Shown here in pieces: positions 1 to 64,000 of a stretch of DNA of 64,000 bases; within the stretch, counting starts at the first letter, position 1, and each line of letters starts with the position of its first letter. The DNA comes from Nocardioides marinus (GTDB taxonomy: Bacteria > Pseudomonadota > Alphaproteobacteria > Rhodobacterales > Rhodobacteraceae). The notes beneath the pieces were generated by a model. That model was given only the letters and a program-made list of their open reading frames with translations, had not been told where the DNA came from and searched no databases. Location: assembly GCA_019801415.1 (NCBI GenBank), contig JAHVJD010000004.1:124001-188000 (forward strand). Direction: 5' to 3'. Both the position numbers and the translations under genes were made by a program.

Positions 1-2
1 AT

Positions 3-1289
<1,287 letters not shown>

Positions 1290-1397
1290 ACAAATGAAAA
1301 GAATCCCCCAATACGGGGCTGCCTTTGTCCGCCGCTTGCCGTAATTTCGCCTGAAGAGACAGGTAATCTCCCGGTTGGTGGACAAGAGGAGACGCGA

Positions 1398-2207
1398 GTG
1401 AGGCAGTGGGTTCTGGCGGTTCTGGCAGCGGTGCTGCCAGCCGTGTCTTTGGCGCAGGACAGCCGTCTGCAACGGATGGATACGCTGGATGCAGGCCGCA
1501 AGTGGGAAGCCGTCGGGCGGCTGGATGTCAATGGCGAAGGTTTTTGCACTGGCGCGCTGATCGCGCCCGATCTGGTGCTCACGGCGGCGCATTGCCTTTA
1601 CGACAGCCGCACCAAGGAACGGATCGACCCCTCGACGATCGAATTTCTCGCAGGGTGGCGCAACGGTCGCGCCTCGGCGTACCGCTCGGTGCGCCGGGCG
1701 GTCGAGCATCCTTCCTACGTGTTTGACGGTGCCCTGTCGACGGATCGCGTGCGTAATGACCTGGCACTGCTGCAATTGCAACGCCCGATTCGGAACACCA
1801 CCGTCACCCCTTTTGAAACCGATGCCCGCCCGCGCAAGGGGGCCCGGATCGGCGTGGTGTCCTATGCCCACGACCGCTCGGAAGCGCCCTCCCTGCAAGA
1901 GGTCTGCGCGGTGATGGCGCGGCAGGAGGGGGTGTTGGTGATGTCCTGTGATGTGGACTTTGGCTCCTCCGGGGCGCCGGTGTTTTCCTTTGACGGGGAT
2001 AAGCCGCGGATCGTTTCGGTGGTGTCGGCCAAGGCCGAGGTCAGTGGCAAGCGGGTCTCGCTTGGCTCTGCGCTGGCGGAGGAGCTGGCCCTGTTGCAGG
2101 CGCAGTTGACCGGCGTTGCCACCAGCAGCCGCATGCCGCCCGGCGTCGGTCGGGTACGGGTCGGTGAGGGGCGTGGCACCTCCGGCGCCAAGTTCATCCG
2201 GCAATGA
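1398..2207 (+). CDS. secreted trypsin-like serine protease, first of a tandem pair
   Basis: A 269-residue S1-family peptidase, probably periplasmic or secreted. It begins with GTG preceded by an AAGAGGAGA ribosome site. Residues 1-19 form a Sec signal peptide ending at an SLA-Q junction. The triad is visible: H65 in LTAAHC, D121 in RNDLALLQL and S191 in GSSGAPV. C50/C66 and C170/C184 could form disulfides. The C-terminal tail (GRVRVGEGRGTSGAKFIR) is not part of the protease fold and recurs in the next gene. The stop overlaps the downstream start by four bases, so the two are probably translated together. Substrate unknown. Confidence 0.9.
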   Translation: MRQWVLAVLAAVLPAVSLAQDSRLQRMDTLDAGRKWEAVGRLDVNGEGFCTGALIAPDLVLTAAHCLYDSRTKERIDPSTIEFLAGWRNGRASAYRSVRRAVEHPSYVFDGALSTDRVRNDLALLQLQRPIRNTTVTPFETDARPRKGARIGVVSYAHDRSEAPSLQEVCAVMARQEGVLVMSCDVDFGSSGAPVFSFDGDKPRIVSVVSAKAEVSGKRVSLGSALAEELALLQAQLTGVATSSRMPPGVGRVRVGEGRGTSGAKFIRQ

Positions 2208-3022
2208 GCTGGCGGGGGCTGATCCTGGCGCTTGTCGCCTGCGGCGTCAGCGCGGCAGCGATGGCCCAAGACACCGGCCTGCGGCGATTGACAGACCGCG
2301 AGGATGTGTTGGGCTGGGAAGCCGTGGGGCGGCTGGAGCTGAAGGGGCAGGGCTTTTGCACCGGGACCCTGATTGCGCCGGAACTGGTGCTGACCGCGGC
2401 GCATTGCGTTTACGGGCGCGACGGGATGCTGCGACCGGCAGAGCAGATCGTCTTTCGCGCCGGGCTGCGCGACGGTGTGGCCATTGCCGAGCGGCAGGCG
2501 TTGCAGATCGCCGCGCATCCGGGGTTTGACCCACATCGTCGGTTGGACATGAACAACATTCGCCACGATGTTGCGTTGATCCGTCTGGCGCGGCCCATTC
2601 ACAGCCACGAGGCCGACGCCTTTGCGCTGCATGCGGCGCGTGACTATGGCCAGGACATATCCGTTACCTCCTATGGCATGGGGCGGGCCAAAGCGCCGTC
2701 ACGGCAGCGTCACTGCAACCTTCTGGGGGAGCAGAACGACGTGATGGTGATCGATTGCAACGTGACCTTCGGGTCGTCTGGTGCGCCGGTGTTCTCGCAG
2801 GTGGGCGGGCGGGGACGCATCCTGGCGCTGGTTTCGGGCGGCGGCAGCTACAATGGCCGAAAGGTTGCCTTTGGCATGAAGCTGCCAGAGCGCGTCGCGG
2901 AATTGAAGGCGCAGCTGCGCCGCAACCCGGTGGCGCCGCCAGGCCCACGGATCAAGCGTATCCGGGTCGGCAATGGAAGTTCATCCGCGGGCGGCGCAAA
3001 ATTTGTCCGCCCCGAAGGCTGA
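2204..3022 (+). CDS. secreted trypsin-like serine protease, second of a tandem pair
   Basis: A 272-residue S1 peptidase and clear paralogue of the gene it overlaps by four bases. The signal peptide covers about residues 1-21 (LVACGVSAAAMAQD). The triad lies in LTAAHC, RHDVALIRL and GSSGAPV. The two proteins align over their whole length, including a conserved tail (KRIRVGNGSSSAGGAKFVR). This looks like tandem duplication followed by divergence, with both copies still catalytically intact. No cognate inhibitor or substrate gene is adjacent. The downstream hsp20 gene has its own promoter, so this operon probably ends here, although no strong terminator is visible. Confidence 0.9.
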   Translation: MSWRGLILALVACGVSAAAMAQDTGLRRLTDREDVLGWEAVGRLELKGQGFCTGTLIAPELVLTAAHCVYGRDGMLRPAEQIVFRAGLRDGVAIAERQALQIAAHPGFDPHRRLDMNNIRHDVALIRLARPIHSHEADAFALHAARDYGQDISVTSYGMGRAKAPSRQRHCNLLGEQNDVMVIDCNVTFGSSGAPVFSQVGGRGRILALVSGGGSYNGRKVAFGMKLPERVAELKAQLRRNPVAPPGPRIKRIRVGNGSSSAGGAKFVRPEG

Positions 3023-3029
3023 CAGCCCT

Positions 3030-3057
3030 CTTGAACCCCTCTTCTGCTTTCCTATCT
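3030..3057 (+). promoter_or_regulatory. sigma-32 (RpoH)-type heat-shock promoter of hsp20
   Basis: CTTGAA at 3030-3035 is followed after 14 bases by TCCTATCT at 3050-3057. This matches the RpoH consensus (CTTGAA, 13-17 bases, CCCCATNT) at every -35 position and six of seven defined -10 positions. Transcription would start near 3064 and give a leader of roughly 90 nt ahead of the hsp20 start. The position, directly upstream of a small heat-shock gene, supports the assignment. Confidence 0.6.
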
Positions 3058-3067
3058 CAGCATTGTC

Positions 3068-3156
3068 GGGGCCGCCGCTGATCGGGGCCCGGACGTGACC
3101 CGCCTGTCCCAAAAGGGAAGGCACCCTTGAAATCGCTCAACTTATGAGGATGACAC
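3068..3156 (+). promoter_or_regulatory. ROSE-like RNA thermometer in the hsp20 leader
   Basis: The leader can fold into three successive hairpins. The first pairs GGGCC (3068-3072) with GGCCC (3086-3090). The second pairs GCCT-g-TCCC (3102-3110) with GGGAAGGC (3115-3122) around an AAAA loop. The last pairs ATC-g-CTCA (3132-3139) with TGAGGAT (3145-3151). In the last hairpin UCGCU faces the Shine-Dalgarno AGGA (3147-3150) with one bulged G. That is the hallmark UYGCU/AGGA arrangement of ROSE elements, which control small heat-shock genes in alphaproteobacteria. Melting on heating would free the ribosome site six bases before the ATG. The fold was worked out by hand. Confidence 0.6.
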
Positions 3157-3624
3157 ATGCGTACCTTCGATTTTACCCCGCTGCACCGGGCCACCATCGG
3201 CTTTGACCAGATCGCAAATCTGATGGACCGCGCCTTGAGCGCCGATTCCACCCAGTCCAGCTACCCGCCCTACAACATCGAAAAGACCGATGCCGACAGC
3301 TATCGCATTTCGGTGGCCGTTGCCGGTTTCTCCGAAGACGACCTGAGCGTCGAGGTCAAGGAAAACGCGCTGGTTGTTTCGGCCAAGAAGGCTGACACGG
3401 ACGACGAAGAGCGGACGTTCCTGCACCGTGGCATTGCCACCCGTGCCTTCGAGCGTCGCTTCACCCTTGCCGACCACGTGCGGGTGACAGGCGCCACCCA
3501 TGAAAACGGCATGCTGCATATCGACCTGTATCGCGAGGTGCCCGAAGCACTGAAACCGCGGCGGATCGAAATTGCCTCGTCCCGTACCAAGCATCCCGAG
3601 ATCGAGGCCAAATCGGTCAACTGA
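3157..3624 (+). CDS. small heat-shock protein, Hsp20/IbpA family
   Basis: A 155-residue ATP-independent holdase that binds unfolding proteins in the cytoplasm. The alpha-crystallin domain spans about residues 33-130. It contains YNIEKTDADSYRISVAVAGF, the ENALVVSAKK strand and the HRGIATRAFERRFTLADHV segment with the usual A-x-x-x-n-G-m-L end (HENGMLHIDLYREVPE). Length and charge are typical of IbpA-type proteins. The start is fixed by AGGA six bases upstream, inside the thermometer hairpin. A sigma-32-like promoter precedes it and a strong hairpin terminator follows, so it is a single-gene heat-shock unit. Confidence 0.95.
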   Translation: MRTFDFTPLHRATIGFDQIANLMDRALSADSTQSSYPPYNIEKTDADSYRISVAVAGFSEDDLSVEVKENALVVSAKKADTDDEERTFLHRGIATRAFERRFTLADHVRVTGATHENGMLHIDLYREVPEALKPRRIEIASSRTKHPEIEAKSVN

Positions 3625-3643
3625 TCCGGTCGATGCATCACGG

Positions 3644-3673
3644 AAAAGCCCGCCAGAGATGGCGGGCTTTTTT
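3644..3673. terminator. Rho-independent terminator after hsp20, possibly bidirectional
   Basis: AAAAGCCCGCC (3644-3654) and GGCGGGCTTTT (3661-3671) form an 11-bp stem with a six-base loop, followed by further T residues. It lies between the convergent hsp20 and phytase-like genes. The A-run on the left arm becomes a T-run for the minus-strand gene, so it may serve both. Confidence 0.85.
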
Positions 3674-3697
3674 GCTTTTGGCGGTTCCTGCGCGGGC

Positions 3698-5881
3698 TTA
3701 GCTGGGCTGGCCCGCCGTGCCGATGGAAAAGAACATGGTCTCGCCCGAGCTGTCATCGACGCCGTCATTGTCGGTGGAGACATAGATCTCGCCCGAGGGC
3801 AGGATCGCCAGGCCTTCGACCTTGTCCAGCACATAGCCGCCGGTTGATTTCAGATCCGGCAGCAGATCGCGCACCAGCTCCTTGGTGACCACGGGCAGCT
3901 CGCCGCCCAGCGGCGCGGGCACCATCTCCGACAACGGGATGCGGTAGACCTTCTTGGTCACGGCGCGTATGTCATGCTGGTTGTCGCGTTCCACCACATA
4001 AGCATAGCCGTCATGGGCGGCGATTTCCGACAGGCCGACCCAGCCGGTCTGCGGCTCTGCCTTCTGGTAATGCACCGCGCCCCATTCCTTGGTGTCGAGA
4101 TTGTAGGCGACCAGTTTGACGTGGTTCTTCGGATCATCCTTCCATTCGCGCTGGACGGCCATCCACAGGGTGTTGCCGACCTTGGTGATGCCCTCGAAGC
4201 CAAAGCGCTTCTCAACCGCCTGCAGTTCCGGCGGCAGGGCGATTTCGCCCGATTTCGCCTTGATCAGGCCGTTTGCGTCCACGTGGTAGATCGCATGCGG
4301 GACAAGCCGGTCGCTGCGCCCCTCCGAGGCCACGTAGAAACCGCCTTCGCCATCAAGGGTGATGCCTTCCAGGTCCAGTTTCTGCGCCGGGTTGCCGTCG
4401 GCGCGGTGGATGCGGATCACGTCGACAATGCGGGCCGGGGTCTGGCTGGGATCAATTTTGAAGATCGAGGGCTGGAAGCCGTAGAAGCTGTCGTTCACCG
4501 CCCAGATCATGCCGTCCTGATCCGCCACCATGCCGGAGATCGCGCCCCAGCCGATCAGCTCGTCCGCGCCGGCGGAGGTCAGATGCGGATAGGCGGCCGG
4601 TGCGTTTTGCAGCTCGAACAGGCTGACATGCGCCCGCGCGCCGCCGTCCTCGATCAGGTCCTTTTCATTGGCCGAAACCAGCAGGTTGCGCTCGGGGATC
4701 ACCGCGTAGCCTTCGGGACCGACGCCGGAGGGGAGCAGCTGCTTCAGCACCGGTGCGGCGGGATCGCTCACGTCATAGACGCCGACGACCGAGGCACGCT
4801 CGGCGCCGACAAACACATAGGGCGCGCCGCCAAATTTGCCGAAGGTAACCGATTCCGGCTCCACGCCCTTGGCGTCCGAGCGTTTGTCCGGGTAATGGCC
4901 GATCTGCACGATGGCATGTTCAAAGCTGGTGCCGCTGTCGTAGACCACGGTGCCGTCCTTGCGGAAGATCGTCCAACCGCGCGAGCCGCCCTGGTAGTCG
5001 CCTTCATTGGCGGTGGCGAAATGGTCGTCATCGATCCAGGCAACCGCATCGGGCTCGCGCAGGCGGCCCTTCTGGCTCTCGTCAAAGATCAGCGCGCCGC
5101 GCTCGTCCGTGGCGTCGATGCCCTCCAGGTCCACCGCCCCGGCGGAGAAATGGCTGACCACGCTGCCATCGCGCGCGACCACGACGATGTGGTTGTTTTC
5201 CTGCAGGGTGACGACCGTCTCGCCAAGGCCGTTGATCGAGACATATTCCGGCTCCGGGTCGGAACCGGCAATCTCGGCCAGCCCGGTCAGGCCGACCACC
5301 TTCATCGACGCGCAGTCGAGGCTGTCCTCGGTCAGATCCAGCATCACCAGATTGCCCGCAGGCATCTGCGGGATCTGGCCGCCGTTCAGATCCTCGTCGC
5401 GCTCATTCTCGATCGCCACGGCGATAAAGCTGCCGTCCGGCGCCTGTGCCACGCTGTCCGGCTGGCCGCCCAGATCGCAGCTGCCCAGCGTGTCGCCGCT
5501 GGCGATGTCGATGGCCATCAGCATTCCCGACGGCGCGGTATAGCTTTCCGATGTGTTTACCCCGACGAATGCGGTCTGGCCCTTGATGGCAACCGAGGTC
5601 GGCTCTCCCGGCAGGGCGATGTTGCCCAGCGGCTTGGGATTGGCGGGATCGGTGATGTCGATGCGGCCCAGTGCCTTCAGCGGGCTGTCGGTATAGGCCA
5701 GCGTCAGCCCGTCCGCGGTGGCGGCGATGATCTCGGGCGAGGTCTCGCGGCTGGTGTCTTCGCCAGCGGCCATGTTGGCGACCACGGGGAAAGAGGCGAT
5801 ACGGTTGAAATTCATCTCGGCCAAGGCCTGACCGGCGCTCAGGGCGAGGGCGGAGGTCAGGCAGATCATGCGCAGCGGCAT
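3698..5881 (-). CDS. secreted beta-propeller / phytase-like esterase domain protein
   Basis: A 727-residue exported protein. The chosen ATG (5881) follows GGGAGA at good spacing and starts a clean signal peptide (MPLRMICLTSALALSAGQALA). An alternative start 18 bases upstream is less likely. The N-terminal 430 residues or so carry repeated propeller-like strands (for example IDITDPANPKPLGNIALPG and YDVSDPAAPVLKQLL), as in choice-of-anchor-I/YncE-like proteins. The C-terminal 300 residues resemble the 'esterase-like activity of phytase' domain (DLEGITLDGEGGFYVASEG, FEGITKVGNTLWMAVQRE). Many acidic residues suggest calcium binding. A role in phosphate or ester scavenging is an inference from family names only. 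Confidence 0.8.
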   Translation of the reverse strand: MPLRMICLTSALALSAGQALAEMNFNRIASFPVVANMAAGEDTSRETSPEIIAATADGLTLAYTDSPLKALGRIDITDPANPKPLGNIALPGEPTSVAIKGQTAFVGVNTSESYTAPSGMLMAIDIASGDTLGSCDLGGQPDSVAQAPDGSFIAVAIENERDEDLNGGQIPQMPAGNLVMLDLTEDSLDCASMKVVGLTGLAEIAGSDPEPEYVSINGLGETVVTLQENNHIVVVARDGSVVSHFSAGAVDLEGIDATDERGALIFDESQKGRLREPDAVAWIDDDHFATANEGDYQGGSRGWTIFRKDGTVVYDSGTSFEHAIVQIGHYPDKRSDAKGVEPESVTFGKFGGAPYVFVGAERASVVGVYDVSDPAAPVLKQLLPSGVGPEGYAVIPERNLLVSANEKDLIEDGGARAHVSLFELQNAPAAYPHLTSAGADELIGWGAISGMVADQDGMIWAVNDSFYGFQPSIFKIDPSQTPARIVDVIRIHRADGNPAQKLDLEGITLDGEGGFYVASEGRSDRLVPHAIYHVDANGLIKAKSGEIALPPELQAVEKRFGFEGITKVGNTLWMAVQREWKDDPKNHVKLVAYNLDTKEWGAVHYQKAEPQTGWVGLSEIAAHDGYAYVVERDNQHDIRAVTKKVYRIPLSEMVPAPLGGELPVVTKELVRDLLPDLKSTGGYVLDKVEGLAILPSGEIYVSTDNDGVDDSSGETMFFSIGTAGQPS

Positions 5882-6007
5882 CGGGTGTCTCCCAGTCAAA
5901 ATTGATGGGCGGAACAGACCCGCTGCGCGTCACAGGCGCATGACGGCGGCGTTGCGGTTTTATGACACCGGGGGCAGTGCCGTGGCCCGCCCCCCGTGCA
6001 AGCGCGG

Positions 6008-7480
6008 TCAGACCGACATGCAGATGTATTTCATCTCCAGGTAGTCCTCGATGCCGTGGTGGCTGCCTTCGCGGCCGAGGCCTGACTGTTTCACGCCGCC
6101 AAACGGCGCCAACTCGGTCGAGATGATGCCGGTGTTGACCCCGACGATCCCGTATTCCAGCGCTTCCGCCACCTTGTAAACGCGGCTCAGATCCTTGGCA
6201 TAGAAGTACGACGCAAGGCCGAAGATGGTGTCATTCGCCATCGCGATCACCTCGTCCTCGTCCTCGAACTTGAACAGGGGTGCCATCGGGCCGAAGGTCT
6301 CATCCGTGGCGAAAACCATGTCGGTGGTCGCGCCGGTGATGATCGTGGGCTCAAAGAAGGTGCCGCCCAGCTCGGACGGGTTGCCGCCGAGGATCACCTC
6401 TGCGCCCTTTTCCTTGGCGTCGGCAATATGGGCCTGCACCTTTTCCACCGCTTTCTGGTTGATCAGCGGGCCGAATTGCACGCCCTCTTTCAGCCCGTCG
6501 CCAACGGTCATCTTCTCGACCGCGGCCTTCAGCTTGGCGGCGAATTCGTCATAGACCCCGGCCTGCACGTAGATCCGGTTGGCGCAGACGCAGGTCTGGC
6601 CGTTGTTGCGGAACTTACACATGATCGCGCCCTCGACCGCGGCGTCCAGATCGGCATCGTCAAACACGATGAAAGGCGCGTTGCCGCCCAGCTCCATCGA
6701 GCATTTCATGACAGTGTCCGCCGCTTGCCGCATCAGGATGCGGCCGACCTCGGTGGAGCCGGTGAACGTCAGCTTGCGCACCGCGCCGTTCTCGCAGAAT
6801 TCCTTGCCGATTTCCGACGCGTTGGAGGAGGGCACCACGTTGAACACGCCTGCGGGAATGCCCGCGCGGTCCGCCAGAACCGCCAGAGCGGTGGCCGACA
6901 GCGGCGTCAGCTCCGCCGGGCGCGCCACAAAGGAACAGCCCGCTGCCAGCGCCGGACCCGCCTTGCGGGTGATCATCGCGTTGGGGAAGTTCCAGGGCGT
7001 GATCGAGGCGGCAACCCCGATGGGCTGCTTCAGCACGGTGATGCGCTTGTCGCGCTGGTGGCCGGGGATGGTCTCGCCGTATACGCGCTTGGCCTCTTCG
7101 GCGAAGAATTCGATGAAGGAGGCACCATAGGCGATTTCGCCGCGCGCCTCGGCCAGCGGCTTGCCCATCTCGGCGGTCAGGATCACCGCCAGGTCTTCCT
7201 GGTTCTCCATCATCAGGTCGAACCACTTGCGCAGCACGCCAGCGCGCTCCTTGCCGGTCCATTTGGCCCAGTCCTTCTGCGCGGCTTCGGCCTGGGCGAT
7301 GGCGCCGGCCACCGCGGCGCGGTCCAGATCGGCCACCTGCGCGATCACGTCGCCGCGGGCGGGGTTGGTCACGTCAAAGGTGCTGCCGCCCTCGACGAAC
7401 TTGCCGCCGACATAGGCGCGGGTTTCCAGCAGGCTGGGATCGTTCAGCAGGGATTTCAGGTCAGTGGTTGCGTCAAGCAT
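6008..7480 (-). CDS. gabD: NAD(P)+-dependent succinate-semialdehyde dehydrogenase
   Basis: A 490-residue class I aldehyde dehydrogenase that oxidises succinate semialdehyde to succinate, the last step of 4-aminobutyrate degradation. The start at 7480 has GGGAGG seven bases upstream. Visible motifs include the cofactor loop TPWNFPNAMI (161-170), FTGSTEVG (239-246), the general base E263 in MELGGNAPF, and the nucleophile C297 in GQTCVCANR. The neighbouring C299 matches the redox cysteine pair known from E. coli GabD. The C terminus has FGGVKQSGLGREGSHHG, a strong SSADH signature. No gabT is adjacent, so the gene may serve several routes that yield semialdehydes. Confidence 0.93.
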   Translation of the reverse strand: MLDATTDLKSLLNDPSLLETRAYVGGKFVEGGSTFDVTNPARGDVIAQVADLDRAAVAGAIAQAEAAQKDWAKWTGKERAGVLRKWFDLMMENQEDLAVILTAEMGKPLAEARGEIAYGASFIEFFAEEAKRVYGETIPGHQRDKRITVLKQPIGVAASITPWNFPNAMITRKAGPALAAGCSFVARPAELTPLSATALAVLADRAGIPAGVFNVVPSSNASEIGKEFCENGAVRKLTFTGSTEVGRILMRQAADTVMKCSMELGGNAPFIVFDDADLDAAVEGAIMCKFRNNGQTCVCANRIYVQAGVYDEFAAKLKAAVEKMTVGDGLKEGVQFGPLINQKAVEKVQAHIADAKEKGAEVILGGNPSELGGTFFEPTIITGATTDMVFATDETFGPMAPLFKFEDEDEVIAMANDTIFGLASYFYAKDLSRVYKVAEALEYGIVGVNTGIISTELAPFGGVKQSGLGREGSHHGIEDYLEMKYICMSV

Positions 7481-7662
7481 GGCAGGCCTCCCGGGTTTCT
7501 GTGTCGCTGGAATGCAAATCAGCTGCGCCCAGTTATGTCCAGAAGGAACCATAAGTCCAGATTTTGATCAAATGATGGGCGCGCGAAAACCATGCGGAAT
7601 TTGACACGGGCTGTGCGACACTGTCAGGTAGCCGCAAATAAAAACTTCAGGGGAGACCGGGC

Positions 7663-8448
7663 ATGGAATTGGATGATGCCTATGCCAATGGCGCGTATAT
7701 CGAAAATGCGGCGGACTACCCGCCACGCTGGGCGGCGTCGGCCGAGGATTTCCGCAACAGCCTGCATGAACGGGCCCGGCTGGACATAGCCTATGGCGAA
7801 GGCGAGCGGCACAAGTTCGACCTGTTCCTGCCCGAGGGGACGCCGAAGGGGCTGCTCATCTTTGTGCATGGAGGCTATTGGCTGGCCTTCGACAAAAGCA
7901 GCTGGTCGCATCTGGCCCGCGGCGCGCTGAAGCACGGCTGGGCGGTGGCGATGCCGTCCTATGACCTGTGCCCGTCGGTGCGGATTGCCGACATCACCCG
8001 CCAGATTGCTGCTGCAGTGACCCGCATCGCGGCTGAGGTCGAGGGGCCAATCGCCCTGGCCGGGCATTCCGCCGGCGGCCATCTGGTGGCGCGGATGCTG
8101 GACAAGACGCTGCTGCCAGCGGAGGTGGGCACGCGGATCAAGACGGTGATCCCGATTTCGCCGTTGTCCGACCTGCGCCCCCTGCTGCGCACCTCGATGA
8201 ACCAGAAGTTCAAGATGGATTCCGCTTCGGCGATCGCGGAAAGCCCGGTGGAGATGCAGGACCGCTACTCGGCGGAGGTCACCGTCTGGGTCGGCGGCGA
8301 GGAACGGCCTGCGTTTCTGGACCAGGCGATCTGGCTGGTTGAGGCCTGGGAGGCGGATCACGTCATCGCCTTTGGCAAGCATCATTTCAACGTGATCGAG
8401 CCGCTGGCGGACCCCGAAAGCGATCTGGTGGCGCTGATCGTGAACTGA
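7663..8448 (+). CDS. alpha/beta hydrolase, kynurenine formamidase-like
   Basis: A 261-residue single-domain alpha/beta hydrolase. FVHGGYW at about residue 66 forms the oxyanion hole and GHSAGGH holds the nucleophilic serine. A late acidic residue and the histidine in FGKHHFNVIEPL complete the likely triad. The HGGYW motif and overall length resemble BNA7/arylformamidase-type enzymes that hydrolyse N-formylkynurenine, but related hydrolases act on other small esters. No tryptophan-degradation genes are adjacent, so the substrate is open. The ATG has a GGGGAGA ribosome site. It is transcribed divergently from gabD and ends at a hairpin terminator. Confidence 0.8.
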   Translation: MELDDAYANGAYIENAADYPPRWAASAEDFRNSLHERARLDIAYGEGERHKFDLFLPEGTPKGLLIFVHGGYWLAFDKSSWSHLARGALKHGWAVAMPSYDLCPSVRIADITRQIAAAVTRIAAEVEGPIALAGHSAGGHLVARMLDKTLLPAEVGTRIKTVIPISPLSDLRPLLRTSMNQKFKMDSASAIAESPVEMQDRYSAEVTVWVGGEERPAFLDQAIWLVEAWEADHVIAFGKHHFNVIEPLADPESDLVALIVN

Positions 8449-8481
8449 GCCGCCTCCTCTGCCCGTCAGACCGGACAGCAC

Positions 8482-8519
8482 GCGCCCCTCCCTCGCATGG
8501 GGGAGGGCGCTTTTCGTTT
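8482..8519 (+). terminator. Rho-independent terminator after the alpha/beta hydrolase
   Basis: GCGCCCCTCCC and GGGAGGGCGC pair around a short loop with one bulged C (8482-8510). TTTTCGTTT follows. The strong GC stem and T-rich tail fit intrinsic termination. The rest of 8449-8718 holds no convincing gene. It includes the short hairpin next to the creatinase ribosome site discussed in the findings. Confidence 0.7.
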
Positions 8520-8718
8520 CTCGGCGCAGACTGCGGCGCGGACCTTGGCGCAGATCTGCAGAAGCCGTCCGTCTTTTTTCTTGCCAGCCGCGCGATTCCG
8601 CCCCATCTTCGCGGCATGGGCCGGGCGATGGCGTCGCCGCATGGGATTCATGGTGCCCTGACATTCCAAAAACTGTCCTGAACGCCGGGACCTTTCTTGT
8701 AAGAAGGAAGGGTCTGAT

Positions 8719-9927
8719 ATGACTTCACGTCCTGACATGTACCGTTTTCACAATGGCGAAAAGGCGCCGTTGCAGTTTTCCGTTTCGGAGTATGAGGCGC
8801 GCATCGCGGGCCTGCGCAAGATCATGGCGGACGCTGGGGTGACGGCTGCGGTCTTCACCTCGATGCACAACATCTCCTATTACTCGGGCTTCACCTACTG
8901 CGCCTTTGGCCGCCCCTACGGCCTGGTAGTGACCGAGACCGAGGCGGTGACGATCAGTGCCGGCATTGATGCGGGCCAGCCCTGGCGGCGGTCGTTCTGC
9001 GACAACATCACCTATACCGACTGGCAGCGCGACAATTTCTGGCGTGCGATCAAATCGGTCAGCGGTGAAAACGCCGTCGTCGGATACGAGAGCGATCACC
9101 TGACGCTGCTGCAAAAGGACAAGCTGGAGAGCTTCCTGAAACCTTCCAGGCTGGTTGACCTCTACCTGCCGACGATGGAGCAGCGGATGCGCAAGTCGGC
9201 GGCCGAGATCGAGCTGATCCGCGCCGGTGCTGCGGTGGCCGACGTCGGCGGTTTTGCGATCCGAGATGCGGTCAGGGAAGGCGTGCGCGAGATCGACGTG
9301 GCGATGGCCGGGCGCGACGCGATGGAACTGGAAATCGCCAAACGCTTCCCCGATGCGGAATACCGCGACACCTGGGTCTGGTTCCAGTCCGGTATCAACA
9401 CCGATGGGGCGCACAACCCGGTGACGAGCCGCCGCCTGCAGCGCGGCGATATCCTGTCACTGAACACCTTCCCGATGATCTCGGGCTATTACACCGCCCT
9501 GGAGCGGACCATGTTCGTCGGCGAAGTCGACGATGCCAGCCTCGAGATCTGGGAGGCGAATGTGGCGGCGCATGAATATGGCATATCGCTGCTGCAGCCG
9601 GGCGCCAGCTGTGCCGAGATCACCCACAAGATCAACGCCTTCTTCGAAGAACGCGACCTGCTGCAGTACCGCACCTTCGGCTATGGCCACTCCTTTGGTG
9701 TGCTGTCGCACTACTACGGGCGCGAGGCTGGGTTGGAGCTGCGCGAGGACATCGACACGGTGCTGGAGCCGGGCATGGTGATCTCGATGGAGCCGATGCT
9801 GACACTGGCGGAAGGGCAGCCTGGGGCCGGTGGCTATCGGGAGCACGACATCCTGCTGATTCAGGAAGACGGCAACGAGAACATCACCAAGTATCCCTAC
9901 GGCCCGGCGTTCAACGTGGTGGGGTGA
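8719..9927 (+). CDS. creatinase (creatine amidinohydrolase)
   Basis: A 402-residue cytoplasmic pita-bread-fold enzyme hydrolysing creatine to sarcosine and urea. It follows the Pseudomonas creatinase sequence along its length. The N terminus has the HNISYYSGF and FGRPY blocks, the middle has DWQRDN, and the C-terminal half has LQYRTFGYGHSFGVLSHYYG. The catalytic histidine of creatinase (H232) sits at exactly residue 232 here, in GINTDGAHNPVT. Unlike metallopeptidases of the M24 family, creatinases do not keep a functional metal site. The start follows AAGGAAGGG. No urease, creatininase or sarcosine oxidase gene is adjacent; gbcAB, which also leads toward sarcosine, lies 5 kb downstream. Confidence 0.92.
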   Translation: MTSRPDMYRFHNGEKAPLQFSVSEYEARIAGLRKIMADAGVTAAVFTSMHNISYYSGFTYCAFGRPYGLVVTETEAVTISAGIDAGQPWRRSFCDNITYTDWQRDNFWRAIKSVSGENAVVGYESDHLTLLQKDKLESFLKPSRLVDLYLPTMEQRMRKSAAEIELIRAGAAVADVGGFAIRDAVREGVREIDVAMAGRDAMELEIAKRFPDAEYRDTWVWFQSGINTDGAHNPVTSRRLQRGDILSLNTFPMISGYYTALERTMFVGEVDDASLEIWEANVAAHEYGISLLQPGASCAEITHKINAFFEERDLLQYRTFGYGHSFGVLSHYYGREAGLELREDIDTVLEPGMVISMEPMLTLAEGQPGAGGYREHDILLIQEDGNENITKYPYGPAFNVVG

Positions 9928-9986
9928 TGGCTGCGTACGGTCAAGGGCAGGGGGACGCGTCCCCCTGCGGCTGCGCGAAAATGCAC

Positions 9987-11198
9987 TTAGTGGTAGGGTT
10001 GCACCGGGGGTGTGACCGTCTCGCCTGAAGGCAGCCAAACGGGGGCCTCCGGCGCTGCGGGCGTTGGATGCGGCTGGCGGGTGAGCCAAGCATGGTTCAT
10101 GCGCATTGCCGTGGTCTGCGTATTTGCGATTTCCGGATGCACCGAAAGGCTGAGATTCGCGGCGTCATGCTGCGCGGTGACCGTAACGCGGTCGCCTGGG
10201 AGGGCCTGACGCGGCTGGTCCAGCAGGAACGCCGTGCGCCCCCAATGGCCGTCTGAGGTGAGGCCATTGTCCACCGCAATGCCCGCGGCCAGCTGCATTT
10301 CAAAACTGACCAGCACCGCCTGCAGCGTACCGCCGAGGTCGCAGGCCAGCTCGCGGGTGATGCGACCGGGATCGATGGTGGGGCGGGTGAAATCAAAGCG
10401 GAACAGGTCGCAGTCTGGCCCGATCGCCCGCATGCCGCTGGCGGCAAAGTCGCCCGGCGTGATCTGAGCCACCCGCGCAAACTGGTGAAACGCGCTGAGG
10501 TCGAACCCCTCGGCCTGTGCCGGGCGCCATTGGTTCATCAGCCCGTCGCATTGCACCAGGCGTGCGCGGAGCGTGCCATGTTCCGGCACCGCGCGGGCCG
10601 CCGGCTTGGCCAGGGCCGCCATCGCGTGGGTCAACGTGGCCAGCGCGCCTTCGCCCAGCAGGACGGTGTCCACGATCTCCGAGATCACCACATCGGCGGG
10701 TTCCGGCATATCTTCGCCGATGACGATGTCATGGGACCACTTCGAGATGACGGTAACCCGGTCGGCAAGGCCATTTTCGGCGATCACCCGCCGTGCCGCT
10801 TCGGCAATCAGCGGCTGTTGTTCGCAGGTATAGACATGTTTCGCGCCTGCGCGCGCGGCCAGCATCGCGGTCAGCCCGGCCCCGCAGCCAATGTCCAGAA
10901 CGATGTCGCCGGGCCGCACTTTGGCGGCGATTGCCTCGGCATAGGCGCGATTGCGGGCGGTGTCGGCGAGCATCGGGAAATGCCACCGCGGCACGAAGGT
11001 CTGGTGCAGGCGCTCGCGCAGCACCTGCGCCTCGTGGTGGTGTGGATCCTGCTGCAACGCCCGCGACAGCAGGCGGGCGGTGCGGATGCCGCCATCGGCC
11101 AGGGATTCGGACTTGGCCAGGGTGACAAAGCCTTCGGCCTCCGGCGCTGCCTGAGGCTGGGATGTGCGGTCGGAGACGGGAGATTGGCGGTCAGGCAA
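9987..11198 (-). CDS. PRMT7/9-like protein arginine methyltransferase
   Basis: A 403-residue SAM-dependent enzyme with a eukaryote-like PRMT layout. It has RWHFPMLADTARNRAY (71-86) and the SAM-binding VLDIGCGAGLTAML (100-113). The double-E loop SEIVDTVLLGEG (173-184) carries E174 and E183. A 'THW-loop' equivalent GHWGRTAFLLDQP lies in the C-terminal barrel. The closest pattern is PRMT7/PRMT9 rather than PRMT1. Residues 1-70 resemble a helical linker or partial TPR. The start is TTG, with AGGA about ten bases upstream. Automatic pipelines may label such proteins L11 methyltransferase. The target is unknown. It stands alone between creatinase and pssA. Confidence 0.8.
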   Translation of the reverse strand: MPDRQSPVSDRTSQPQAAPEAEGFVTLAKSESLADGGIRTARLLSRALQQDPHHHEAQVLRERLHQTFVPRWHFPMLADTARNRAYAEAIAAKVRPGDIVLDIGCGAGLTAMLAARAGAKHVYTCEQQPLIAEAARRVIAENGLADRVTVISKWSHDIVIGEDMPEPADVVISEIVDTVLLGEGALATLTHAMAALAKPAARAVPEHGTLRARLVQCDGLMNQWRPAQAEGFDLSAFHQFARVAQITPGDFAASGMRAIGPDCDLFRFDFTRPTIDPGRITRELACDLGGTLQAVLVSFEMQLAAGIAVDNGLTSDGHWGRTAFLLDQPRQALPGDRVTVTAQHDAANLSLSVHPEIANTQTTAMRMNHAWLTRQPHPTPAAPEAPVWLPSGETVTPPVQPYH

Positions 11199-11430
11199 TT
11201 TTTAGTTTTCCTCATTTGAAGCAAATGCTGCTGATTGGACTATTCACCGGACGGCTCTAAGAATTGGTAAAGGACAGGCCAGCGCGCAGGCGGTGTTCGG
11301 GACGTTGCGCCGGAGCGGGTCTTGGGGCATATGTGCCCATAGGCCGAAAGTCTGCTTCCTGCTTGTCACTGGCCGCACCGTGCCCTGCGCCCGGCAGGAA
11401 ATGCTCGGCGAGCAAGAGAGAGCCACCGCC

Positions 11431-12171
11431 ATGTATGACGCCCAGGAAAAAAAGAAATCGGAGTTCGCGCTGATCCAGCTGATGCCGAACATGATGACCA
11501 TCGGTGCCATTTGCGCCGGTCTGACGGCGATCCGCTTTGCGATCTTCGGCAGTTTCATGCCAGCGGTGCTGATGATCATTCTGGCCGCGCTTCTGGACGG
11601 TCTGGACGGGCGGCTGGCCCGCGCGCTGCGCAGCCAGAGCAAGATGGGCGCGGAGCTGGATTCGCTGGCGGATTTCCTCAATTTCGGGGTGGCGACGCCG
11701 ATGGTCATCTACCTGTGGGCGTTGCAGGACGTGCGCGGCGCAGGGTGGATCTCGGTGCTGGTGTTCTCGGTCTGCTGCGTGGTGCGCCTGGCCCGGTTCA
11801 ATGTTAGCGCCAAGTCCGAGGAGGAAGCCAAGGTGCGCAGTGGCTTCTTCGAGGGCATCCCGTCCCCGGCCGGTGCGCTGCTGGCGCTGCTGCCGATGTT
11901 CATCTCTTTTGCCTTCGACGGGGAAATGGTCCTGCCGGGGCTGCTGATCTGCCTGAACATGGTGGTGATCGGTCTGTTGATGATCAGCCACATTCCGACC
12001 TGGTCGCCCAAGGCCATGAAAATTTCGCGCGAACATGTCAAATATCTGCTGGTGGGCTTCGCGTTCATGGCTGCGGCCTTGCTGACCTATGCGTGGACCG
12101 TGCTGGTGGTTCTGTGTCTTGGGTATGTTGCCATCGTGATTTGGGGGCTGATCTTTCAGTCGCGCGAATGA
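11431..12171 (+). CDS. pssA: CDP-diacylglycerol--serine O-phosphatidyltransferase
   Basis: A 246-residue inner-membrane enzyme that makes phosphatidylserine, the precursor of phosphatidylethanolamine. The CDP-alcohol phosphotransferase signature is complete: DGLDGRLAR followed by GAELDSLADF, giving D-G-x2-D-G-x2-A-R-x8-G-x3-D-x3-D. About six hydrophobic segments follow. I place the start at 11431 (MYDAQEKKK), with AGAGAG about nine bases upstream. An ATG at 11401 has a GGCAGGAA that is too close to work well. pmtA follows after 21 bases, giving a short operon that supplies the PE-to-PC methylation route. Confidence 0.92.
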   Translation: MYDAQEKKKSEFALIQLMPNMMTIGAICAGLTAIRFAIFGSFMPAVLMIILAALLDGLDGRLARALRSQSKMGAELDSLADFLNFGVATPMVIYLWALQDVRGAGWISVLVFSVCCVVRLARFNVSAKSEEEAKVRSGFFEGIPSPAGALLALLPMFISFAFDGEMVLPGLLICLNMVVIGLLMISHIPTWSPKAMKISREHVKYLLVGFAFMAAALLTYAWTVLVVLCLGYVAIVIWGLIFQSRE

Positions 12172-12192
12172 CAATTTTTCGAGGAGGTACTT

Positions 12193-12816
12193 TTGGATAT
12201 CAAGGCTGTCGAGGAATCCTACGCGCGCTGGGCGCCGGTATATGACAGAACATTCGGCGCGGTGACCCGCGCTGGTCGTCGGCGCGCGGTGCAGTTCATC
12301 AACGCGCGCGAAGGCAATGTGTTGGAGGTCGGCGTCGGTACCGGACTGTCGCTGCAACATTATGCGCCGCATCTGAAGGTTACCGGCATCGATTTCAGCC
12401 ATGACATGCTGAAAAAAGCCGAGGCAAAGGTACAGGAGATGAACCTGAGCCACGTCGAGGCGCTGCGCCAGATGGACGCGCGCCAACTGGATTTCCCGGA
12501 CAATGCCTTCGACACGGTTGCAGCAATGCACGTGCTGTCGGTGGTGCCGGAGCCGGAACAGGTCATGCGCGAGATCGCCCGCGTTCTGAAGCCCGGCGGC
12601 AAACTGGTCGTCACCAACCATTTCAAGAGTGGCAAGGGGGTGCGTGCATCGCTGGAGCGGCTGTCAGCCCCGCTGGCCAATGTGATCGGCTGGCATTCCG
12701 ATTTCGAGCTGGAAACCATCCTGAAGGACGATCGGCTGCGCATCGAGCAGCAGGAAAGCTTGCCGCCGCTGGGCATGATGACCTTTCTGGTGCTGGAAAA
12801 GCATCAGAACAACTGA
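12193..12816 (+). CDS. pmtA: phosphatidylethanolamine N-methyltransferase (Rhodobacter type)
   Basis: A 207-residue soluble class I SAM methyltransferase that converts phosphatidylethanolamine stepwise to phosphatidylcholine at the membrane. It closely follows Rhodobacter sphaeroides PmtA: SYARWAPVYDRTFGA at the N terminus, SAM motif VLEVGVGTGLSLQHY, then VTGIDFSHDML and RQMDARQLDFPDN, and the GWHSDFELET block characteristic of this subgroup. The start is TTG, set by a strong GAGGAGGT five bases upstream. It is the second gene of the pssA-pmtA pair, which ties PE precursor synthesis to methylation. Confidence 0.93.
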   Translation: MDIKAVEESYARWAPVYDRTFGAVTRAGRRRAVQFINAREGNVLEVGVGTGLSLQHYAPHLKVTGIDFSHDMLKKAEAKVQEMNLSHVEALRQMDARQLDFPDNAFDTVAAMHVLSVVPEPEQVMREIARVLKPGGKLVVTNHFKSGKGVRASLERLSAPLANVIGWHSDFELETILKDDRLRIEQQESLPPLGMMTFLVLEKHQNN

Positions 12817-12998
12817 CCTCTCGGCGCCGCCCCAGCCTGTCGGTTGCGGGCGGCGAGCTTTGTCTCTGTCCTCGAATAGCCCCCGGCGATTTTGCCGAAG
12901 GGCAGTTCGTGGCGCCGAAGTTTGGGCGGGGAGGGGATGTAAGTCGTGTTCACATGCCCATATCATTATATGGCATCTTGGCATGATGGGACGGGCAT

Positions 12999-13100
12999 AT
13001 GAGCGATACCCGGTTTGAACGGACACGGCGGACCCCGGGCGGGCCGACGCGCGCGCCCGCGTCGGGGCACTGTGATGCCTGCACGCTGGGAGGCTTTTGA
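12999..13100 (+). CDS. possible 33-residue small ORF with a CxxC motif
   Basis: ATG at 12999 is preceded by GGGACGGG at good spacing. It encodes 33 basic, Arg/Pro-rich residues ending in GHCDACTLGGF. Its TGA (13098-13100) abuts the ATG of the next gene, so the last codons contain that gene's GGGAGG ribosome site. This arrangement would suit translational coupling or a leader peptide, but chance is quite possible at this GC content. The rest of 12817-13100 shows no gene. Confidence 0.25.
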   Translation: MSDTRFERTRRTPGGPTRAPASGHCDACTLGGF

Positions 13101-13367
13101 ATGTTCGGTTTTCTGCGCCTGGTCCTGATTCTGCTGGTGGTGCTGACCCTGGTCTACGGGGCGGTGTCGCTCTACTCCCGCGAAGCGCGGCGGGCGAAGC
13201 TGAAGCGTCGCTGGAAAGACAAGGGGTTGACCGGAGACCGCGCGGCCTTCATCCAGCGAGGGCTGAAACAATACGACCGGTCCTTTCGCCGCCGACTGAT
13301 CCTGCTGGTTTACATCGTTCCGCTGGGGGCGCTGGCGCTCCTGATCTACGTCATTAACTTCATGTGA
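13101..13367 (+). CDS. small two-helix membrane protein, function unknown
   Basis: An 88-residue protein with a hydrophobic helix at residues 4-21 (LRLVLILLVVLTLVYGAV) and a second at about 66-87. They are joined by a very basic loop (REARRAKLKRRWKDKG). This predicts an inner-membrane hairpin with the charged loop in the cytoplasm. GGGAGG precedes the ATG. The following DUF1523 gene starts 11 bases after its stop, so the two are likely one operon and may work together. I recognise it only as a small protein of a type common in Rhodobacteraceae. Confidence 0.75.
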   Translation: MFGFLRLVLILLVVLTLVYGAVSLYSREARRAKLKRRWKDKGLTGDRAAFIQRGLKQYDRSFRRRLILLVYIVPLGALALLIYVINFM

Positions 13368-13377
13368 GGCTCCTCCC

Positions 13378-14022
13378 ATGCGTTTCATCAAATGGGCATT
13401 TCTGATCACCTTCTGGGGGCTGTTTGGCGCCTTCCTGCATTATACCTTGCCGCAGTATGATGTGGTGCGCATCGTCAACACCTACGAGGAACGTCAGGAG
13501 CTGAACGACTGGACACGCATTTTCTGGTCCAGCCCGGATGATCGCTCGGCGCAGCTGATCAATCGCGACGTGCAGTTTATCCAGGGCGTGCGGCCGAATG
13601 GCCGCGCCATCGTCTACCGCAACGAGGATACCGGCTGGAACTGGCCGCCGTACTTCAAGTTCGACACCGCCAACCTCTACACCGACGCCAACGACAGCAT
13701 TTCGACCAAGGCCAACCCGGAATGGGTGGCGGTGCTGCATTATGGTTGGCGCAACGAATTCCTGTCGGCCTTCCCCAATGCGGTCTCGATCAAACCGGTG
13801 GCCGGTCCGGATGACAAGCCAACCAATTGGTTCACAATCATCTTTCTTGTGTTCCTGGCGGCGTTTCTCTGGGCGATATGGGTGCGTTGGCGGCGCTTCC
13901 GCCGGGCGCGCATCGATCCGATGCTCGAGAGCGCAGAGGACAGCCTGTATGCCGCGGGCGATGCCTTCGCCGAGCGGCGCGGTCGGTTCCGGCGCTGGCT
14001 GCAAAGCTGGAGATCAAATTGA
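13378..14022 (+). CDS. DUF1523 family membrane protein
   Basis: A 214-residue protein of unknown function. An N-terminal hydrophobic segment (residues 4-22) acts as signal anchor. About 130 extracytoplasmic residues with conserved-looking VRIVNTYEERQELNDWTRIF and YRNEDTGWNWPPYFKFDTANL blocks follow. A second transmembrane helix (WFTIIFLVFLAAFLWAIWVRW) leads into a basic cytoplasmic tail. This fits the DUF1523 family, mostly found in Rhodobacterales. It ends at a strong terminator and is probably co-transcribed with the small membrane gene just upstream. Confidence 0.85.
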   Translation: MRFIKWAFLITFWGLFGAFLHYTLPQYDVVRIVNTYEERQELNDWTRIFWSSPDDRSAQLINRDVQFIQGVRPNGRAIVYRNEDTGWNWPPYFKFDTANLYTDANDSISTKANPEWVAVLHYGWRNEFLSAFPNAVSIKPVAGPDDKPTNWFTIIFLVFLAAFLWAIWVRWRRFRRARIDPMLESAEDSLYAAGDAFAERRGRFRRWLQSWRSN

Positions 14023-14024
14023 CC

Positions 14025-14052
14025 AAGGGCCGCCGTCGAGGCGGCCCTTTTT
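14025..14052 (+). terminator. Rho-independent terminator after the DUF1523 gene
   Basis: AAGGGCCGCC (14025-14034) pairs perfectly with GGCGGCCCTT (14040-14049) around a five-base loop, followed by TTT. It overlaps the end of the DUF1523 operon by two bases downstream of the stop and separates it from the gbcA leader. Confidence 0.88.
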
Positions 14053-14285
14053 GCTTTCCGGGCCGGTAATGCATCGCGCCATGCAGTCGGGATTCGCCGC
14101 AGGGCAGGCGGCTGTCCCCTTGGCCAGATATAGGTCCTGACGCATTTCGAACGCGTCGCACGTTTTGCGGCATTGGACAGGTTTGTCCGCGCCAAGGCTT
14201 CTGCCATGCATGTCTTTTTCCGGTTTTTGCGGGTCGGTTTTGGTTCCGCTGTATAGTCGCAAATCGGGCAATTTCCGCTTCAGCA

Positions 14286-15806
<1,521 letters not shown>

Positions 15807-15810
15807 ACCG

Positions 15811-16896
15811 ATGGGACTGCAGGCCAACTTCGAGACCCTCGATGAAACCCTCGCGTGGAAGGACGACGAGATGCTGGAATGCGTCTCGGTGGTGCCGGAA
15901 GCGCCGAACACCGCGACCTTCAGTTTCCGCGCGCCTTCGGGCGCATGGTTCAAGTATCAGCCCGGCCAGTTCCTGACGCTGGAACTGCCGGTGCCGGGAG
16001 AAACCGTCTGGCGGACGTATACGATCAGCTCGTCGCCGTCGCGGCCGCTGTCGATCTCGGTCACCGTGAAGGCGCAGGCAGACAGCATCGGCACCCGCTG
16101 GATGCTGGACCATCTGCGCCCCGGCATGAAGCTGCGTGCCTCTGGTCCGGCAGGGGTCTTCACCCTGCCCAAACGCCCCAGCGGCAAGTTCCTGTTCATC
16201 TCGGCCGGCTCCGGCATCACCCCCAGCCTGTCGATGACACAGTACCTGTTTGACCGTGGCCAGTCGCCCGACATCTGCTTTATCAACTGTGCCAAGCGCC
16301 CGAGCGAGATCATCGCGCGCCAACAGTTGGAGAGCATGGCCTCGCGGGTGCCGGGCATCAAGCTGCACTTCGTGGTCGAGGAGGACGATCCCTATCAGGT
16401 CTGGACCGGGTATCGCGGGCAGCTGAACCAAATCATGCTGGGCCTCATCGCGCAGGACTACCTGGAGCGCGAGGTCTATTGCTGCGGGCCGGAACCTTTC
16501 ATGCAGGCTGTGCGCGACATGTTGAACGGCCTCGGCTTCGACATGGAAAACTATAACCAGGAAAGCTTTGGCGCGCCGGTGGAAACCGCTGCGGATGCGC
16601 CCGAACTGGACGATGTGGTGCCGGAGGAAACCGCCGCCGCAGAGATCCTGTTTGCCGCTTCCGGCGTCACCTCCGCCTGCACCGAGACCGATACGGTTCT
16701 GGCCGTGGCCAAGGCGTCCGGCCTCAACATCCCCTCCGGCTGCACCTTTGGCATCTGCGGCACCTGCAAGGTCAAGAAGACCGCGGGCGATGTGCATATG
16801 GTGCACAATGGCGGCATCTCGGACGAGGACGTGGAGGCAGGCTATATCCTCGCGTGCTGCTCCAACCCCATCGGCCGCGTCGAAGTGGACATCTGA
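15811..16896 (+). CDS. gbcB: glycine betaine monooxygenase reductase (FAD/NAD/2Fe-2S)
   Basis: A 361-residue electron-transfer partner for the Rieske oxygenase encoded four bases upstream. The domains run FAD-binding (RTYTISSSP at about 68-76), NAD(P)-binding (SAGSGITPSLSM near 135, and YCCGPEPFM near 230), then a C-terminal plant-type 2Fe-2S domain. Its cysteines lie in SGCTFGICGTCKVKK and, near the end, LACCSNP. This is the usual GbcB/HmpX-like order. It transfers electrons from NAD(P)H to the GbcA Rieske centre. The gene converges on the GT14 glycosyltransferase. Confidence 0.9.
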   Translation: MGLQANFETLDETLAWKDDEMLECVSVVPEAPNTATFSFRAPSGAWFKYQPGQFLTLELPVPGETVWRTYTISSSPSRPLSISVTVKAQADSIGTRWMLDHLRPGMKLRASGPAGVFTLPKRPSGKFLFISAGSGITPSLSMTQYLFDRGQSPDICFINCAKRPSEIIARQQLESMASRVPGIKLHFVVEEDDPYQVWTGYRGQLNQIMLGLIAQDYLEREVYCCGPEPFMQAVRDMLNGLGFDMENYNQESFGAPVETAADAPELDDVVPEETAAAEILFAASGVTSACTETDTVLAVAKASGLNIPSGCTFGICGTCKVKKTAGDVHMVHNGGISDEDVEAGYILACCSNPIGRVEVDI

Positions 16897-16903
16897 GCTG
16901 AGC

Positions 16904-16929
16904 GGCGCGCATCCAAGTGGTTGCGCGCC
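16904..16929. terminator. hairpin between convergent gbcB and GT14 genes
   Basis: GGCGCGCA (16904-16911) pairs perfectly with TGCGCGCC (16922-16929) around a ten-base loop. No strong T-run follows on either strand. The position, between two convergent genes, suggests termination or RNA 3'-end protection, but this is weaker than the other terminators listed. Confidence 0.4.
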
Positions 16930-16965
16930 GTCGACTTGTCCTGGCCTGTGGCTGTCAGATGCCGA

Positions 16966-18543
16966 TCAGTCGCAGAACAGGTGATCGACGCGGAGTATCT
17001 CTGTCGCCTGTTGCTGCGGAACACTCAGGAATCGGGCAAGTTGGGCAGCGTTCTGCTCTGTCGTCGCATTCTCGTTCAATTGCGAAAGATGATCGAACCC
17101 GGCATCGCGGATGCTGTCGGCCTCGTATGTAATGTCGTTGCGAATGGTCGGCAGCAGATTGTTCAAGGCGGTTTTCGGCGTGCGCTCACCGGCAAGCCCG
17201 ACCCGTTGCGCATGGCCGACCAGATAGTCGTCGCTGAAATTGCACTCGATATGCAGGAAACGGGTGGTGCAGCGGTCGGAATGGAAGTCGTGCATCAACT
17301 CGATCGCCGAAGGGTCGAGGCAGATCAGCAACCTGTCTGACTGGTAGTAGTCATACAGCATGCGCAGCAGGGCCCGGCGGTGGCGTGTGCGCTTGAACAA
17401 CGCGGCTTCGATGCCGCCCAGGTCCGGCAGTGGCGTGTGTTCCTCGTGAAACAGGTAGTCGATGGCGGGGATGTTTGTCGCGTGGCGGATTTGCTCCAGC
17501 AGGCGCTTGGCGACATGCCATTTCTTGCAGGTCACGACCAGCAATTCGCGCTCACGACCCAGGCTGCTTTCGGTCTCCCAGAACCGGGGCGCAAACCTGC
17601 GCCCGACACGGCCCCGCTGGGTCAGGAACTTGTAGAGGTTGCTTCCCTCGTTGGAAATCTGGAAGTCCACGTCTTCGGCCGCATAAAGCCGTCCCAGGCG
17701 CGATTTCAGCTCGCGGGCTTCCGGGCTGATCTTGCGGGCAAAAAGGAAATCCTGGCCGAGCAGCAGATCATAGTGGTCGTTGTAGAAATTCACCGGCATG
17801 CCGTAGTCGGTGAACATCAGAAAGGTTAGCGTCCGCGACACGATCTCGGCTTCCGGGATCAGGTGGCGCACCAGTGTCTGGAAAAACGTCTCGTCCGGGA
17901 TCCAGGTGGTGCGAAAGAAGCGCAGCACATCTTCGCGCTGCCGAATGAACTTCAGAAGGGTTTCGACGGTTCTGCGGCGCAGGCACCACCATTGGCTACC
18001 GATCTGTACCTGGATGTCGGCTGGCAGTCGGCGTTGCAACCCCAGCCGCTTTTGAACCTCGTGGCACAGGTAGAACAGACGCTTGTGTTTGCGCTCGTTG
18101 AAATAATGGCGGTAGATCAGCCGGTCTTCCTTCATGCCGGTCTTGATCCAGTCGCTTTCGAAGAAATCGAAACTCTCGATGAAGTCGCTGTCGTGGCTGT
18201 CCAGAAAATGGTGGGCGTATTCGGCGGTTTTGATGGGCATGCAGTCGCCCGACAGCATGTAGAAATGCGTGGCGCGCGGGAAGGCGGCAACAGCACTGCG
18301 GAGGGCGTGTAGCGTGGCTTCGACAAGCGACCACTCGCCCCAGCCGCATTTGACCCGCCGATTGGCGAAGGTCACGTTGGGGTTGTCGTCCAGGGCTGCG
18401 CGGATCTGTTGATAGTCCTGCGCCGTGGCGCGGCCGTCAAAATGGATGGCCACGCAGTCGCCGACGGCCGTCAGCCGTTCCGCCTGCTGAATGATGGCCT
18501 CCGGGTCTTTATGGCACAGCAGGATGTACGCGATTTTTGCCAT
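16966..18543 (-). CDS. GT14-family (Core-2/I-branching, xylosyltransferase-like) glycosyltransferase
   Basis: A 525-residue protein. The first 280 residues or so carry the PF02485-type GT14 fold seen in Core-2 GlcNAc transferases and protein O-xylosyltransferases: YILLCHKDPEAI, VAIHFDGRA, FYMLSGDCMPIK, GSQWWCLRR and the acidic TWIPDETFFQTLV block. The C-terminal 230 residues match the uncharacterised DUF5927/5928-type region common in Rhodobacteraceae. There is no signal peptide or membrane segment, so it is probably cytoplasmic. The start at 18543 was chosen because the upstream extension is not protein-like. It is divergent from a sulfotransferase 142 bases away, which suggests joint synthesis of a sulfated glycan. 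Confidence 0.82.
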   Translation of the reverse strand: MAKIAYILLCHKDPEAIIQQAERLTAVGDCVAIHFDGRATAQDYQQIRAALDDNPNVTFANRRVKCGWGEWSLVEATLHALRSAVAAFPRATHFYMLSGDCMPIKTAEYAHHFLDSHDSDFIESFDFFESDWIKTGMKEDRLIYRHYFNERKHKRLFYLCHEVQKRLGLQRRLPADIQVQIGSQWWCLRRRTVETLLKFIRQREDVLRFFRTTWIPDETFFQTLVRHLIPEAEIVSRTLTFLMFTDYGMPVNFYNDHYDLLLGQDFLFARKISPEARELKSRLGRLYAAEDVDFQISNEGSNLYKFLTQRGRVGRRFAPRFWETESSLGRERELLVVTCKKWHVAKRLLEQIRHATNIPAIDYLFHEEHTPLPDLGGIEAALFKRTRHRRALLRMLYDYYQSDRLLICLDPSAIELMHDFHSDRCTTRFLHIECNFSDDYLVGHAQRVGLAGERTPKTALNNLLPTIRNDITYEADSIRDAGFDHLSQLNENATTEQNAAQLARFLSVPQQQATEILRVDHLFCD

Positions 18544-18685
18544 ACTCGTGACGGTCCGCCTTGTCTTGCCTGATTGTATCTCTTGATACGCATGCAATCC
18601 CTGCGAATAAACCAGATAGTTCCGGTTTTCGTAAACTTGTGCCATTACTGGGACCGATGACAGTGCAACAGAGAGAAGACAGCAC

Positions 18686-19504
18686 ATGGGGTTCCCGGGC
18701 ACCTGGATGACGGAAAGTGAGAGCGTGGTGTATCGGGTGGTGCCAAAATGCGCCTGCTCGACGATCGGGCAGATCCTGTACTACTCGGACCATGGCAGGT
18801 TCTACGACGGCGACATTCACGACTCGACGACCGGGTTGCACAAATGGGCGCAGGAGCACAGCCAGGAGCCGATCACCCGGAACGTGCAGGCGCAACGGTC
18901 TTATGCCTTCACCTGCGTGCGCAACCCCTACACCCGTATCCTGTCGTCGTTTTTCGACAAGATCTGCGGCATCCAGCGCAACGGCAAACGCTATCGGGGC
19001 AACCTGGTTCCAAAGCTGGCCTACGACTATGGCATTGAAGTCGGCGGCGAGGACGGCAAGCAGGACTTCGACCAGATCGCCAGCTTTCGTCGTTTCCTGC
19101 TGTTCGCGCGCGACACCATCCGCTGGCGCCGCCCGATGGACCCTGACATCCATTGGTCGGCCATGTCGGGACATGTTTCGACCTTTATCCTGAACGGTGG
19201 CCGTTACAACAAGATCTTCTGGACAGAGGCGTTCAATGACGGGATGCAGCAGGTGCTGGACGCCATCGACACGCCGCATCCGGTAGACCTGGCCGCGATC
19301 CCCCGTTTCAACGAAAGCGAAGGCCACGGCCCCAAGCGCGCGCACGCGGTAGAGGACTATTTCGACGACCTGTCGATGCACCTGGTCTATGAGATCTACA
19401 AGCGCGATTTCGAGCTGTTCAAATATGATTTCGAAAACCCGGCCAACAAGATGCCGGTCGGAGAGATCGACCTCGACGAGGTCCACGCCAAACTGGGAGA
19501 GTAG
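18686..19504 (+). CDS. sulfotransferase family 2 (PAPS-dependent)
   Basis: A 272-residue protein with the two cofactor motifs of PAPS sulfotransferases. The 5'-phosphosulfate loop is VPKCACSTIGQIL near residue 18. The 3'-phosphate motif is CVRNPYTRILSSFFDK near residue 78. This matches Sulfotransfer_2-type (carbohydrate) enzymes. No N-terminal anchor is present, so it is likely cytoplasmic or peripheral. The ribosome site is GAGAGAAG. Its divergent neighbour is a xylosyltransferase-like GT14 enzyme. In animals this combination occurs in proteoglycan synthesis; here the acceptor is unknown, possibly capsule or exopolysaccharide. Confidence 0.85.
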   Translation: MGFPGTWMTESESVVYRVVPKCACSTIGQILYYSDHGRFYDGDIHDSTTGLHKWAQEHSQEPITRNVQAQRSYAFTCVRNPYTRILSSFFDKICGIQRNGKRYRGNLVPKLAYDYGIEVGGEDGKQDFDQIASFRRFLLFARDTIRWRRPMDPDIHWSAMSGHVSTFILNGGRYNKIFWTEAFNDGMQQVLDAIDTPHPVDLAAIPRFNESEGHGPKRAHAVEDYFDDLSMHLVYEIYKRDFELFKYDFENPANKMPVGEIDLDEVHAKLGE

Positions 19505-19517
19505 GCGGATTGGCGCA

Positions 19518-19900
19518 CCGGGGAGAGCTCCCGCGCCTTTGCGCAGCATCAAAGATGCAGCATAAAGCCTTGGGCCGGGCGCCGCTGGCGCGGCGCTTGC
19601 GGGGGCCTCATCTGGCAGAGCAGCTTCTCCTTTCCTGAAATGCTCCCGCCGGAGGCGCGCCGTGCCTCGGCACGGCGCCACGCCCGACGCCGCGTGGCGT
19701 GCTGGCGCCAGCCAGCGGGCCGAAGCGGGGGCGGGAGAGCCGCGCAGATGAAGGAAGTTTGCTGAGAAGCGGTTCAGGGGCAGGTCTGCCCTGAACGCGC
19801 CTGGTCCATTGTATGGCGCCTGAAACCGCCTCAAGGGCAAGCGGCTGCGCCGCCGCGCCCTGCGCGGCCCTTGACCCGGTTTCAGGCTCGGGAGCTACAA
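19518..19900. repeat. hairpin-rich GC-rich noncoding block
   Basis: The gap 19505-19955 holds no gene I can support. It contains a perfect hairpin (GCGCCGTGC at 19657-19665 with GCACGGCGC at 19670-19678). It also has a long imperfect inverted repeat, 19818-19838 against 19867-19887, matching at 19 of 21 positions around a 28-base spacer. Several other GCGCC/GGCGC palindromes occur. Similar GC-rich hairpin blocks lie near 33950-34035 and 59230-59370, suggesting a dispersed extragenic repeat family. Confidence 0.4.
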
Positions 19901-19902
19901 GA

Positions 19903-19930
19903 AAACCCGCCGCGTAAGGGCGGCGGGTTT
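19903..19930 (-). terminator. Rho-independent terminator after ilvD
   Basis: AAACCCGCCG (19903-19912) pairs perfectly with CGGCGGGTTT (19921-19930). Read on the minus strand, the stem is followed by a TTTT run, just past the ilvD stop. It may also act on plus-strand transcription from the sulfotransferase. Confidence 0.75.
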
Positions 19931-19955
19931 GGCATTTTTCTGGGCGTGTCCGGCC

Positions 19956-21800
19956 TCAGTCCTCGTCGGGCAGCGCGCGTACGGCCCCCTTGGCGGCGGA
20001 GGTGGCCAGCATGGCGTAGGCTTTCAGCGCCTTGGAGACCTTGCGCTTGCGCGGCTCGGCGGGTTTCCAGCCCTTGGCGTCCTGCTCCTCACGCCGCGCA
20101 GCCAGCTCCTCGTCGGAGACCGCGAGGTGGATGGTGCGGTTCGGGATGTCGATCTCGATGGTGTCGCCGTTGCGCACCAGGCCGATTTCGCCGCCCTCGG
20201 CCGCCTCGGGCGACACATGGCCGATCGACAGGCCCGAGGTGCCGCCGGAGAAGCGGCCGTCGGTCAGTAGCGCGCAGGCTTTGCCCAGCCCCTTCGACTT
20301 CAGGTAGGAGGTCGGATACAGCATCTCCTGCATGCCCGGACCGCCGCGCGGGCCTTCGTAGCGGATCACCACCACGTCGCCTTCCTTGACCTTGCCGGTC
20401 AGGATGTCGTTCACCGCCTGGTCCTGGCTCTCGCAGACATAGGCCGAGCCGGTGAACTTCAGGATGTTTTCGTCCACGCCCGCGGTCTTCACGATGCAGC
20501 CGTCCCGGGCAATGTTGCCGAACAGCACCGCAAGGCCGCCGTCCTGGCTGAAGGCGTGTTCCTTGGCGCGGATCACGCCGTTCTCGCGGTCGGTGTCCAG
20601 CTCCTTGTAGCGGTTGGCCTGGCTGAACGCCTGCGTGGTGCGCACGCCGCCGGGGGCGGCCTTGAACAGCTCCAGCGCCTTCGGGTTGTCGGTCACCTTG
20701 ATGTCCCATTTGGCGATCGCTTCGCCGATGGTCGGGGTGTGCACGGTGTGGCAGTCCTCGTGCAGGAGGCCCGCACGGCTCAGCTCGCCGAGGATGGAGA
20801 AGATACCGCCGGCGCGGTGCACGTCTTCCATGTGAACGTTGTGGATGTTCGGCGCCACCTTGCACAGGCAGGGCACGCGGCGGCTCAGCCGGTCCATGTC
20901 GGCCATGGTAAAGTTGACTTTGCCCTCGTTGGCAATCGCCAGGAGGTGCAGCACCGTGTTGGTGGAGCCACCCATGGCAATATCCAGGCTCATCGCGTTC
21001 TCGAAGGCCTCAAACGTGGCGATCTCGCGCGGCAGGAAGCCTTTTTCCTCGTCCTGGTAGTGGCGCTTGGTGATCTCGACGATCTTGCGCCCGGCTTCCA
21101 GGAACAGCTCCTTGCGGTCGGCGTGGGTGGCCAGCGTCGAGCCGTTGCCCGGCAGCGCCAGACCCAGCGCCTCGGCCAGGCAGTTCATCGAGTTGGCGGT
21201 GAACATGCCAGAGCACGACCCGCAGGTGGGGCAGGCGTTTTCCTCGATGTGCTTCACCTGCTCGTCGGTGAACTTGTCGTCTGCCGCGGCGACCATCGCG
21301 TCCACCAGGTCGATCTTCTTCATGTCGAGATCGGCGATGTCGATCTTGCCTGCTTCCATCGGCCCGCCAGAGACGAAGATTGCCGGGATGTTCAGCCGCA
21401 TCGCGGCCATCAGCATCCCCGGCGTGATCTTGTCGCAGTTGGAGATGCAGACCATCGCGTCGGCACAATGCGCGTTGACCATGTATTCGACGCTGTCGGC
21501 GATCACCTCGCGCGAGGGCAGCGAGTAGAGCATGCCGTCATGGCCCATGGCGATGCCGTCATCCACCGCGATGGTGTTGAACTCCTTGGCGACGCCGCCG
21601 GCGGCTTCGACCTCGCGGGCGACCATCTGGCCCAAGTCCTTGAGGTGGACGTGGCCGGGCACGAACTGGGTGAAGGAGTTGACGATGGCGATGATCGGCT
21701 TGCCAAAGTCATCGTCCTTCATGCCGGTCGCGCGCCACAGTCCGCGCGCGCCCGCCATATTGCGGCCATGGGTGGAGGTTCTGGATCGGTACATCGGCAT
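19956..21800 (-). CDS. ilvD: dihydroxy-acid dehydratase
   Basis: A 614-residue Fe-S enzyme that dehydrates 2,3-dihydroxy-isovalerate and -methylvalerate, the third common step of valine and isoleucine synthesis. Cluster ligands are seen in [10 protein letters not shown] and [20 protein letters not shown]. The C-terminal substrate and Mg region includes [21 protein letters not shown]. Length fits the long E. coli-type IlvD. The start at 21800 has AGGGAAG eight bases upstream and gives the standard [20 protein letters not shown] terminus. It is monocistronic and ends at a hairpin terminator. No other ilv gene is adjacent. Confidence 0.95.
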
Positions 21801-21945
21801 GGTAGCGCTTCCCTTTGAATTTGGCCCTAGGGACACGATTTGCGCAATAAAGGCAACCGGCCAGGGGTGGGTTGGGTAATTTATGGCGTATTTTGCGCCG
21901 GATTTGGAGGGTCTGATGGTTTCTCTTCAGGGTGATTTTGGCGGC

Positions 21946-23124
21946 TCAGGCCCGTGCTGGCGCAGGGACGGGGCGGCGTAGCCAGTGATTCACCGCCAGC
22001 CCCAGCAGCAACGCCCAGAGTGGCGCGCCGATACCGGCAAAGCTGATGCCGGACACCGTGACCATGAAGGTCACCAGCGCGGCCTCGCGCCCGTCCGGCT
22101 CTGCCAGCGCTGCGGAGAGGCTGTTGCCTATGGTCGACAACAGGGCCAGCCCGGCGACCGTGGCCACCAGCGCCGCGGGTGCGATCAGGAACAGGCTGAT
22201 GACGGTGGCACCGCCCAGCCCGACCAGACTGTACACCAGCCCGGTCATCACCCCGGCCAGATAGCGCGTGCGCGGGTTTTCATCCGCCTCGGGTCCGGCG
22301 CAGATCGCGGCGGTGATGGCGGCAAGGTTGAAGGCAAAGCCCCCGAACGGCGCCAGCAGCAGCGAAGCCAGCCCGGTCACGGTCAGGCAGGCCGAGACCG
22401 GCGGCTGGTAGCCCGCGGCCCGCAGCGCGACGACGCCGGGCATGTTCTGCGAGGACATGGTGACGATATACAGCGGCAGCCCGATGCCGATCAGCACCGG
22501 CAGTGAAAAGGCGGGCATCACGAACTCGGGACGTGCCAGCGTCAGGTCCAGCGCCTCCAGGCTGCCAAAGCTGCCGGTGGCCGCGCAGTACAGCACGCCC
22601 GCGGCCAGAACTGCGGGGATGCAGTAGCGGGCAAACAGGCGGCGGCCTGCCAGAAAGGTCAGACCCATCACCGCCACCAGCTCCGTGTCGGTCTGCAGCG
22701 CGGTAAAGGCCGAGAGGCCGAACTGGAACAGGATGCCCGCCAGCATCGCGCTGGCCAGGCTGTCGGGGATCAGCCGCGACAAGGCGGCGAACCAGCCGGT
22801 CACGCCGGTCAGCACTAGCAGCGCGGCGCACAGCAGGAACGCGCCCACGGCCTGCTCCATCGGTACTCCGGGCAGGCTGACCGCCAGCAGCGCCGCGCCA
22901 GGTGTCGACCATGCCGTCAGGATCGGCATCCGGGAGAGCAGCGACAGGATCAGGCAGGTGATCCCCATGCCCAGCCCCAGCGCCAGCATCCAGCTGTTGG
23001 CCTGCGCCTGGGTGGCGCCCGCGGCCTCGATCGCCTGGAAAATGATCGCGACAGATCCGGTATACCCCACCAGCACCGCCACCGCGCCGGAGACAAGATG
23101 CGAGAGTTTCAGATCCTTGAGCAT
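21946..23124 (-). CDS. benE: benzoate/H+ symporter, BenE family
   Basis: A 392-residue inner-membrane transporter with about 12 hydrophobic segments. It matches the BenE/YdcO family, for example in VLVGYTGSVAIIFQAIEAAG, AWSTPGAALLAVSLPG, and the SQNMPGVVALRAAGYQPP loop with its conserved proline and glycine residues. Family members import benzoate or related compounds. The start at 23124 follows AAGGAAAA. It is divergent from an XRE-cupin regulator, and two palindromic operators sit in the shared 121-base promoter region. E. coli ydcO sits beside the similar XRE-cupin regulator gene sutR, so that gene is the likely regulator here. No benABCD genes are nearby. Confidence 0.88.
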   Translation of the reverse strand: MLKDLKLSHLVSGAVAVLVGYTGSVAIIFQAIEAAGATQAQANSWMLALGLGMGITCLILSLLSRMPILTAWSTPGAALLAVSLPGVPMEQAVGAFLLCAALLVLTGVTGWFAALSRLIPDSLASAMLAGILFQFGLSAFTALQTDTELVAVMGLTFLAGRRLFARYCIPAVLAAGVLYCAATGSFGSLEALDLTLARPEFVMPAFSLPVLIGIGLPLYIVTMSSQNMPGVVALRAAGYQPPVSACLTVTGLASLLLAPFGGFAFNLAAITAAICAGPEADENPRTRYLAGVMTGLVYSLVGLGGATVISLFLIAPAALVATVAGLALLSTIGNSLSAALAEPDGREAALVTFMVTVSGISFAGIGAPLWALLLGLAVNHWLRRPVPAPARA

Positions 23125-23162
23125 ATGGGTTTTCCTTGGCTGCCGGGTGGCATAGGGTGGCC

Positions 23163-23204
23163 GTGCGTTATAGCGCACACTGGCACACGTGCGTTATAAC
23201 GCAC
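23163..23204. promoter_or_regulatory. two palindromic operators in the benE/XRE-cupin intergenic region
   Basis: GTGCGTTATAACGCAC (23189-23204) is a perfect 16-bp palindrome. GTGCGTTATAGCGCAC (23163-23178) is the same sequence with one change. Their centres are 26 bp apart and both lie between the divergent starts (23124 and 23246). The TTATAA core suits an XRE-family helix-turn-helix dimer. I infer control of benE together with autoregulation. Confidence 0.75.
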
Positions 23205-23245
23205 AAGCGTTTTCTGGCGGCGGCGGTTGGGGGCAGGCAAGGACC

Positions 23246-23806
23246 ATGAGTGACGACAGCATTACCCTGAATTTGCGGGATATTCGCATGGCAGCGGGGC
23301 TGAGCCTGTCAAAGGCGGCCGAGGTGACGGGCGTCAGCAAGGCGATGCTGGGCCAGATTGAGCGCGGCGAATCGAGCCCGACCATCGCCACCCTGTGGAA
23401 GATCGCCAAGGGGTTTCACCTGCCGCTGACCGCGCTGATCGGCCAGGCGACCCGGCCCGCAGGCGAGGGCGACGGGGTCTACGAGACGGTGCAGTTCCCC
23501 GGCAGCATCGCGGTCAAGATGGTGTTCCCCTTCGATCCCTTGCTGGGGGCCGAGACTTTCCAGGTGACGCTGAAGCCGGGCCAGTGCCACCAGTCGCAGC
23601 CGCATGATGCGGGCGTCACCGAAGAGGTGTTCGTGCTGCAAGGCCGGATGGAGCTGCTGCGCGATGGCGCCTGGGTTGCGCTGGACACCGGCCAGGGGCT
23701 GCGCTTTGCCGCCGACCAGCCGCATGGCTACCGCAGCGGAACCAGCGGCGCGGTGTTTTTGAACATGCACCACTACCGTCAGGCGGGTTTGCCGCAGCCG
23801 GGCTGA
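23246..23806 (+). CDS. XRE-family regulator with C-terminal cupin domain
   Basis: A 186-residue transcription factor. The helix-turn-helix is at about residues 11-64 (IRMAAGLSLSKAAEVTGVSKAMLGQIERGESSPTIATLWKIA, quoted here in part). The cupin domain at about 105-180 carries EEVFVLQGRMELL and GLRFAADQPHGYRSG, probably the effector-binding part. This is the SutR/YdcN-like type. The start at 23246 follows CAAGGACC. A longer GTG-initiated version would begin inside the operator and is rejected. It is divergent from benE, with which it probably forms a substrate-responsive unit. Confidence 0.88.
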   Translation: MSDDSITLNLRDIRMAAGLSLSKAAEVTGVSKAMLGQIERGESSPTIATLWKIAKGFHLPLTALIGQATRPAGEGDGVYETVQFPGSIAVKMVFPFDPLLGAETFQVTLKPGQCHQSQPHDAGVTEEVFVLQGRMELLRDGAWVALDTGQGLRFAADQPHGYRSGTSGAVFLNMHHYRQAGLPQPG

Positions 23807-23892
23807 CATCGCTTCACTTGTGAATTTTCTGCGCGGGCCCTACCAATCGGTGCAGACATTCAGTTGAAGTGATTTTTGCGGAAAGGTCTTGC

Positions 23893-24747
23893 ATGGATAC
23901 GCTGCGCGGAAGCCTGTTGATGGTGCTGGCGATGGGGGCCTTCGCGCTGGAGGACATGTTCCTCAAATCCGCCGCCGCCGCGCTGCCGGTGGGGCAGATC
24001 CTGATCCTGTTCGGCCTGGGTGGCATGGCGGTCTTTGCCGCGATGGCGCGTGCGCAGGGGCACCGCCCGTGGCACCCGGCGTTCGGCACGCGCCCGATGC
24101 TGCTGCGCTCGGTTGCGGAGGTGGTCGGGCGGCTGTGCTTCACGCTGGCCATCGCGCTGACGCCCTTGTCCTCGGCCTCTGCCATCCTGCAGGCAACGCC
24201 GCTGGTGGTGGCAGCAGGGGCGGTGGTGTTCTTTGGCGAGACCGTGGGCTGGCGGCGCTGGCTGGCAATCGGCCTCGGCTTTGTCGGCGTGCTCCTGATC
24301 CTGCGGCCGGGTCTCAGCGGGTTCGAGCCCGCCTCGCTGTTTGCGGTGGCGGGCACGCTGGGCTTTGCCGGGCGCGACCTGGCCACCCGGGCCGCCCCGC
24401 AGGACATGCGCAACAGTCAGCTGGGGTTCCTCGGTTTTGCCATGCTGGTGGTGGCAGGGGCGCTGGCGCTGGGCTGGACCGGCGGCGCGGTCTGGCCGGA
24501 GCCGCGCCAGTGGCTGCAGCTGGCCGCCGCCACGGTAATCGGCGTGATCGCCTATAACGCGCTGTCGGGCGCGATGCGGGCGGGCGAGATCGCGGTGATC
24601 GCACCGTTCCGCTACACCCGGCTGGTCTTTGCGATGGTGCTGGGCGTGCTGGTGTTCGGCGAGCGGCCGGACCTGCTGACCCTGATCGGCAGCGCGGTGA
24701 TCGTCGGCAGCGGCGTGTTCACCCTGCTGCGCAGCGCCAAGGCGTGA
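23893..24747 (+). CDS. EamA/DMT family transporter
   Basis: A 284-residue inner-membrane protein with ten hydrophobic segments arranged as two five-helix EamA repeats. The first is about residues 8-135 and the second about 145-280 (ending in [11 protein letters not shown]). It belongs to the drug/metabolite transporter superfamily, whose members export amino acids, nucleosides or other metabolites. The ATG at 23893 follows GAAAGG; an ATG 24 bases upstream has no better site. It lies 86 bases downstream of the XRE-cupin gene and might share its regulation. Substrate unknown. Confidence 0.85.
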
Positions 24748-24793
24748 CGGGCCATCTTGCGCCTGCCGCCCGCCCGCCTTACATCTGCCTCCC

Positions 24794-25276
24794 ATGGCCA
24801 AGAAAAAACAGACATCAGACCCGAACTACAAGGTGATCGCCGAAAGCCGCCGCGCGCGCTTCGATTACGCGATCGAGGACGATATCGAATGCGGCATCGT
24901 GCTCGAAGGGTCCGAGGTCAAGGCGCTGCGCGGCAATGGCACCAATATCGCCGACAGCTATGCAGCCGTCGAAGATGGCGAGCTGTGGCTGGTGAACGCC
25001 TACATCCCGCCCTATGAGCAGGCCAAGGTGTTCAAGCACGAGGAACGCCGCCGCCGCAAGCTGCTGGTGTCGCGCAAAGAGCTGTCCGATCTGTGGAACC
25101 TGACCCAGCGCAAGGGGATGACCCTTGTCCCGCTGGTGATGTACTTCAACCACAAGGGGCGCGCGAAGGTGAAACTGGGCATCGCCAAGGGCAAGAAGCT
25201 GCATGACAAACGCGAAACTCAGGCCAAGCGTGACTGGGGGCGTCAGAAACAGCGGCTGCTGAAGGACGCCCGCTAA
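24794..25276 (+). CDS. smpB: SsrA-binding protein (trans-translation)
   Basis: A 160-residue RNA-binding protein that delivers tmRNA to stalled ribosomes. The oligonucleotide-binding core includes [41 protein letters not shown] and AYIPPYEQA. The C-terminal tail ([20 protein letters not shown]) is the segment that enters the mRNA channel. Length and motifs are fully typical. tmRNA itself (ssrA) is not in the window. The gene follows the EamA transporter by 46 bases on the same strand. Confidence 0.97.
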
Positions 25277-25403
25277 CACAGGCCAGAGCGGCATCATCGC
25301 TGTCCCCGACCCGTTATCCAACGGCTGCTGATGGCCTTCGGCCAACGGGTGCGGTTTTGGCAGTCTTGCGGCGCTTTATTGGTCGCTTGCAAATCCTGAC
25401 AAT

Positions 25404-25505
25404 ATGAGTCAGATATCACTCGCCCAGCAGATACCCTCGTGGATCAAGCCCGGTTCCTCCCTGCGGCAGGCGCGCCGCTGTTCTCTTGGTGACTGGATCT
25501 GCTGA
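25404..25505 (+). CDS. possible 33-residue small ORF coupled to the next gene
   Basis: ATG at 25404 opens 33 codons (start MSQISLAQQIPSWIKPG) ending in a TGA whose last base is the first base of the downstream ATG. The one-base stop/start overlap would favour coupled translation. No clear ribosome site precedes it, so chance cannot be excluded. The rest of 25277-25504 shows nothing I can name. Confidence 0.2.
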   Translation: MSQISLAQQIPSWIKPGSSLRQARRCSLGDWIC

Positions 25506-26047
25506 TGACCGTTTCTGTATTTGATGCTGCCCGGCAGCACGCTGACTCCCCGTCTGTTTCGGCACAGGATGCCGCTTCGCTGCCCGCGCCGGTTGCGTCT
25601 CTGGGGATCGATGAGTTTGAGCTGGGGCTCCTGCCGGTGCTGCGCCATTTTCTGCTGGCGCATGCTGATCCTCGGCAGCAGGCATGGCAAAGCGCCTATG
25701 CGATTGCGGCTGAACGCTGGGGAGAGACCCTGGGGTTGGCGGCGGCCCATATGGCGATGAAACTGCTGCGGGCCGTGCTGGAGTGCCGTGACGGGCAGTT
25801 TGCCTGCATCAGCCCCTTTGATCTGGAGAACCGTGCCTGCGTCACGGCGGATGAGGCGGCGTTGCTGCGGATGCTGCATCACATGCGCCGGGACGAGACC
25901 CCGCCGGCGCGGGACGCGGTGGCCGAGGTGACTCAGGGCCAGATGGACCCGCATGTGATTCGCGCAGGCCTGGCCCTGGCGCACCGCTTTGCCGTGGGAC
26001 GTCCGGGCGGGCGACCGCCGGCCCCAAGGCTGCAGGTGGTCGGATGA
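25505..26047 (+). CDS. hypothetical protein, probably cytoplasmic
   Basis: A 180-residue protein I do not recognise. Residues 35-95 are predicted helical (FELGLLPVLRHFLLAHADP and WGETLGLAAAHMAMKLLRAV). A middle segment has RACVTADEAALLRMLHHMRRD, and a proline-rich basic tail ends the protein. There is no signal peptide or membrane helix. Composition and codon use match the neighbours, so it looks native. It converges on the LRR gene, leaving only ten bases between stops. Confidence 0.65.
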   Translation: MTVSVFDAARQHADSPSVSAQDAASLPAPVASLGIDEFELGLLPVLRHFLLAHADPRQQAWQSAYAIAAERWGETLGLAAAHMAMKLLRAVLECRDGQFACISPFDLENRACVTADEAALLRMLHHMRRDETPPARDAVAEVTQGQMDPHVIRAGLALAHRFAVGRPGGRPPAPRLQVVG

Positions 26048-26057
26048 GCCGCGTGGT

Positions 26058-27266
26058 TTAGAACTGCGCTCCGAAATGGGCGCGGATCTGCTCCTGTCCA
26101 AGCAGGCGCTTGGGCTTGCCGTGGCCTGTTCCGGTCACCAGGATGCGCAGGCTGTCCATCCCGACGACCGGCGCCAGGGTTTCTCTCGGCAATCCGACAG
26201 CGCGCAGAATGGCCAGGTTCTTCAGACCGGTCAGGGGAGACAGGTCACTCACGGCGGTGCCGGACAGGCAAAAATCCCGAAGCTCCGCCAGATGCTCCAC
26301 CCCGGAGAGGTCGCCCAGCGTGCTTTGGGTCACCGACAGTTTGCGGATGCCACTGCCCGCCAGCGGTTCAAGACTGCTGATCGGTGTGCCCGTCAGGTCC
26401 AGCTTGCGCAGAGAATGCAACCCTGACAGCGGCGCCAGATCCTGCACCTCCGTTCGGTTCAGCGCCAGCTCCCGCAGGCTTGTCGCTCCGGCCAGCGGGC
26501 CGAGATCCGCAACCGGCGTGTCGGACAGGATCACGGTGCGCAGGGCCGGTTTGTTGGCCAGCCCGTCCAGCGACTGCAACCGGGTGCCCTCGGCGCGCAG
26601 CATCTCGAGGCGTGTTGACCCCGCCAGCGCAGCCAGGCTGGTCACCGGAGAGTTCGAGATCCAGGCGACCCGCAGGTTTGCCGCCGCCAGCGGCGACAGA
26701 TCGGTGATCTCGGTGTTGAACGCCAGGAAGACCTCCAGCGTGTCGAGGCCGGTCAACGGTGACAGGTCGGTGACACCGGAATCCGCGATGTTCAGGCTCT
26801 GCAATTGGCGCAGGTCGCGGGCGAATTCCAGGTCGGTTACCGCGTCGATCCCCCAGACGGACAGGTGTTCCAGGGAGGTCAAACTGGCAAGGGGCGTGAA
26901 ATCCGGCGCGGAGACGGAATCAAGACTGAGGCGTTTCAGCTTGGGCAATTGCAGCAGCGGTGACAGATCCACCGCATGGATGCCGACAAGGGCCAGCTTT
27001 TCCAGGTTCGGCAACGCGGCCAGCGGAGTGAGATCAACGGGCATCTCGTAATGCAGCTCGGCGATCAGGGTCAGATCCTGCAGGTTGTGCAGGGCTGGCA
27101 GCGCGTACAGGCTTGGGGTTTGCGGGCCGATGCGCAGTTGCTGGGTGTGCGCGTCATTCGGAATACACTCCTGGCCGACCGGCGCGCATGTGTCGTCGGC
27201 AAAGGCGGCGCTGGCCAGCGAAAGCGCCGCTGCGAGGATCGCAAGTAAGATGCGTAAGTTTATCAT
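26058..27266 (-). CDS. secreted leucine-rich-repeat protein, internalin-like repeats
   Basis: A 402-residue exported protein. The start at 27266 gives a clear signal peptide (MINLRILLAILAAALSLASA). A short cysteine-bearing segment (DDTCAPVGQECIPND) follows, then about 13 leucine-rich repeats of roughly 22 residues between residues 55 and 380. Their pattern is L..L..L.L..T.V.DL.PL.GL, as in LTGLDTLEVFLAFNTEITDL. Such repeats usually form a curved protein-binding surface. There is no LPxTG anchor or C-terminal membrane segment, so it is probably periplasmic or released. Function unknown. It is divergent from sseA. Confidence 0.82.
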   Translation of the reverse strand: MINLRILLAILAAALSLASAAFADDTCAPVGQECIPNDAHTQQLRIGPQTPSLYALPALHNLQDLTLIAELHYEMPVDLTPLAALPNLEKLALVGIHAVDLSPLLQLPKLKRLSLDSVSAPDFTPLASLTSLEHLSVWGIDAVTDLEFARDLRQLQSLNIADSGVTDLSPLTGLDTLEVFLAFNTEITDLSPLAAANLRVAWISNSPVTSLAALAGSTRLEMLRAEGTRLQSLDGLANKPALRTVILSDTPVADLGPLAGATSLRELALNRTEVQDLAPLSGLHSLRKLDLTGTPISSLEPLAGSGIRKLSVTQSTLGDLSGVEHLAELRDFCLSGTAVSDLSPLTGLKNLAILRAVGLPRETLAPVVGMDSLRILVTGTGHGKPKRLLGQEQIRAHFGAQF

Positions 27267-27441
27267 CAATGACGCCTGTAGTCTGGCCTTGGAAAAATGC
27301 CGGTATTTGAGCAGGGGTGCGATCATTCGCCGCCAGCACCCTCGCAACAAACTCGTAACAGACCGTAAAAATCGCGGATGGCTTGCACCGATGGGCTGGC
27401 GGCTGTACGCATGGCGCCAGCGCTGACAGGGAGACGCTTCG

Positions 27442-28296
27442 ATGCTGGATGATCCGAAAACGCTTGTGTCCACGGGCTGGCTGGCTGCTCATCTGAAGGA
27501 CCCGGATCTGCGGATCCTGGACGCCTCGTGGTATCTGCCGCAGGAAGGGCGCGACCCGCGGGCGGAATACGAGGCCGCGCATATCCCCGGCGCGCGTTTC
27601 TTTGATATCGAAGAGATTTCCGACCACCGCTCGGACCTGCCGCACATGATGCCGCCGGTTGAGAAGTTCATGTCGCGGCTGCGCGCCATGGGCGTCGGCG
27701 ACGGCCACCAGGTGGTGATCTACGACGGCAAGGGGTTGTTCTCCGCGGCCCGCGTCTGGTGGATGTTCCGCCTGATGGGGCAGACCAATGTCGCGGTGCT
27801 GGATGGCGGCCTGCCGAAATGGCAGGCCGAAGGGCACCCGGTCGAGGATCTGCCGCCGGTGATCCGGGACCGCCACATGACGGTGCGGGTGCAGAACCAG
27901 CTGGTGCGCGATGTGACCCAGGTCTCCGCCGCATCCAAGCTGGGCGATCACGAGATCATCGATGCGCGCTCCGCCGAGCGGTTCCGCGGCGACAAGCCCG
28001 AGCCCCGCGAAGGTTTGCGCGCCGGGCATATTCCCGGCTCCAAGAACGTCCCCTTCACGACCCTGCTGAACGCGGATGGCACCATGAAGGATGCCGACGG
28101 CATCCGCGCGGCCTTCGCCGCTGCCGGGGTCGACCTGAACAAACCTGCCATCACCACCTGCGGATCGGGTGTCACAGCCGCCGTCCTCAGCCTTGCCATG
28201 GAGCGGATCGGCAAGACCGATCACGCGCTTTATGATGGCTCCTGGGCGGAATGGGGTGCCTTCCCGACCCTTCCCGTTGCAACCGGAGAGAACTGA
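27442..28296 (+). CDS. sseA: 3-mercaptopyruvate sulfurtransferase
   Basis: A 284-residue protein with two rhodanese domains. It moves sulfur from 3-mercaptopyruvate to a thiol or cyanide acceptor, in the cytoplasm. The inactive N-terminal domain carries the CH2 motifs AAHIPGARFFDIEEISD. The C-terminal domain holds the catalytic C240 in TCGSGVTA; the G-S-G-V-T loop marks mercaptopyruvate rather than thiosulfate specificity. The ATG has GGGAGA upstream. Its TGA overlaps the tyrB ATG by one base, a link that makes sense because aromatic or aspartate-type aminotransferases can convert cysteine to mercaptopyruvate. Confidence 0.94.
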   Translation: MLDDPKTLVSTGWLAAHLKDPDLRILDASWYLPQEGRDPRAEYEAAHIPGARFFDIEEISDHRSDLPHMMPPVEKFMSRLRAMGVGDGHQVVIYDGKGLFSAARVWWMFRLMGQTNVAVLDGGLPKWQAEGHPVEDLPPVIRDRHMTVRVQNQLVRDVTQVSAASKLGDHEIIDARSAERFRGDKPEPREGLRAGHIPGSKNVPFTTLLNADGTMKDADGIRAAFAAAGVDLNKPAITTCGSGVTAAVLSLAMERIGKTDHALYDGSWAEWGAFPTLPVATGEN

Positions 28297-29480
28297 TGTT
28301 CGAGACCCTCAAACCCCAGCCAGCTGACAAGATTCTGGCGCTGATGCAGATGTACCGCGACGATCCGCGCGCCGAGAAGGTCGACCTAGGTGTCGGCGTC
28401 TACAAGAATGCCGAGGGCGTCACCCCGGTGATGCGCGCCATCAAGGCGGCCGAACACAAGCTGTGGGAAGAGCAGACCACCAAGGCCTATACCGGCCTGG
28501 CGGGCGATCCGGCCTATGCGGACGCAATGATCGGGCTGATCCTCGGCGATGCGGTCGCGCGTGAAAACATCGCTGCCGCGGCCACCCCCGGTGGCACCGG
28601 CGCGGTGCGTCAGGCCTTCGAGATGATCCGCATGGCCAACCCCAAGGCGCGCGTCTTCGTCTCGGATCCGACCTGGCCGAACCACATCTCGATCCTGAAA
28701 TACGTCGGCATCGAGACCGTCACCTACCGTTACTTCGACCGCGAAACCCGCGGCGTGGACTTTGACGGCATGATCGAGGACCTGAAGGGTGCCGAGAAGG
28801 GCGACGTGGTGCTGCTGCACGGCTGCTGTCACAACCCGACCGGCGCCAACCTGAACGAGACCCAGTGGAAAGAGGTCATCGCGCTTCTGAACGAACGCGG
28901 CCTGATCCCGATGATCGACATCGCCTACCAGGGCTTTGGCGACGGCCTGGAAGAAGACGCCAAGGGCGTGCGCATGGTCGCCGCGGGCTGCCCCGAGGTG
29001 CTGATCGCAGCCAGCTGCTCGAAGAACTTCGGCATCTACCGCGAGCGCACCGGCCTGCTGATGGCGGTGAGCCAGGACAAGGGCGCGCAGGCGCTGAACC
29101 AGGGCACGCTGGCCTTCCTGAACCGGCAGAACTATTCCTTCCCGCCGGACCACGGTGCGCGCCTGGTGACCATGATCCTGAATGACGAGGCACTGCGCGC
29201 CGATTGGGCCGCAGAGCTGGAGGAAACTCGTCTGGGCATGCTGGCCCTGCGCCAGCAACTGGCCGATGAACTGCAGCGCCTGACAGGTTCGGATCGCTTC
29301 GGCTTCATCGCCCAGCACCGCGGCATGTTCTCGCTTCTGGGCACCACGCCCGAACTGGTCGAGAAGATGCGCGTCGACAGCGGCATCTACATGGTTGGCG
29401 ACAGCCGCCTGAACATTGCCGGCCTGAACACCAAGACGGTTCCCGTGCTTGCCAAAGCGATCGTCGACGCTGGCGTCTGA
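28296..29480 (+). CDS. tyrB: aromatic amino acid aminotransferase
   Basis: A 394-residue PLP enzyme of aminotransferase class I, interconverting aromatic amino acids or aspartate with their 2-oxo acids. It matches Paracoccus denitrificans aromatic aminotransferase closely and in exact length. Shared blocks include ATPGGTGAVRQ, VSDPTWPNH, LLHGCCHNPTGANL, and the PLP lysine K243 in AASCSKNFGIYRERTG. Substrate arginines lie in YRERTG and the C-terminal GDSRLNIAGL. The ATG overlaps the sseA stop and GGAGAG serves as ribosome site. A strong terminator follows, closing a two-gene operon. Confidence 0.92.
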   Translation: MFETLKPQPADKILALMQMYRDDPRAEKVDLGVGVYKNAEGVTPVMRAIKAAEHKLWEEQTTKAYTGLAGDPAYADAMIGLILGDAVARENIAAAATPGGTGAVRQAFEMIRMANPKARVFVSDPTWPNHISILKYVGIETVTYRYFDRETRGVDFDGMIEDLKGAEKGDVVLLHGCCHNPTGANLNETQWKEVIALLNERGLIPMIDIAYQGFGDGLEEDAKGVRMVAAGCPEVLIAASCSKNFGIYRERTGLLMAVSQDKGAQALNQGTLAFLNRQNYSFPPDHGARLVTMILNDEALRADWAAELEETRLGMLALRQQLADELQRLTGSDRFGFIAQHRGMFSLLGTTPELVEKMRVDSGIYMVGDSRLNIAGLNTKTVPVLAKAIVDAGV

Positions 29481-29506
29481 TCCAATCTGACAGGCCGAAG
29501 CGGCAC

Positions 29507-29535
29507 AGCGCGCCCGCTAGCGGGCGCGCTTTTTT
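29507..29535 (+). terminator. Rho-independent terminator after tyrB
   Basis: AGCGCGCCCGC and GCGGGCGCGCT form a near-continuous palindrome (29507-29530), followed directly by TTTTT. It is among the strongest intrinsic terminators in the window. Confidence 0.9.
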
Positions 29536-29647
29536 GTTCCCCAAGTCATTGTGGGCGCCCTTGGATACGGCGGATACGGCCCCGGATTGGCGCTTGCAGC
29601 GCCACACTCTCCGCCGTGTCTGGAACCAAGCCCTGCGCAAAGAGAAA

Positions 29648-29680
29648 CGCGGCGCCTGAAGCAGGCGCCGCGCTTTTGTT
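29648..29680. terminator. terminator between tyrB and amtB, bidirectional
   Basis: CGCGGCGCCTG (29648-29658) pairs perfectly with CAGGCGCCGCG (29662-29672) around AAG. On the plus strand CTTTTGTTT follows. On the minus strand TTTCTC follows, 24 bases past the amtB stop. It probably ends glnK-amtB transcription. Confidence 0.7.
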
Positions 29681-29695
29681 TCAAGGGCTGAAAAG

Positions 29696-31030
29696 TCAGC
29701 TCGGCGAGAACTCGGGGTAGGCTTCCATGCCCAGCTCCGCCATGTCCAGCCCGTTGACCTCGTCTTCCTCGTCGACCCGGATGCCGAGGGTGGCCCGCAG
29801 GATCAGCCAGACGACGGTGGAGGCGACGACGGTGAACACGCCGATGGTCACGATGCCGGTCAGCTGGGTCATCAGCGAGGCGTCGGGGTTGGACAGCACA
29901 ACCGCGATGGTGCCCCAGATGCCGCAGATCAGGTGGACCGGGATCGCGCCGACCACGTCGTCGATCTTCAGCTTGTCGAGGAAGGGCACCGCGAAGACCA
30001 CGATGATGCCGCCGATTGCGCCGATCAGGGTGGCCATGCCCAGGGATGGGGTCAGCGGCTCTGCGGTGATCGACACGAGGCCGGCCAGCGCGCCGTTCAG
30101 GATCATGGTCAGGTCAGGCTTGCGGAACAGAACCTGGGTCAGCACCAGCGCTGCCACGGCACCGCCTGCGGCTGCGGCATTGGTGTTGGAGAAGATGCGG
30201 CTGATGTCCGCCACGTCACCGACCGTGCCCATCGCCAGCTGCGAGCCGCCGTTGAAGCCGAACCAGCCCATCCACAGGATGAAAGTGCCCAGGGTCGCCA
30301 GCGCCAGGTTGGAGCCGGGCATCGGTACGGTCTTGCCGTCCTTGTACTTGCCGATGCGCGGGCCGAGGATCAGCGCGCCGGTCAGAGCCGCCCAGCCGCC
30401 CACGGAATGCACCACAGAGGAACCGGCGAAGTCCAGGAAGCCCATCTGGTCGAGGAAGCCGCCGCCCCATTTCCAGCTGGCCTGCAGCGGGTAGATCACG
30501 GCGGTCAGGATCACGGTGAAGATCAGGAAGGGCCACAGCTTGATGCGCTCGGCCAGGGTGCCCGACACGATCGAGGCGGTGGCAGCACAGAACATCAGCT
30601 GGAAGAAGAAGTCCGAGCCGGTGGCGGCATAGGAATAATCATCCGCCGCATCGGCGGTGATGCCCACCGCTTCCAGAACACCGGGGCCAAAGACGCCGGA
30701 CAGAACCCCGTCCATCGCCCAGTTGCCCAGCGGATACATCAGGTTGTAGCCGATCAGCCAGTAGAACACGGCCGCCAGCGAGAACAGCGCCATGTTCTTG
30801 GTCAGCTGCATGGTCACGTTCTTCGAGCGCACCAGACCTGCTTCCAGCATCGCAAAACCGGCGGCCATCCAGAACACCAGGCAGCCCCCGATCAGGAACA
30901 GCAGCGAGTTCAGGATGAACACCGTGTCGGTCGCGGGGTTCACGCCGGCCACCGGGCCGTCCTGGGCCAGCGCCAGGCCCGGCAGGGCTGCCAGCGCCAG
31001 CACCGCAAGGGGGAGTTTCAGGTTCTTCAT
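29696..31030 (-). CDS. amtB: ammonium transporter
   Basis: A 444-residue inner-membrane channel for ammonium uptake. A cleavable signal peptide (MKNLKLPLAVLALAALPGLALA) precedes 11 transmembrane helices, as is usual for proteobacterial AmtB. Typical Amt blocks are visible: MLEAGLVRSKNV, GGWAALTGALILGPRIGK, FILWMGWFGFNGGS, and the late IPVHLICGIWGT with a pore histidine. The start at 31030 follows GGAGGAAAG. glnK lies 25 bases upstream in the same operon. Its product plugs the channel when nitrogen is ample. Confidence 0.95.
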   Translation of the reverse strand: MKNLKLPLAVLALAALPGLALAQDGPVAGVNPATDTVFILNSLLFLIGGCLVFWMAAGFAMLEAGLVRSKNVTMQLTKNMALFSLAAVFYWLIGYNLMYPLGNWAMDGVLSGVFGPGVLEAVGITADAADDYSYAATGSDFFFQLMFCAATASIVSGTLAERIKLWPFLIFTVILTAVIYPLQASWKWGGGFLDQMGFLDFAGSSVVHSVGGWAALTGALILGPRIGKYKDGKTVPMPGSNLALATLGTFILWMGWFGFNGGSQLAMGTVGDVADISRIFSNTNAAAAGGAVAALVLTQVLFRKPDLTMILNGALAGLVSITAEPLTPSLGMATLIGAIGGIIVVFAVPFLDKLKIDDVVGAIPVHLICGIWGTIAVVLSNPDASLMTQLTGIVTIGVFTVVASTVVWLILRATLGIRVDEEDEVNGLDMAELGMEAYPEFSPS

Positions 31031-31055
31031 AAGTCTTTCCTCCATGGCGGGCGCC

Positions 31056-31394
31056 TTACAGCGCCTCGAGGTTGGTTTCGCCGGTGCGCACCCGCACAGC
31101 CTGTTCGACATCCAGCACGAAAATCTTGCCATCACCGATCTTGCCGGTGCGGGCGGTTTCGGCGATGGCGCTGACGGCGGGCTCGGCCAGCTCGTCCGGG
31201 ACCACCAGCTCCAGTTTCACCTTGGGCACGAAGTTCACTTCGTATTCGGCCCCGCGGTAGATTTCTGTATGCCCGGCTTGCGCGCCGAAGCCTTTGATTT
31301 CATTCACCATCAATCCGCTGACGCCCAGTCCAGTCAGTGCCTCTCGGACCTCGTCCAGCTTGAAGGGCTTGATGGCGGCTATGATCATTTTCAT
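31056..31394 (-). CDS. glnK: nitrogen regulatory protein P-II
   Basis: A 112-residue trimeric signalling protein. It senses 2-oxoglutarate and ATP/ADP, and blocks AmtB when nitrogen is sufficient. The T-loop carries the uridylylation tyrosine Y51 (IYRGAEYEVNF). The B-loop is TGKIGDGKIFV and the C-loop contains VRVRTGE. Length is exactly that of the family. It is first in a two-gene operon with amtB, which argues for GlnK over GlnB. A GCAC/TTGC inverted element about 160 bases upstream could be an NtrC site. Confidence 0.95.
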   Translation of the reverse strand: MKMIIAAIKPFKLDEVREALTGLGVSGLMVNEIKGFGAQAGHTEIYRGAEYEVNFVPKVKLELVVPDELAEPAVSAIAETARTGKIGDGKIFVLDVEQAVRVRTGETNLEAL

Positions 31395-31696
31395 CTCAGT
31401 ACCCCTTGGGTTGCCCAGTTTCCGTCCAATGTTTGCCCTCAGGCGCTGTCCGTTGCGGGGCAGCTGTCAGGCGCGTTTGCATCTGCAGAAAAGACGCTGG
31501 GCCGAGTCGTGCCTATAAATTGGGAGCAGGTTTCCGCGTGCAGCGCGCCGAGCGCACAAAAATTTTGCGCCTTTTGGGGCAGTCGCCTAAAAACCGGACA
31601 TCTGGAAAAGCAGGTTTGCGGGCTTCTGGCCCCTCTACATTCCCATGGCGCCGGGGTATTGTCGGCGCAAACGGGTAAACCGGGCAGGACTTCGAG
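31395..31696. promoter_or_regulatory. divergent promoter region of glnK and the PBP gene, possible NtrC-like site
   Basis: These 302 bases hold no gene. An imperfect palindrome (31552-31570) reads GCGCACAAAAATTTTGCGC, giving GCAC-N7-TTGC, similar to the NtrC half-site pattern GCAC-N7-GTGC. I find no clear sigma-54 element. A TATAAA at 31513 might be part of a plus-strand promoter, but no good -35 partner is seen. Confidence 0.25.
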
Positions 31697-33913
31697 ATGG
31701 CACAAGGAAACGGGCGCAAGCCCTTGGTGGCAGACAAGCGCAATTATGCAGGTGGCAAGCGCAAGCCTGCCGCCGCCAAGACGTCCGGGCGCAAGCCGGC
31801 GACGGGCAAGCGCCGTGGAGGCTTCAGTCTGCTGGGCCTGTTTCGGCCCAGGAAACCGGCCCCCAGACCGGTGCGGAAAAAGCGCGGCCCCCTCGGCCTG
31901 ATTCTGGCGCCCTTCGTCTGGGCGTTCCGGCTGCTCTGGGGCTTCACCTGGCGCATAGGCATGGTGGCCTGCTTGCTGGTGGCGGTCGCAGTGGCGTTCC
32001 AATACGCAAGATTGCCCGAGGTCTCGGCCTATCTTGATGGGCGCGCGCGGGGATCGGTCACCTTGCTGGACCGCAATGGCGAAGTCTTCGCCTGGCGGGG
32101 GGACCAGTTCGGCGGCGTGGTGCGTGCCGACACCGTCTCGCCGCATCTGAAGAACGCCATCGTCGCCACCGAGGACAAGCGCTTCTACCAGCATTTCGGG
32201 ATTTCGCCGCGCGGCATCGCCAGTGCCATCCGCATCAACCTGCGCGAAGGACGGGGACCGCTGTCGGGTCACGGCGGCTCGACCATTACTCAGCAGACCG
32301 CCAAACTCCTGTGCCTGGGGCGGATCTATGACCCTGCGGAATGGGAGAACGAGCGCGCCTACGAGGCCGACTGCCGCAAGAGCTCGCTGTGGCGCAAGGG
32401 CACCGAAGCGATCTTCGCGCTGGCGATGGAGCTGAAATACACCAAGGATGATATCCTCTCGATCTACATGAACCGTGCCTACATGGGCGGCGGGGCATAT
32501 GGCGCCGAGGCGGCCGCGCAGCGCTACTTCGGCAAGTCCGCAAACCAGCTGAACCCGGCCGAGGGCGCGATGCTGGCGGGTCTGCTGACTGCGCCCTCGA
32601 CGCTGGCGCCGACCAATGATCTCAAGCGTTCGCAGGATCGGGCCGCGACGGTGCTGCGGCTGATGCAGGAGCAAGGCTACCTGACGACGGCCGAAATGAC
32701 GCGCTTTCAGAACAACCCGGCCGGGCTGAGCGAGGCAGCGGCAGCGCGGGCCGGGGGCTACTTTGCGGATTGGGTGATGGACAGCATCCCCGATTTCCTT
32801 GGCGATCAGACCACCGAAGACGTCGTGATCCGCTCGACCCTGGATCAGCGACTGCAACGTGCCGCCGAGGAGGCGCTGAAATACGTCTTCGAGAACAAGG
32901 TCCGCGAAGGCTCCAAGGCGCAGGCCGCGATCGTGGTGATGAGTGCCGACGGCGCCGTGCGCGCGATGGTCGGTGGGCGAAAGACGCGGGTGTCGGGCGT
33001 GTTCAACCGCGCGACCCAGGCCAAGCGGCAGACCGGGTCGGCCTTCAAACCCTTCGTCTATGCCACCGCGCTGGAACTTGGATACTCGCCCTATGACCGG
33101 GTGCTTGATGCACGATACTGCATGAACATTCCCGGATCAGGCCAATGGTGCCCGGAGAACTATACACGCAAGTTCTATGGCGAGGTCACCCTGGCGCGGG
33201 CGTTGCGCGATTCCCTGAACGTGCCTGCGGTCAAGCTCTCGGAAGCGGTGGGCCGCGACAAGGTGAGCCGCGTGGCGCGCGATTTCGGCATCGACAGTGA
33301 TCTCGCGGCGGGTCCTGCGCTGGCGCTCGGCGCGTCCGAAAGTACCCTTCTGGAGATGACCGGCGCCTATGCGGGCATTCTCAACGGCGGTTCTTCGGTG
33401 ACGCCCTACGGGGTGAATGAACTGCGGCTGGTTGCCGACAGCGAGGCGCTGATGGGCGCCAGCGGCGGCATCGGGGAACGGGTGGTTCGCACCGAAGCGG
33501 CGCAGCAGCTGGTCTGGATGATGGAGAAGGTCATCTCCGAAGGCACCGGGCGCCGGGCACAAATCCCCGGCTGGCAGGCCGCGGGCAAGTCCGGCACGAC
33601 ATCGGCGGCAAAGGACGCCTGGTTCATCGGCTTCACCGCGGATTACGTGGCCGGTGTCTGGATGGGCTACGATGACAACACGCCGCTGACGGGGGTGACG
33701 GGCGGCGGCCTGCCTGCCGAGATCTGGCGGGAAACCATGGTGCGGGTCCACGAGGGGCTGGAGCCAAAGCCGCTGCCGATGCTGGAGCCTGCCCCGATCG
33801 CCCCGCCGCCGCAGCCCACCCGCCGAGAGCGTCGCAAGCGCCAGGTGCCCAACCTGGGCCAGGAGCTGGGGCGTGCCGTGGACAATATCCTGCGCGACAT
33901 TCTGGGCAACTGA
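31697..33913 (+). CDS. class A penicillin-binding protein (transglycosylase/transpeptidase)
   Basis: A 738-residue peptidoglycan synthase. A very basic cytoplasmic tail (residues 1-75) precedes one membrane anchor (about 85-102). The GT51 domain has the catalytic E159 in VATEDKRFYQHFG, then GGSTITQQTAKL. It carries an unusual insertion of about 20 residues with two cysteines at about 206-230. The transpeptidase domain has the nucleophile S448 in TGSAFKPF, an SLN motif in RDSLNVPAVKL, and KSGTT. The C-terminal tail is proline- and arginine-rich. It is PBP1a-like but shorter than E. coli PBP1a, more like the compact PBPs of alphaproteobacteria. Monocistronic. Confidence 0.9.
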   Translation: MAQGNGRKPLVADKRNYAGGKRKPAAAKTSGRKPATGKRRGGFSLLGLFRPRKPAPRPVRKKRGPLGLILAPFVWAFRLLWGFTWRIGMVACLLVAVAVAFQYARLPEVSAYLDGRARGSVTLLDRNGEVFAWRGDQFGGVVRADTVSPHLKNAIVATEDKRFYQHFGISPRGIASAIRINLREGRGPLSGHGGSTITQQTAKLLCLGRIYDPAEWENERAYEADCRKSSLWRKGTEAIFALAMELKYTKDDILSIYMNRAYMGGGAYGAEAAAQRYFGKSANQLNPAEGAMLAGLLTAPSTLAPTNDLKRSQDRAATVLRLMQEQGYLTTAEMTRFQNNPAGLSEAAAARAGGYFADWVMDSIPDFLGDQTTEDVVIRSTLDQRLQRAAEEALKYVFENKVREGSKAQAAIVVMSADGAVRAMVGGRKTRVSGVFNRATQAKRQTGSAFKPFVYATALELGYSPYDRVLDARYCMNIPGSGQWCPENYTRKFYGEVTLARALRDSLNVPAVKLSEAVGRDKVSRVARDFGIDSDLAAGPALALGASESTLLEMTGAYAGILNGGSSVTPYGVNELRLVADSEALMGASGGIGERVVRTEAAQQLVWMMEKVISEGTGRRAQIPGWQAAGKSGTTSAAKDAWFIGFTADYVAGVWMGYDDNTPLTGVTGGGLPAEIWRETMVRVHEGLEPKPLPMLEPAPIAPPPQPTRRERRKRQVPNLGQELGRAVDNILRDILGN

Positions 33914-33973
33914 CGGCCTTCCCAGTCTGTGCCGACAATTGACGCAGAAAGGGGCGTGCTCCCGCCCGGCTCG

Positions 33974-34031
33974 GCGCCCCCGTGGGGCGCTTGCGCCGGT
34001 TGGGCCCGGCGCCGCACCGGGGGTGCGGCGC
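33974..34031. repeat. paired GC-rich hairpins downstream of the PBP gene
   Basis: The gap 33914-34247 holds no gene. It contains GCGCCCC-cgt-GGGGCGC (33974-33990) and a perfect ten-bp stem, GCGCCGCACC with GGTGCGGCGC (34009-34031). The second stem closely resembles the hairpin at 19657-19678, which suggests a common extragenic repeat. A true terminator lies further on at 34143. Confidence 0.4.
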
Positions 34032-34142
34032 GCGTCGCACTCCTTGGCGGTCCCGCTCAAGACGTCGGATCACGGGCGCATGTCGCATCATTCCTGCCAT
34101 GGCGCAGGGCGGGCGAGCTGGACGGCAAATGGCGCGCGCGAA

Positions 34143-34172
34143 AAAGGCTCCCTTTTCAGGGAGCCTTTCACT
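34143..34172. terminator. bidirectional terminator between PBP and mlaC
   Basis: AAAGGCTCCCT (34143-34153) pairs with AGGGAGCCTTT (34158-34168) around a four-base loop. The stem has A-rich and T-rich flanks, so it can stop transcription from either side of this convergent gap. Confidence 0.75.
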
Positions 34173-34247
34173 TGTTTCCAGTCACGGGGCTCGGCGACGG
34201 TTCGGATTTGACGACGAGCCCGGTGTCTATTCGTTTCTCGACCGGCC

Positions 34248-34847
34248 TCAGCCCTGGCGTTCCAGTTCCGCGATCAGCGCATTGATGTCGCCGCCCTTGC
34301 TGTCCAGGATCGCGCCGATCTCGGTGCGTTCGGTCAGCAGGAGGTTCACACCCTCGATGAACATGTTGAAAAACAGGTCCTTGCCCGACCGGTCCGAGAC
34401 GAGGAACGTCACTTCGAACGGCGACTGGCCCTTGAGGTAGGCGATGGTGCTGACCTCATACCACTTCTTCACCTTCTTGACGCCGGTGACTTCCAGCTTG
34501 CCGCCAATGAACTCCCGGAACCGCTTGCCGTACTTGCGCGCGATGTAGCCCTGGAACGCCTTGGAAAACGCACGTTTCTGGGCCGCACTGGCCCGGCGAC
34601 CGTCCACGCCCAGGGCGTAGGCGGCGATGTAGGAGGTGTCGCTGTAACGCGAGAAGATGCGCTCGAACTCGCGGAACATGGCGGTCTCGCCCTTGCCGGA
34701 TTCGATCACCCGGTTGATGTCGCCCACCAGGTTGTTGATCAGCGTGCTTGCCCGGCTCTCGGTCAGCGCCCAAAGCGCCCCGGGGGCGGAGACGACTGCG
34801 GCGGCGCCAGCGGCAAGCGAAGACAGGAAAGTACGGCGGTTCATCAT
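34248..34847 (-). CDS. mlaC: phospholipid-transport periplasmic protein MlaC/Ttg2D
   Basis: A 199-residue periplasmic lipid carrier that moves phospholipid between MlaA in the outer membrane and the inner-membrane Mla complex. Conserved features are the helical N-terminal half (FEKIF-like REFERIFSRYSD, KAFQGYIARKYGKRF) and the beta-sheet core with KVKKWYEVSTIAYL and DLFFNMFIEGVNLLL. The signal sequence starts NRRTFLSSLAAGAAAVVSA, a plausible twin-arginine type, which would be unlike E. coli MlaC. Its ATG abuts the mlaA stop. The ABC part (mlaFEDB) is not nearby. Confidence 0.9.
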   Translation of the reverse strand: MMNRRTFLSSLAAGAAAVVSAPGALWALTESRASTLINNLVGDINRVIESGKGETAMFREFERIFSRYSDTSYIAAYALGVDGRRASAAQKRAFSKAFQGYIARKYGKRFREFIGGKLEVTGVKKVKKWYEVSTIAYLKGQSPFEVTFLVSDRSGKDLFFNMFIEGVNLLLTERTEIGAILDSKGGDINALIAELERQG

Positions 34848-35609
34848 TCAGAATCCTTCAGTATCCAGTTCGAACGGGTCGATTTCCTTGATCTCCGCTC
34901 CGTCACCCAGCTCGAACCGGCGATTTTGCAGGTAGATCAGGCGCGATTGCGCATAGCTGTCGGCGCTCTCGTAGAGAATCGAATCGATGGTGTCGGAATA
35001 ATTGCCACGATCCCCCATCCGCCGCACGATCTCAGCGTAGATGCTGATGTTCTTGGCGGTATTCTGCTCGACATAGCCCAAGGGGTTCAGAACGAAGTCC
35101 ACTGCGATCCCCGCGGCATCGCGGCTGGTCGACGGGCCAAGCAGCGGCAATTCCACATATGCGCCTTCACCCACGCCCCAGGCGTGCAGCGTTTCGCCGA
35201 AATCGGTGTCAACTTCCGGCACGTTGAAATCCGATGCCGGATCGCCCAGCCCGCCAATCCCGAAGATGGTGTTGACGACAAAACGCGTCAGCGCGGCGCC
35301 GGTGGATTTCAAATCGCCCTGCAGCAGGGCGTTGACGGCCTGGCCCGGCATCGACAGATTTTCCGCGAACAGGCCGAAACTTGTGACCATATCCGGCGGA
35401 ACGATCGAGACGTAGCCCTTCGAGGCGGGGCGGAACACCAGCCGGTCAACGCCGCGGTTGAAGCCGTGAACCGCGCGGTTGGTATTCTCGTAGGGGTCAA
35501 AAACCTCGCCTGCGCTGCGGGCCACCGGATCCTGTGTGGCACAGCCTGCAGCCAGTGCCGCCAACACAAACACCGCCGGGATTTTTAGTAGTCGCAACAT
35601 GAAAGGCAT
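34848..35609 (-). CDS. mlaA: outer-membrane lipoprotein MlaA/VacJ
   Basis: A 253-residue lipoprotein that removes mislocalised phospholipids from the outer leaflet of the outer membrane. The lipobox is LAALAAGC, with C23 as the lipidated residue. Typical MlaA blocks follow: DPYENTNRAVHGFNRGVD, RFVVNTIFGIGGLGDPA, ETLHAWGVGEGAYVELPLLGP and RDAAGIAVDFVLNPL. Two starts are possible, 35609 and 35600, nine bases apart; neither has a strong ribosome site. It is first in the mlaA-mlaC operon and divergent from the type I secretion genes. Confidence 0.92.
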   Translation of the reverse strand: MPFMLRLLKIPAVFVLAALAAGCATQDPVARSAGEVFDPYENTNRAVHGFNRGVDRLVFRPASKGYVSIVPPDMVTSFGLFAENLSMPGQAVNALLQGDLKSTGAALTRFVVNTIFGIGGLGDPASDFNVPEVDTDFGETLHAWGVGEGAYVELPLLGPSTSRDAAGIAVDFVLNPLGYVEQNTAKNISIYAEIVRRMGDRGNYSDTIDSILYESADSYAQSRLIYLQNRRFELGDGAEIKEIDPFELDTEGF

Positions 35610-35770
35610 TCGGATAAGGGTCCACTTGATAAGGGGGCGGCGGATCAAAAGCGACGTAAGAGCTTTCCGGCCGTTTTCCAGTCTGATTACATTTTTTTAC
35701 CTGCCTTGGGCCAGAACTGCTACAAATCAGCCCTGAGCCGAGGCCACGGAACCACTATTGCAGTCTGAAC

Positions 35771-37504
35771 ATGAATAAAAGCATTTATAGGAACGGCTAC
35801 GAAGAGCTGCGCGCGGTGCGGCGGCAAAGCCGCGGACTCTACTGGTCCGTCGGGATTTTCAGCTTCTTCGTGAACCTGCTGATGCTCACCGGGCCCTTGT
35901 ACATGATGCAGGTCTACGACCGGGTTCTGGGGAGCCGGTCCGAGGCGACCTTGCTGGCCTTGTCGCTGCTCGTGGTGTTCCTCTATGGCATGATGGGGCT
36001 GCTGGATTATGCCCGCGGCCGCATCATGGCGCGGATCGGGGCGCGGTTTCAGGCCGCGCTGGATCGGCGGGTGTTCGATGCGATGATCCGGCGTTCCGCG
36101 GTGGCGCAGGATCCGGCCGCGCAGACCGGCCTCAGCGACCTTGAATCCGTGCAACGGCTGATTGCGTCACCGGTGCTCGGGGCGGCCTTCGACCTGCCGT
36201 GGACACCGGTTTTTCTGGCGGGGATTGCGCTGTTTCACCCCTGGTTGGGGCTGCTGGCGCTGGCCGGCGGCGCGGTGCTGGTGCTGATCGCGGTGCTGAA
36301 CCAGATCTTCACCCGCGTGCCGATGCAAAAGGCCAACATGACCGGCCACAAGGCCAACCTCATGTCCGAGGAAATCCGCACCGAGGCGGAGATGATCCAG
36401 TCGATGGGGATGCGTGGCGCGTCCTTCTCTCGTTGGAAACAGGCCCGCGATGCGGCGCTGGCGGACAGTGTCGCTGCCAATGACACCGGCGGCGGTTTCA
36501 CCACGCTGACCAAGACGCTGCGCCTGTTCCTGCAATCGGCGATGCTGGGATTGGGCGCCTACCTGGTGCTGCAGAACGAGGTGACGCCCGGGGCGATGAT
36601 CGCGGGCTCGATCCTGATGGGCCGCGCCCTGGCCCCGATTGAACTGGGGCTGGGTCAATGGGGCATGGTTCAGCGCGCGCTGAAGGGCTGGCACAGCCTG
36701 GCCGAGCTGCTGGACAAGGTGCCGGAGGAGGCTGACCGTACCGCATTGCCAAAGCCAAAGGCGCTTCTGGAGGTGCAGGGGCTGGCCGTGGTGCCGCCGG
36801 GCGGCAACACGCCTTTGCTGCGAAACGTCAATTTCCGGGTGCAGCCCGGCCAGGCGATCGGGGTGATCGGCCCGTCCGGTGCCGGCAAATCGACCCTGGC
36901 GCGCGCGCTGACCGGGGTGTGGCGGCCAGCCGCCGGGTCGGTGCGGCTCGACGGGGCATCGCTGGACCAATACGCGCCGGACGTGCTGGGCGGCCACATC
37001 GGCTACCTGCCGCAGCGCATCCAGGTCTTCGACGGCACCATCGCCCAGAACATCGCCCGTCTCCAGCAGGAGCCCGATGCCGAGAAGGTGGTCGCCGCCG
37101 CACGCAAGGCCGCCGCCCACGAGATGATCCTGAAGCTGCCCGAGGGCTACGACACCAAGGTCACGGCCTCCGGCGGGCGGCTGTCGGGGGGGCAGATGCA
37201 GCGGGTCGGCCTTGCACGCGCGCTGTATGATGACCCGGTGATCGTGATCCTGGATGAGCCGAACTCCAACCTCGACAACGAGGGGTCGATCGCGCTCAAC
37301 CAGGCGATCAAGCAGATCAAGGCCGAGGGTCGCTCGGTCCTGATCATGGCGCACCGTCCGGCTGCCATTCAGGAATGTGACATGCTGCTGGTCATCGACA
37401 AGGGCACACAGACCGCCTTTGGCCCCAAGGACAAGGTCCTGCAGGAAATGGTCGCCAACCATCAGAATATCCGCCAGGCCACCGGTGCCGGAGGTGTGCG
37501 ATGA
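35771..37504 (+). CDS. type I secretion system permease/ATPase (PrtD family)
   Basis: A 577-residue ABC exporter half-transporter. The N-terminal 320 residues hold six membrane helices and begin directly with the transmembrane domain, so there is no peptidase C39 or CLD extension. The ATPase domain has Walker [10 protein letters not shown], signature LSGGQMQR, Walker [14 protein letters not shown] and H-loop MAHRP. This matches the PrtD/AprD/HasD group that exports proteins with uncleaved C-terminal signals such as RTX proteases. Its stop overlaps the start of the adaptor gene by four bases. No substrate or TolC-like gene is adjacent. Confidence 0.9.
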
Positions 37505-38805
37505 GCGCTGCAAACCAATGGACCGCGCGGCGGCCGATGATCCTCGGGGTGCTGACCTTGCTGGTGCTGGTCGGCGGTTTCGGCACCTGGTCGGTAATGT
37601 CCTCCATTTCCGGCGCCGTGGTGGCCTCGGGACGTCTCGAGGTCGACCGCAACCGTCAGGTGGTGCAGCACCTGGATGGCGGCATCGTCGCCGAGATCCT
37701 GGTCGACGAGGGCGACACCGTTGCCGAGGGCGATACGCTGATCCGGCTCGACGCGACCGAGCTGATGTCGCAGCTGGTGATCACCGAAGGCCAGCTGTTC
37801 GAGCTGATGGCCCGCCGTGGCAGGCTGGAGGCCGAGCGGGACGAGGCGGACGCCATAACCTTTGACCCGGAGCTGCTGGAGGCGGCCGAACGCCAGCCGG
37901 ATGTGAAGGATCTGGTCGAAGGCCAGCGTCGGCTGTTCCAGGCCCGCAAGGACACCACCGCGCGCGAGATCGAGCAGCTGGAAAAACGTCGCGGTCAGAT
38001 CGAAGAGCAGATCCGCGGTATTCAGGCGCAGCAGAAATCGATGCAGGTGCAGCTGGAGCTGATCGAGGAAGAGCTGAGCAACCAGCAGTCGCTTCTGGAT
38101 CGCGGCCTTGCGCAGGCGACGACCGTGCTGAACCTGCGGCGCACCCAGGCCAATCTGGACGGCCAGCTGGGGGAGTTGGTCGCTGCCGAGGCGCAGGCCG
38201 AGGGCCGCGTCACCGAGATCGACATCGAGATCCTCAAGCTGGCCACCGGGCGGCGCGAGGAGGCCATCAGCCGTTTGCGCGATCTGCGCTACCAGGAGCT
38301 GGAGCTGGCCGAAACGCGCCGCTCACTGCGCCAGCGTCTGGCACGGCTCGACATCACGGCGCCGGTTTCGGGCGTGGTCTACGGGCTGCAGGTGCAGACG
38401 CCGCGCTCGGTGATCCGCCCGGCCGATCCGGTGCTCTACCTCGTGCCGCAGGACCGCCCGCTGGTGATCGCGGCGCAGGTGGCGCCCACCGACATCGATC
38501 AGCTGTACACCGGCCAGCAGGTGACTTTGAGGTTCTCGGCGCTGGACCAGCGCACCACGCCGGAGCTCTTTGGTGAGGTCACACAGGTCTCGGCGGATGC
38601 GTTCGAGGATCCTTCGAGCGGTCTGTCCTACTACCGGGCCGAGATCGAATTGAACCCCGGTGAGCAGGGACGGCTGCCAGCCGGTACGGTGCTGCTTCCG
38701 GGGATGCCGGTGGAAAGCTACATCCGCACCGCAGACCGCTCGCCGCTGGCCTATCTGGTCAAGCCGCTGGCCGATTATTTCAACAAGGCCTTCCGCGAAA
38801 GCTGA
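37501..38805 (+). CDS. HlyD/PrtE-family type I secretion adaptor
   Basis: A 434-residue membrane-fusion protein bridging the ABC exporter to an outer-membrane channel. A single N-terminal membrane anchor spans about residues 15-37. A lipoyl half-motif follows ([25 protein letters not shown]), then a long coiled coil (about 90-290, with heptads such as [19 protein letters not shown]), and a second lipoyl half plus beta-barrel ([16 protein letters not shown]). It overlaps the ATPase gene by four bases. The operon is only these two genes, so the outer-membrane component and cargo must be elsewhere. Confidence 0.9.
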
Positions 38806-38976
38806 TGTTGCCCCAGTCCGATGGGGCGACGGCGCACCTTTTCATGCGCCGCAAGCGGGCAGGGGGCTCGGAGCGGGCGGATGGCGCAATGCCACGCCGC
38901 CGCTACGCATTTGCTCTTTCCGATTTCGCGGCGGGCGAGTAGCGTCCGACCAGAACTGAACTGGAGGAATGCCACC

Positions 38977-39435
38977 ATGAGCATCGAAGCAAAGCTGAAA
39001 GACCTGGGCGTGACCCTGCCCGACGCACCCGCCCCGGCGGCAAACTACGTGCCCTATGTGGTCAGCGGTGACATGGTCTACATCTCTGGCCAGATCTCTG
39101 CGGATGAAAACGGCCTGATCACCGGCACCCTCGGCGCGGACATGGACGTCGAGGCAGGACAGGCTGCGGCCAAGCGCTGCGCCATTGCCCTGCTGGCCCA
39201 GCTGAAGGCAGCCTGCGACGGCGATCTGGAGCGCCTTGTGCGGGTCGTCAAACTGGGCGCCTTCGTCAATTCGACTGCCGATTTCACCCAGCAGCCGCAG
39301 GTCGTGAACGGCGCGTCCGATTTCCTCGTCGAGGTGCTGGGCGACATCGGGCGTCACGCGCGTTCGGCCGTCAGCTGCCCGTCTTTGCCGCTGGGCGTGG
39401 CGGTCGAGATCGACGGCGTATTCCAGATCCGATGA
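38977..39435 (+). CDS. RidA family protein (reactive enamine/imine deaminase type)
   Basis: A 152-residue trimeric YjgF/RidA-like protein. The longer 'hypothetical-type' RidA subfamily is indicated by YVVSGDMVYISGQI, CAIALLAQLKAACDG, VVKLGAFVNSTADFTQQPQVVNGASD and GRHARSAVSCPSLPLGVAVEID. The R in RSAV corresponds to the carboxylate-binding arginine of active RidA. It would hydrolyse 2-aminoacrylate-type intermediates released by PLP enzymes. The start at 38977 has GGAGGAA. Its stop overlaps the downstream GDPD start by four bases, opening a four-gene operon. Confidence 0.88.
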   Translation: MSIEAKLKDLGVTLPDAPAPAANYVPYVVSGDMVYISGQISADENGLITGTLGADMDVEAGQAAAKRCAIALLAQLKAACDGDLERLVRVVKLGAFVNSTADFTQQPQVVNGASDFLVEVLGDIGRHARSAVSCPSLPLGVAVEIDGVFQIR

Positions 39436-40205
39436 CACCGGCCCTGCCAGCCGAGTTCCTGGCCGTGCCGCTGGCGCATCGTGCCCTGCATGATGCCTCG
39501 GCGGGGCGGCCCGAGAACAGCCGCGCGGCGATCCGCGCGGCGTTGACCGCGGGGTATGGCATAGAGATCGACCTGCAGCTGTCCGCCGATGGCTGTGCCA
39601 TGGTGTTTCACGATGATGATCTTGACCGTCTCGCGCAGGCCCGAGGCCCGGTCCGGGCCCAGAGCCGCGACCAGCTGCGCGCCACGTCGTTGAAAGGTGG
39701 CGACGGCGAGGGCATCCCGGATCTGGCCGAGGTGCTGGCGATGGTGGCGGGACAAGTCCCGCTGCTGATCGAGCTGAAGGACCAGCATGGCCAGATGGGG
39801 CCGGGGGACGGTCGGTTGGAGAAGGCCGCCGCGGCCGCGCTAGACGGGTATCAAGGGCCGGTGGCGCTGATGTCCTTCAACCCCCATTCAGTGGCGGCGA
39901 TGGCGCAACTGTCTCCACGGCTTGCGCGGGGGCTGGTCACCAGCGCCTACGTGCCACAGGACTGGCCCGAGCTGCCGGAGGCGACCTGCGACCATCTGCG
40001 CGGCATTCCGGATTTTCACCGCAGCCACAGTGCCTTTATCAGTCACGAGGCAAGCGATCTGGCGCGCCCGCTGGTGCAGCGCATGCGCAGCGAGGGGGTG
40101 CCGGTCTTGTGCTGGACGGTGACATCGGCGGCGCAGGGGGCCGCGGTGCAGGCGCTCGCTGACAACGTGACCTTTGAAGGATACCTGCCACCGCTAACAT
40201 CTTGA
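39432..40205 (+). CDS. glycerophosphodiester phosphodiesterase
   Basis: A 257-residue TIM-barrel enzyme that hydrolyses glycerophosphodiesters (deacylated phospholipids) to glycerol-3-phosphate and an alcohol. The catalytic and metal motif is seen in PLAHRALHD, RPENSRAAI, GIEIDLQLSADG and VFHDDDLDRLA. A later glutamate-lysine pair (LLIELKDQ) and the final CWTV strand fit the family. No signal peptide is present, so it is cytoplasmic like UgpQ. It overlaps ridA upstream, and the FemAB-like gene follows 48 bases later. Confidence 0.88.
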   Translation: MTPALPAEFLAVPLAHRALHDASAGRPENSRAAIRAALTAGYGIEIDLQLSADGCAMVFHDDDLDRLAQARGPVRAQSRDQLRATSLKGGDGEGIPDLAEVLAMVAGQVPLLIELKDQHGQMGPGDGRLEKAAAAALDGYQGPVALMSFNPHSVAAMAQLSPRLARGLVTSAYVPQDWPELPEATCDHLRGIPDFHRSHSAFISHEASDLARPLVQRMRSEGVPVLCWTVTSAAQGAAVQALADNVTFEGYLPPLTS

Positions 40206-40253
40206 TTAAGCAGGGGCACACCCCACATCATGGAAGCGGTGCGGAGGAAATCC

Positions 40254-41441
40254 ATGGATCACGCTCAGATCAAGATTCAGCTGCTGCCATCTTTGACGCA
40301 GATTCCGGCGGCAGAGTGGGACGCCTGCGCGTGCCCCGAGGTTGCGCAAGGGGGGCGGGCGCGCGATCCCTTCACCACCCATCGGTTCCTGCTGGCGCTT
40401 GAGCAAAGCGGTTCGGTGGGGCCGGGGACGGGCTGGCAGCCGCAGTATCTGACCGCCTACAAGGATGCGCAGCTGATCGCCTGCGCGCCGCTTTATGCCA
40501 AGGGACACAGCCAGGGCGAATACGTCTTCGACCACAACTGGGCGCATGCCTATGAGCAGGCCGGCGGGCATTATTACCCCAAGCTGCAGATGGCAGTGCC
40601 GTTCACCCCGGCCACCGGACGGCGGTTCCTGGTGCGCCCGGGCTTTGACGGCGTTGGCCACTCGGCCCTGTTGCAAGGCGCGGTGCAGCTCGCCTCGCAG
40701 AACAACCTGTCGTCCCTGCACATAACCTTCTGCACCGAGGACGAGGCCCGGCTGGGCGAGGAAATGGGGCTGATGCGGCGCAGCAGCCAGCAGTTTCACT
40801 GGCAGAACGAGGGCTATTCCGATTTCGAGGGCTTCATGCGGGCGCTGTCGTCGCGCAAGCGCAAGAACATTCGCAAGGAGCGCATGCAGGCGCAGTGTTT
40901 CGGGGGCGAGATCAATGTCTATCAGGGCGATCGCCTGCAACCCGCGCATTGGGATGCCTTCTGGGAGTTCTACCAGGACACCGGCGCCCGCAAGTGGGGC
41001 TCGCCCTACCTGACGCGGTCCTTCTTCGACCTGCTGCATCGCACCATGGCCGATGACGTGGCGCTGGTTCTGGCTGAGCGCAACGGCCGCCCGGTGGCCG
41101 GTGCCTTGAATTTCATCGGCCGCGACACTCTTTTCGGCCGCTATTGGGGCTGCACGGAACATCACCCCTGCCTGCACTTCGAATTGTGCTACTATCAGGC
41201 CATCGAACTGGCTCTTGCCCTTGGGCTGCAACGTGTCGAGGCCGGCGCGCAGGGAGAACACAAACTGGCGCGCGGGTACCTGCCGCGCCAGACCCACAGT
41301 CTGCACTGGATCGCAGATCCGGGCTTTGCCGAGGCGGTTGGCCGCTACCTGGAGGCCGAACGCGCGGCGGTCGACGAGGAAATCGAAATCCTCACCGAAT
41401 ATGGCCCGTTCCGCAAAGCGCAAGTAGAGGAAAAAGAATGA
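40254..41441 (+). CDS. FemAB-like GNAT-fold protein (PF04339 type)
   Basis: A 395-residue protein of the 'peptidogalycan biosynthesis/recognition' family, a double acetyltransferase fold related to FemX. Conserved-looking blocks are [42 protein letters not shown] (quoted in part), [14 protein letters not shown] and [15 protein letters not shown], plus [21 protein letters not shown]. The start at 40254 is set by GGAGGAAA; an ATG 24 bases earlier is possible. The 3' end overlaps the pterin dehydratase gene by four bases. The biochemical role is not established. Confidence 0.82.
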
Positions 41442-41746
41442 CCGAAAAACTCTCCGACGCCACCCGCGGCCCGCTGCTGCAGCCGCTGTTCGCCACCGGC
41501 TGGAAGATGGTCGAGGGGCGCGATGCGATCACCAAGACCTACAAGTTCACCAATTTCGCCGATGCCTTTGGCTGGATGACCCGCGCCGCGATCTGGGCGG
41601 AAAAATGGAACCACCACCCGGAATGGAGCAATGTCTACAACCAGGTGACAGTGGTGCTGACCACCCATGATGTCGACGGCATCAGCGCCCAGGACGCCAA
41701 GCTGGCGCGCAAGATGGACGGGCTGTTCGGCGAACCTCAGGACTGA
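41438..41746 (+). CDS. phhB: 4a-hydroxytetrahydrobiopterin dehydratase
   Basis: A 102-residue PCD/DCoH enzyme that dehydrates the pterin-4a-carbinolamine made by aromatic amino acid hydroxylases. The active-site histidine motif is visible in [22 protein letters not shown], quoted here only as its [10 protein letters not shown] and TTHD parts. Length and strand pattern are typical. It overlaps the FemAB-like gene by four bases. No phenylalanine hydroxylase is adjacent; in many alphaproteobacteria this small gene is similarly separated from phhA and may also serve molybdopterin metabolism. Confidence 0.93.
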
Positions 41747-41837
41747 TCCGCGACAAGTATCGCGGCGTCATCGCGCCAGTTGAGCCCGTTGAAACAAGGC
41801 AAGGCGCGTGGTTCGCAAAATGGGTCAGCAGGACTGT

Positions 41838-41865
41838 CCCAATGTTTCGCGTGCGAAACATTGGG
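41838..41865. repeat. perfect 13-bp inverted repeat with GTTTCGC half-sites
   Basis: CCCAATGTTTCGC (41838-41850) and GCGAAACATTGGG (41853-41865) are exact complements separated by GT. The core TGTTTCGC-GT-GCGAAACA recalls ParB parS sites (TGTTTCACGTGAAACA) but is 18 rather than 16 bp and differs at the centre. It lies between convergent genes and lacks a T-run, so it is more likely a binding site or RNA hairpin than a terminator. Confidence 0.5.
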
Positions 41866-41906
41866 GCATGGCTTCTGACCTGATTTTTAACAGAAAATTA
41901 AGCATC

Positions 41907-41933
41907 GGCGGCGATCCGGGCAGGATCGCCGCC
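41907..41933 (-). terminator. hairpin downstream of the peroxiredoxin gene
   Basis: GGCGGCGATCC (41907-41917) pairs perfectly with GGATCGCCGCC (41923-41933) around a five-base loop, 18 bases past the minus-strand stop. A T-rich stretch (TTAATTTTC) follows about seven bases later on that strand, so termination efficiency is uncertain. Confidence 0.55.
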
Positions 41934-41950
41934 GCAGGTTTGGGGGCGGG

Positions 41951-42439
41951 TCAGCCCATCGCGTCCAGCAGGCCTTCACCCGCTGACAGTTCGCACTGGC
42001 CGGGGTTCTCTTCCTTGTTGAGGATCTTGACCTCGCCGTCTTCCACCAGCATCGCGTAGCGCAGCGAGCGGCCGACCAGACCGGCGGCGGGGGCGTCAAA
42101 GCGCATGCCCAGGGCCTCGGTCAGTTTGCATTCGGCGTCCGACAGCATGGTGATGCCTGCCTCGGTTGCGCCGGTATTGTCACCCCAGATCGACATCACG
42201 AAGGGGTCATTGCCGGCCAGGCAGATGATCTCGTCCACGCCCTTTTCGGCGAACTTGTCCTTGGTGCGGATGAAGCTGGGCACATGCGCCGAGTGGCAGG
42301 TGCTGGTGAAGGCGCCGGGGACGGCGAAGATCACCACTTTGCGCCCTTTCAGCTTGTCGGCCAGTTGGACCTGCTCGGGGCCGTCCGCTCCGATCCGCGT
42401 CAGGGTGGCGTCTGGCATCTGGTCTCCAACAGAAATCAT
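41951..42439 (-). CDS. peroxiredoxin, Prx5 type
   Basis: A 162-residue thiol peroxidase that reduces hydrogen peroxide and organic hydroperoxides. The peroxidatic cysteine is C48 in VPGAFTSTCHSAHVPSF, the signature of the Prx5 subfamily. Later conserved features are CLAGNDPFVMSIWG and the LVGRSLRYAMLVEDGEV strand with its conserved arginine. Another cysteine near residue 149 (NPGQCELS) could act in resolution. The start at 42439 follows AGAGGAACC. It stands alone and is divergent from the ferredoxin-reductase gene. Confidence 0.93.
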   Translation of the reverse strand: MISVGDQMPDATLTRIGADGPEQVQLADKLKGRKVVIFAVPGAFTSTCHSAHVPSFIRTKDKFAEKGVDEIICLAGNDPFVMSIWGDNTGATEAGITMLSDAECKLTEALGMRFDAPAAGLVGRSLRYAMLVEDGEVKILNKEENPGQCELSAGEGLLDAMG

Positions 42440-42534
42440 GGCAGGTTCCTCTTTCTCATGATTGCGTTTCGGTTGCCCCATTCGGTAGGGTCCGCCCAAA
42501 GCGTGACTGGAACTAATGCGAGAGGCAAGCGGAG

Positions 42535-43746
42535 ATGTCCCATATCGTCGTGATCGGAGCCGGGCAGGCGGGATCTTCGCTGGTGGCGAAGCTGCGCAAG
42601 GATGGATTTGACGGTGACATAACGCTGATCGGTGCCGAGGACGTGCTGCCCTATCAGCGCCCGCCGCTGTCCAAGGCGTATCTTCTGGGCGAGATGGAGC
42701 TGGAGCGTCTGTTTCTGCGACCGGCGAGCTTTTACGCCGACAACAACATCACCCTGAAGCTCGGCCAGCGCGTCACCGGCATCGACACCGCGGCCAAAAC
42801 CGTGTCGCTGGGGGATGAGGTGGTCGGATATGACCAGCTGGCGCTGACCACGGGCTCGGACCCGCGTCGCCTGCCTGCCGCGATCGGCGGCGATCTGGAG
42901 GGCGTGCATGTGGTGCGCGGTCTGGGCGATGTGGACGCGATGGCACCGCAGGTCCGCGAGGGAGCCCGGGCGCTGATCGTCGGCGGCGGCTACATCGGGC
43001 TGGAGGCGGCCGCGGTCTGTGCCAAACGCGGCGTCAAGGTGACGCTGGTGGAAATGGCCGACCGCATCCTGCAACGTGTCGCCGCGCCGGAAACCTCCGA
43101 TTATTTCCGCGCGCTGCACAGCGGCCATGGGGTCGATATCCGCGAGGCCACCGGGCTGGAACGGCTGGAAGGCGAGGGCGGCAAGGTCACGCGCGCCGTG
43201 CTCAGCGGTGGCGAGATGCTGGAGGTGGATTTCGTCGTCGTCGGCGTCGGCATTACCCCGTCCACGCAGCTGGCGGAGCTGGCCGGGCTGGACCTGGACA
43301 ACGGCATCAAGGTTGACGCGCAGGGACGGACCTCGGACGCATCGATCTGGGCCGCGGGCGACTGTGCCTCCTTTCCGTATCGTGGTCGGCGGATCCGGCT
43401 GGAAAGCGTGCCCAACGCCATCGACCAAGCCGAGGTGGTGGCGCAAAACATGCTGGGGGCGGCCAGGGACTATGTCGCGCAGCCCTGGTTCTGGTCGGAT
43501 CAATACGACGTAAAGCTGCAGATCGCCGGGCTGAACACCGGGTATGACACGGTGGTGACCCGCCAGGGCGAGGGGCTGCAGAGATCGTTCTGGTATTACG
43601 CCGACGGGCAGCTGGTGGCGGTGGACGCGATGAATGATCCGCGAGCCTATATGGTGGCCAAGCGCCTGATCGACATGGGCAAGACCGCCGACAAGGGGGT
43701 GGTGGCAGATTCGGCGGCGGATCTGAAATCACTGCTGAAAGCGTGA
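42535..43746 (+). CDS. FAD-dependent NAD(P)H:ferredoxin reductase (rhodocoxin/putidaredoxin reductase-like)
   Basis: A 403-residue flavoprotein. The FAD motif is IVVIGAGQAGSSLVAKLR at the N terminus, with PYQRPPLSKAYL. The NAD motif is ALIVGGGYIGLEAAAV near residue 145. The second FAD block is IWAAGDCASFPY. These are typical of reductases that pass electrons to 2Fe-2S ferredoxins serving P450s or ring hydroxylases. No cognate ferredoxin or oxygenase is adjacent, so the partner is unknown. Its TGA overlaps the GTG of rsmD, giving a two-gene operon. Confidence 0.88.
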   Translation: MSHIVVIGAGQAGSSLVAKLRKDGFDGDITLIGAEDVLPYQRPPLSKAYLLGEMELERLFLRPASFYADNNITLKLGQRVTGIDTAAKTVSLGDEVVGYDQLALTTGSDPRRLPAAIGGDLEGVHVVRGLGDVDAMAPQVREGARALIVGGGYIGLEAAAVCAKRGVKVTLVEMADRILQRVAAPETSDYFRALHSGHGVDIREATGLERLEGEGGKVTRAVLSGGEMLEVDFVVVGVGITPSTQLAELAGLDLDNGIKVDAQGRTSDASIWAAGDCASFPYRGRRIRLESVPNAIDQAEVVAQNMLGAARDYVAQPWFWSDQYDVKLQIAGLNTGYDTVVTRQGEGLQRSFWYYADGQLVAVDAMNDPRAYMVAKRLIDMGKTADKGVVADSAADLKSLLKA

Positions 43747-44303
43747 GGATCATCGCAGGCGAATTCCGCGGCCGGGCGCTGGCAGCGGTGGGCAAGGGGG
43801 ACGCGGGCGCGCATCTGCGCCCCACCACCGACCGGGTGCGCGAAAGCCTGTTCAACGTGCTGATGCACACCGGTGCCATTCCCGGCGCGCGGGTGCTGGA
43901 TCTGTTCGCGGGCACCGGTGCCCTGGGGCTGGAGGCACTGTCGCGCGGCGCGACCGAGGTGCTGTTCGTCGATGACGGCCGGGTGTCGGGCGGGCTGATC
44001 CGCAAGAATATCGGCCTGTGCCGGGCGGAAGACCGTTGCACGCTGGCGCGCCGCGATGCGCTGAAGCTGGGGCAGAACCCGGATGCGCCTTTCGACCTGG
44101 TGTTTCTCGATCCGCCTTACGGCAAGGGCCTGGGGCAGAAAGCGCTGACCGCCGCCGTGGCCGGTGGCTGGATCGCGCCGGAAGCGCTGGTTGTCTGGGA
44201 GGAAAACACCCCGATGGCGGCTCCCGAGGGGTTCACGCTGCAGGACAGTCGCAAATATGGCGACACCCATATCACGCTGATGTGGCGCGAAGCGGCCGAG
44301 TGA
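43743..44303 (+). CDS. rsmD: 16S rRNA (guanine(966)-N2)-methyltransferase
   Basis: A 186-residue SAM methyltransferase that modifies G966 of 16S rRNA during 30S assembly. Motifs are RIIAGEFRGRAL at the N terminus, RPTTDRVRESLFNVL, the SAM loop VLDLFAGTGALGLEALSRGA, and the catalytic DPPYGKGLG (an N-methyltransferase D/N-PP-Y type). The GTG start at 43743 overlaps the TGA of the reductase gene. This start keeps the family's usual N terminus. The HAD phosphatase gene follows after 25 bases. Confidence 0.94.
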   Translation: MRIIAGEFRGRALAAVGKGDAGAHLRPTTDRVRESLFNVLMHTGAIPGARVLDLFAGTGALGLEALSRGATEVLFVDDGRVSGGLIRKNIGLCRAEDRCTLARRDALKLGQNPDAPFDLVFLDPPYGKGLGQKALTAAVAGGWIAPEALVVWEENTPMAAPEGFTLQDSRKYGDTHITLMWREAAE

Positions 44304-44328
44304 ACGAGGCCCACAAGGAGTAAACCGC

Positions 44329-44991
44329 ATGCCACCGACCTTTCCGACACCCAAGCTGGTGATCTTTGACTGCGACGGCGTGCTGGTCGACAGCGAACGG
44401 CTTACCAGCCAGGTGCTGGTGGACAACCTGGCCGTCCACGGGCTGAGGCTGTCTGTGGAACAGGCGATGGCCCAGTTCGTCGGGGGCACCATGGCGGGGG
44501 TGATGCAGAAGGCACGTGCGATGGGCGCCGATCTGCCGTCGGATTGGGTGGACGAAATCTACGCCAAAACCTACGCGCGTCTTGCACAGGGGGTGCCGCT
44601 GGTCTCCGGCATCCCAGAGCTGTTGGCGCGGCTGGATCAGGCGCAAATCCCCTGCTGCGTTGCCTCCAACGGCAGCGAGGAGAAGATGCGCATCACCCTG
44701 GGCCAGAACGGGCTGTGGGAGCGGTTTCACCCGCAGGCGATGTTTTCGGCGCATGCGCTGGGCGTGGCCAAGCCGGAGCCGGGGCTGTTCCTGGCGGCAG
44801 CCAGCCATTTCGGCGTGCAGGCCCGCGATTGTCTGGTGATCGAGGACAGCGCCAGCGGTGTCACCGCGGCCCTGCGCGCGGGCATGCGCTGCCTTGCCTA
44901 TGCGCCCCATGGCGATGGCGCCCGCCTCGCGGAACTGGGAGGCGAGCTGGTCCGTGACATGGCCGAGGTGCCCGCACGGTTGTCGATCTGA
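44329..44991 (+). CDS. HAD-superfamily phosphatase (phosphoglycolate phosphatase/beta-phosphoglucomutase-like)
   Basis: A 220-residue cytoplasmic HAD enzyme. Motif I is VIFDCDGVLVDSE, with both aspartates and the nucleophile first. Motif II lies in VASNGSEEKM, motif III is the lysine in GVAKPEPGLFL, and motif IV is VIEDSASGV. A helical cap lies between residues 25 and 85. This is subfamily IA (Gph/CbbY/YfdR-like). The substrate, probably a small sugar phosphate or similar, cannot be read from sequence. It is likely co-transcribed with rsmD. Confidence 0.88.
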   Translation: MPPTFPTPKLVIFDCDGVLVDSERLTSQVLVDNLAVHGLRLSVEQAMAQFVGGTMAGVMQKARAMGADLPSDWVDEIYAKTYARLAQGVPLVSGIPELLARLDQAQIPCCVASNGSEEKMRITLGQNGLWERFHPQAMFSAHALGVAKPEPGLFLAAASHFGVQARDCLVIEDSASGVTAALRAGMRCLAYAPHGDGARLAELGGELVRDMAEVPARLSI

Positions 44992-45073
44992 CAGGCATCA
45001 TCTGGCCTTGGCCGCAAGGGGGGCTTAAGGGGCCTTGGGGGGCGGGGTGGCCCGCCCGCCGTACCGGGGCAGC

Positions 45074-45883
45074 CTATTCGTAGGTCGGGTGGAACTTGCC
45101 CGCGGGCGACAGGGTAAAGATGTCGGCCCCGTCGGCGGTGATGCCGATGGAATGTTCGAACTGCGCCGACAGCGATTTGTCACGGGTGACCGCGGTCCAG
45201 TCGTCGGCCAGGATCTTGGTCTCGGGGCGGCCGAGGTTGATCATCGGCTCGATGGTGAAGAACATACCTTCCTCGAGCACCGGGCCGGTGCCGGGACGGC
45301 CGTAGTGCAGCACGTTGGGCGGGGCGTGAAACACCTGGCCCAGCCCGTGGCCGCAGAAATCACGCACCACGCTCATCCGCTGGCTTTCGGCATAGGATTG
45401 GATCGCATGGCCGATGTCACCGAAGGTGTTTCCGGGCTTGGCGGTCTCGATCCCCTTCATCAGCGAATCATGGGTGACCTGGATCAGCCGTTCCGCCTTG
45501 CGGCTGAGCTTGCCCGCCACATACATGCGCGAGGTGTCGCCGAACCAGCCGTCCACGATCACGGTGACGTCGATGTTCAGGATGTCGCCATCCTTGAGCT
45601 TCTTGTCGCCGGGGATGCCGTGACACACCACGTGGTTCACCGAGATGCAGCTCGCGTGCTGGTAGCCCTTGTAGCCGATGGTGGCAGATTTCGCGCCTGC
45701 GTCCTCGACCATCTGGGTGATGATGCGGTCGATCTCACCGGTGGTCTGGCCGGGGAACACATGTGCGGCGATGTCATCCAGAATGCGCGCGGCGAGGGCC
45801 CCGGCCTTGTGCATGCCGGCAAAATCGCCGGGCTCGTGAATGCGGATGCCGTCCTTTGTCGTGCGGCCGTCTTTCGATCTCAT
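45074..45883 (-). CDS. map: methionine aminopeptidase, type I
   Basis: A 269-residue cytoplasmic enzyme that removes the initiator methionine from new proteins. Metal ligands appear in order in NIDVTVIVDGWFGDTSRMY (two aspartates), GHGLGQVFH, FFTIEPMI and AQFEHSIGIT. The substrate histidine lies in NHVVCHGIP. I chose the ATG at 45883 (MRSKDGRTTKDG) because GGAG sits eight bases upstream. The alternative 45898 start lacks a ribosome site. It is divergent from the MscS gene. Confidence 0.95.
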   Translation of the reverse strand: MRSKDGRTTKDGIRIHEPGDFAGMHKAGALAARILDDIAAHVFPGQTTGEIDRIITQMVEDAGAKSATIGYKGYQHASCISVNHVVCHGIPGDKKLKDGDILNIDVTVIVDGWFGDTSRMYVAGKLSRKAERLIQVTHDSLMKGIETAKPGNTFGDIGHAIQSYAESQRMSVVRDFCGHGLGQVFHAPPNVLHYGRPGTGPVLEEGMFFTIEPMINLGRPETKILADDWTAVTRDKSLSAQFEHSIGITADGADIFTLSPAGKFHPTYE

Positions 45884-46030
45884 CGGGCGGAGCTCCATCG
45901 GATGTCGTTGCCCAAGCTATGTAAGGGGTTCGCGCCCAAAGGGCCAGAGGGGGCAGCCGGGAACTTTTCCGCGTGGTGCCGAGTTGGGCCCAAGTACATT
46001 TCTGCAAACGACACGGAGGGGCAAGACGGC

Positions 46031-46918
46031 ATGGATGGGATCAACGACCTGATGCAGACGGAGATTTACGGGGGCAAGGCGCTGGCGGATCTGGTGACGC
46101 TGGAGTTCCTTGCCGAGGTGCTGGGCAGCGTTGTTGCCGCAGTCATCATCCTGATCGCGGGGTTCATCGTCGCGGGCTGGGTGAAGCGCCGGATCGTCGC
46201 CGTGGGGGACGCCCATGCCAAGTTCGACGTGACCCTTTTCCACTTCCTCGGCAACCTTGCGCGCTACGCGGTCCTGGGGTTTGCGCTGCTGTTCGTGCTG
46301 AACACCTTCGGGGTCAAGACCACCTCGATCATCGCCGCCATCGGTGCTGCCGGGCTTGCGATCGGTCTGGCCATGCAGGGTGCGCTGTCGAACGTGGCGG
46401 CCGGGGTGATGATCATCCTGTTTCGCCCCTTCAATCTGGGCGATTTCATCGAGGTCGACGGCCAGATGGGCACGGTCAAGGACATCAACCTCAACAACAC
46501 GGTTCTGGCCAGCCTTGGCAATCTCAAGGTGATCATTCCCAACTCCGAGGTCTGGGGCAACACGATCACCAACTACTCCTCCTTTCCGACCCGCCGCGCC
46601 GAGTGGACCTTTGGCGTCGGCTATGGCGCCGATCTGGCGCTGGCAGAGCGGGTGATCCGCGACACCATCATGGGCGACAGCCGTTCGCACAGCGACCCGG
46701 AGCCGTTCATCCAGGTGAACGAGCTGAACAGCAGCTCGGTGGATTTCCTCGTGCGGGTCTGGGTCGATGCCGCGGACTACTTCCAGTACCAGGCGGACAT
46801 GAAGCGGAAGGTGAAAGAGGCGCTGGACGCGGCCGGGGTCGACATTCCTTTCCCGACCCGGACCATCGTGCATGCGGATCAGGCCGGTATCGACGAGGAA
46901 GCCAGCGAAGCCGCCTGA
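46031..46918 (+). CDS. small mechanosensitive channel, MscS family
   Basis: A 295-residue inner-membrane channel that opens on osmotic downshock. Three helices come first: about 25-50 (VLGSVVAAVIILIAGFIVAG), 70-90, and the pore-lining TM3 about 97-130. TM3 has the glycine/alanine-rich pattern AAIGAAGLAIGLAMQGALSN. The middle-beta domain follows (RPFNLGDFIEVDGQMGTVKDI, VIIPNSEVWGNTITNYS) and then an alpha/beta C-terminal domain. Length matches E. coli MscS (286). The start at 46031 follows GGAGGGG. An open frame extends far upstream but is antisense to map. Confidence 0.92.
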   Translation: MDGINDLMQTEIYGGKALADLVTLEFLAEVLGSVVAAVIILIAGFIVAGWVKRRIVAVGDAHAKFDVTLFHFLGNLARYAVLGFALLFVLNTFGVKTTSIIAAIGAAGLAIGLAMQGALSNVAAGVMIILFRPFNLGDFIEVDGQMGTVKDINLNNTVLASLGNLKVIIPNSEVWGNTITNYSSFPTRRAEWTFGVGYGADLALAERVIRDTIMGDSRSHSDPEPFIQVNELNSSSVDFLVRVWVDAADYFQYQADMKRKVKEALDAAGVDIPFPTRTIVHADQAGIDEEASEAA

Positions 46919-46942
46919 GCACACCGGCCCGACGGGCTGACC

Positions 46943-47647
46943 TCAGCCCACGGCAGCGATGGGCTGGCCGACCTCGACGCCTGTTGGCGAGATAGTGGTG
47001 CCCAGCACCAGCCGTTCCACCCCGGCGGCCTGCGCGGCGTCAAAGGCCGCCGCGTAGGCGGGATCAATGTCGGCCGCCAGTTGGAAGTGATCGCAGTCGG
47101 TGCGCTGCACCAGATAGAGCATCATCGCGCGGTGGCCCTCGGCCACCATCCGGGCCAGTTCGCCCAGATGCTTGGTGCCACGGGCGGTGACGCTGTCGGG
47201 GAATTCCGCAAGGCCCGGCTGGCGTGACAGGGTGACGCTTTTGACCTCGACATAGCAGTCGGGCAGGCCGGGCTGGGTCAGCAGGAAGTCGATGCGGCTC
47301 TTCTCGCCGTATTTCACCTCCGCCCGGATGGTTTCATAGTCCGCCAGCCCGGCAACCTGCCCCGCCTCCAGCGCGGCGCGCAGGGCGCGGTTGGGCACGG
47401 ATGTGTCGACGCCGGTGAAATGGCCCCCCGCGTGTTCGACCAGTCGCCAGCCGAATTTCAGCTTTTTCTTCGGATCGTCGTTGGGCTCCAGCCAGATCCG
47501 CATGCCGGGTTCGGCCAGCCCCATCATGCTGCCGGGGTTGGCGCAATGGGCGGTCACCTCGCACCCGTCCTCCAGACGGCAATCGGCAAGAAATCGTTTG
47601 TAGCGGCGGATCAGCACCGCGGGGATCAGAGGGGTTTCAAAGCGCAT
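46943..47647 (-). CDS. sfsA: sugar fermentation stimulation protein homologue
   Basis: A 234-residue SfsA protein. Conserved blocks are LIRRYKRFLADC, AHCANPGSMMGLAEPG, VPNRALRAALEAG, and the nuclease-like KYGEKSRIDFLL...CYVEVKSVTL region, which places it in the PD-(D/E)XK group. The final CDHFQLAADIDPAYAAAFD block is also typical. It was first described as a DNA-binding factor raising maltose use in E. coli; its true role is unsettled. The longer open frame upstream is antisense to the next gene and is not coding. Confidence 0.93.
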   Translation of the reverse strand: MRFETPLIPAVLIRRYKRFLADCRLEDGCEVTAHCANPGSMMGLAEPGMRIWLEPNDDPKKKLKFGWRLVEHAGGHFTGVDTSVPNRALRAALEAGQVAGLADYETIRAEVKYGEKSRIDFLLTQPGLPDCYVEVKSVTLSRQPGLAEFPDSVTARGTKHLGELARMVAEGHRAMMLYLVQRTDCDHFQLAADIDPAYAAAFDAAQAAGVERLVLGTTISPTGVEVGQPIAAVG

Positions 47648-47695
47648 GGCTTCGGGCCTATACCTGCCATGACGCGGTATCAAGGGAGTACGATC

Positions 47696-48418
47696 ATGCC
47701 CAATCCAACAGCAGCCATGCTGGTCATCGGGGACGAGATCCTGTCGGGCCGCACGCGCGATGCGAACATGCATTACCTGGCCGGAGAGCTGACCAAGCAC
47801 GGGATCGACCTGAAAGAGGTGCGCATCGTCAGCGATGACGCTCCGGCGATCGTGGCGGCGGTACGGGCGCTGTCGGCGGCCTATGATCACGTGTTCACCA
47901 GCGGCGGCATCGGGCCGACCCATGACGACATCACCGCCGATTGCATCGCCGAGGCGTTTGACGCGCATCTGGATGTGCGTGCGGATGCCCGTGCGATCCT
48001 GCAGGCGCATTACGACACCCAGGGGCTGGAGCTGAACGAGGCCCGGCTGCGGATGGCGCGCATTCCCGAGGGGGCGGTGCTGATCGACAACCCGGTCTCG
48101 GCCGCGCCGGGGTTCACCCTGGGCAATGTGCATGTGATGGCTGGCGTGCCGATGATCTTCCAGGCGATGGTGGCCAGCGTGATGCCGACGCTGACCGGCG
48201 GCCAGCCGATGTTGTCCCAGACCCTGCGGGTGCAGCGCGGCGAGGGCGAGATTGCCGCGCCATTGCGCCAGCTGGCCGAGACCTATGATGACCTGACGGT
48301 CGGCTGCTATCCGTTCCAGAAGGACGGCGTCTTTGGTGCCAACATCGTGATCCGTGGCCATGACGGGGCGCGGATCGACGCGGCGATGACCGATCTCGCC
48401 CGGGAGCTGGGGCAGTGA
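47696..48418 (+). CDS. molybdopterin-binding domain protein, CinA N-terminal-like
   Basis: A 240-residue single-domain protein of the MoaB/Mog fold. It has AAMLVIGDEILSGRTRDANMHYLA at the N terminus and the phosphate-binding loop FTSGGIGPTHDDIT, as in the N-terminal half of CinA ('competence/damage-inducible protein A'). The C-terminal nicotinamide-nucleotide amidase domain of full CinA is absent. The family is also linked to ADP-ribose pyrophosphatase activity. The start at 47696 follows AAGGGAG. It overlaps the next (GNAT) gene by four bases. Confidence 0.88.
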   Translation: MPNPTAAMLVIGDEILSGRTRDANMHYLAGELTKHGIDLKEVRIVSDDAPAIVAAVRALSAAYDHVFTSGGIGPTHDDITADCIAEAFDAHLDVRADARAILQAHYDTQGLELNEARLRMARIPEGAVLIDNPVSAAPGFTLGNVHVMAGVPMIFQAMVASVMPTLTGGQPMLSQTLRVQRGEGEIAAPLRQLAETYDDLTVGCYPFQKDGVFGANIVIRGHDGARIDAAMTDLARELGQ

Positions 48419-49140
48419 CAACCGATCCGCGCTATTACGCGGTGACCGAAGCGACCTGGCCGCCTGCCGCAACGTGGCAGCTGGGCCCCGTCACCCTGCG
48501 CAAGGGGCTTGGTGGTGGTAGCCGGGTCTCGGCAGCGACAGTGGACGGGGCGGCTTCAGAGGCCGATATTGCAGCCGCCGAAGCCGAGATGCGGGCCATG
48601 GGGCAGGCGTGCCTTTTCATGATCCGCGACGGCCAGACGGCGCTGGATGCGCAGCTCGCTGCGCGCGGCTACACGGTGAAGGATCCGGTGAACCTCTGGG
48701 TCTGCCCGGTGACGCAGCTGACCGACAGGCCAGTGCCGCCGGTCACTGCCTTCTGCGTCTGGGAGCCCCTGGCGATCCAGCGCGAGATCTGGGCCCAGGG
48801 CGGCATTGGCCCGGAGCGGCTGGCGGTGATGGAGCGGGTTGCGGGGCCGAAGACGGCGCTCCTGGCGCGGCATCGCGACAAGCCGGCGGGCGCCGGTTTC
48901 GCGGCCATCCACGACGGCGTTGCGATGGTGCATGCGCTGGAGATCCTGCCGCATCAGCGCCGTGCGGGCATGGGGGCGTGGATGATGCGCCAGGCGGCGT
49001 TCTGGGCGTTGGAAAACGGTGCCACTGAAATGGCGGTCTTGTGTACGAAACGTAACGCGGGGGCAAACGGGCTTTATGCTTCCCTCGGCATGGCGCTTTC
49101 GGGAGAGTATCACTACCGGATTTTGCAGGAAGGTGATTGA
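48415..49140 (+). CDS. GNAT-family N-acetyltransferase
   Basis: A 241-residue protein. The acetyl-CoA loop is seen at about residues 178-200: ALEILPHQRRAGMGAWMMRQAAF, where the R/Q-x-x-G-x-G/A motif is QRRAGMGA. The adjacent ATEMAVLCTKRNAGANGLYASLGM block is the usual GNAT C-terminal strand and helix. The N-terminal 100 residues are less conserved. The GTG start (48415) overlaps the CinA-like stop by four bases. The substrate, an amine of unknown identity, cannot be deduced. The next gene starts three bases after its stop. Confidence 0.85.
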   Translation: MTTDPRYYAVTEATWPPAATWQLGPVTLRKGLGGGSRVSAATVDGAASEADIAAAEAEMRAMGQACLFMIRDGQTALDAQLAARGYTVKDPVNLWVCPVTQLTDRPVPPVTAFCVWEPLAIQREIWAQGGIGPERLAVMERVAGPKTALLARHRDKPAGAGFAAIHDGVAMVHALEILPHQRRAGMGAWMMRQAAFWALENGATEMAVLCTKRNAGANGLYASLGMALSGEYHYRILQEGD

Positions 49141-49143
49141 ACG

Positions 49144-49716
49144 ATGACGAACCAGACCCAGCCGACGGCTCTCGATCTGCCCATGGTGGACCCGCTGCCG
49201 CCCGAAACGCAGCGCTACTTCGATATCTGCGTGGAAAAGTTGGGCTTCGTGCCCAATGTGTTGAAGGCAAACGCCTTCGACATCGACAAGCTGAATGCCT
49301 TTACCGCGATGTACAACGACCTGATGCTGGCCGACAGCGGTCTCAGCAAGCTGGAGCGGGAGATGATCGCGGTGGTGGTGTCCTCGATCAACCGCTGCTT
49401 CTACTGCCTGGTCGCCCATGGGGCGGCGGTACGGCAACTGTCGGGCGATCCGGCACTGGGCGAAATGCTGGTGATGAATTACCGCGTCGCGCCACTGGAG
49501 CCGCGACAGCGGGCGATGCTGGACTTCGCCGCCAAGATGACCACCGCGAGCGCCGAGATCGAAGAAGCGGACCGGCAAGGTCTGCGGGACGTGGGCTTCA
49601 GCGACCGTGACATCTGGGACATTGCCAATGTGGCGGGGTTCTTCAACATGTCCAACCGCGTTGCCAGCGCCACGGCCATGGTCCCCAACCCGGAGTATCA
49701 CGGCCAGTGTCGCTGA
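49144..49716 (+). CDS. carboxymuconolactone decarboxylase/AhpD-like peroxidase-related protein
   Basis: A 190-residue helical protein. The redox motif C-x2-C-x3-H is present as NRCFYCLVAHG, in the same context as AhpD. Surrounding helices (SKLEREMIAVVVSS, LEPRQRAMLDFAAKMTTAS) match the 'uncharacterised peroxidase-related enzyme' group. It may reduce peroxides with help of a thiol partner. It follows the GNAT gene after three bases, so these genes form one operon with the CinA-like gene. Its last ten bases overlap the OmpA-protein start. Confidence 0.88.
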   Translation: MTNQTQPTALDLPMVDPLPPETQRYFDICVEKLGFVPNVLKANAFDIDKLNAFTAMYNDLMLADSGLSKLEREMIAVVVSSINRCFYCLVAHGAAVRQLSGDPALGEMLVMNYRVAPLEPRQRAMLDFAAKMTTASAEIEEADRQGLRDVGFSDRDIWDIANVAGFFNMSNRVASATAMVPNPEYHGQCR

Positions 49717-50666
49717 GGCGCTTGTGGTGTCTGCAGGTGGCGGGCCTGCGCTGGCTCGCCTATGTCTGCATGCTGGTGGCGATCGCCCCTGCACGGTTGG
49801 CCGCTGCCGAGTTGATGCTGCCCGCAGAGGCCGAAGCGCTGTCTCAGCGCGACACGGCTCTGGGGGTGTACCAGCTGCCCACGGGCCCCGAGCGCGCGGA
49901 CGAAGTGCCCTCGCAGGCCTTTGAAGGGCGGATCAGTCGCCGGACTTGGCGCCTGCCGCCCGCGGGCAGCGCGCTGGAGGTGCTGGTGTCCCTGCGGGCT
50001 CAGCTGGTGGAACAGGGCTACGAGGTACACCTTGACTGTGCGGCACGCGACTGTGGCGGTTTCGACTTTCGCTTCGGGATCGAGGTGGTTCCGGCGCCGG
50101 ACATGATGGTCGACATCTCGACCTATCACTTCCTCTCCGCCAGCCGAGGGGACGAGGCGGTGTCGCTGCTGGCGTCGCCGGCAGGGGGGGTGACCTTCTT
50201 GCAGATCATCACCGTGCAACCGCCCGAAGCGGCTGCTGCGGTGACGGTGTCGAAACCTGCGGCCCTGCCGGCGGTGCCGGGGCCGTCGCTGGTGGACCTG
50301 GCGAAGACGCTGGAAGTGCGCGGCCACGTGGTTCTGACGGACCTGGATTTCGAAAGCGGATCCACCCGCCTGCAGGAGGGTGCGTTTCCCAGTCTGCGCG
50401 CACTCGCCGCCTTTCTGGGCGACAATCCGCAATACCGCCTGCTGCTGGTTGGCCACACCGACACGGTCGGATCGTTGCAGCAGAACATCGGCATTTCCGA
50501 GCGCCGGGCGCAGGCGGTCAAGGATTACCTGACGCAGAGATTGGAGGCGGATGGCTCCCGGATCGATGTCGCCGGAGCCGGGTTCCTGGCGCCGATTGCC
50601 AGCAATCTGACGACCGAGGGGCGTCTGGCCAACCGGCGGGTCGAAGCGGTGTTGCTGACGGAGTGA
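49707..50666 (+). CDS. OmpA-family C-terminal domain protein, exported
   Basis: A 319-residue exported protein. The GTG start at 49707 lies inside the end of the previous gene and gives a signal segment to about residue 33 (VCMLVAIAPARLAAAE). Residues 35-190 are family-specific, with two cysteines (LDCAARDCGGFDF). The C-terminal OmpA domain (about 210-315) has the peptidoglycan-binding LLLVGHTDTVGSLQQNIGISERRAQAVKDYL block (quoted in two parts: GHTDTVGS and SERRAQAV) and NRRVEAVL. It probably tethers the envelope to peptidoglycan. Confidence 0.85.
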   Translation: MSLRRLWCLQVAGLRWLAYVCMLVAIAPARLAAAELMLPAEAEALSQRDTALGVYQLPTGPERADEVPSQAFEGRISRRTWRLPPAGSALEVLVSLRAQLVEQGYEVHLDCAARDCGGFDFRFGIEVVPAPDMMVDISTYHFLSASRGDEAVSLLASPAGGVTFLQIITVQPPEAAAAVTVSKPAALPAVPGPSLVDLAKTLEVRGHVVLTDLDFESGSTRLQEGAFPSLRALAAFLGDNPQYRLLLVGHTDTVGSLQQNIGISERRAQAVKDYLTQRLEADGSRIDVAGAGFLAPIASNLTTEGRLANRRVEAVLLTE

Positions 50667-50765
50667 TCCGGGGCTTGCCGCCTTATGTTGCGCACACTCG
50701 ACCGACAGCGGCGCGATCCGCTTGGCGCCTGAAGGGGGCAAAGGTGCGCAGGCTCAGCATGGCAC

Positions 50766-50794
50766 AAAAAAGCCCCCGCAGCGGATGCGGGGGC
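50766..50794 (-). terminator. Rho-independent terminator after the LysR gene
   Basis: Read on the minus strand, GCCCCCGCA and TGCGGGGGC pair perfectly around a five-base loop and are followed by TTTTTT. It lies 42 bases past the LysR stop and is a textbook intrinsic terminator. Confidence 0.9.
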
Positions 50795-50836
50795 AGGTCT
50801 TCGAGGGATGTCTTGGTCCGGTGTGAGCCGGGGAGG

Positions 50837-51748
50837 TCAGGTCTTCCAGTCCGAGGGGTCGCGGTCAGCAAAGGCCGCCACCAGAAAATCGATGAAGGCG
50901 CGGACCTTGGGCTGGGTGAACTTGCCCGGCGGGTAGACCGCATAGATGCCTTGGGTTTCCACCGGCAGGCTGGGCATCACGTCTTCGACAAGCCCTTCGG
51001 CCATGGCCGAAGCGTAGAGGTAGCTCGGCAGATAGGCGATGCCGAGGCCGGAAATCGCCGCATTCAGCAGTGACTGGCCGTCATTCACCGACAGCCAGCC
51101 GGAGGTGCGCACCTGGCGCTTCTCTCCCGAGGGGGCGGTGATCTTCCAGACGTTGCCGCTGGACTGGCTGGAATAATGCAGCAGCTTGTGGGCGTTCAGC
51201 TCGTCGATCTTCTGCGGGCGGCCGAATTTCTCCAGGTAGGCGGGCGAGGCGATCATCCGCTTGGTGGTCTCGGTCAGCTTGCGGGCGCGCAGGGAGCTGT
51301 CCTCCAGCTCGCCGATCCGCACCGCCATGTCGAAGCCTTCGGAAATCAGCTCAACGTAGCGGTTGTTCAGAACCATGTTGACGGTGATGTCCGGGAAGTC
51401 GCGCAGGAAATCCGACAGCACCGGCGACAGGTGGTTGACGCCGAAATCGGTGGCGACCGAAATCCGCAAGAGGCCGGAGGGCGCCGACTGCATCGAGGTG
51501 ACCAGCGCATCCGCTTCGCCCGCATCGTTCAGGACGCGGCGGGCGCGGTCGTAGTAGGCAAGGCCGATCTCGGTCGGCGACACCCGGCGGGTGGTGCGGT
51601 TCAGCAGCCGCGCGCCTAGGCGGGCCTCAAGGCTGGAGACATGTTTGGAGACGGCGGATTTGGAGATCCCCATCTTGCGCGCCGCGTCGGTGAACCCGCC
51701 CTGGTCCACCACATTGGCAAAGGCCTCCATTTCGGTCAGTCGATCCAT
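50837..51748 (-). CDS. LysR-family transcriptional regulator
   Basis: A 303-residue DNA-binding regulator. The N-terminal winged helix-turn-helix is MEAFANVVDQGGFTDAARKMGISKSAVSKHVSSLEARLG (residues 7-45, quoted only by position and the core GGFTDAARKMGISKSAVSKH). The substrate-binding domain covers about 90-295 and belongs to the common CrgA-like type (LRISVATDFGVNHLSPVL, DMAVRIGELEDSSLRARKL). It is divergent from the NIPSNAP-ABM pair, 220 bases away, which it may regulate. No inducer can be named. Confidence 0.9.
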   Translation of the reverse strand: MDRLTEMEAFANVVDQGGFTDAARKMGISKSAVSKHVSSLEARLGARLLNRTTRRVSPTEIGLAYYDRARRVLNDAGEADALVTSMQSAPSGLLRISVATDFGVNHLSPVLSDFLRDFPDITVNMVLNNRYVELISEGFDMAVRIGELEDSSLRARKLTETTKRMIASPAYLEKFGRPQKIDELNAHKLLHYSSQSSGNVWKITAPSGEKRQVRTSGWLSVNDGQSLLNAAISGLGIAYLPSYLYASAMAEGLVEDVMPSLPVETQGIYAVYPPGKFTQPKVRAFIDFLVAAFADRDPSDWKT

Positions 51749-51968
51749 GATCCGGCGTCCTCATCATCCTCGGGTTGAGGTGAACTTGCCGGTGAAATCG
51801 GGCAAGATCGGGGCGCAGGTGGGATAATTGCGGGGTTTTGATGGGATCGTTTGCGCTGTGGAAACGGCCAGCTTGCGCTGCGATTACGAAGACTTCGATG
51901 CAGGGCGAAGCATTTGGCTCGGTGCAGCTGCTAGCTCTGGGCCTGCAACAACCCCGGAGAACCGCCAT

Positions 51969-52304
51969 ATGCTGACCTGTGTCATCCGCTATCACATCGA
52001 CCCGACCAAACGGTCAGAATTCGAACAATACGCCCGCACCTGGGGGCAGGCGATCCCGCGCTGCGGTGCGGATCTGGTTGGCTATTACGCCCCGCATGAA
52101 GGCTCGTCGACGCTGGCCTACGGGATATACAATGTCGCCAGCCTGGCGGACTATGAAGCCTACCGCGCGCGGCTGGCGGCGGATCCGCTGGGGCGGGAGA
52201 ATTATGAATTTGCACAGCGCGAGCGGTTTCTGCTGCGCGAGGACCGGACCTGGCTGCGGCGTGTCCCGGGCTCGCAGGGGGATAAAGGAAAGGGAGCGGC
52301 ATGA
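51969..52304 (+). CDS. NIPSNAP-family protein
   Basis: A 111-residue dimeric alpha/beta-barrel protein: VIRYHIDPTKRSEFEQYARTW, GADLVGYYAPHEGSSTLAYGIYNV and YEAYRARLAADP are the family's usual blocks. NIPSNAP domains are relatives of antibiotic-biosynthesis monooxygenases, and no general activity is established. The start at 51969 follows GGAG. The stop overlaps the next gene's ATG by four bases, so two barrel proteins of related fold are translated together. A longer frame beginning at 51828 has no ribosome site. Confidence 0.85.
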   Translation: MLTCVIRYHIDPTKRSEFEQYARTWGQAIPRCGADLVGYYAPHEGSSTLAYGIYNVASLADYEAYRARLAADPLGRENYEFAQRERFLLREDRTWLRRVPGSQGDKGKGAA

Positions 52305-52675
52305 TCGCAGTCATTTTTGAAGTGGAGATCGCCGAGGGCGAGAAGGACAGTTACCTGGCGGCTGCCGCCGCGTTGCGGCCCCTGTTGGAGGAAGTCGACG
52401 GCTTTGTGTCGATTGAGCGGTTCCAGAGCCTCGCCAATCCGGAGAAGCTGCTGTCGCTGTCCTTCTGGCGTGACGAGGAAGCGGTGGCGCGCTGGCGACA
52501 GATGTCGGAACATCGCTCTGCACAGGTGCAGGGGCGGTCAGGGATCTTTGCCGACTACCGCTTGCGGGTGGCAGGGGTTATCCGTGACTACGGTTTGCAG
52601 GACCGGACACAGGCGCCGCAGGACAGCCGCGCCGTTCATGGGGCGGCAGGATCGGCAGGCGTCACAGAAGCCTGA
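52301..52675 (+). CDS. antibiotic biosynthesis monooxygenase (ABM) domain protein
   Basis: A 124-residue protein of the ABM fold: VIFEVEIAEGEKDSYLAAAAAL, VDGFVSIERFQSLANPEKLLSLSFWRDEEAVARWR (quoted in part) and HRSAQ. Members act as small oxygenases or haem- or quinone-related enzymes, and many are uncharacterised. It overlaps the NIPSNAP gene by four bases. Its 3' end overlaps the convergent zntB gene by 14 bases, so the last few residues are encoded opposite zntB. Confidence 0.85.
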   Translation: MIAVIFEVEIAEGEKDSYLAAAAALRPLLEEVDGFVSIERFQSLANPEKLLSLSFWRDEEAVARWRQMSEHRSAQVQGRSGIFADYRLRVAGVIRDYGLQDRTQAPQDSRAVHGAAGSAGVTEA

Positions 52676-53603
52676 GCCAGCGCATCACCAGCAGCATGCC
52701 CGCGCCCAAGCCCAGCAGGCTGAGGCAGAGGATGGGGAAGGCCAACGGCGATTCCGCGCCCGGGATACCGGCGAGGTTCACGCCGAACAGGCCGGTCAGG
52801 AACCCGAGCGGCAGGAACAGCGCCGCCACCACCGACAGCGCATAGCTGTTGCGGCCCATCTGCCGCGCCAGTTCGGCATCGGTGTGGTCCCGCAGCACGG
52901 CGAGCCGCCCGGTCAGCGATTGCAGCGTTTCCGCCGACAGGGTGAACAGGTTCACCGCTTCGCGCAGATGCAGCTGTTCGTCTTCCGAGAACAGCTGCTC
53001 TCCGGTTTCCTGCAGGTTCAGCAGGGCTTCGCGCTGCGGTTCCAGGTAGCGATACAGCTTCAACACATTGCGACGCGGTGCCTTGAGCGCCTCGGCGGCG
53101 GGCAGGGTGCCGTCCTCGGTCATTTCCTCCAGCGCTTCGGTTGAGGCGCTGAGTTCCAGCACGACGTCGCGGGTGTGCAGCGCCAGACCGTTGATAAGAC
53201 GGTAGAGGAATTCGCCCGGCGCTTGCGGGCCGTGGCCGGTGCTGCATTCAGCGCGGATTGCATCCAGCGCGAAGGTCTTGCGCAGGCGCACGGTGACGAT
53301 GGTGCGGCTGGTTGCCCAGATCCTGAGCGACAGCATCTCGGCGGCCTTGGCGCCGGGGTTGCGGTTCACCGTGCGCAGGTTCAGGATCAGCCCGTCTTCG
53401 AACATGTCACAGCGGGGGCGGGTTTCGCTCTGCAGCAGCGCCTGTCCGGGAATGCTGGGAAGCTGCGCTGCGCACCAGTCGGCCAGCTCCGGGTCCGCAA
53501 GATCGAAATGCAGCCAGCGGTAGCGCCCCGGCCCGGTCACGCTGGTGTCCGCCGCGGGGCGGGCAGTGCCATCGGCCCAGAGGTCGTAAGCGGAAATCGG
53601 CAT
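52662..53603 (-). CDS. zntB: CorA-family zinc transporter ZntB
   Basis: A 313-residue inner-membrane metal transporter. A long cytoplasmic N-terminal domain (residues 1-250) ends in helices such as LYRYLEPQREALLNLQETG. Two C-terminal membrane helices flank the selectivity motif G-x-N (GLFGVNLAGIPG near residue 278). The sequence of that loop and the acidic-poor linker fit ZntB rather than the CorA magnesium channel, though CorA-like proteins are hard to separate by eye. It is convergent with the ABM gene and overlaps it by 14 bases. Confidence 0.82.
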   Translation of the reverse strand: MPISAYDLWADGTARPAADTSVTGPGRYRWLHFDLADPELADWCAAQLPSIPGQALLQSETRPRCDMFEDGLILNLRTVNRNPGAKAAEMLSLRIWATSRTIVTVRLRKTFALDAIRAECSTGHGPQAPGEFLYRLINGLALHTRDVVLELSASTEALEEMTEDGTLPAAEALKAPRRNVLKLYRYLEPQREALLNLQETGEQLFSEDEQLHLREAVNLFTLSAETLQSLTGRLAVLRDHTDAELARQMGRNSYALSVVAALFLPLGFLTGLFGVNLAGIPGAESPLAFPILCLSLLGLGAGMLLVMRWLRLL

Positions 53604-53809
53604 TGCGCGGCCTCGTTTGCTACCGTTTTACCATGGGTAGCGCGGATGCGCCCATGCCGCCAGTTTCATTGAAGAAATTCGGCGTGGTTTGTCCCGCTGA
53701 AGCTGCACGAGGAGAGGGGCGGGCGAATAGTTGGTGAGGTTTGCGCTTGCCCGGGGTGTCCCGGAAGTGCGGGGGGCAGGGTCGCTCGTGTGGTAGGGCA
53801 GGAAGATAC

Positions 53810-53841
53810 GCGGCTTCCGGGCCTTTCGACCCAGAAGCCGC
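53810..53841 (-). terminator. hairpin after the PfpI gene
   Basis: GCGGCTTC (53810-53817) pairs with GAAGCCGC (53834-53841), with three further inner pairs (GGG/CCC). It lies just past the minus-strand stop but lacks a clear T-run, so its termination strength is uncertain. The rest of 53604-53867 shows no gene. Confidence 0.45.
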
Positions 53842-53867
53842 GCCTGCATCATTGGCACAGCGTTGTG

Positions 53868-54428
53868 TCAGCCCTGGCTGCGCTGATGCGTGCCTTCCTC
53901 GATCTCTTCGGTGATCTTGGAGACGAAGGTCTTCAGGTCGTCGGGCTGGCGGCTGGTGACGATGCCCTGATCCGCCACGACCTCGACATCCTGCCAGTTC
54001 GCCCCGGCGTTGATGATGTCGGTCTTGATCGAATGGTAGGAGGTCATGTCACGGCCCTTGGCGATCCCGGCCTCGGCCAGGACCCAGGGGGCGTGGCAGA
54101 CCGCGGCGATCACTTTGCCGCCCTCGTAAAAGGCTTTGACGAGGTTGAGGACGTCTTCCTCGACCCGCAGCAGGTCGGGGTTGATCTGGCCGCCCGGGAT
54201 GACCAGAGCATCGTAATCCTCGGCCTTGGCATCGGCGATTTTCAGATCCGCCTCTGCCTCGCGGCCCCAGTCGCTGCCTTCCCAGCCCTTGATCGCCTTT
54301 CCGTCGAGCGTCGCGACATGGACCTCGGCGCCCTTGACGCGCAGCTGGTCCCGCGGAAATTCCAGTTCCGACTGTTCGAAACCGTGGGTGGCGATGATCA
54401 GGATTTTTGCGTCTGCGATTTTGGGCAT
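53868..54428 (-). CDS. DJ-1/PfpI-family protein (general stress protein type)
   Basis: A 186-residue class I glutamine-amidotransferase-like protein. It has the PfpI pattern ILIIATHGFEQSELEFPRDQL, DALVIPGGQINPD and the nucleophile elbow IAAVCHAPWVLAEAG, with the reactive cysteine followed by histidine. Later blocks are RDMTSYHSIKTDIINAG and QGIVTSRQPDDL. Relatives are described as proteases, glyoxalases or deglycases (YhbO/YraA-like), and the true activity is debated. The start at 54428 follows GAGGA. It is 133 bases downstream of fadH on the same strand and may share its transcript. Confidence 0.9.
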   Translation of the reverse strand: MPKIADAKILIIATHGFEQSELEFPRDQLRVKGAEVHVATLDGKAIKGWEGSDWGREAEADLKIADAKAEDYDALVIPGGQINPDLLRVEEDVLNLVKAFYEGGKVIAAVCHAPWVLAEAGIAKGRDMTSYHSIKTDIINAGANWQDVEVVADQGIVTSRQPDDLKTFVSKITEEIEEGTHQRSQG

Positions 54429-54561
54429 ATCAGAGTCCTCTTCTTGCCAGGATTTATGTACCGCCCCTGAGGACGGCCTCGCAGAAGCAATGCGCCGCGG
54501 CCCGGATTGGTTCCGAGCCGCGGGCGAAGCAGAAGGGGAATGGCCGGTGAAAGGCGGCGCT

Positions 54562-56640
<2,079 letters not shown>

Positions 56641-56724
56641 TCACGAGGAAACGCGGCGTCACCCTCTTGCGTGCCGCGGCGGCAATCGGTCTAAAGGGAT
56701 GGCTGCAACGCCAAGGAGAGCCTG

Positions 56725-57207
56725 ATGACGCCCGAAGAAATTGCCAATCTGCCCTATCGCGCGAATGTGGGCGTCATGCTGATCAACGCCGAGGGCGCGG
56801 TATTCGTGGGGCAGCGCCGAGACCGGTTCAAGGATGCCTGGCAGATGCCGCAGGGCGGGATCGACGCGGGCGAGGACCCGCGCGCCGCAGCCCTGCGCGA
56901 GCTGGAAGAGGAAACCGGTGTCTCGCCGGAACTGGTGGAGATCATTGCCGAATCGGACGGCTGGCTGCCCTATGATCTGCCGCATGACGTGGTGCCCAAG
57001 TTCTGGGGGGGCAAGTACCGCGGCCAGCAGCAGAAATGGTATCTCATGCGGTTCCTTGGCACGGATGATCAGGTCAACATCGACACCGAACACCCTGAGT
57101 TCTCGGCCTGGTGCTGGCAACCGGTCGACAGCCTGGTGGAGAAGATCGTGCCCTTCAAGCGCGAGGTCTATGCCCGGGTGGTCGAGGAGTTCAGGGAGTA
57201 TCTGTGA
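56725..57207 (+). CDS. rppH: RNA pyrophosphohydrolase
   Basis: A 160-residue Nudix hydrolase that removes pyrophosphate from the 5' end of mRNAs and so starts RNase E decay. The Nudix box is [22 protein letters not shown] (residues 46-67, cited by its ends GGIDAGEDP and RELEEETG). RppH-specific features are [11 protein letters not shown] at the N terminus and [11 protein letters not shown]. The start at 56725 follows AAGGAGAG. A hypothetical exported protein begins one base after its stop, so both are probably on one transcript. Confidence 0.95.
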
Positions 57208-57208
57208 G

Positions 57209-57745
57209 ATGCCTGTTTTCAAAGAACTGATCGCAAGCTCTGCCCGTCTTGCGGGGCTGCGCGATCTGGCCGCGGCCTGCGGCGCGGTCGTGGCGGCCAG
57301 TCCCGCAGCGGCGCTGAGCTGCCTGCCCTGGGGACCGGCGGATGCTTATCTGGAAGCGGCCAACTCCAGCAGCGCCTACAATGTCATCGCCGGAGAGCTG
57401 CGCTTTGACGAGACGCAGCTGCCGCGCTCGCACTCCGAAAACCCCGAAGACATGCCGGAGCTGAGCCGCATCCCGGCACAGATCTCGGGCAAGCTGCTGG
57501 ACGGGAAATACTTCTCTCAGCGTGTGTCTGTCCCGGCGGTGCTGGAGGTGGAATGCGCCGGCCCGTGGTGCGCGGGGGCGCGGTCGGGCGTGGATTACGT
57601 GCTGTTCGCCGAGCAGCGCGGAGGCGAACTTGTGGTTCGCCTCGGCGCCTGTGGTGGTTTTGCCTTTGACGACACCCCCGAGGTGCGCCGCACCGTGCTG
57701 GAGTGCCACCGTGGCGGCAGCTGCGCGCCGCTGGCGCCGCGCTGA
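57209..57745 (+). CDS. hypothetical exported cysteine-rich protein
   Basis: A 178-residue protein I cannot assign. The N terminus has a hydrophobic signal-like segment at about 15-37 (GLRDLAAACGAVVAASPAAALS). The rest is a small beta-rich domain with seven cysteines, among them LSCLPWGPADAY, VECAGPWCAGA, LGACGGFAFDD and LECHRGGSCAP, well suited to disulfides in the periplasm. The start at 57209 is one base after the rppH stop. Codon use fits the region. It may be a small periplasmic binding or inhibitor protein, but there is no direct evidence. Confidence 0.65.
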   Translation: MPVFKELIASSARLAGLRDLAAACGAVVAASPAAALSCLPWGPADAYLEAANSSSAYNVIAGELRFDETQLPRSHSENPEDMPELSRIPAQISGKLLDGKYFSQRVSVPAVLEVECAGPWCAGARSGVDYVLFAEQRGGELVVRLGACGGFAFDDTPEVRRTVLECHRGGSCAPLAPR

Positions 57746-57754
57746 CGTGCCCGG

Positions 57755-58624
57755 TTAGCGAGCGGTGGCGGCCTGCCGCCGCAGCCGCAACCTGCCTTGC
57801 CCGAGCCACAGGCTGAACAGGGCAAGGCTGGCGCCCAGCATCTGGTTCGCGGTCAGGGTTTCATTCAGCAACAGCCACCCCAGCACGACAGCGGACAGCG
57901 GGCTGAACACCCCCAGCAGCGAAACCTGTGCAGGGTCGAGCCGCGCCAATCCCCGGAACCACAGAATATAGGTCAGCGCGCCGCCGATCAGGCTCATGTA
58001 GGCGAGGCCCGCGATATTGGCCGCGGTGAACTGCGGCAGGTCGGGCACCATCCACAAGGTGACGGGAACCAGCAGCAGTCCGCCCGCGGTCAGCTGCCAT
58101 GCGGTGAAGGTCAGCGGAGGCACCGGTGGTTGCCACTTGCGGCTCAGCACCACGCCCGCCGCCATCGACAGCGCACCGCCGAGGCCCGCCAGCACACCGA
58201 TGGTATCCAGCCGTGCGGCCGGGGTCAGCACCAGCAGGGCAACACCTGCGATGCTCAGCAGCGCGGCGGTGACGGCGGCGGCGCGGACCGGGGTGTTCAG
58301 CAGCAGCGCCGACAGGAACACCACGATCAGCGGCTGTACCGCCCCCAATGTGGCCGCGACCCCGCCCGGCAGCCGATAGGCCGACAAGAACAGCAGCCCC
58401 CAAAACAGCGAGAAATTCAGCGCTCCCAGCAGCAGCAGCCGTGGAATCCAGTGAAGCGGCGGCAGCTCGCGCACGAGCAGCAGCAGCAACAGCCCCGCCG
58501 GCAGGGCCCGCAGCAGGGCCACCACCAGCGGCGAGTGCCCCGGCAGCAGCGTGGTGGTCACGATATAGCTGCTGCCCCAGATCGCGGGGGCCAGGGCAGT
58601 CAGAAAAAGCGTTCGGACGGACAT
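57755..58624 (-). CDS. EamA/DMT family transporter, MarR-controlled
   Basis: A 289-residue inner-membrane exporter with ten helices in two EamA repeats: LTALAPAIWGSSYIVTTTLLPG at the start and LIGGALTYILWFRGLARLDPAQVSLLGVFSPLSAV (quoted in part) in the second repeat. The start at 58624 follows AAGGAGAG. It is divergent from a MarR regulator with 75 bases between starts, where two palindromic operators sit. That arrangement usually means efflux induced by a small aromatic or toxic compound. The substrate is not known. Confidence 0.88.
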   Translation of the reverse strand: MSVRTLFLTALAPAIWGSSYIVTTTLLPGHSPLVVALLRALPAGLLLLLLVRELPPLHWIPRLLLLGALNFSLFWGLLFLSAYRLPGGVAATLGAVQPLIVVFLSALLLNTPVRAAAVTAALLSIAGVALLVLTPAARLDTIGVLAGLGGALSMAAGVVLSRKWQPPVPPLTFTAWQLTAGGLLLVPVTLWMVPDLPQFTAANIAGLAYMSLIGGALTYILWFRGLARLDPAQVSLLGVFSPLSAVVLGWLLLNETLTANQMLGASLALFSLWLGQGRLRLRRQAATAR

Positions 58625-58634
58625 GGGACTCTCC

Positions 58635-58680
58635 TTATCTTGATGTCGAGATAACATGTATTGTCTTGACGTCAAGATTA
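58635..58680. promoter_or_regulatory. two MarR-type palindromic operators between the EamA and marR genes
   Basis: Site 1 is TTATCTTGATGTCGAGATAA (58635-58654), whose nine-base arms match at eight positions. Site 2 holds the perfect palindrome TCTTGACGTCAAGA (58664-58677). Their centres are 26 bp apart, in the 75-base gap between divergent starts. The ATCTTGA/TCAAGAT pattern is typical of MarR dimers. I infer repression of both genes. Confidence 0.78.
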
Positions 58681-58699
58681 ATCTCGCTACACCGGAGTC

Positions 58700-59185
58700 A
58701 TGGATCATGTAGATGTCATCACCCAGCAGTGGGAACAGGAGCGGCCGGACCTAGACGTGACGGCCATGGGCGTGATTGGACGGGTTGCACGGTTGCAGCT
58801 GGCCTATCAGCGCGAGATGCAGAAGACCTGGGCCGAATTCGGGTTGAACGCGGCCAAGTTCGACGTGCTGGCAACGCTGCGCCGCGCGGGCGCCCCCTAT
58901 GCGTTGTCGCCGGGGGCGTTGCTGGAGGCAACCATGGTGGCCTCTGGCACGATGACCAACCGGATCGACCGGTTGGCCGCGGACGGGCTGGTAAAGCGCG
59001 AGGTGAACCCGGAGGACAGCCGCAGCTTCCTGATCGGGCTTACCGAGAAAGGTTTTGCACTGATCGACGAGGCGGTCACGGCGCATGTGGAGACGCAGGC
59101 GCGCCTGCTGGCAGGATTGTCCGCCGAAGACGTCGCAGCGCTGCAGACCTTGCTGGGCAAGGCACTGAAGGCTGCGGACAGCTGA
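58700..59185 (+). CDS. MarR-family transcriptional regulator
   Basis: A 161-residue winged-helix repressor. The recognition helix region is MVASGTMTNRIDRLAADGLVKRE, with the wing NPEDSRSFLIGLTEKGFALID (the D-x-R motif is conserved). N- and C-terminal helices would form the dimer interface. It is divergent from an EamA exporter, and two operators lie between them. It probably represses itself and the exporter until a ligand binds. Confidence 0.92.
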   Translation: MDHVDVITQQWEQERPDLDVTAMGVIGRVARLQLAYQREMQKTWAEFGLNAAKFDVLATLRRAGAPYALSPGALLEATMVASGTMTNRIDRLAADGLVKREVNPEDSRSFLIGLTEKGFALIDEAVTAHVETQARLLAGLSAEDVAALQTLLGKALKAADS

Positions 59186-59252
59186 CACAGGCCCGCGGTT
59201 GCGCCTGGTCTTGGGCAGCGGTCGAAAAGACGGGCCGCGTTGGGAGAGCTGA

Positions 59253-59345
59253 TGGCGGCGCGCGCCGCCAGCCGGGGGCGCCCTGGCGGTCCCGGCTGCG
59301 CCCAACGGGCGCGGCGGCACCGTCAGGTGATGTTGCGACGGGCGG
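59253..59345. repeat. GC-rich palindromic block after the marR gene
   Basis: The gap 59186-59378 shows no gene. TGGCGGCGCGCGCCGCCA (59253-59270) is a perfect 18-bp palindrome. GGGCG/CGCCC inverted elements and GCGCCC...GGGCGC follow. The composition and motif style resemble the blocks at 19518-19900 and 33974-34031. Confidence 0.35.
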
Positions 59346-59378
59346 GAGCGCCCGCCTGCGGAGACGGGCGCGGGCCGA

Positions 59379-60371
59379 TCAGACCAGACCGGCGTCCTCC
59401 AGCAGGGCCAGCACATTTGTTTCCGGGCGCGGGCCGATGTGGCGGATCACCTCGCCTGCGCAGATGCACCCCATCCGCGCCGAGATCTCGATGTCCCGAC
59501 CCGTGGCGAGGCCGAACAGGAAGCCGGCTGCGAACTGGTCGCCTGCGCCGGTCGCGTCCACCGGAACGATGGTTTCCACCGGGACGTCGACCCGCTGGTT
59601 GTCCTGGACCACGGTCACCCCGTCGCCGCCGCGGGTGCAGACCATCAGGTCGCAGATCTCCGCGGTCCGGGCCATGGCCTGTTCCAGATCGTCGGTCTCG
59701 AACAGGGCGCAGATCTCGTCCTGGTTGCCGATGACAAAGTCGAGATCATTGCCGATCAGATTCAGGAAATCCTCCCGGTGGCGTTCGACACAGAACGGGT
59801 CGGAGATCGACAGGCCGACGCGCCCGCCGCTTTGGCGGCAGATGCGCGCGGCTTCCATGAAGGCGGTCTTCCCCTTGTCCCGGTCGAAAAGGTAGCCCTC
59901 AAGGAACATGATCTGAGCCGCGCTTGCGGTCTCTTCCGGCACGTCGGCAGAACTCAGCTCTGAGGAAGTGCCGAGATAGGTGTTCAGTGAGCGCTCGCCA
60001 TCGGGCGAGACAAAGATCATCGAGCGCGAGGTGGGCAGCTCGTCGCCCTCGACCGGCGGGTTCACGAAGGCGACGCCCTCGTTGTTCATCGCATCGGCAT
60101 AGAATTTGCCCAAGGTGTCGTCGCGCACCCGGCCGATGAAGGCCGCGTCCAGCCCCAGCGCACCGGCGCCTGCGATGGTGTTGGCCACCGAGCCGCCGGG
60201 GGTCATCACCCGGTTGCCCATCGCGGCATAGAGCTCCTCGCAGCGATCGCGCTCGATCAGCTGCATGATGCCCTTTTCGATACCCTGTTCGGACAGGAAG
60301 GTGTCTTCGCATTGTGAAATCACGTCGACCACGGCATTGCCGATGCCAACCAGCTGATAGGTCTTGGTCAT
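59379..60371 (-). CDS. adenosine kinase-like PfkB-family sugar kinase
   Basis: A 330-residue ribokinase-fold enzyme. The N-terminal signature is GNAVVDVISQCED with PGGSVANTIAGAGALG. The C-terminal PfkB signature is VDATGAGDQFAAGFLFGLATG, with its catalytic aspartate. The sequence pattern is that of alphaproteobacterial adenosine kinases, which phosphorylate adenosine to AMP, but other nucleosides or sugars are possible. It is monocistronic; nth lies upstream on the same strand, 110 bases away. Confidence 0.88.
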   Translation of the reverse strand: MTKTYQLVGIGNAVVDVISQCEDTFLSEQGIEKGIMQLIERDRCEELYAAMGNRVMTPGGSVANTIAGAGALGLDAAFIGRVRDDTLGKFYADAMNNEGVAFVNPPVEGDELPTSRSMIFVSPDGERSLNTYLGTSSELSSADVPEETASAAQIMFLEGYLFDRDKGKTAFMEAARICRQSGGRVGLSISDPFCVERHREDFLNLIGNDLDFVIGNQDEICALFETDDLEQAMARTAEICDLMVCTRGGDGVTVVQDNQRVDVPVETIVPVDATGAGDQFAAGFLFGLATGRDIEISARMGCICAGEVIRHIGPRPETNVLALLEDAGLV

Positions 60372-60481
60372 TGTCTCTCCTTGGGGAATGCGCCCGGCTG
60401 CGGGGCGTCCAGGTCTGGATCAGAGGGGCGGCAGGCCAGGGACGGCGGTTGCCGGGACGATACGGAGGGCGGCTGCGCGGC

Positions 60482-61126
60482 TCACAGGTTTTTGTCCTCG
60501 TACTGGCACAGGTCGCGGATCAGGCAGGTGCCGCACAGTGGCTTGCGGGCCTTGCAGTGGTACCGACCGTGCAGGATCAGCCAGTGGTGCGCGTGCTGCT
60601 GAAAATCGGCCGGGATGTTGTCCTCGATGGCGCGTTCCACCGCGTCCACATCCTTGCCCGGCGCAATCCCCGAGCGGTTGCCGACCCGGAAGATATGGGT
60701 GTCCACTGCCTGCGCCGGTTGCTTCCACCACATGTTCAGCACGACATTGGCGGTCTTGCGGCCAACCCCCGGCAGCGACTGCAGCGCGGCGCGGGAATTG
60801 GGCACCTCGCCGCCGTATTCCTCCACCAGGATGCGCGACAGCTTGATGACGTTCTTGGCCTTGTTGCGGTAGAGACCGATGGTCTTGATATGCTCGATCA
60901 GGCGTTCTTCACCCAAATCCAGCATCTTCTGCGGGGTGTCGGCGATCTTGAACAGCTCGCGGGTCGCCTTGTTGACGCCGGCGTCGGTGGCCTGCGCCGA
61001 CAGCGCCACCGCCACCACCAGCGTGTAGGCGTTGACGTGCTCCAGCTCGCCCTTGGGTTCGGGCTCGGCCGCCTGAAAGCGGGTGAAGATCTCACGCAGG
61101 GTATGGTAATCGAGTTGCTTGGCCAT
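60482..61126 (-). CDS. nth: endonuclease III (base-excision repair glycosylase/lyase)
   Basis: A 214-residue enzyme that removes oxidised pyrimidines and cuts the abasic site. The helix-hairpin-helix is LPGVGRKTANVVLN, with the catalytic lysine; the catalytic aspartate is in AVDTHIFRVGNR. The C-terminal 4Fe-4S cluster has the C-x6-C-x2-C-x5-C spacing in CKARKPLCGTCLIRDLC. Length is typical. The start at 61126 follows AAGGCGCGTC. It is divergent from an Ada-like alkyltransferase, so two DNA-repair genes share one 166-base promoter region. Confidence 0.95.
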   Translation of the reverse strand: MAKQLDYHTLREIFTRFQAAEPEPKGELEHVNAYTLVVAVALSAQATDAGVNKATRELFKIADTPQKMLDLGEERLIEHIKTIGLYRNKAKNVIKLSRILVEEYGGEVPNSRAALQSLPGVGRKTANVVLNMWWKQPAQAVDTHIFRVGNRSGIAPGKDVDAVERAIEDNIPADFQQHAHHWLILHGRYHCKARKPLCGTCLIRDLCQYEDKNL

Positions 61127-61292
61127 GACGCGCCTTATGTACCGTCGAGAGATTAAAGCGCAATTGAAATTGCGCCGTGGGCGTCCCCCCTTGGGGCGGA
61201 GCGTTGCGTCGCCCGGGCCTTTTCGCAAGTTCCGGGTCGCAGGTCGGCGCGCATCGCATTAGCCTGTGGGGCGAAGACAGCAGGTGGCGGAA

Positions 61293-62180
61293 ATGACAGT
61301 CGAGACGCAGGAAACTTCTTATCATTATGGCGTCATGCGCCGTGCGATCGCGCTGATCGACGCGGGCGGCGAGGATCTGACGCTGGAGCAACTGGCCGCC
61401 CGCATGGACATGAGCGCCAGTCATTTCCAACGCGTGTTCTCGGCCTGGGTCGGGGTGTCGCCCAAGCGGTACCAGCAGTATCTGCGGCTGGGACACGCCA
61501 AGAGCCTTTTGCGCGAACGTTTCACCACGCTGGAGGCGGCGCATGCGGTGGGCCTGTCGGGATCGGGGCGGCTGCACGATCTGTTTCTGCGCTGGGAGGC
61601 AATGAGTCCCGGAGAATATGCCCGCAAGGGGCAGGGCTTGCGCATCTTCTGGGGATGGTTCGACAGCCCCTTTGGGACGGCTTTGGCGATGGGGACGACC
61701 AAGGGCATCTGCGGGCTGGCCTTCGCGGCGGAGACCGGCGCGGAGGCCGCCATGCGAGATATGTGCGCCCGTTGGCCGTTGGCAGATTTTGTCGAGGACA
61801 CGACACGGCTGCGGCCGCAGGTCGACGCCATCTTTGCCCAGCGGGGAGAGGCGGCGCTGCATATGATCGGCGCCCCCTTGCAGATCAAGGTCTGGGAGGC
61901 GCTGCTGCGCATCCCGTCGGGCCATGTGACCACCTATTCCGAGCTGGCCCGGGCGATCGGGGCACCGCGAGCGGTGCGGGCAGTGGGCACGGCGGTGGGC
62001 CGCAATCCGGTCAGCTGGCTGATTCCCTGCCACCGGGCCCTGCGCAAGTCGGGCGAATTGGGCGGCTATCACTGGGGGCTGCCGGTGAAACGCGCGATGC
62101 TGGCCTTTGAAGCCGCGCAGGATGACGCCACCCCGCGCGCGCCCGATACGGCGCAGACAGGCCTGCACACCGGCAACTGA
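61293..62180 (+). CDS. AraC-HTH/O6-alkylguanine-DNA alkyltransferase fusion (Ada without N-terminal domain)
   Basis: A 295-residue protein. Residues 10-105 form an AraC-type DNA-binding domain (LTLEQLAARMDMSASHFQRVFSAWVGVSPKRYQ). Residues 120-285 form the alkyltransferase, with the acceptor cysteine in IPCHR and preceding RAVGTAVGRNP. The Ada phosphotriester-accepting N-terminal domain (four zinc cysteines) is missing. It can therefore repair O6-alkylguanine but cannot sense phosphotriesters like E. coli Ada. The start at 61293 is preferred to a GTG at 61266. Divergent from nth. Confidence 0.9.
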   Translation: MTVETQETSYHYGVMRRAIALIDAGGEDLTLEQLAARMDMSASHFQRVFSAWVGVSPKRYQQYLRLGHAKSLLRERFTTLEAAHAVGLSGSGRLHDLFLRWEAMSPGEYARKGQGLRIFWGWFDSPFGTALAMGTTKGICGLAFAAETGAEAAMRDMCARWPLADFVEDTTRLRPQVDAIFAQRGEAALHMIGAPLQIKVWEALLRIPSGHVTTYSELARAIGAPRAVRAVGTAVGRNPVSWLIPCHRALRKSGELGGYHWGLPVKRAMLAFEAAQDDATPRAPDTAQTGLHTGN

Positions 62181-62333
62181 GCCATGGCCGAACCGGGCCA
62201 TGAGGCAGCTTTCAGCGGTATTTCGCCAATCTCTGACAACCTGTCCTTGAGCTTGACGCTCGGCGCCCCGATATTCGGCGGGACAGCCGGACCTGGGGGT
62301 CTGGTGCGTGCAATACAAGAAGGCAGTTTGATT

Positions 62334-62990
62334 ATGCAGATGAAACTCACCTCGGCCGGCCTTGTGACGGCTGCCTTGACCCTTGCGGCCTGTACCGATC
62401 CCGCCACCGTGGCGACGCCCGGAAGCAATACCCAGCAGGGCGCGATCCTGGGGGGCATCATCGGCGCTGGTGTGGGTGCGCTGACCAATGATTCCGATCC
62501 GGGTCTCGGGGCATTGACCGGCGCCGTGGTCGGGGCCACTGCGGGCGGGGTGATCGGTAACCAGCTCGACAAGCAGGAGCGCGAGCTGCGCCAGACACTC
62601 GCAAATGACGAGATCACCATCGTCAACACGGGCGACCGGCTGATCCTGTCGTTCCCGAATGACCTGACCTTTGCCACCGACAGCGCCGCGATTTCGCCTG
62701 CGGTGCAGGGCGACCTGCGCAAGGTGGCCAACAGCCTGGTGCGCTACCCCAACAGCCTGGTGCAGGTGATCGGCCACACCGACAGCGATGGTGCCGCCAG
62801 CTACAACCAGGATCTATCGGTGCGCCGGGCGAATGCGGTGGCCGATCAGATCCAGGCCGGCGGCGTGCCCTATAGCCGTCTGAGCATCATCGGTCGGGGC
62901 GAGGAGCAGCCGGTAGCGTCGAACCTGACACCCGAGGGCAAGGCCCGTAACCGCCGCGTCGAGGTGGTGGTGATTCCGCAGAGCAGCTGA
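62334..62990 (+). CDS. OmpA-family outer-membrane lipoprotein (YiaD-like)
   Basis: A 218-residue lipoprotein. The lipobox LTLAAC gives C20 as lipidation site. A glycine-rich segment (GAILGGIIGAGVGAL and GAVVGATAGGVIGNQLD) at about 36-78 matches the glycine-zipper domain of YiaD-like proteins. The OmpA domain covers about 105-215, with VIGHTDSDGAASYNQDLSVRRANAVADQI (cited by GHTDSDG and LSVRRANAV) binding peptidoglycan. The start at 62334 follows AAGAAGG. It stands alone; a weak hairpin follows near 63023. Confidence 0.92.
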   Translation: MQMKLTSAGLVTAALTLAACTDPATVATPGSNTQQGAILGGIIGAGVGALTNDSDPGLGALTGAVVGATAGGVIGNQLDKQERELRQTLANDEITIVNTGDRLILSFPNDLTFATDSAAISPAVQGDLRKVANSLVRYPNSLVQVIGHTDSDGAASYNQDLSVRRANAVADQIQAGGVPYSRLSIIGRGEEQPVASNLTPEGKARNRRVEVVVIPQSS

Positions 62991-63196
62991 TCGAAAAGCT
63001 GACTGTCACACGTCTTTAGCAGCGGCCTGTCCCACCGGGGCGGGCCGTTGTTGCATCGAGGTCAGAGAGTGCAGCGGGGACTGCTGCCCCGCGCCTGCGG
63101 AATTATGCACATGCGCTGCGCGGCGGCAGCTCTTTCAGCCGGGGCTGGAGTGAATAATGATGGGTGAAGACCAGCAACCTACGTCAGGAACATCCG

Positions 63197-63739
63197 ATGG
63201 CAGATCCCGTCTTGCTCACTATCTCCGGCTCGCTGCGCCAGGACGCCACCAATCGCAAGCTCCTGGCCGAAGCCGCGCGTCTGTTCGGCCCGGCCACCGT
63301 TGTCGAGGCGGAGCTGAGGTTGCCGCTTTACGATGGCGATGACGAGGCTGCCGAAGGAATCCCGGCGTCGGTTCAGACCTTGTCGGACCAGATCGCGGCG
63401 GCGGATGCGGTGCTGATTTCCACGCCGGAATACAACAAGGGGCCGTCGGGCGTTCTCAAGAATGCGCTGGATTGGGTGAGCCGGACCAAGGGCAATCCCT
63501 GGGCAGGCAAGCCCGTAGCGGTGATGTCCGCGGCCGCTGGGCGGGCCGGCGGCGAACAGGCGCAGGCGCTGCTGCGCAGCTTTCTGGTGCCCTTTCAGCC
63601 GCGCGTGATCGCCGGGCCTGCTGTGCATCTGGCCAACTCCCGAAATGAGTTCGACGATGCCGGGCGGCTCATCAGTGAACGCTATCAGGACACGCTGGCG
63701 GTGCTGATGCAGAACCTGCGTGCCGAATTGGCCGACTAA
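63197..63739 (+). CDS. NADPH-dependent FMN reductase family protein
   Basis: A 180-residue flavodoxin-fold oxidoreductase. The FMN phosphate loop is ISGSLRQDATNRKLL. The isoalloxazine loop is STPEYNKGPSGVLKNALDWVSR, the standard motif of the family (chromate, azo and quinone reductases, SsuE). The start at 63197 follows CAGGAA; an ATG 33 bases upstream is less likely. It is convergent with the truncated oxidase at the window end. The physiological acceptor is unknown. Confidence 0.9.
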   Translation: MADPVLLTISGSLRQDATNRKLLAEAARLFGPATVVEAELRLPLYDGDDEAAEGIPASVQTLSDQIAAADAVLISTPEYNKGPSGVLKNALDWVSRTKGNPWAGKPVAVMSAAAGRAGGEQAQALLRSFLVPFQPRVIAGPAVHLANSRNEFDDAGRLISERYQDTLAVLMQNLRAELAD

Positions 63740-63755
63740 GGCCGCGCGGGGCCAT

Positions 63756-64000
63756 TCAGAGGTTGTCTTCGACGCGGAACCCCTGGGGGATGTTGTCGGT
63801 CTCCGCGAGCAGCAGGTCCGCCATCACCTCGGCCATCTTTGGCGCCATGCCAAAACCGATCTTGAAGCCGCCGTTGGCGATGTAGTGGTCCTCTCGTCCC
63901 GGCCAGGCCCCCAGCATCGGCGCGCGGGACTTGGCCCGTGGGCGCACCCCGGCCCAGCGTTCGATGACCTCGGCCCCGTGCAGCACGGGTACCGCCGCGC
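63756..64000 (-). CDS. FAD-dependent amine/D-amino-acid oxidase, C-terminal part (5' end outside window)
   Basis: The last 81 residues or so of a DAO-family flavoprotein. The visible piece has RWAGVRPRAKSRAPMLGAWPG and NGGFKIGFGMAPKMAEVMADLLL. This is the substrate and FAD C-terminal end seen in DadA, glycine oxidase and sarcosine-oxidase-like proteins. The frame stays open to the window edge, so the gene continues upstream. A role in amine breakdown would fit the creatinase and betaine enzymes of this window, but the substrate cannot be read from this fragment. Confidence 0.82.
   Translation of the reverse strand, partial: AAVPVLHGAEVIERWAGVRPRAKSRAPMLGAWPGREDHYIANGGFKIGFGMAPKMAEVMADLLLAETDNIPQGFRVEDNL

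Follow-up and report, generated by a model that had tools for sequence, protein, structure and literature searches.

The nearest described counterparts of the leader reported here are the ROSE-type RNA thermometers, which the available parts of three papers (PMC3669281, PMC4166951, PMC13104619) describe in terms that we used for comparison: a 5′ UTR of two to four hairpins upstream of a small heat-shock gene, a U(U/C)GCU motif that pairs imperfectly with the Shine–Dalgarno (SD) sequence in the 3′-proximal hairpin and leaves a G unpaired, and a profile shared with known members. In Pseudomonas putida, according to the accessible portion of PMC3669281, sigma-32 transcription and ROSE-like translational control have been shown by experiment to act together on ibpA. 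ROSE-like motifs were also predicted in 2011 before ibpA and hspD of the roseobacter Nautella sp. R11, in what is, in the available part of PMC3230580, a one-sentence prediction given without alignment or test. Here we describe the leader of an hsp20 gene in a 64-kb stretch of DNA (the window, meaning the whole stretch analyzed) whose source, judging from its sequence, is a member of the Rhodobacteraceae and a relative of marine roseobacters; it shares both clade and kind of genes with the Nautella prediction. Taken as a whole explanation, sigma-32 transcription combined with ROSE-type thermometer control of hsp20 translation is in our view highly likely. This is a known class of RNA thermometer, already suspected in the clade, and not a new kind.

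The resemblance to the rhizobial hspA type (RF00435) lies in a multi-hairpin small-heat-shock-protein leader in which UYGCU faces AGGA with an extra G, and in overlapping matches of a model built from our own leaders (R1, below). The two differ in that UCGCU is found in 79 of the 81 leaders compared here, whereas 10 of 11 named non-Rhodobacterales leaders have UUGCU, and in that the Rfam model does not reach the leaders of the window and its 80 relatives. ROSE_2 (RF01832, E. coli ibpA) is likewise a small-heat-shock-protein leader, with an R1 match at the ibpA start, but its Rfam model has no match on 3000–3200 at E ≤ 10. The short Pseudomonas ibpA thermometer, in the part of PMC3669281 that is available, shares the combination of sigma-32 with ROSE-like control, predicted here from sequence; it has two hairpins, whereas the hsp20 leader here has three and that of the genome's second hsp20 has two.

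An initial annotation, made from the letters of the window, had read a close RpoH match, CTTGAA-14-TCCTATCT, followed by a three-hairpin leader of about 90 nt, in which the last hairpin pairs UCGCU with AGGA around one bulged G. All of these elements are present (Table 1). The two promoter elements are separated by 14 nt and conform to the promoter type of the RpoH (sigma-32) regulon (consensus CTTGAA / CCYATNT). This pattern, written after the site had been seen, occurs once in the 64-kb window against 0.08 expected. On a 13-point promoter scale, 79 of the 81 leaders compared here score at least 12, the exceptions being L008 with 11 and L053 with 10; these are raw scores, without a background control on the relatives. 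Two RpoH-like sigma factors are encoded in the window's genome, one at 368 bits, over the cut-off, and one at 274 bits, below it; inspection by eye of the regions before these two genes (L136, L137) revealed no UYGCU/AGGA leader.

Table 1. Features of the hsp20 locus in window coordinates, followed by related leaders elsewhere.
Feature	Position	Strand	Basis
RpoH (sigma-32)-type promoter: CTTGAA 3030–3035, TCCTATCT 3050–3057	3030–3057	+	pattern match
Leader hairpin 1, GC-rich, invariant GCC 3074–3076	3066–3093	+	RNAfold, covariation
Leader hairpin 2, GCCUGUCCC-AAAA-GGGAAGGC	3102–3122	+	RNAfold, covariation
Leader hairpin 3, presumed thermosensing, covers SD	3132–3151	+	RNAfold of that piece alone
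Anti-SD UCGCU (ROSE UYGCU motif), unpaired G3135	3133–3137	+	conservation
SD AGGA, 6 nt before ATG	3147–3150	+	sequence, conservation
hsp20, IbpA-type small heat-shock protein, 155 aa, start codon ATG at 3157	3157–3624	+	PF00011, 72.2 bits
Probable intrinsic terminator, GCCCGCCA-GAGA-TGGCGGGC-TTTTTT	3648–3673	+	read directly from sequence
Short ROSE-like leader of second hsp20	L083 1314–1383 (contig C4, ~437.2 kb)		sequence comparison
ROSE-like two-hairpin rpoH leaders	L228, L229, L230, just upstream of oriented position 1501	L228 -, L229 +, L230 -	sequence

When the leader was folded together with coding sequence in RNAfold, hairpins 1 and 2 formed; hairpin 3 forms when its own segment is folded in isolation, and with coding sequence another fold wins. 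In hairpin 3 the pairs are U3133–A3150, C3134–G3149, C3136–G3148, U3137–A3147 and C3138–G3146, with G3135 as the extra, unpaired base. In the window, this SD hairpin alone is worth −5.4 kcal/mol at 37 °C and the part with hairpins 1 and 2 −33.3 kcal/mol.

Conservation was assessed on 81 leaders, namely that of the window and the best 80 of 585 confirmed relatives. T[C/T]GCT faces AGGA in every one of them (TCGCT in 79, TTGCT in 2), and G3135, whose conservation in related genomes the initial annotation had proposed as a check, is invariant (81/81). RNAalifold, run on an unguided MAFFT alignment, returned a consensus of three hairpins with 16 pairs, 10 of them with double changes. Of the cells in this consensus structure, 95.7% are paired versus 89.6% in shuffles, double-change cells number 110 versus 42, and the covariation score is 0.294 versus 0.178; none of 500 shuffles, which ignore relatedness, reaches the observed value on any of the three measures. 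Sliding the partners by 1–3 columns leaves at most 62.5% paired, a control that favors the structure because the structure was derived from the tested alignment. All four consensus pairs of hairpin 1 show double changes (88.5% of cells paired), as do five of the six in hairpin 2 (96.7% paired), and hairpin 3 is paired in 99.4% of cells, its loop-closing pair C3138–G3146 appearing as CG in 64 leaders, UA in 13 and UG in 4. Compensatory changes, the absence of which in homologous leaders had been named as a ground for abandoning the reading, are present. The covariation signal comes from hairpins 1 and 2 and from the pair that closes the loop of hairpin 3; the UYGCU/AGGA core hardly varies, and the test speaks neither for nor against it. 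In hairpin 1, the three positions of the GCC are G, C and C in 81 of 81 leaders. This GCC faces G's, with one G that seems to stay unpaired, and so resembles a GC-rich version of the UYGCU core; GCC is likewise kept in all 30 short leaders and recurs in the three rpoH leaders described below.

Infernal with the Rfam ROSE models, to which the initial annotation had looked for confirmation, did not supply it: the ROSE families have no match at E ≤ 10 on 3000–3200, and neither the window nor any of the 80 relatives scores over the gathering threshold of RF00435, RF01832 or RF02523. R1, the covariance model built from the 81 leaders, does reach known members. Run on 8 kb of E. coli K-12, it returns a single match, the ibpA leader (28.6 bits, E = 4.2e-6), which Rfam identifies as ROSE_2 (RF01832) at 100.4 bits. 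Our second reference set comprised 12 hsp20 loci of named plasmids, 11 of them non-Rhodobacterales and one from Paracoccus. RF00435 passes its threshold in 9 of the 12; the Methylobacterium locus scores 44.7 against a threshold of 45, one Rhizobium is weaker at 37.2, and the Paracoccus locus, whose leader R1 scores at 40.3 bits, has no RF00435 match at E ≤ 0.5. For 10 of the 11 named non-Rhodobacterales leaders, R1 and RF00435 match at the same place (R1 scores 13.4–25.3 bits; L101 is missed). The E-values of R1 are rough and an off-target match reached 20.6 bits, so scores near 20 are insufficient alone, and there the coincidence of position with the RF00435 match is the evidence. Because R1 reaches both E. 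coli ibpA and RF00435-matched leaders, we read the Rfam negatives as a limit of the Rfam models.

Set against the published descriptions, all 81 leaders pair U(U/C)GCU imperfectly with the SD in the 3′-proximal hairpin and leave a G unpaired; the hairpins number three, with compensatory changes; a small heat-shock gene lies downstream; and a profile is shared with known members through R1. The hsp20 leader is thus very probably a ROSE-type thermometer of a form that escapes the Rfam models, and the ROSE-like thermometer first proposed from the letters gains support from the kept UYGCU/AGGA pairing with its extra G, from the compensatory changes and from the reach of R1 to known ROSE leaders. 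A fourU thermometer was ruled out, the anti-SD being UCGCU and not UUUU.

R1 matches 110 of 120 Rhodobacteraceae genomes at E ≤ 0.01, once in each except for one genome with two, and Hsp20 is present in 119 of the 120, including 9 of the 10 that have no R1 match. Among the matches listed, at least 96 of the 111 in the family are followed by an Hsp20 match at a distance of no more than 400 nt; of the remaining 15, 14 have Hsp20 in the fetched piece of ~0.9 kb, which records presence and not exact adjacency. The next best R1 match in the window's own genome scores 14.1 bits, so there is one copy. Rhodobacteraceae thereby gain a testable candidate temperature switch. Across the class, R1 matches 42 of 142 genomes (two of them Rhodobacteraceae) and RF00435 matches 6 of 142 at E ≤ 0.01, a difference suggesting that alphaproteobacterial ROSE thermometers are under-annotated. 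Besides the window's own, there are 44 class-wide R1 matches; Hsp20 is present at the locus for 42 of them, including one from the same family. Outside the family, T[C/T]GCT faces AGG in 37 of 41 R1 leaders before hsp20, and the core pattern is absent from four (L172, L202, L214, L219). Two R1 matches, neither of them before hsp20 or rpoH, were judged to be chance: one of 25.9 bits (L222) sits inside what is probably a secA gene, and one of 26.1 bits (L194) precedes an ORF that by eye presumably encodes an ABC ATPase.

We envision that hsp20 would be transcribed from the sigma-32-type promoter into an mRNA with a ROSE-type leader of about 90 nt. At growth temperature, hairpin 3 would pair UCGCU with AGGA around the extra G and block ribosome access; as the temperature rises, hairpin 3, being short and imperfect, would be the first to open while the GC-rich hairpins 1 and 2 stayed folded, and hsp20 translation would start. 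We infer the transcript start, the RpoH dependence and the temperature-dependent opening of the leader; by analogy, transcription and translation of hsp20 would both sense heat.

Folding at different temperatures gives a mean unpaired SD of 0.10 at 25 °C and 0.13 at 42 °C over the 81 leaders, and for the window's leader with 30 nt of coding sequence the value goes from 0.24 at 25 °C to 0.18 at 42 °C. The 11 RF00435-matched leaders, folded in the same way, give 0.41 and 0.43. Because these leaders likewise show no predicted opening, the calculation judges neither way, and we rejected it as evidence. At 25 °C the SD is held tighter in the 81 leaders than in the 11; the single UCGCU leader among the latter gives 0.44, so the UCGCU letter alone is not the cause of the tightness. 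In the window's sequence, the competing fold that wins with coding sequence pairs 3128–3135 with 3168–3175, at about codons 3–7.

An alternative that we regard as unlikely is that the leader is mainly a protein-binding site, with Hsp20 binding its own 5′ UTR and repressing translation until aggregates draw it away, and with melting secondary or absent. E. coli IbpA is a translational autorepressor that acts through the ibpA 5′ UTR, with Arg93 essential, and the authors note Arg93 in alphaproteobacterial IbpAs, according to the available part of PMC10474464. All 81 window-type proteins have the equivalent of Arg93 in the motif GIATRAFERRF, 80 of 81 have Arg97 and all have a basic residue at 98 (numbering by alignment to E. 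coli IbpA). However, this role does not exclude a thermometer and autorepression may refine one, the same E. coli leader having been described both as a thermometer and as an IbpA target, and the kept SD pairing with its extra G is explained by a thermometer alone. It is far less probable that the hairpins serve only mRNA stability, with an SD pairing that is ordinary weak structure and control that lies with RpoH transcription alone. The part with hairpins 1 and 2 averages −27.2 kcal/mol and the SD hairpin −6.1 kcal/mol at 37 °C, and folding predicts little melting, both of which would suit such an account; but every one of the 81 leaders retains UYGCU, shuffling upstream of the SD leaves it 0.44 open versus 0.10 at 25 °C (243 shuffles), and the E. 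coli ibpA ROSE leader is recognized by R1.

The pattern TCGCT-N3-12-AGGA was seen three times in the 64-kb window against 4.2 expected; at this chance frequency the UCGCU/AGGA motif by itself is worthless as evidence and was rejected as such, and the case for a ROSE-type thermometer stands on conservation and on position, the SD lying 6 nt upstream of the hsp20 start codon. Coincidence, that is, UCGCU near an SD by chance as that frequency would allow, has next to no likelihood in view of the conservation and compensatory changes in relatives, the one copy in the window's genome and the location before hsp20 in relatives.

The window's genome has a second hsp20 (L083, contig C4 near 437 kb, GTG start) with a shorter leader, on which R1 has no match at E ≤ 5. 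This short form, with one upstream hairpin and UCGCU facing AGG[A/G], is found in 30 of 30 leaders from the 30 best-scoring homologous loci. In 29 of them (L157 dropped), 96.0% of cells are paired versus 90.1% in shuffles and there are 16 double-change cells versus 3.4; the structure used here had been drawn manually on the alignment that was then tested. From these sequences, long and short ROSE forms thus appear to coexist in Rhodobacteraceae, in agreement with what PMC3230580 remarks about ibpA and hspD in Nautella R11. A covariance model of the short-form leaders (R2), used to hunt further targets, gave five matches that stand out in 385 genomes (47.0–64.4 bits, all Rhodobacteraceae), the rest scoring at most 28.2 bits. 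As a search model R2 was rejected as too narrow; it also misses the rpoH leaders. A weak R2 match in the window (48343–48388, + strand, 16.6 bits) is probably chance.

An R1 match of 30.7 bits (L208) is located immediately upstream of an rpoH gene in another, small-genome alphaproteobacterial order, of which three genomes were examined (L228, L229, L230). The L208 product, a 249-aa piece, scores 288.1 bits against the sigma-32 model NF005143 (cut-off 241) and 273.1 bits against TIGR02392, below the cut-off of 323.1. In all three genomes the rpoH leader has a first hairpin with AUGCC, its arms differing but largely complementary, followed by AUUGCUU..AAGGAU, in which UUGCU faces AGGA, and then by 6–7 nt to the ATG. 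R1 scores only one of the three leaders, R2 and Rfam none, and in the L230 leader folding predicts a mostly unpaired SD (0.64 at 25 °C). ROSE elements outside small heat-shock genes, on rhlA and lasI of Pseudomonas, appear in the accessible portions of PMC13104619 and PMC6761213, and the available text of PMC4166951 describes the class as always associated with small heat-shock genes; the portion of the ROSE thermometer literature that was surveyed contained no report of ROSE on rpoH. If the reading is true, the RpoH sigma factor would be made under a direct SD-blocking thermometer, unlike the one of E. coli rpoH, and if these leaders work, the type of switch proposed for hsp20 would also govern the sigma factor of the heat-shock response. 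We think it fairly probable that the ROSE type is broader than Rfam represents, with a divergent version, usually in one copy, that is near-universal in Rhodobacteraceae, a short form that guards a second hsp20 and a ROSE-like leader on rpoH in another order.

The window's Hsp20 scores 155 bits against the IbpA model NF008013, under that model's cut-off of 212, and is 51% identical to E. coli IbpA. The Hsp20 of a Leisingera strain is 86% identical to it, and those of the other 79 relatives kept are 68–82% identical. A simple terminator scan reported none at 3648–3673; from its sequence, the terminator-like element there is the probable end of the hsp20 unit. Directly upstream of hsp20, at 2204–3022, lies a gene for a trypsin-like protease (Pfam), which a similar-looking ORF at 1398–2207 overlaps by 4 bases.
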